NCBI GenBank assembly: GCA_009925045.1
Contig: RFQK01000024.1
Coordinates: 1-12,809 of the forward strand
Source: Methylococcaceae bacterium
GTDB taxonomy: Bacteria > Pseudomonadota > Gammaproteobacteria > Methylococcales > Methylomonadaceae
Reading direction: 5' to 3'
DNA length: 12,809 nt
Below are positions 1 to 12,809 of this stretch, piece after piece; within the stretch, counting starts at the first letter, position 1; every line of letters begins with the position of its first letter. Position numbers and translations under genes: made by a program. The notes beneath the pieces were generated by a model. It ran no database searches and was not told where the DNA came from. It worked only from the letters and a program-made list of their open reading frames with translations.

Positions 1-279
1 GTCAATGAATTTAAGTCTGCAGATGCGATTGTTGCAGCATTGTCGCAGGCAGGGTTTAAAGAGATTCAATTTGAAACGACTGTGTTCGAGACCGCTTATC
101 CGACGGTTATGCACTTAATGCGTGAACTGAAAGGTTTGGGGGCGCATCATGTGAATAGTGGGCGTAAGCGCGGACCGACTACTTCGCAACAACTTCAGGC
201 TATGATAGCGGCTTATCAAGAATTGACCGGTGATAGTGTGTTAGCGACCTATGAGGTATTCAAGGTAGGCGCACGATGA
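1..279 (+). CDS. bioC: Malonyl-[ACP] O-methyltransferase BioC, C-terminal part (5' end outside window)
   Basis: The frame is open from base 1 and ends with TGA at 277-279, giving the last 92 residues of the protein. They contain the BioC C-terminal signature: a GAHHVNSGRKRG segment followed by a helix ending in AAYQEL, then a final strand LATYEVFKVGAR. BioC is a SAM-dependent methyltransferase that methylates the free carboxyl of malonyl-ACP, so that the fatty-acid synthesis machinery can build the pimeloyl chain of biotin. The SAM-binding N-terminal half is not in the window. The stop overlaps the bioD start in an ATGA arrangement (276-279), so the two genes are probably translationally coupled in a biotin operon whose other members lie upstream. 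An ATG at base 40 lies inside the conserved C-terminal domain and is not a plausible start. Confidence 0.9.
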   Translation, partial: VNEFKSADAIVAALSQAGFKEIQFETTVFETAYPTVMHLMRELKGLGAHHVNSGRKRGPTTSQQLQAMIAAYQELTGDSVLATYEVFKVGAR

Positions 280-953
280 AGACCGAGGCCTTGTTTGTGA
301 CTGGAACGGACACTGATGTTGGCAAAACCTGGGCGACTATTGCTTTAATGCGTCGATTACAACATCAGGGCTTGATCGTGAATGCTTTCAAGCCGGTTGC
401 AGCCGGTTGTGTTGAGCAAGCAGGGCAGATTGGCAATCCTGATGCATGGGCACTGCAAAAGTTTTCGTCAAAATCATTCGAATATCACGAAATTAATCCT
501 TACGCATTTTCAAAAGCCGCATCACCTCACTACGCCTGTGAGGGGGTCTGTTTGGATCCTGAAGTGATTATAAAAAGCTATGCAACTCTCCGTTCACAAA
601 GTGATTTTGTAGTGGTTGAGGGTGCTGGCGGATGGTTTTCTCCGGTAGATGAGCGTTGGTTGAATGCAGACTTGTCTAAATGCCTGGATTTGCCAGTCCT
701 GCTAGTAGTGGGCGTGCGTCTGGGGTGTATCAATCATGCCTTATTAACGGCGCAGACCATCAGAGAGTCCGGGTTGGCGTGTTTGGCTTGGATTGCGGTA
801 GTGCTTGATCCCAACATGATTGCTATCCAGGCAAATCTGGACTATTTGCATGACAAACTCGAAATGCCCTGTATGGGAGTGTTGCCTCATCTGGGTGATG
901 CCGATTTTGATTTTCTTGCGGAGCAGATTGGTCTCGATATACTAAAAAATTGA
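276..953 (+). CDS. bioD: Dethiobiotin synthetase BioD
   Basis: This 225-residue protein has the usual BioD length. BioD makes the ureido ring of dethiobiotin from 7,8-diaminopelargonate, CO2 and ATP, the penultimate step of biotin synthesis, in the cytoplasm. The P-loop GTDTDVGKT is at residues 10-18. The KPVAAG motif at 39-44 carries the lysine of the active site. VVEGAGGW at 113-120 holds the conserved glutamate and glycine-rich loop, and VVGVRLGCINHALLTA near 144-159 is the family's switch-like segment. The ATG at 276 overlaps the bioC stop by four bases, and a purine-rich AAGGTAGG just upstream can serve as ribosome binding site. It is the last gene of the biotin operon: a terminator follows at 1001-1043. 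Its stop codon lies inside a perfect FNR-type palindrome. Confidence 0.96.
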   Translation: MKTEALFVTGTDTDVGKTWATIALMRRLQHQGLIVNAFKPVAAGCVEQAGQIGNPDAWALQKFSSKSFEYHEINPYAFSKAASPHYACEGVCLDPEVIIKSYATLRSQSDFVVVEGAGGWFSPVDERWLNADLSKCLDLPVLLVVGVRLGCINHALLTAQTIRESGLACLAWIAVVLDPNMIAIQANLDYLHDKLEMPCMGVLPHLGDADFDFLAEQIGLDILKN

Positions 954-963
954 TCTAGATCAA
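950..963. promoter_or_regulatory. Perfect FNR/Anr-type palindrome
   Basis: TTGATCTAGATCAA is a perfect 14-base palindrome and matches the FNR/Anr consensus TTGAT-N4-ATCAA at every defined position. It overlaps the bioD stop codon and lies about 220 bases before coxB. For a class II activator site centred at 956.5 the transcription start would be near 998, and a GAAAAT hexamer at 986-991 is in the right place for a -10 element. Such a transcript would meet the terminator at 1001-1043 almost at once. The target of the site, and whether it activates or represses, are therefore unclear. Confidence 0.55.
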
Positions 964-1000
964 GAAAAAACCCTGTTTGGCGATTGAAAATGAGTCGGGC

Positions 1001-1043
1001 AAAAAGGCTTGTCGGTAAAAATGCTGATAAGCCTTTTTATTTT
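1001..1043 (+). terminator. Rho-independent terminator of the biotin operon
   Basis: A 13-bp stem (1001-1013 with 1026-1038, one G-T wobble) encloses a 12-base loop and is followed by TATTTT. The upper part of the stem reads AAAAAGGCTT / AAGCCTTTTT, so the T-rich arm also serves as part of the U-tract. It sits 48 bases after bioD and separates biotin and oxidase transcription. Confidence 0.85.
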
Positions 1044-1115
1044 GTGCTCAGAATTGCTAACTCAGGCTGGTTTACTGGGTTGTGATGGGGTAAAATTACG
1101 CAGTTAATATGCGAC

Positions 1116-1121
1116 TATAAT
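1116..1121 (+). promoter_or_regulatory. Candidate -10 element of the cox operon promoter
   Basis: A perfect TATAAT lies 60 bases before the coxB start and downstream of the biotin terminator. No good -35 hexamer is visible at 16-18 bases upstream (the region is AAAATTACG), so an activator or an alternative promoter may be needed. The predicted transcription start would be near 1128. Confidence 0.35.
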
Positions 1122-1131
1122 GGTCGATAAG

Positions 1132-1146
1132 ATGCGCTTAGCGCAT
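1132..1146. promoter_or_regulatory. 15-base inverted repeat in the coxB leader
   Basis: ATGCGCT-T-AGCGCAT is a perfect 7-bp inverted repeat around a single base. It lies between the candidate -10 element and the coxB ribosome binding site. It could be a protein-binding operator just downstream of the transcription start, or a short hairpin in the 5' leader. The sequence alone does not decide between them. Confidence 0.35.
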
Positions 1147-1168
1147 AAAAATTTATAACTAAAAGTCT

Positions 1169-1174
1169 AGGAGG
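1169..1174 (+). promoter_or_regulatory. Strong ribosome binding site of coxB
   Basis: AGGAGG lies seven bases before the GTG at 1182. It fixes that GTG as the coxB start, even though it is not ATG. Confidence 0.9.
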
Positions 1175-1181
1175 CTACTCC

Positions 1182-2399
1182 GTGAAGAAAACAAAGCATT
1201 TGTTTGTCAGTATGTTGTTGATGGGCATGGGCCTTGAAACAGCTCAGGCAGACTATACATTGAACCTTGTTCAAGGGTCAACGCAGCTCAGTCATGAGCT
1301 TTATGATCTGCATATGCTAATTCTGTGGATCTGCGTTTTCATTGGTATCGCCGTTTTCGGCACCATGTTCTATTCGATTTTCCATCATCGGAAATCCAAG
1401 GGTCATCAGGCTGCGCAATTTCACGAAAACACTACCGTTGAAATCATTTGGACCATCATTCCGACCTTGATTCTGGTAGCAATGGCAATTCCTGCAACTA
1501 AAGCGGTTATTGATCTCGACCATGTTCAAGACTCGGATATGTCGATCAAAGTCACTGGTAAACAGTGGTATTGGGAATATGAATATCTGGATAGCGGTCT
1601 GCGTTTTGAAAGTCACTTAGATGAAGCCAGTGAAAAAGCGCACCGTGTTAGCAGTATTGATCCACGTTCAGTTCCTAACTACTTGCTGAATGTTGATAAG
1701 CCTTTGGTGATTCCTGTTAAGAAGAAAATTCGTTTCTTGTTTACTGCCGGTGATGTAATCCATTCTTGGTGGGTGCCTGATTTAGGCTGGAAAAAAGACG
1801 CCAACCCTGGTTTTGTGAATGATGCATGGACTTCTATCGATAAACCAGGTGTTTATCGTGGTCAATGTACTGAGCTTTGTGGTCGCGATCACGGCTTTAT
1901 GCCTATCGTGGTCATCGCTATGGAGCAAGATCAATACGATGCCTGGGTTAAGAGTGAAATTGAAAAACAAGCCAAGGGTCCAGATTTAGATAAACACACC
2001 CGTTCAGACTTGTTATCTAAAGGTGAGTCAGTTTATTTGCGCAATTGCGTTGCCTGTCACCAAATCGACGGTAAAGGTATTTCAGGTTGGTACCCAGCTT
2101 TGAGAGGCAGTGCCAAAGTAACCGGTGATACATCGCAATTAATGGGCTTTATTCAAGCCGGTACCAGCAAAATGCCAGCCTTCAAAAAATTGAAAGCTGA
2201 CGAATTGGCCACTTTGGTTACCTATTTGAGAAATAGTCCTGATCTTGGCAATTCAGTGGGTGATGAAACTCAGGCCTGCCAAGCCCTGTCACTCGACGAT
2301 CTAGATGACTTGTATCCGGACATTGATAATGCGCCGCAACTTTGTAAGGAGTTTGGTGAAGTCAAGCCTGAAAAAGTTGTTTCTGAGAAGAAAGACTGA
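1182..2399 (+). CDS. coxB: Cytochrome c oxidase subunit II with fused C-terminal cytochrome c domain (caa3-type)
   Basis: This 405-residue subunit accepts electrons from cytochrome c and passes them through CuA to subunit I. A signal peptide (residues 1-23, ending AQA before D24) is followed by two membrane helices near 44-66 and 86-110, then the periplasmic cupredoxin domain. The binuclear CuA ligands are all present: H194 (VIHSWWVPD), C229, E231, C233, H237 and M240 in CTELCGRDHGFM. A cytochrome c domain follows, with heme motif CVACH at 289-293 and probable axial Met331 in SKMPAF. It is therefore a caa3-like oxidase carrying its own cytochrome c. The last 45 residues are an acidic/lysine-rich tail with two further cysteines (C366, C388), which is less usual. 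The start is GTG with an AGGAGG seven bases upstream. It is the first gene of the oxidase operon; coxA follows after 42 bases. Confidence 0.96.
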   Translation: MKKTKHLFVSMLLMGMGLETAQADYTLNLVQGSTQLSHELYDLHMLILWICVFIGIAVFGTMFYSIFHHRKSKGHQAAQFHENTTVEIIWTIIPTLILVAMAIPATKAVIDLDHVQDSDMSIKVTGKQWYWEYEYLDSGLRFESHLDEASEKAHRVSSIDPRSVPNYLLNVDKPLVIPVKKKIRFLFTAGDVIHSWWVPDLGWKKDANPGFVNDAWTSIDKPGVYRGQCTELCGRDHGFMPIVVIAMEQDQYDAWVKSEIEKQAKGPDLDKHTRSDLLSKGESVYLRNCVACHQIDGKGISGWYPALRGSAKVTGDTSQLMGFIQAGTSKMPAFKKLKADELATLVTYLRNSPDLGNSVGDETQACQALSLDDLDDLYPDIDNAPQLCKEFGEVKPEKVVSEKKD

Positions 2400-2427
2400 T
2401 TTCGGATAACGCATTTTTAATTTTTGC

Positions 2428-2433
2428 TGAGGT
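2428..2433 (+). promoter_or_regulatory. Ribosome binding site deciding the coxA start
   Basis: TGAGGT lies eight bases before the ATG at 2442. It supports that ATG over the in-frame TTG at 2424, which overlaps this site and has no such signal. Confidence 0.7.
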
Positions 2434-2441
2434 ATTTATTT

Positions 2442-4055
2442 ATGGCTTCTGTCGTAGCTGAACACGATGATCATCACGATCACCATGATCATGGTCCTGA
2501 AAAAGGGCTTTTGAGATGGATTATTACTACTAACCACAAAGATATTGGCACGCTGTATCTGTTGTTTGCGCTGGTCATGTTCTTTGTGGGCGGCACCATG
2601 GCCCTGATCATTCGCTCTGAATTGTTCGAGCCAGGTCTGCAGTTTGTGGATCCACAGTTCTTCAACTCTATGACTACCATGCATGCTCTGGTGATGGTAT
2701 TCGGTGCTGTTATGCCGGCATTCGTCGGTCTGGCCAACTGGATGATACCGATGATGATCGGTGCGCCTGATATGGCTTTGCCACGTATGAATAACATGAG
2801 TTTCTGGATGCTGGTTGCCGGTGTGTTGTTGCTGGCAGCAACCTTATTCATGGAAGGTGGCGCACCTGCGGGTGGCTGGACACTGTATCCACCTTTGGTT
2901 TTGCAAACCGGTAAGGCTTTGCCTTTCGCTATTTTCTCTGTGCATATGCTGGGTGTTTCGTCCATCATGGGCGCTATCAACGTGATCGCGACCATTTTTA
3001 ATATGCGCGCTCCAGGCATGACATTGATGAAAATGCCATTATTCGTTTGGACCTGGTTGATCACAGCATTCTTGCTGATCGCTATCATGCCGGTTTTCGC
3101 GGGTGCGGTGACTATGTTGTTAACAGATCGTTTCTTTGATACCAGCTTCTTTAATGCAGCGGGTGGCGGGGATCCGGTTTTGTATCAGCACATTTTCTGG
3201 TTCTTCGGACATCCAGAAGTGTATGTCATGATTCTGCCTACATTCGGTGTTGCCTCAACGATTATTCCAGTATTTGCCCGTAAACCTTTGTTTGGTTATG
3301 CCTCTATGGTTTATGCAACGGCTGCGATTGCTTTTCTGTCTTTCATTGTTTGGGCTCACCACATGTTTACTGTGGGTCTGCCAATTGCCGGTGAGTTGTA
3401 CTTCATGTATGCCACTATGCTGATTGCTATTCCAACCGGTGTTAAAGTCTTTAACTGGACTGCCACCATGTGGAAAGGTGCGATGACCTTCGAAACACCG
3501 ATGTTGTTTTCGATTGCCTTCGTGGTCTTATTCACCATGGGTGGTTTTACTGGTTTGATGATGTCAGTTGCACCGGTTGACTTCCAGTATCACGACACTT
3601 ATTTCATCGTTGCTCACTTCCATTACACCTTGGTACCCGCGTCAGTATTTATTCTGATGGCATCGGGTTATTACTGGTTGCCTAAATGGACTGGCAATAT
3701 GTATAACGAAAAAATTGGTCGTTTACATTTCTGGTTGTCAGCGGTATCGGTCAATATTTTGTTTTTTCCACAGCACTTCTTAGGTCTGGCGGGTATGCCA
3801 CGTCGTATTCCCGACTATGCCATTCAGTTTGCTGACTGGAACATGGTATCGAGTATTGGTGCTTTCATGTATGGCTTCAGCCAGCTGTTGTTTGTTTGGA
3901 TTGTGATCGACACCATTAAAGGTGGTGTGGGTAAAGCGACAGATGAAGTCTGGGAAGATGCGAGTAAACATGGTTTGGAATGGACTGTGCCTTCACCAGC
4001 CCCCTACCATACCTTTACAACGCCACCAGAAATCATTCCAACTGAGCATTTATAA
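2442..4055 (+). CDS. coxA: Cytochrome c oxidase subunit I (aa3-type catalytic subunit)
   Basis: This 537-residue heme-copper oxidase subunit reduces O2 to water and pumps protons across the inner membrane. All metal ligands are present: H81 and H394 for low-spin heme a, H392 for heme a3, and H257, H306 and H307 for CuB. Y261 in HPEVY is the residue cross-linked to the CuB histidine. Spacing from H257 to H394 matches the Paracoccus enzyme exactly. D-channel residues D110 and N117/N118 (APDMALPRMNN), E259, and K-channel T332/K335 (PTGVKVFNW) are retained, so this is an A-type oxidase. The cytoplasmic N-terminus has a short histidine/aspartate-rich run (residues 8-17, six His). The ATG at 2442 is preferred because of its ribosome binding site. 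A hairpin at 4080-4104 and a miniprotein gene separate coxA from ctaG. Confidence 0.97.
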   Translation: MASVVAEHDDHHDHHDHGPEKGLLRWIITTNHKDIGTLYLLFALVMFFVGGTMALIIRSELFEPGLQFVDPQFFNSMTTMHALVMVFGAVMPAFVGLANWMIPMMIGAPDMALPRMNNMSFWMLVAGVLLLAATLFMEGGAPAGGWTLYPPLVLQTGKALPFAIFSVHMLGVSSIMGAINVIATIFNMRAPGMTLMKMPLFVWTWLITAFLLIAIMPVFAGAVTMLLTDRFFDTSFFNAAGGGDPVLYQHIFWFFGHPEVYVMILPTFGVASTIIPVFARKPLFGYASMVYATAAIAFLSFIVWAHHMFTVGLPIAGELYFMYATMLIAIPTGVKVFNWTATMWKGAMTFETPMLFSIAFVVLFTMGGFTGLMMSVAPVDFQYHDTYFIVAHFHYTLVPASVFILMASGYYWLPKWTGNMYNEKIGRLHFWLSAVSVNILFFPQHFLGLAGMPRRIPDYAIQFADWNMVSSIGAFMYGFSQLLFVWIVIDTIKGGVGKATDEVWEDASKHGLEWTVPSPAPYHTFTTPPEIIPTEHL

Positions 4056-4079
4056 GTTGGTCCTTACTTTGGGTCTGGT

Positions 4080-4104
4080 TCCTCTCGCTGCTTGAGCGAG
4101 GGGA
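4080..4104 (+). repeat. Stable hairpin between coxA and the downstream miniprotein gene
   Basis: TCCTCTCGCT and AGCGAGGGGA form a 10-bp stem (one G-T pair) around a GCTTG loop. No T-run follows, so it is not a classical terminator. It probably acts as an mRNA-stabilising or processing hairpin, or a partial attenuator. Any of these would let coxAB mRNA accumulate above the assembly-factor genes downstream. That role is inference. Confidence 0.6.
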
Positions 4105-4118
4105 TTACTGGCAGGATT

Positions 4119-4217
4119 ATGAAAACCAAAACAAAAAATATTTTGACAGCGCTCGTCTTGGTTGCAGTAGCCTTAAGCATCTATGTTTTGGCGGTGATTA
4201 AGGCATTGTCGCAATGA
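4119..4217 (+). CDS. 32-residue single-helix membrane miniprotein of the cox operon
   Basis: The frame from ATG 4119 to TGA 4215-4217 encodes 32 residues. A basic N-terminus (MKTKTKN) is followed by one hydrophobic helix covering roughly residues 8-27, then a short tail ending KALSQ. The stop overlaps the ctaG start (4214) by four bases, which argues for real translation and coupling. Its position between coxA and ctaG, and its architecture, match the tiny membrane proteins annotated in many proteobacterial oxidase operons as small assembly proteins. No sequence family was confirmed here. An AGGA at 4113-4116 lies rather close to the start. The basic N-terminus suggests the N-end faces the cytoplasm. 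A likely role is helping CtaG or CoxA assembly; a minor structural subunit is the alternative. Confidence 0.7.
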   Translation: MKTKTKNILTALVLVAVALSIYVLAVIKALSQ

Positions 4218-4759
4218 GTTTGGATACCGAACAAAAAAACCGGCGATTGGTCATTAAATTGATACTGATCGCTGTGTTAATGTTTGGGTTTGGCTATGCG
4301 CTGGTGCCACTTTATGATGTCTTATGTGATATCACTGGCCAGAATATAAAATTACAGCAATCTGCTACGGATCCGGTGCACGAATTTGTGGTGGATGAGA
4401 AACGCGAAGTCACGGTGGAATTTATAACCGCTGTGAATGAGAAAACGCCTATGGAGTTCCAGGCGGAAACAAGAACTTTAAAAGTACATCCCGGACAATA
4501 CTATACGGTGAATTTTAAAGCCAAGAACCTATTGAAAACGCCAATCAAGGCACAAGCCATTCCGAGTATTTCACCGGGACTGGCTGAAAGTTTTTTCAAA
4601 AAAGTTCAGTGTTTCTGTTTTGAGACCCAGTTATTTGAGGCTAAACAAGAGAAAGTGATGCCGGTGCGCTTTGTGGTTGATCCCAAACTGCCAGAGCAAT
4701 ATAAGATTATTACGTTGTCGTATACGTTTTTTGATAGAACAAACATCATTGAAAATTAA
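4214..4759 (+). CDS. ctaG: Cytochrome c oxidase assembly protein CtaG/Cox11 (CuB copper chaperone)
   Basis: This 181-residue protein has the family's normal length. Cox11/CtaG delivers copper to the CuB site of CoxA. A single membrane helix at about residues 12-30 anchors a periplasmic beta-rich domain. C38, in the YDVLCDITG motif just outside the helix, and the copper-binding CFCFETQ motif (C133 and C135) are all present. The conserved IPSISPG segment before that motif is also seen. Its ATG overlaps the stop of the upstream miniprotein gene, so the two are probably translated together. coxC follows after 14 bases. Nothing suggests loss of function. Confidence 0.95.
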   Translation: MSLDTEQKNRRLVIKLILIAVLMFGFGYALVPLYDVLCDITGQNIKLQQSATDPVHEFVVDEKREVTVEFITAVNEKTPMEFQAETRTLKVHPGQYYTVNFKAKNLLKTPIKAQAIPSISPGLAESFFKKVQCFCFETQLFEAKQEKVMPVRFVVDPKLPEQYKIITLSYTFFDRTNIIEN

Positions 4760-4773
4760 CAGGGGTTGAGGTC

Positions 4774-5646
4774 ATGTCTACAAACACAGCTTATTATATT
4801 CCGCACAAGGCGGTTTGGCCGGTGCTGGTCACCTTGGGCTTGATGATCATGCTGGCAGGTTTTGCCAACTATCTAAATGGTTCCTCAATTGGTCCAGGCA
4901 TGATGGTTACAGGTTTCAGTATTTTTATTCTGATGCTGGGTGCATGGTTTGCCTTACAGGCGACCGAAAGTGAATCGGGTATGTATAACCATGGAGTAGG
5001 TATTTCCTACCGCATGGGTATGATGTGGTTCATTTTTTCTGAGATTATGTTTTTCGGCGTATTTTTCGGAACTCTTTGGTATGCACGTAATATCTCCGTA
5101 CCCGTTTTGGGTCAAGTCGAATTAACCGGTCCAGGTCGTTCTACCCATGAAATTCTCTGGCCAGCCTTCCAAGCGATCTGGCCTACCAATGGTCCCGAAA
5201 ATGTCGGTGGTCATTTTGAAGAAATGGGCGCATTCGGCTTGCCACTTTTGAACACTTTAATTCTATTAACCAGTGGTGTGACATGTACTTGGGCGCATCA
5301 TGGCTTGTTAGCAAAAAATCGTGAGCAATTGATCAAAGGTTTGGCAGCTACTGTGGGTCTGGGTTTCTTGTTCGTATTGTGCCAAGCTTCCGAGTATTAC
5401 GAAGCCTATCATGAAATGGGTTTAACTCTGGGTTCAGGTATCTACGGTTCTACATTCTTTATGTTGACCGGCTTTCACGGTTTTCACGTCTGTGTGGGTG
5501 CAATTATTCTTGCTGTAGTTTTATTCAGAAGCTGGAAAGGACATTTTAAACCTGAAAACCACTTTGCTTTTGAAGCGGCTGCTTGGTATTGGCACTTTGT
5601 TGACGTAGTCTGGTTAGGTTTGTTTATTTTCGTATATCTGTTTTAA
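4774..5646 (+). CDS. coxC: Cytochrome c oxidase subunit III
   Basis: This 290-residue protein has about seven hydrophobic helices. Subunit III binds lipid and stabilises proton uptake by subunit I; it carries no metal. The FSEIMFFGVFF motif has the conserved membrane glutamate (E90). The AWYWHFVDVVWLGLF motif ends the protein, as is typical. The soluble loop between the second and third conserved helices (roughly residues 108-150) is long, as in other proteobacterial CoxC proteins. An AGGGG at 4761-4765, eight bases upstream, supports the ATG at 4774. This is the last gene of the oxidase operon, followed directly by a strong terminator. Confidence 0.96.
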   Translation: MSTNTAYYIPHKAVWPVLVTLGLMIMLAGFANYLNGSSIGPGMMVTGFSIFILMLGAWFALQATESESGMYNHGVGISYRMGMMWFIFSEIMFFGVFFGTLWYARNISVPVLGQVELTGPGRSTHEILWPAFQAIWPTNGPENVGGHFEEMGAFGLPLLNTLILLTSGVTCTWAHHGLLAKNREQLIKGLAATVGLGFLFVLCQASEYYEAYHEMGLTLGSGIYGSTFFMLTGFHGFHVCVGAIILAVVLFRSWKGHFKPENHFAFEAAAWYWHFVDVVWLGLFIFVYLF

Positions 5647-5663
5647 ACGACCGGAAGGAACAC

Positions 5664-5700
5664 AAAGGCGTGAAGTTTTAAAGCTTCACGCCTTTTTTTT
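5664..5700 (+). terminator. Rho-independent terminator of the cox operon
   Basis: The arms AAAGGCGTGAAG and CTTCACGCCTTT form a perfect 12-bp stem (5664-5675 with 5684-5695) and run into a T-tract of eight. It lies between the convergent coxC and DUF2909 genes. On the minus strand only a short T-run follows the stem, so termination from that side would be weaker. Confidence 0.95.
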
Positions 5701-5714
5701 GTCTGCAATCTGAC

Positions 5715-5969
5715 TTAGTTTGATTCGCCTGCCTGGGAACGAATTTGCTCAATGCGTGCTCCAAGACCAGTGGGTTGCAGAAAACCATTAGCATAGGCCA
5801 CAATCAGGCCGATCAATAAAGCCAGGGACAGGCCGATACGAATAGTCAGTGCACGTAGCGTTTTTTTGGAATGTTCAGGGTCTTTGTTGGTGACCAGATT
5901 GAACAAGGCATTACCCAAACTGATAATGATGATAATAAAAACAATAAGGACAATAGTTTTGATAGACAT
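5715..5969 (-). CDS. DUF2909 family twin-transmembrane small protein
   Basis: This 84-residue protein has two hydrophobic helices, near residues 4-27 and 43-63, joined by a short polar loop containing SKKTLRALTIRIGLS. It resembles the DUF2909 twin-transmembrane proteins that sit between coxC and SURF1 in many gammaproteobacterial oxidase clusters. Their function is unknown; the conserved location suggests a part in oxidase assembly. The protein is slightly longer than the family's usual 65-75 residues because of a polar tail after PTGLGARI. The start chosen is the ATG at 5969, where the conserved MSIKTIVLIV begins. The frame is open further upstream, but that extension is cysteine- and histidine-rich without family likeness. 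No good ribosome binding site is visible. The gene is transcribed toward coxC and diverges from SURF1. Confidence 0.85.
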   Translation of the reverse strand: MSIKTIVLIVFIIIIISLGNALFNLVTNKDPEHSKKTLRALTIRIGLSLALLIGLIVAYANGFLQPTGLGARIEQIRSQAGESN

Positions 5970-5995
5970 GGCAAACTTAAGGGGACAAAAATGAC

Positions 5996-6024
5996 ATTCT
6001 CGGTGATTCCGCCATGCTTGCCAA
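5996..6024 (-). promoter_or_regulatory. Candidate promoter of the DUF2909 gene
   Basis: On the minus strand TTGGCA (6024-6019) and GAGAAT (6001-5996) are separated by 17 bases, matching 5 of 6 and 4 of 6 positions of the sigma-70 consensus. Transcription would start about 20 bases before the ATG at 5969. This is a weak, motif-only call. Confidence 0.3.
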
Positions 6025-6046
6025 TAGTCCTTAACCAGTAATAGTG

Positions 6047-6775
6047 ATGAATACAAAACCTCTGTATGTAATTTGGCCATGGATATTGGCATATTGCTTA
6101 ATAGTTTCATTGCTCTGTAGTCTGGGATTTTGGCAATTAAACCGGGCAGAACAAAAGCAAGCCTTTCTCATGCAACAGCAACAGGCTATGCAAGCCCCGG
6201 CGGTTAAGCTTAACGCGCTATCAACACAGGATTTGCAGCGTTATCAGCCAGTTACAGTCAGCGGACACTTTGATAGCGAACATACGTTTTTGCTGGATAA
6301 CCAAATACTGGATGCTAAAGCGGGTTATTTTGTTCTGAGTCCGTTTATATACGATGCTAAGCGGCCAGCCATTCTGGTTAATCGGGGTTGGGTAGCACTC
6401 AACCAAGATCGCAAGCACTTACCGGAAATCCAAACCCCCGCAACGGAAATCACTATTCAAGGACGAATAAACCAATTTCCCAAGCCCGGTCTGGAACTGC
6501 CAAATGCAGAAATACCCGCTGCTGGCTGGCCGGCTGTGGTTCAGGTCATCAAAGCCTCAGCCCTCTCTGCCGGTCTTGGCTATCCAGTTGAAGACTATCA
6601 GATTGAATTGGCAGCGGATCAAGCAAATGGTTTTAAACGGCAATGGCAGCTTGCCGTTGCAATACCGCCTGAAAAACACCGTGCCTATGCAGTACAATGG
6701 TTCGGGTTAGCCGTCACCTTGACGGTGTTGTGTATTTGGCTTGTTTTTAAAAATAAACGTGAACGATCAACATAA
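6047..6775 (+). CDS. surf1: SURF1 family cytochrome oxidase assembly protein
   Basis: This 242-residue protein has two membrane helices, at about residues 8-27 and 214-234, flanking a periplasmic domain as in all SURF1/Shy1 proteins. SURF1 helps place heme a in CoxA. Family motifs are clear: LGFWQLNRAEQK after the first helix, VNRGWV in the centre, a GRIN segment, and HRAYAVQWFGLA before the last helix. The ATG at 6047 follows a GTG at 6044 in the same frame; neither has a clear ribosome binding site, and ATG is preferred. The end overlaps the next gene by 17 bases. It begins a second transcription unit running rightward, which includes the CtaA-FtsY fusion and ftsEX. Confidence 0.92.
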   Translation: MNTKPLYVIWPWILAYCLIVSLLCSLGFWQLNRAEQKQAFLMQQQQAMQAPAVKLNALSTQDLQRYQPVTVSGHFDSEHTFLLDNQILDAKAGYFVLSPFIYDAKRPAILVNRGWVALNQDRKHLPEIQTPATEITIQGRINQFPKPGLELPNAEIPAAGWPAVVQVIKASALSAGLGYPVEDYQIELAADQANGFKRQWQLAVAIPPEKHRAYAVQWFGLAVTLTVLCIWLVFKNKRERST

Positions 6776-7181
6776 AAAAAATCGCCTCACTATCGTTGTT
6801 ATTTTCGCCATGGCGATTATTCCATTTTCGATAGCTTGGTATCTCGCAGGCAATCCTAACGGATTAAAATTAGGTACTAATAATGGTGAGCTGATTGCGC
6901 CAGTGGTCACAACCGATTTGCCTGATTTTGTAGTGGTCATGCCTCAGCAGCCAAATGAGCCTGTTTTGAGTCAGATTTGGCAGGAAGATGCCCGATTACT
7001 CAAGATCAAATTGTCTCCCAGCTTGCTGGAAAAAGTGCAACAAGTTCAAGCCTATCAAGAGGCGAGTTTGCTGATTATGGATCCGCTGGGTAATCTCATG
7101 ATGCGTTATGCGGCTGGCTATGATCCTTATAAAGTCAGAAACGACTTATCAAAGTTATTAAGAATTTCACAAATTGGTTAA
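6759..7181 (+). CDS. Membrane-anchored protein of the cox cluster (SCO-neighbour type), short and cysteine-free
   Basis: This 140-residue protein starts at GTG 6759, overlapping SURF1. It has one N-terminal helix (about residues 10-30), then a GNPNG...NNGELI motif. It ends with MDPLGNLMMRY and a KVRNDLSKLLRISQIG tail. Both ends match the small, SCO-like proteins encoded between SURF1 and ctaA in gammaproteobacterial oxidase clusters. As I recall, those are usually about 170-200 residues, with a central thioredoxin-like region containing cysteines. Here the centre is short and the protein has no cysteine at all, so it may have an internal deletion or belong to a redox-inactive subgroup. A role in oxidase assembly is inferred from context only. 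A TTG at 6741 is an alternative start but lies deeper in SURF1. Confidence 0.75.
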   Translation: MNDQHKKNRLTIVVIFAMAIIPFSIAWYLAGNPNGLKLGTNNGELIAPVVTTDLPDFVVVMPQQPNEPVLSQIWQEDARLLKIKLSPSLLEKVQQVQAYQEASLLIMDPLGNLMMRYAAGYDPYKVRNDLSKLLRISQIG

Positions 7182-7185
7182 AGCT

Positions 7186-9117
7186 ATGTTTAAAAAGTTA
7201 AGTCTGTTCGGCCTTGTGTTGGCAGTTGTGGTAATCAGTCTGGGTGGTTATTTAAATCTAAAACATCAAGGTTTGGGATGTGAGGAGTGGCCGGCTTGCT
7301 ATGGTAAGGAAATCCTGGCAGGTGCAAATTCTAATCAACCTGCATGGGGACCAGAGTCAGGTGTTTTGCAGCAAATTCATCTTTATCTGGCCAGTGCTTT
7401 AGGCCTATGGGGTTTGATTCTGGCGGGCTTTGCTTTTTCCCTGTCACAACAAAAATGGTCGACTGTTGCCAAATGTCTATGGTTACTCGTGTTGATCGCT
7501 GCACAGGCCTGGGTTGGTCAAAAAACACTGGGGGCAGTGTATCAACCCATTCTGCTGACAGTTCATCACTTCCTGGGTCTTTTGACTGTGTGGAGTCTGG
7601 CTTGTCTCTATGTTTCGAGTCTGCCGCGTGTTGATAAACCTCGTTCTTGGTCGTTTTTAAATGTTTTGGTATGGCTGGCACAAGCGGTATTAGTCCTGGA
7701 AATTGTTTTGGGCAGTTGGGTTGCGAACAATTTAGGGGGATTAGCTTGTCCTGATTTCCCACGTTGTAATGGCGTATACCTACCTGAAGGCGATTATGTT
7801 GGAGCGCTGAATCTGATTCAGGCTTGGTTTAGTGAACACGTCGTCATTTTGGATGATTTAAGTCGCAGTATGTTGATGAGCTTACATTACGTGCTGAGCT
7901 TATTGGTATTTTTGATTCTCAATTGGGCTATGTTTAAAGCCACTGATGAAACTCAGCCTCGGGGTGTTCGTCGGGCGGGATCAATTCTGGCTTTAATGTT
8001 GTTATGTGAAATTTTATTCGGTGTTTTAGCCGTTAAACACGCCTTACCGCTCTCGCTGACATTAGCGCACAGTGTATGGGCCGGCTTATTAATGCTGCCC
8101 TTAATCGTTATCGCCAGACTCAGTCGTTATGGGGTTTTACCCAGCGATTTGGCCGAAATGGCTGAAGCAATTCCGCTGGTCCGCCCGGTCAGTGACGTTT
8201 CAGCTCAGCCCCAAAATCTTTATCAAAGACTGAGTAGCCAATTAAGTAGGACGCGTGGAGCCTTGGGTGGTTTACTCACTGGCCAGACAGGTGCGACCGA
8301 TTTAATTGAACAAATTGAGACCAGTTTGTTGATGGCAGACATGGGCATAGAAACTACTCAAACTATTATTCAACATCTCACGCAGACTTTGGATAAACAG
8401 CAACTGGCGGATCCGCAAACGCTGATACCGGTTCTGAAACAGCATTTGTATGAAATCTTGCAACCGTGTAGTCAGGCTTTAGTGATACCTAAGCAAGATA
8501 AGCCTTATGTGATTTTAGTAGTCGGTGTTAACGGGGCAGGTAAAACAACTTCCATCGGTAAATTGGCCCATCGCCTACAGGCACAAGGACACAGCGTTAT
8601 GTTAGCTGCGGGTGATACCTTTCGTGCTGCTGCGGTAGAGCAATTACAAACCTGGGGCGAGCGCAACCATGTGCAGGTAGTGGCGCAGCATACAGGCGCT
8701 GATTCAGCTTCAGTGATTTTCGATGCTTTGCAATCGGCTCAAGCCAAAGGTGTTGATGTATTGATTGCCGATACCGCCGGACGTTTGCATACCAAATCAA
8801 ACTTGATGGATGAGCTGAAAAAAATCAAACGGATTATGTCCAAATTAGATGAGTCAGCACCACATGAAGTCCTTCTGATTCTGGATGCAGGGACAGGTCA
8901 GAATGCCTTGTCGCAAGCGCGTCAGTTTGATGAAGCGGTGCAATTAACCGGACTGGCGCTTACTAAATTAGACGGTACCGCCAAAGGTGGTATTATTTTT
9001 GCCCTAGCTCAACAGTTAAAGCGTCCGATTCGTTTTATTGGTGTAGGCGAAGCGATGACGGATTTACAGGATTTTGATGCCCGCAGTTTTGTCGATGCCT
9101 TGTTTGAAACCCAATAA
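7186..9117 (+). CDS. ctaA-ftsY: Fusion of heme A synthase-like protein (CtaA/COX15) with SRP receptor GTPase FtsY
   Basis: A single uninterrupted frame of 643 residues joins two normally separate proteins. Residues 1-316 form an eight-helix CtaA-like unit with one candidate heme-ligand histidine in each of four helices (H65, H127 or H128, H234, H295). It has extracytoplasmic cysteine pairs C32/C38 (CEEWPAC) and C188/C194 (CPDFPRC). The second half has the typical VLGSWVANN...GLACPDFPRCNG motif. From about residue 345 the FtsY N domain begins. The G domain follows with GVNGAGKTT (447-455), DTFRAAAVEQ (477-486), DTAGR (529-533), TGQNA and TKLDGTAKGG (593-602). Both CtaA ends are normally cytoplasmic, so FtsY would sit in the cytoplasm. 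The ATG at 7186 is preferred over TTG 7174. An internal ATG at 8158 could yield a free 319-residue FtsY. In the CtaA half the helix-2 motif is QQIHLY where homologues have E..HR. ftsE follows after eight bases. Confidence 0.9.
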   Translation: MFKKLSLFGLVLAVVVISLGGYLNLKHQGLGCEEWPACYGKEILAGANSNQPAWGPESGVLQQIHLYLASALGLWGLILAGFAFSLSQQKWSTVAKCLWLLVLIAAQAWVGQKTLGAVYQPILLTVHHFLGLLTVWSLACLYVSSLPRVDKPRSWSFLNVLVWLAQAVLVLEIVLGSWVANNLGGLACPDFPRCNGVYLPEGDYVGALNLIQAWFSEHVVILDDLSRSMLMSLHYVLSLLVFLILNWAMFKATDETQPRGVRRAGSILALMLLCEILFGVLAVKHALPLSLTLAHSVWAGLLMLPLIVIARLSRYGVLPSDLAEMAEAIPLVRPVSDVSAQPQNLYQRLSSQLSRTRGALGGLLTGQTGATDLIEQIETSLLMADMGIETTQTIIQHLTQTLDKQQLADPQTLIPVLKQHLYEILQPCSQALVIPKQDKPYVILVVGVNGAGKTTSIGKLAHRLQAQGHSVMLAAGDTFRAAAVEQLQTWGERNHVQVVAQHTGADSASVIFDALQSAQAKGVDVLIADTAGRLHTKSNLMDELKKIKRIMSKLDESAPHEVLLILDAGTGQNALSQARQFDEAVQLTGLALTKLDGTAKGGIIFALAQQLKRPIRFIGVGEAMTDLQDFDARSFVDALFETQ

Positions 9118-9125
9118 TTGCCCAT

Positions 9126-9782
9126 ATGCTGAGATTTGAACACGTAAGTAAACGCTATCCGGATACTGGCGAAGTCCTGACTGAAATTAACTTCGATCTG
9201 GCCAAAGGCGAAATGGCGTTTTTAACGGGTCGCTCCGGGGCTGGGAAGAGTACCTTGCTTAAGCTGATTGCCATGATGGAGCAATGCAATCGAGGCACTA
9301 TTATGTTGGACGGCCAGAATGTCAGTCGGGTCAGTGAGCATAAAATTCCTTATCTGCGTCGCAACCTAGGGCTAATTTTTCAGGACTATAAACTGCTGAA
9401 TGACCGTACAGTGTTTGATAATGTGGCTTTGCCTTTAATTGTGTCCGGAGTTAATCATCAGGAAATTTCCCGTCGCGTCAGAGCTTCTCTGGATAAAGTG
9501 GGCTTATTGGGTAAAGAAAAGAAATATCCAGTTGCCTTATCTGGCGGAGAACAACAACGGGTAGGGATTGCTAGAGCGATTGTCAGCAAACCTAAACTGA
9601 TTCTGGCCGATGAACCGACCGGAAATCTGGATCCGGATCTTTCCAACGAGATTATGCTAATGTTCGAGGAATTCAAACATGCCGGTACTTCTTTGTTAAT
9701 TGCCACTCATGATATCGAACTGGTACACCGTTTTGCTTATCGAGTTCTTAGCCTTGATAAAGGCCATTTGATTGAGGCTTGA
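9126..9782 (+). CDS. ftsE: Cell division ATP-binding protein FtsE
   Basis: This 218-residue ABC ATPase has the normal FtsE length. With FtsX it forms a divisome complex that activates peptidoglycan hydrolases at the septum. Walker A GRSGAGKST is at residues 35-43. The Q-loop lies in GLIFQDYKLL, the signature is LSGGEQQRVG, and Walker B plus D-loop is LILADEPTGNLD. The H-loop histidine is in IATHD. The run GLIFQDYKLLNDRTVFDNVALPL is characteristic of FtsE rather than LolD-type ATPases. It starts eight bases after the ctaA-ftsY stop without a clear ribosome binding site, so it may depend on translational coupling. Its stop precedes the ftsX ATG by three bases. Confidence 0.96.
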   Translation: MLRFEHVSKRYPDTGEVLTEINFDLAKGEMAFLTGRSGAGKSTLLKLIAMMEQCNRGTIMLDGQNVSRVSEHKIPYLRRNLGLIFQDYKLLNDRTVFDNVALPLIVSGVNHQEISRRVRASLDKVGLLGKEKKYPVALSGGEQQRVGIARAIVSKPKLILADEPTGNLDPDLSNEIMLMFEEFKHAGTSLLIATHDIELVHRFAYRVLSLDKGHLIEA

Positions 9783-9785
9783 GTC

Positions 9786-10763
9786 ATGTCAAAATCGAAT
9801 GCTGTTCATAAACATAACCAATCTTTTCTGGCGCTGATCAAAGAGCGCTTTAATGCCTATTTGCTTAATCACGCTCACGGCTTATTTTCCAGTTTGGGTC
9901 GTCTGACCCGCACCCCGTTTACCTCGGCGATGACAATATTGGTGCTGGCTATCGCCATCGCCTTGGCCGGCGGTTTTTACAATATGGTTGCCAACATTCA
10001 GCAACTGACCGGCAATTTAGAAGCCAGTAACCAAATGTCGCTATTTCTTAAAGACAATATTAGCGAAGCAATGGGTCAAAAACTGGCGGATCAATTGCGT
10101 CAGCATCCCAGTTCAGAATCGGTGCGCTATATCAGTAAAAAACAGGCGATGGATGAATTCAAACTGAATAGTGGTTTTGGTGACGCCTTGTCAGCTTTAG
10201 AAACTAATCCCTTGCCTAGTGTGATTCTGGTTCAACCCAAGAACGCCTTGGAAACCGATGAAGATATGCAAAGGTTAATGCGTGAATTCAAGCAATTGCC
10301 ACAAGTTGACTTTGTGCAAGTCGATATGAAATGGGTGGAGCGTATGCAAACCATTATGTCGATTGCCAAACGTGCAGTATTTTTGGTCAGTATTTTGCTT
10401 GGTTTAGCTGTGACATTTATTACCGGCAATACCATACGCTTAGAATTGTACGATCGCCGTCATGAAGTTTATATTTCCAAACTGGTCGGGGCGACGAATG
10501 GTTTTATCCAAAGGCCTTTTCTGTATAGTGGTTTTTGGCTGGGCTTTATTTCAGGTTTCTTGGCCTGGCTCATTATTAGTGGCATGTTTTTACTAATTGA
10601 ATCCCCTGTTGAAGAATTATCAATTTTATACAACGGTTCTTTTCAATTACGTTATCTAGGCTTTTTTGAATTTTTAATCTTGATGCTGTCGACGTCCGGG
10701 TTGGCCGTAATGGGTTCATTAGGCGTATTGCATTATCAATTACGTCATCTTAAACCACAATAA
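9786..10763 (+). CDS. ftsX: Cell division protein FtsX
   Basis: This 325-residue protein has the FtsX architecture: a cytoplasmic N-terminus of about 45 residues, a first helix near 48-68, and a periplasmic domain of about 120 residues. Three further helices lie near 196-216, 247-270 and 292-314. The segment GNTIRLELYDRRHEVYISKLVGAT, between helices 2 and 3, is the conserved coupling region that contacts FtsE; SGFWLGF follows it. FtsX transmits FtsE ATP hydrolysis to periplasmic amidase activators. The gene follows ftsE by three bases. In many gammaproteobacteria rpoH comes after ftsX; here a ycgN-like gene begins after one base instead, which is a local difference in gene order. Confidence 0.95.
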   Translation: MSKSNAVHKHNQSFLALIKERFNAYLLNHAHGLFSSLGRLTRTPFTSAMTILVLAIAIALAGGFYNMVANIQQLTGNLEASNQMSLFLKDNISEAMGQKLADQLRQHPSSESVRYISKKQAMDEFKLNSGFGDALSALETNPLPSVILVQPKNALETDEDMQRLMREFKQLPQVDFVQVDMKWVERMQTIMSIAKRAVFLVSILLGLAVTFITGNTIRLELYDRRHEVYISKLVGATNGFIQRPFLYSGFWLGFISGFLAWLIISGMFLLIESPVEELSILYNGSFQLRYLGFFEFLILMLSTSGLAVMGSLGVLHYQLRHLKPQ

Positions 10764-10764
10764 C

Positions 10765-11184
10765 ATGGCTTTTTGGGAAGAAAAAACCTTAGAGCAGATG
10801 AGCCCGGAAGAATGGGAATCTTTGTGCGATCATTGTGGTAAATGCTGTTTACATAAACTGGAAGACGAAGACACCGGTGAAATCGCGTTTACCCGGGTGT
10901 GTTGTGATTTAATTGATCTCAAGACTTGTCAATGTACCCGTTATCAGGAGCGGACTGTTTTAGTCCCAGATTGCCTGGATTTAAAACAACATCAGTTTGC
11001 CGAATATAACTGGCTTCCGGATACCTGTGCTTATCGCCTGTTGGTGGATGGTCAGCCCTTGCCGGAATGGCATCCCTTAATCACCGGCAATCCCGAATCT
11101 GTGGTCCTGGCGGGAATGAAAATTACTGGCTACGCAATCAAAGAAGCAGAAGTCGATGATCTGGAGGATTATATTATTCCCTGA
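10765..11184 (+). CDS. YcgN/UPF0260 family cysteine-cluster protein
   Basis: This 139-residue protein carries the YkgJ/UPF0260-type cluster CDHCGKCCLHKL (C21, C24, C27, C28). Further conserved cysteines are at C46/C47 (RVCCDL), C55/C57 (TCQCTRY), C70 (VPDC) and C88. The opening FWEEKTLEQMSPEEWESLC and the phrase LPEWHPLITG are typical of the YcgN family. The cysteine set probably binds zinc or an iron centre; the biochemical role is not established. E. coli YcgN is about 148 residues. This one stops at DLEDYIIP, where relatives usually have a few more residues, so the very end may be clipped. It starts one base after the ftsX stop, and its last 16 bases overlap the convergent PLP-enzyme gene. 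Confidence 0.88.
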   Translation: MAFWEEKTLEQMSPEEWESLCDHCGKCCLHKLEDEDTGEIAFTRVCCDLIDLKTCQCTRYQERTVLVPDCLDLKQHQFAEYNWLPDTCAYRLLVDGQPLPEWHPLITGNPESVVLAGMKITGYAIKEAEVDDLEDYIIP

Positions 11185-11912
11185 TGATAATCCAGTCCTA
11201 ACTGCCAGTTGTCTGACTGGGCATCACCCAGTAATTCAGCAATATCCCGGTATAAAAAATTTGCGTGTTTCACCGCAGCGATGCCCAGTAGCTGCCGAGG
11301 GGGTGCTAATTGGCTGGCCAGTCCAGCCAGCGTAGTGCCGGTCCCACAAGCCAAAGCAAGCCAGTCATAATTGTCAGGCAATTCGTCGAGGATTTCTGCT
11401 ACGCCTTGCAGGGCCAGGGTAACCGCCCCGCCTTCGGGTAACCAATAGTAGTCAGGATAAGCTTTGCGCCACTGGGTGACTAATTCGGCTTGACGTAATT
11501 GTCGGTATTCCGAGCGACTCACGAAATGTACTTGCATGCCCCAGTTTTGGACATCGTTCAAAGTCGGGGTGAGTGAGGAACTGGGTTCTCCCCTTACAAG
11601 GCCGACAACGGGTAAATCGAGTTGATGACAGGCATAAGCCAACGCATGTAAATGATTAGAATAGCCCCCACCCATACTGATAATGCCAGGATAGCCAGAT
11701 TCCAATACGTGATTCAGTACATATTTAAGCTTACGCCATTTGTTTCCAGACAGGACGGGATGAATGCGTTCATCTTGTTTAATACTGAGACGAATGCCAT
11801 GGTTCTCTAGGTTGTGATCCTTGATAGACGTTAGCGGTGAAGCCTTTAGACTGAGTCGCAGAACCTCCAGTTTAGGATGCAAACCTAAGTCTGGGACTGT
11901 TTGATTGCCCAT
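11169..11912 (-). CDS. PLP-dependent ACC deaminase/D-cysteine desulfhydrase family protein, C-terminally truncated
   Basis: This 247-residue protein belongs to the tryptophan-synthase-beta-like PLP fold. SGNKWRKLKY (residues 55-64) contains the PLP lysine K58, GGGYSNHLHALA (81-92) binds substrate, and CGTGTTLAG (190-198) binds the PLP phosphate. Family members are usually about 300-330 residues. Here the frame stops just after WQLGLDYHQG, where relatives continue with a further 50-70 residues containing a YTGKM-type tyrosine segment and an HTGGLQG-type motif. That region carries active-site tyrosines in ACC deaminase. It is missing, because the coding sequence stops inside the 3' end of the convergent ycgN-like gene. 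The gene may thus be a pseudogene or encode an inactive protein. The start at 11912 overlaps folP by 28 bases and has a long N-terminal leader; a later start is possible. The substrate cannot be told. Confidence 0.78.
   Translation of the reverse strand: MGNQTVPDLGLHPKLEVLRLSLKASPLTSIKDHNLENHGIRLSIKQDERIHPVLSGNKWRKLKYVLNHVLESGYPGIISMGGGYSNHLHALAYACHQLDLPVVGLVRGEPSSSLTPTLNDVQNWGMQVHFVSRSEYRQLRQAELVTQWRKAYPDYYWLPEGGAVTLALQGVAEILDELPDNYDWLALACGTGTTLAGLASQLAPPRQLLGIAAVKHANFLYRDIAELLGDAQSDNWQLGLDYHQGII
11192..11220. repeat. Imperfect hairpin at the convergent gene junction
   Basis: The outer arms CCAGTC and GACTGG and the inner arms AACTG and CAGTT can pair around a single base, with unpaired bases in between. 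It begins eight bases after the ycgN-like stop and lies inside the end of the PLP-enzyme gene. No T-run follows on the plus strand. It may slow transcription of ycgN, but the call is weak. Confidence 0.3.
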
Positions 11913-12709
11913 GCGATATCAGCTGCCTGACGGTTTTCTCGAACGTCATGGACGCGAAATAATGTTACGCCTGCCATTACCCCTAAGGCTGTGGTAACAG
12001 CCGTGGCGGTGACTAAGGCCTCAGGTTCTGTTACATGACAAATACTGCCCATAAAACGCTTACGACTGGTGCCCAGTAGAACGGGGTAGCCGCTGCTCAC
12101 GAAGTCGCTTAAATGCGCCAATAAATCCAGATTATCCTGACGGCGTTTGCCAAAACCGATGCCAGGGTCGATAGCGATTTTTTCAGCTTTGATACCTGCG
12201 GCTAATGCAGTTTCGACCTTTTGCAATAATGAGGTTTTAACTTCCTCGACTACAGCCTCGTAATAGGGGTTGTCTTGCATGGTTTTGGGCGTGCCTTGCA
12301 TATGCATCAAAATAATCGCCACATCCTGTTGTGCGGCGACTGTCAGTATCCGTGGATCACAATCGCCTCCTGAAACATCGTTGATGATATTGGCCCCGGC
12401 TTGTATGGCCGCCTCTGCGACTACACTCGACATCGTGTCTATACTGATCGTTATTTCAGGGTGCATTGCTCGTAAACGGGCAATCACCGGGCATACACGC
12501 TCAATCTGTTGTTGAGCCGAAACCGGTTCTGAGCCTGGTCGGGTAGATTCACCGCCAATATCCAGAATATCTGCTCCCTCCGACAGCATGCGCTCGGCTT
12601 GGGCGAGTGCCTGATCCAGTTGATGGTAACGTCCGCCATCGGAAAAGCTGTCGGGAGTCAGGTTCAATATGCCCATGATTTTGGGGGATGCACTGTGCAG
12701 AATAGTCAT
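11885..12709 (-). CDS. folP: Dihydropteroate synthase FolP
   Basis: This 274-residue cytoplasmic enzyme condenses 4-aminobenzoate with the pterin pyrophosphate to form dihydropteroate in folate synthesis, and it is the sulfonamide target. The motifs are complete and in order: MGILNLTPDSFSDGG (12-26), GGESTRPG (52-59), DVSGG (111-115), MHMQGTPKTMQ (135-145), DPGIGFGK (181-188), LGTSRKRF (212-219) and RVHDV (262-266). The ATG at 12709 gives the normal length and has GGA seven bases upstream. A GTG at 12775 would add 22 residues without family likeness. In many gammaproteobacteria folP lies between ftsH and glmM; here the next gene downstream is the truncated PLP enzyme, overlapping by 28 bases. 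The region to the right edge (12710-12809) shows no confident gene. Confidence 0.95.
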   Translation of the reverse strand: MTILHSASPKIMGILNLTPDSFSDGGRYHQLDQALAQAERMLSEGADILDIGGESTRPGSEPVSAQQQIERVCPVIARLRAMHPEITISIDTMSSVVAEAAIQAGANIINDVSGGDCDPRILTVAAQQDVAIILMHMQGTPKTMQDNPYYEAVVEEVKTSLLQKVETALAAGIKAEKIAIDPGIGFGKRRQDNLDLLAHLSDFVSSGYPVLLGTSRKRFMGSICHVTEPEALVTATAVTTALGVMAGVTLFRVHDVRENRQAADIAWAIKQSQT

Positions 12710-12809
12710 ATTATTTTCCGCAGCAACGTTTAAATTTTTTACCGCTTCCGCAACTGCAAGGGGCATTCTTACCACTATTTTGAGTGGCGGCTATTTTTCC
12801 GGCGGCTTT

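Follow-up and report, generated by a model that had tools for sequence, protein, structure and literature searches.

The window, a 12,809-nucleotide stretch of DNA from a Methylococcaceae bacterium (order Methylococcales), raises the question of whether a heme A synthase-like membrane protein (CtaA) and the signal recognition particle (SRP) receptor FtsY can form a single natural polypeptide and, if so, what each half contributes to it. The reading preferred here, to which a probability of roughly 0.8 is assigned on sequence comparison, is that the gene specifies a natural, permanently anchored SRP receptor whose CtaA-derived anchor would have been acquired through a single inversion, with the catalytic half of CtaA decaying and its heme-B bundle kept. 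The features of the window are as follows.

1182..5646, + strand: coxB, coxA, ctaG and coxC, an upstream aa3-type oxidase cluster (translations; names by reading)
5664..5695, no strand assigned: terminator-like hairpin of 14 pairs past coxC (consensus match only)
6044..6775, + strand: surf1, upstream of the fusion (PF02104)
6741..7181, + strand: small conserved membrane protein gene between surf1 and ctaA (open reading frame; relatives' loci)
7186..9117, + strand: fused ctaA::ftsY, 643 aa, product P0001 (open frame; Pfam; conserved in 87 of 101 genomes of the order)
7186..7635, + strand: CtaA N-terminal four-helix bundle, residues 1-150, with ECL1 Cys 32 and 38, Q62 at the E57 position, H65 (=H60) and H127 (=H123) (alignment; half assignment from PMC8239418 and PMC7327177)
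7648..8121, + strand: CtaA C-terminal four-helix bundle (heme-B half), residues 155-312, with ECL3 Cys 188 and 194, H234 (=H216) and H295 (=H278) (alignment)
8122..8220, + strand: predicted cytoplasmic linker, residues 313-345, in the place of the FtsY A domain (alignment)
8212..8448, + strand: FtsY N domain including its first helix, residues 343-421 (Pfam SRP54_N; E. coli FtsY alignment)
8503..9105, + strand: FtsY G domain (SRP54 GTPase), residues 440-640 (Pfam; E. coli FtsY alignment)
9126..9782, + strand: ftsE, immediately downstream (Pfam ABC transporter; name by position and reading)
9786..10763, + strand: ftsX (Pfam FtsX and FtsX_ECD)

A single stop-free frame occupies 7174/7186-9117 on the forward strand and, read from the ATG at 7186, encodes the 643 residues of P0001 (ORF list and translation). 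Three Pfam domains lie above their curated cut-offs, namely COX15-CtaA at residues 5-304 (E 5e-31), SRP54_N at 362-421 and the SRP54 GTPase at 440-640 (E 9e-77). In the PDB sequence search, E. coli FtsY is the top match and spans residues 342-641; P0001 scores to FtsY at E 7e-105 versus approximately 4e-43 to Ffh, identifying it as FtsY rather than Ffh, and the frame terminates directly past the NG domain, without an M domain. The G motifs of SRP-type GTPases, GVNGAGKTT, DTAGR and TKLDG, are all present. The CtaA part alone retrieves only the Aquifex 'Heme O oxygenase' in the same search, and weakly (E 5e-4). A hydropathy scan yields nine peaks above 1.1, of which a weak one (1.17) falls within the second large loop, so that eight helices are a plausible count for the CtaA part; the segment past the last helix contains six Lys and Arg residues, as expected for a cytoplasmic side. 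The hallmarks of the COX15-CtaA fold are found as well: the fold itself, the eight helices (by hydropathy only), four cysteines (C32, C38, C188 and C194) and, by alignment, all four heme-ligand histidines, H65, H127, H234 and H295. The proposed catalytic glutamate (E57) is replaced by Q62, and the Arg following H60 and the Arg following H216 are both altered, with the four His and four Cys kept. P0001 is accordingly assigned to the CtaA fold, and enzyme activity is not claimed for it because of the E57-to-Gln replacement. The original prediction of an in-frame CtaA-FtsY fusion with a complete NG GTPase, a compatible topology and a substituted acidic A domain is thus supported, residues 313-345 standing where the A domain would be.

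Around the fusion, the stop codon of the small membrane protein gene lies 4 bases upstream of the fusion ATG. Its product has 146 residues, against approximately 200 in aligned relatives, and an internal segment of very roughly 60 residues with conserved cysteines is absent, which may reflect a real deletion or an assembly collapse. Since the terminator-like hairpin follows coxC, surf1, the small gene, ctaA::ftsY, ftsE and ftsX may constitute a separate transcription unit.

The first matter to settle is whether the fusion is real. The alternative that had been raised, an assembly error or a recent deletion scar confined to one genome, could draw on the state of the assembly, which comprises 2.0 Mb in 478 contigs, is 83% complete and carries the window on contig 147. 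Of 101 genomes sampled from the order, however, 87 carry the fusion in one stop-free frame (ORFs were read directly in 75, the other 12 being judged by single in-frame matches); at least 15 of these 87 are given as single contigs, and the fusion is common to six of the eight families sampled. A full-length protein 99% identical to P0001 (P0002) represents 11 member sequences on two contigs from three sources. Both artefactual origins are therefore rejected, and the probability left to them is negligible; the search for the same domain pair in related genomes, proposed together with the prediction, has succeeded. The protein occurs, among other named holders, in Methylomonas, Methylomarinum, Methylotuvimicrobium and Methylobacter, and the source names encountered are FtsY or 'fused signal recognition particle receptor' and, once, 'hypothetical protein'. 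The 14 genomes of the order without the fusion are all 11 sampled members of family f7, both of family f8, and G040 (77% complete), in which no ftsY was found.

Beyond the order, the fusion was absent among the matches listed for 365 other-order genomes of a class sample of 369 genomes (four of the same order; 15 genomes without a match). It was likewise absent outside the order among 198 other genomes of a phylum sample of 199 including the window's own, at a threshold of 1e-110 that distant fusions could escape and with the genomes lacking a match listed only in part. A plasmid search returned 81 records, none spanning 80% of the query. Two long frames around other-order FtsY (L058 and L060) have no CtaA-like start; they resemble antisense of the upstream gene that happens to lack stops and enters an ordinary FtsY start. 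The check for a CtaA-like start covered these two of the long other-order frames, which also include those of G365 (944 aa) and G420 (615 aa). A betaproteobacterial locus from a scan of named genomes with the CtaA part was also discarded, as the match covers 34 residues and its long ORFs carry no FtsY motif.

FtsY is essential in E. coli, and the fusion appears to be the only receptor gene available. The copy-number check on the window's genome gave a divided outcome: no second ftsY was found in this 83% complete assembly, and a second, diverged CtaA was (L002:1474-2448). Across the 101 genomes of the order there is at most one FtsY-level match (E below approximately 1e-43) per genome. The exception is the unfused f7 genome G089, with two matches on contigs C244 and C223 that reflect contamination or duplication.

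How the two genes came to be joined can be read from the FtsY NG tree and from gene order. The tree, of 90 rows, combines 51 of the 74 distinct fused proteins with 11 f7, one f8 and 27 other-order sequences, and the fused rows form one clade, with a single change and an SH-aLRT support of 96 in a tree built by a quick method without bootstrap and with a midpoint root. The f8 row is the next to join this clade, with a weaker support of 81, and f7 lies outside. In the unfused f7 and f8 genomes, M16 peptidase genes point away from ftsY-ftsE-ftsX-rpoH, which is followed by a convergent ctaB-ctaA. This convergent order is present in 10 of the 11 f7 genomes (nine in the fetched stretch, G080 from match coordinates) and in one of the two f8 genomes (G067), G066 and G073 being interrupted by contig ends; in the five f7 loci whose flanks reach far enough (L104, L105, L106, L109 and L111), the small gene is found on the far side of ctaA. 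M16 also adjoins ftsY in 26 of 27 other-order loci, which marks the M16-ftsY arrangement as ancestral. In the fused family f6, the order is the small gene, ctaA::ftsY, ftsE, ftsX, rpoH, ctaB on the opposite strand and M16. It is complete in all three loci with enough flank (L089, L094 and L097, the last without an ftsE/ftsX match in between), and ctaB lies on the opposite strand at most 8 kb from the fusion in all nine f6 genomes with a ctaB match above the cut-off (10 sampled). In most other fused genomes, the ctaB match is elsewhere.

A single inversion apparently produced the f6 order, one breakpoint falling between ctaA and ctaB and the other at the 5' end of ftsY, and the join itself apparently traces to this one, ancient event. 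In the proposed scenario, which places a single origin in the ancestor of most of the order, the ftsY-ftsE-ftsX-rpoH-ctaB block would have been inverted so that the 3' end of ctaA was joined in frame to ftsY, at a junction just upstream of the NG domain that replaced the A domain. Two further features were seen in these intervals: one f6 genome carries a pmoC/amoC-type gene between ftsX and rpoH (L094:8634-9548), and an unfused f8 locus contains two 470-aa ORFs between rpoH and ctaB (L101:9486-10895 and 10899-12308), the first of them COX1-like.

A genuine joined frame could still yield a separate FtsY, through internal initiation or proteolytic release of NG, with the CtaA part acting alone. 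The linker, which varies in length and sequence among relatives, would accommodate this, and E. coli FtsY is known to be processed near its N terminus. Internal translation of FtsY, which had been suggested as an accompaniment of a deletion scar, is nevertheless not supported: between residues 312 and 372, no conserved internal start was found, with an ATG in 12 of 74 fused genes and a start codon with a Shine-Dalgarno (SD)-like match in 11 of 74, and in neither case is the position conserved. Moreover, the frame is maintained in every fused lineage read despite changes in linker length and composition, and the CtaA part stays despite decay of its catalytic half in many lineages, as would be expected if the joined form is needed. 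Separate production of FtsY is hence considered unlikely. Two linkers (L098 and L117, from G034 and G004) contain long Ala-Glu repeats between the last helix and NG.

A protein in which FtsY NG was joined to an unrelated membrane protein was reportedly functional (Zelazny 1997, cited in PMC2780400). According to PMC2780400, membrane-tethered FtsY derivatives function in E. coli in vivo, and some Gram-positive and archaeal FtsYs carry a true transmembrane helix. Because tethered FtsY works and natural transmembrane FtsYs exist, a permanent anchor is mechanistically acceptable. In the preferred reading, the organism's SRP receptor is the full-length protein, which would be made, inserted and used for SRP docking while a CtaA-derived polytopic domain keeps it permanently in the membrane. 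Its eight helices would insert with both chain ends in the cytoplasm, and NG, tethered by a linker a few tens of residues long, would dock SRP at the membrane without a soluble phase. The CtaA part would be locked in because FtsY is essential.

What the CtaA half does is a separate issue. In ordinary CtaA, the C-terminal bundle binds heme B via two histidines and the N-terminal bundle is the substrate and catalytic half; of the two Cys pairs, that of ECL1 is important for activity and that of ECL3 is not (PMC8239418 and PMC7327177). The residue proposed to be catalytic is E57, and either His or Asn occupies the H60 position (PMC12808453). The fused protein is classified as ancestrally CtaA class B type 1.1, and its two bundles have fared differently. 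Among 74 distinct fused proteins, E57 is kept in 40, H60 in 60 and H123 in 61, and each ECL1 Cys in 65, one of the missing cases (L023) being due only to truncation at a contig end; ECL3 Cys, H216 and H278 are each kept in 73. Taken as pairs, the N-bundle histidines are kept in 59 of 74 and the C-bundle histidines in 73 of 74. On the FtsY tree, the minimum number of changes is 13 for E57, 13 for H60, 12 for H123 and 14 for the H60/H123 pair, versus one for each C-half site. The only fused protein of the 74 without the C-bundle heme ligands, L083 (from G060, 76% complete), keeps the N-bundle ones. Individual cases differ in form: the N bundle is mostly gone in G048 (565-aa frame), the ECL3 loop is absent in G043, for which Pfam reports no CtaA, and six g11 genomes, one of which is a 100% match to the M. 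alcaliphilum protein, all combine H60R and H123Q with a kept E57. Two database searches gave 239 proteins, counting the window's own; across these, the C-half histidines and both Cys pairs are invariant, and E57, H60 and H123 are present in 210, 220 and 230, respectively. Many fused CtaAs of the Methylomonas type retain all catalytic residues and may still possess heme A synthase activity.

Unfused CtaAs from other orders served as controls. A class B query matched 111 distinct unfused places, 109 of which were read (all except G274 and G281); the N-half is intact in 104 of 109 and the C-half in 109 of 109, in a set picked by similarity to intact CtaA and thus biased toward intact copies. Erosion is far commoner in the fused lineage than in these controls; a Fisher test of the contrast, which takes genomes to be independent, is given no weight. 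All five eroded controls keep the C-half. In four of them, E57 and H123 are replaced, H123 by Asn, resembling a subtype in table 1 of PMC8239418; the fifth is in G182, both copies of which are among the five. Retention of the C-half upon decay of the N-half is therefore not peculiar to the fusion, and the idea that the heme ligands are kept only because of FtsY is weakened. Purifying selection acts on all parts of the fused protein: dN/dS is 0.008-0.074 for NG over the computed pairs and below 0.3 for both CtaA bundles wherever computable. Among 11 pairs with an intact site, the N bundle gives 0.00-0.10 in 10 and 0.28 in one, which has a very small dS; in the one eroded genus tested it gives 0.15-0.20, raised yet well under 1, which indicates that this half is still constrained.

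Most fused genomes also carry a separate CtaA. At least two CtaA matches occur in 82 of 87 fused genomes, although not all were read and split matches may count double. The separate copy of the window's genome lies away from the window's oxidase genes, between YgfZ-like and DEAD-helicase-like ORFs (names by reading). It and 38 copies from relatives, 39 read in all, match class C type 1.3, lacking the ECL3 Cys and carrying Asn at H60; Cys pair 1, E57, N60, H216 and H278 are present in 39 of 39 and H123 in 38 of 39. In the two genomes more than 90% complete with only the fused CtaA (G056 and G064), the fused site is intact. Together with the conservation of the separate CtaA, this is consistent with heme A synthesis having passed to the latter, although the fused site is also still intact in many genomes that carry both copies. 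In most fused genomes, heme A is probably made by the separate class C CtaA, an arrangement that would leave the fused catalytic half free to decay, repeatedly, and in the window's genome that half would be partly decayed through the loss of E57.

These observations bear on a bifunctional alternative, in which the fused CtaA would be the main heme A synthase and the join would coordinate oxidase assembly with membrane-protein targeting. G056 and G064 agree with it, as does the proximity of surf1 in 20 and coxA in 15 of the 23 fused loci laid out. Against this stand the second, conserved CtaA in most genomes and the repeated loss of the fused catalytic half, including E57 in P0001, and coupling of this kind is regarded as doubtful. 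The earlier proposition, that an oxidase assembly factor and FtsY share one polypeptide and one stoichiometry, is likewise not supported as a simple account of the CtaA half, since the window's genome has its own separate CtaA, E57 is Gln in P0001 and the fused copies of many relatives have lost their substrate-heme ligands.

Retention of the C bundle beside FtsY is most likely explained by a role as an anchor stabilised by heme or as a module for oligomerisation; heme B is most likely still bound there, for stability or oligomerisation. Aquifex CtaA is described as a trimer with a core formed mainly by TM5 and TM6 (PMC7327177). An additional alternative casts the retained heme-B bundle as a sensor through which heme, oxygen or redox state alters SRP receptor activity. 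The near-invariance of the C-bundle His and ECL3 Cys (73 of 74), set against 12-13 changes per N-bundle ligand, would agree with such a role, but the eroded unfused CtaAs keep their C-half too (5 of 5), and the pattern may reflect folding or stability; sensing is thus an improbable explanation. Equally improbable is its extension to a hemoprotein SRP receptor in which heme supply, oxygen or membrane redox state would set the level of targeting via the heme B of the C bundle. If true, such a receptor would regulate targeting in cells that insert much membrane-bound methane monooxygenase.

On the preferred reading of a permanently anchored receptor, most of an order would represent a natural counterpart of the E. 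coli experiment, with an SRP receptor unable to leave the membrane, and the fusion is relevant to the question of whether cells ever require a soluble pool of FtsY. It would also illustrate that a chance inversion can lock an essential gene to an unrelated enzyme, which then decays into an anchor. As the source names encountered mention at most the receptor, the CtaA part, as well as the separate, conserved CtaA of methanotrophs, is easily mis-assigned in genome-based reconstructions of respiration. No description of a CtaA-FtsY pair was found in the full-text literature searched, a coverage that excludes most subscription journals, in agreement with the original prediction; the available portions of PMC9145763 and PMC3568101 hold nothing on the pair.

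Among known systems, the fusion resembles E. coli-type FtsY in its complete N and G domains, G motifs, first N-domain helix and adjoining ftsE and ftsX, and in being the only SRP receptor gene found. Unlike E. coli FtsY, whose acidic domain and amphipathic helix bind lipid, it has no A domain and follows eight helices of a heme enzyme. The engineered protein ascribed to Zelazny 1997 likewise places NG on a membrane protein; that was a laboratory construct, whereas the fusion is natural and spread through most of an order. It shares integral membrane attachment of NG with the transmembrane-helix FtsYs of some Gram-positives and archaea; however, the latter, as described in PMC2780400, have one helix, and the fusion has a complete heme-enzyme fold of separate ancestry. 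With class B type 1.1 CtaA, the ancestral fused form has in common eight helices, two Cys pairs and four heme-ligand His; it differs in the covalent FtsY, the often eroded catalytic half and, in P0001, the loss of E57. Finally, CtaA is joined to another protein in the CtaA-CtaB fusions as well (PMC8239418, table 1), but in those the partner catalyses the preceding step of the same pathway, whereas here it is an unrelated targeting GTPase.
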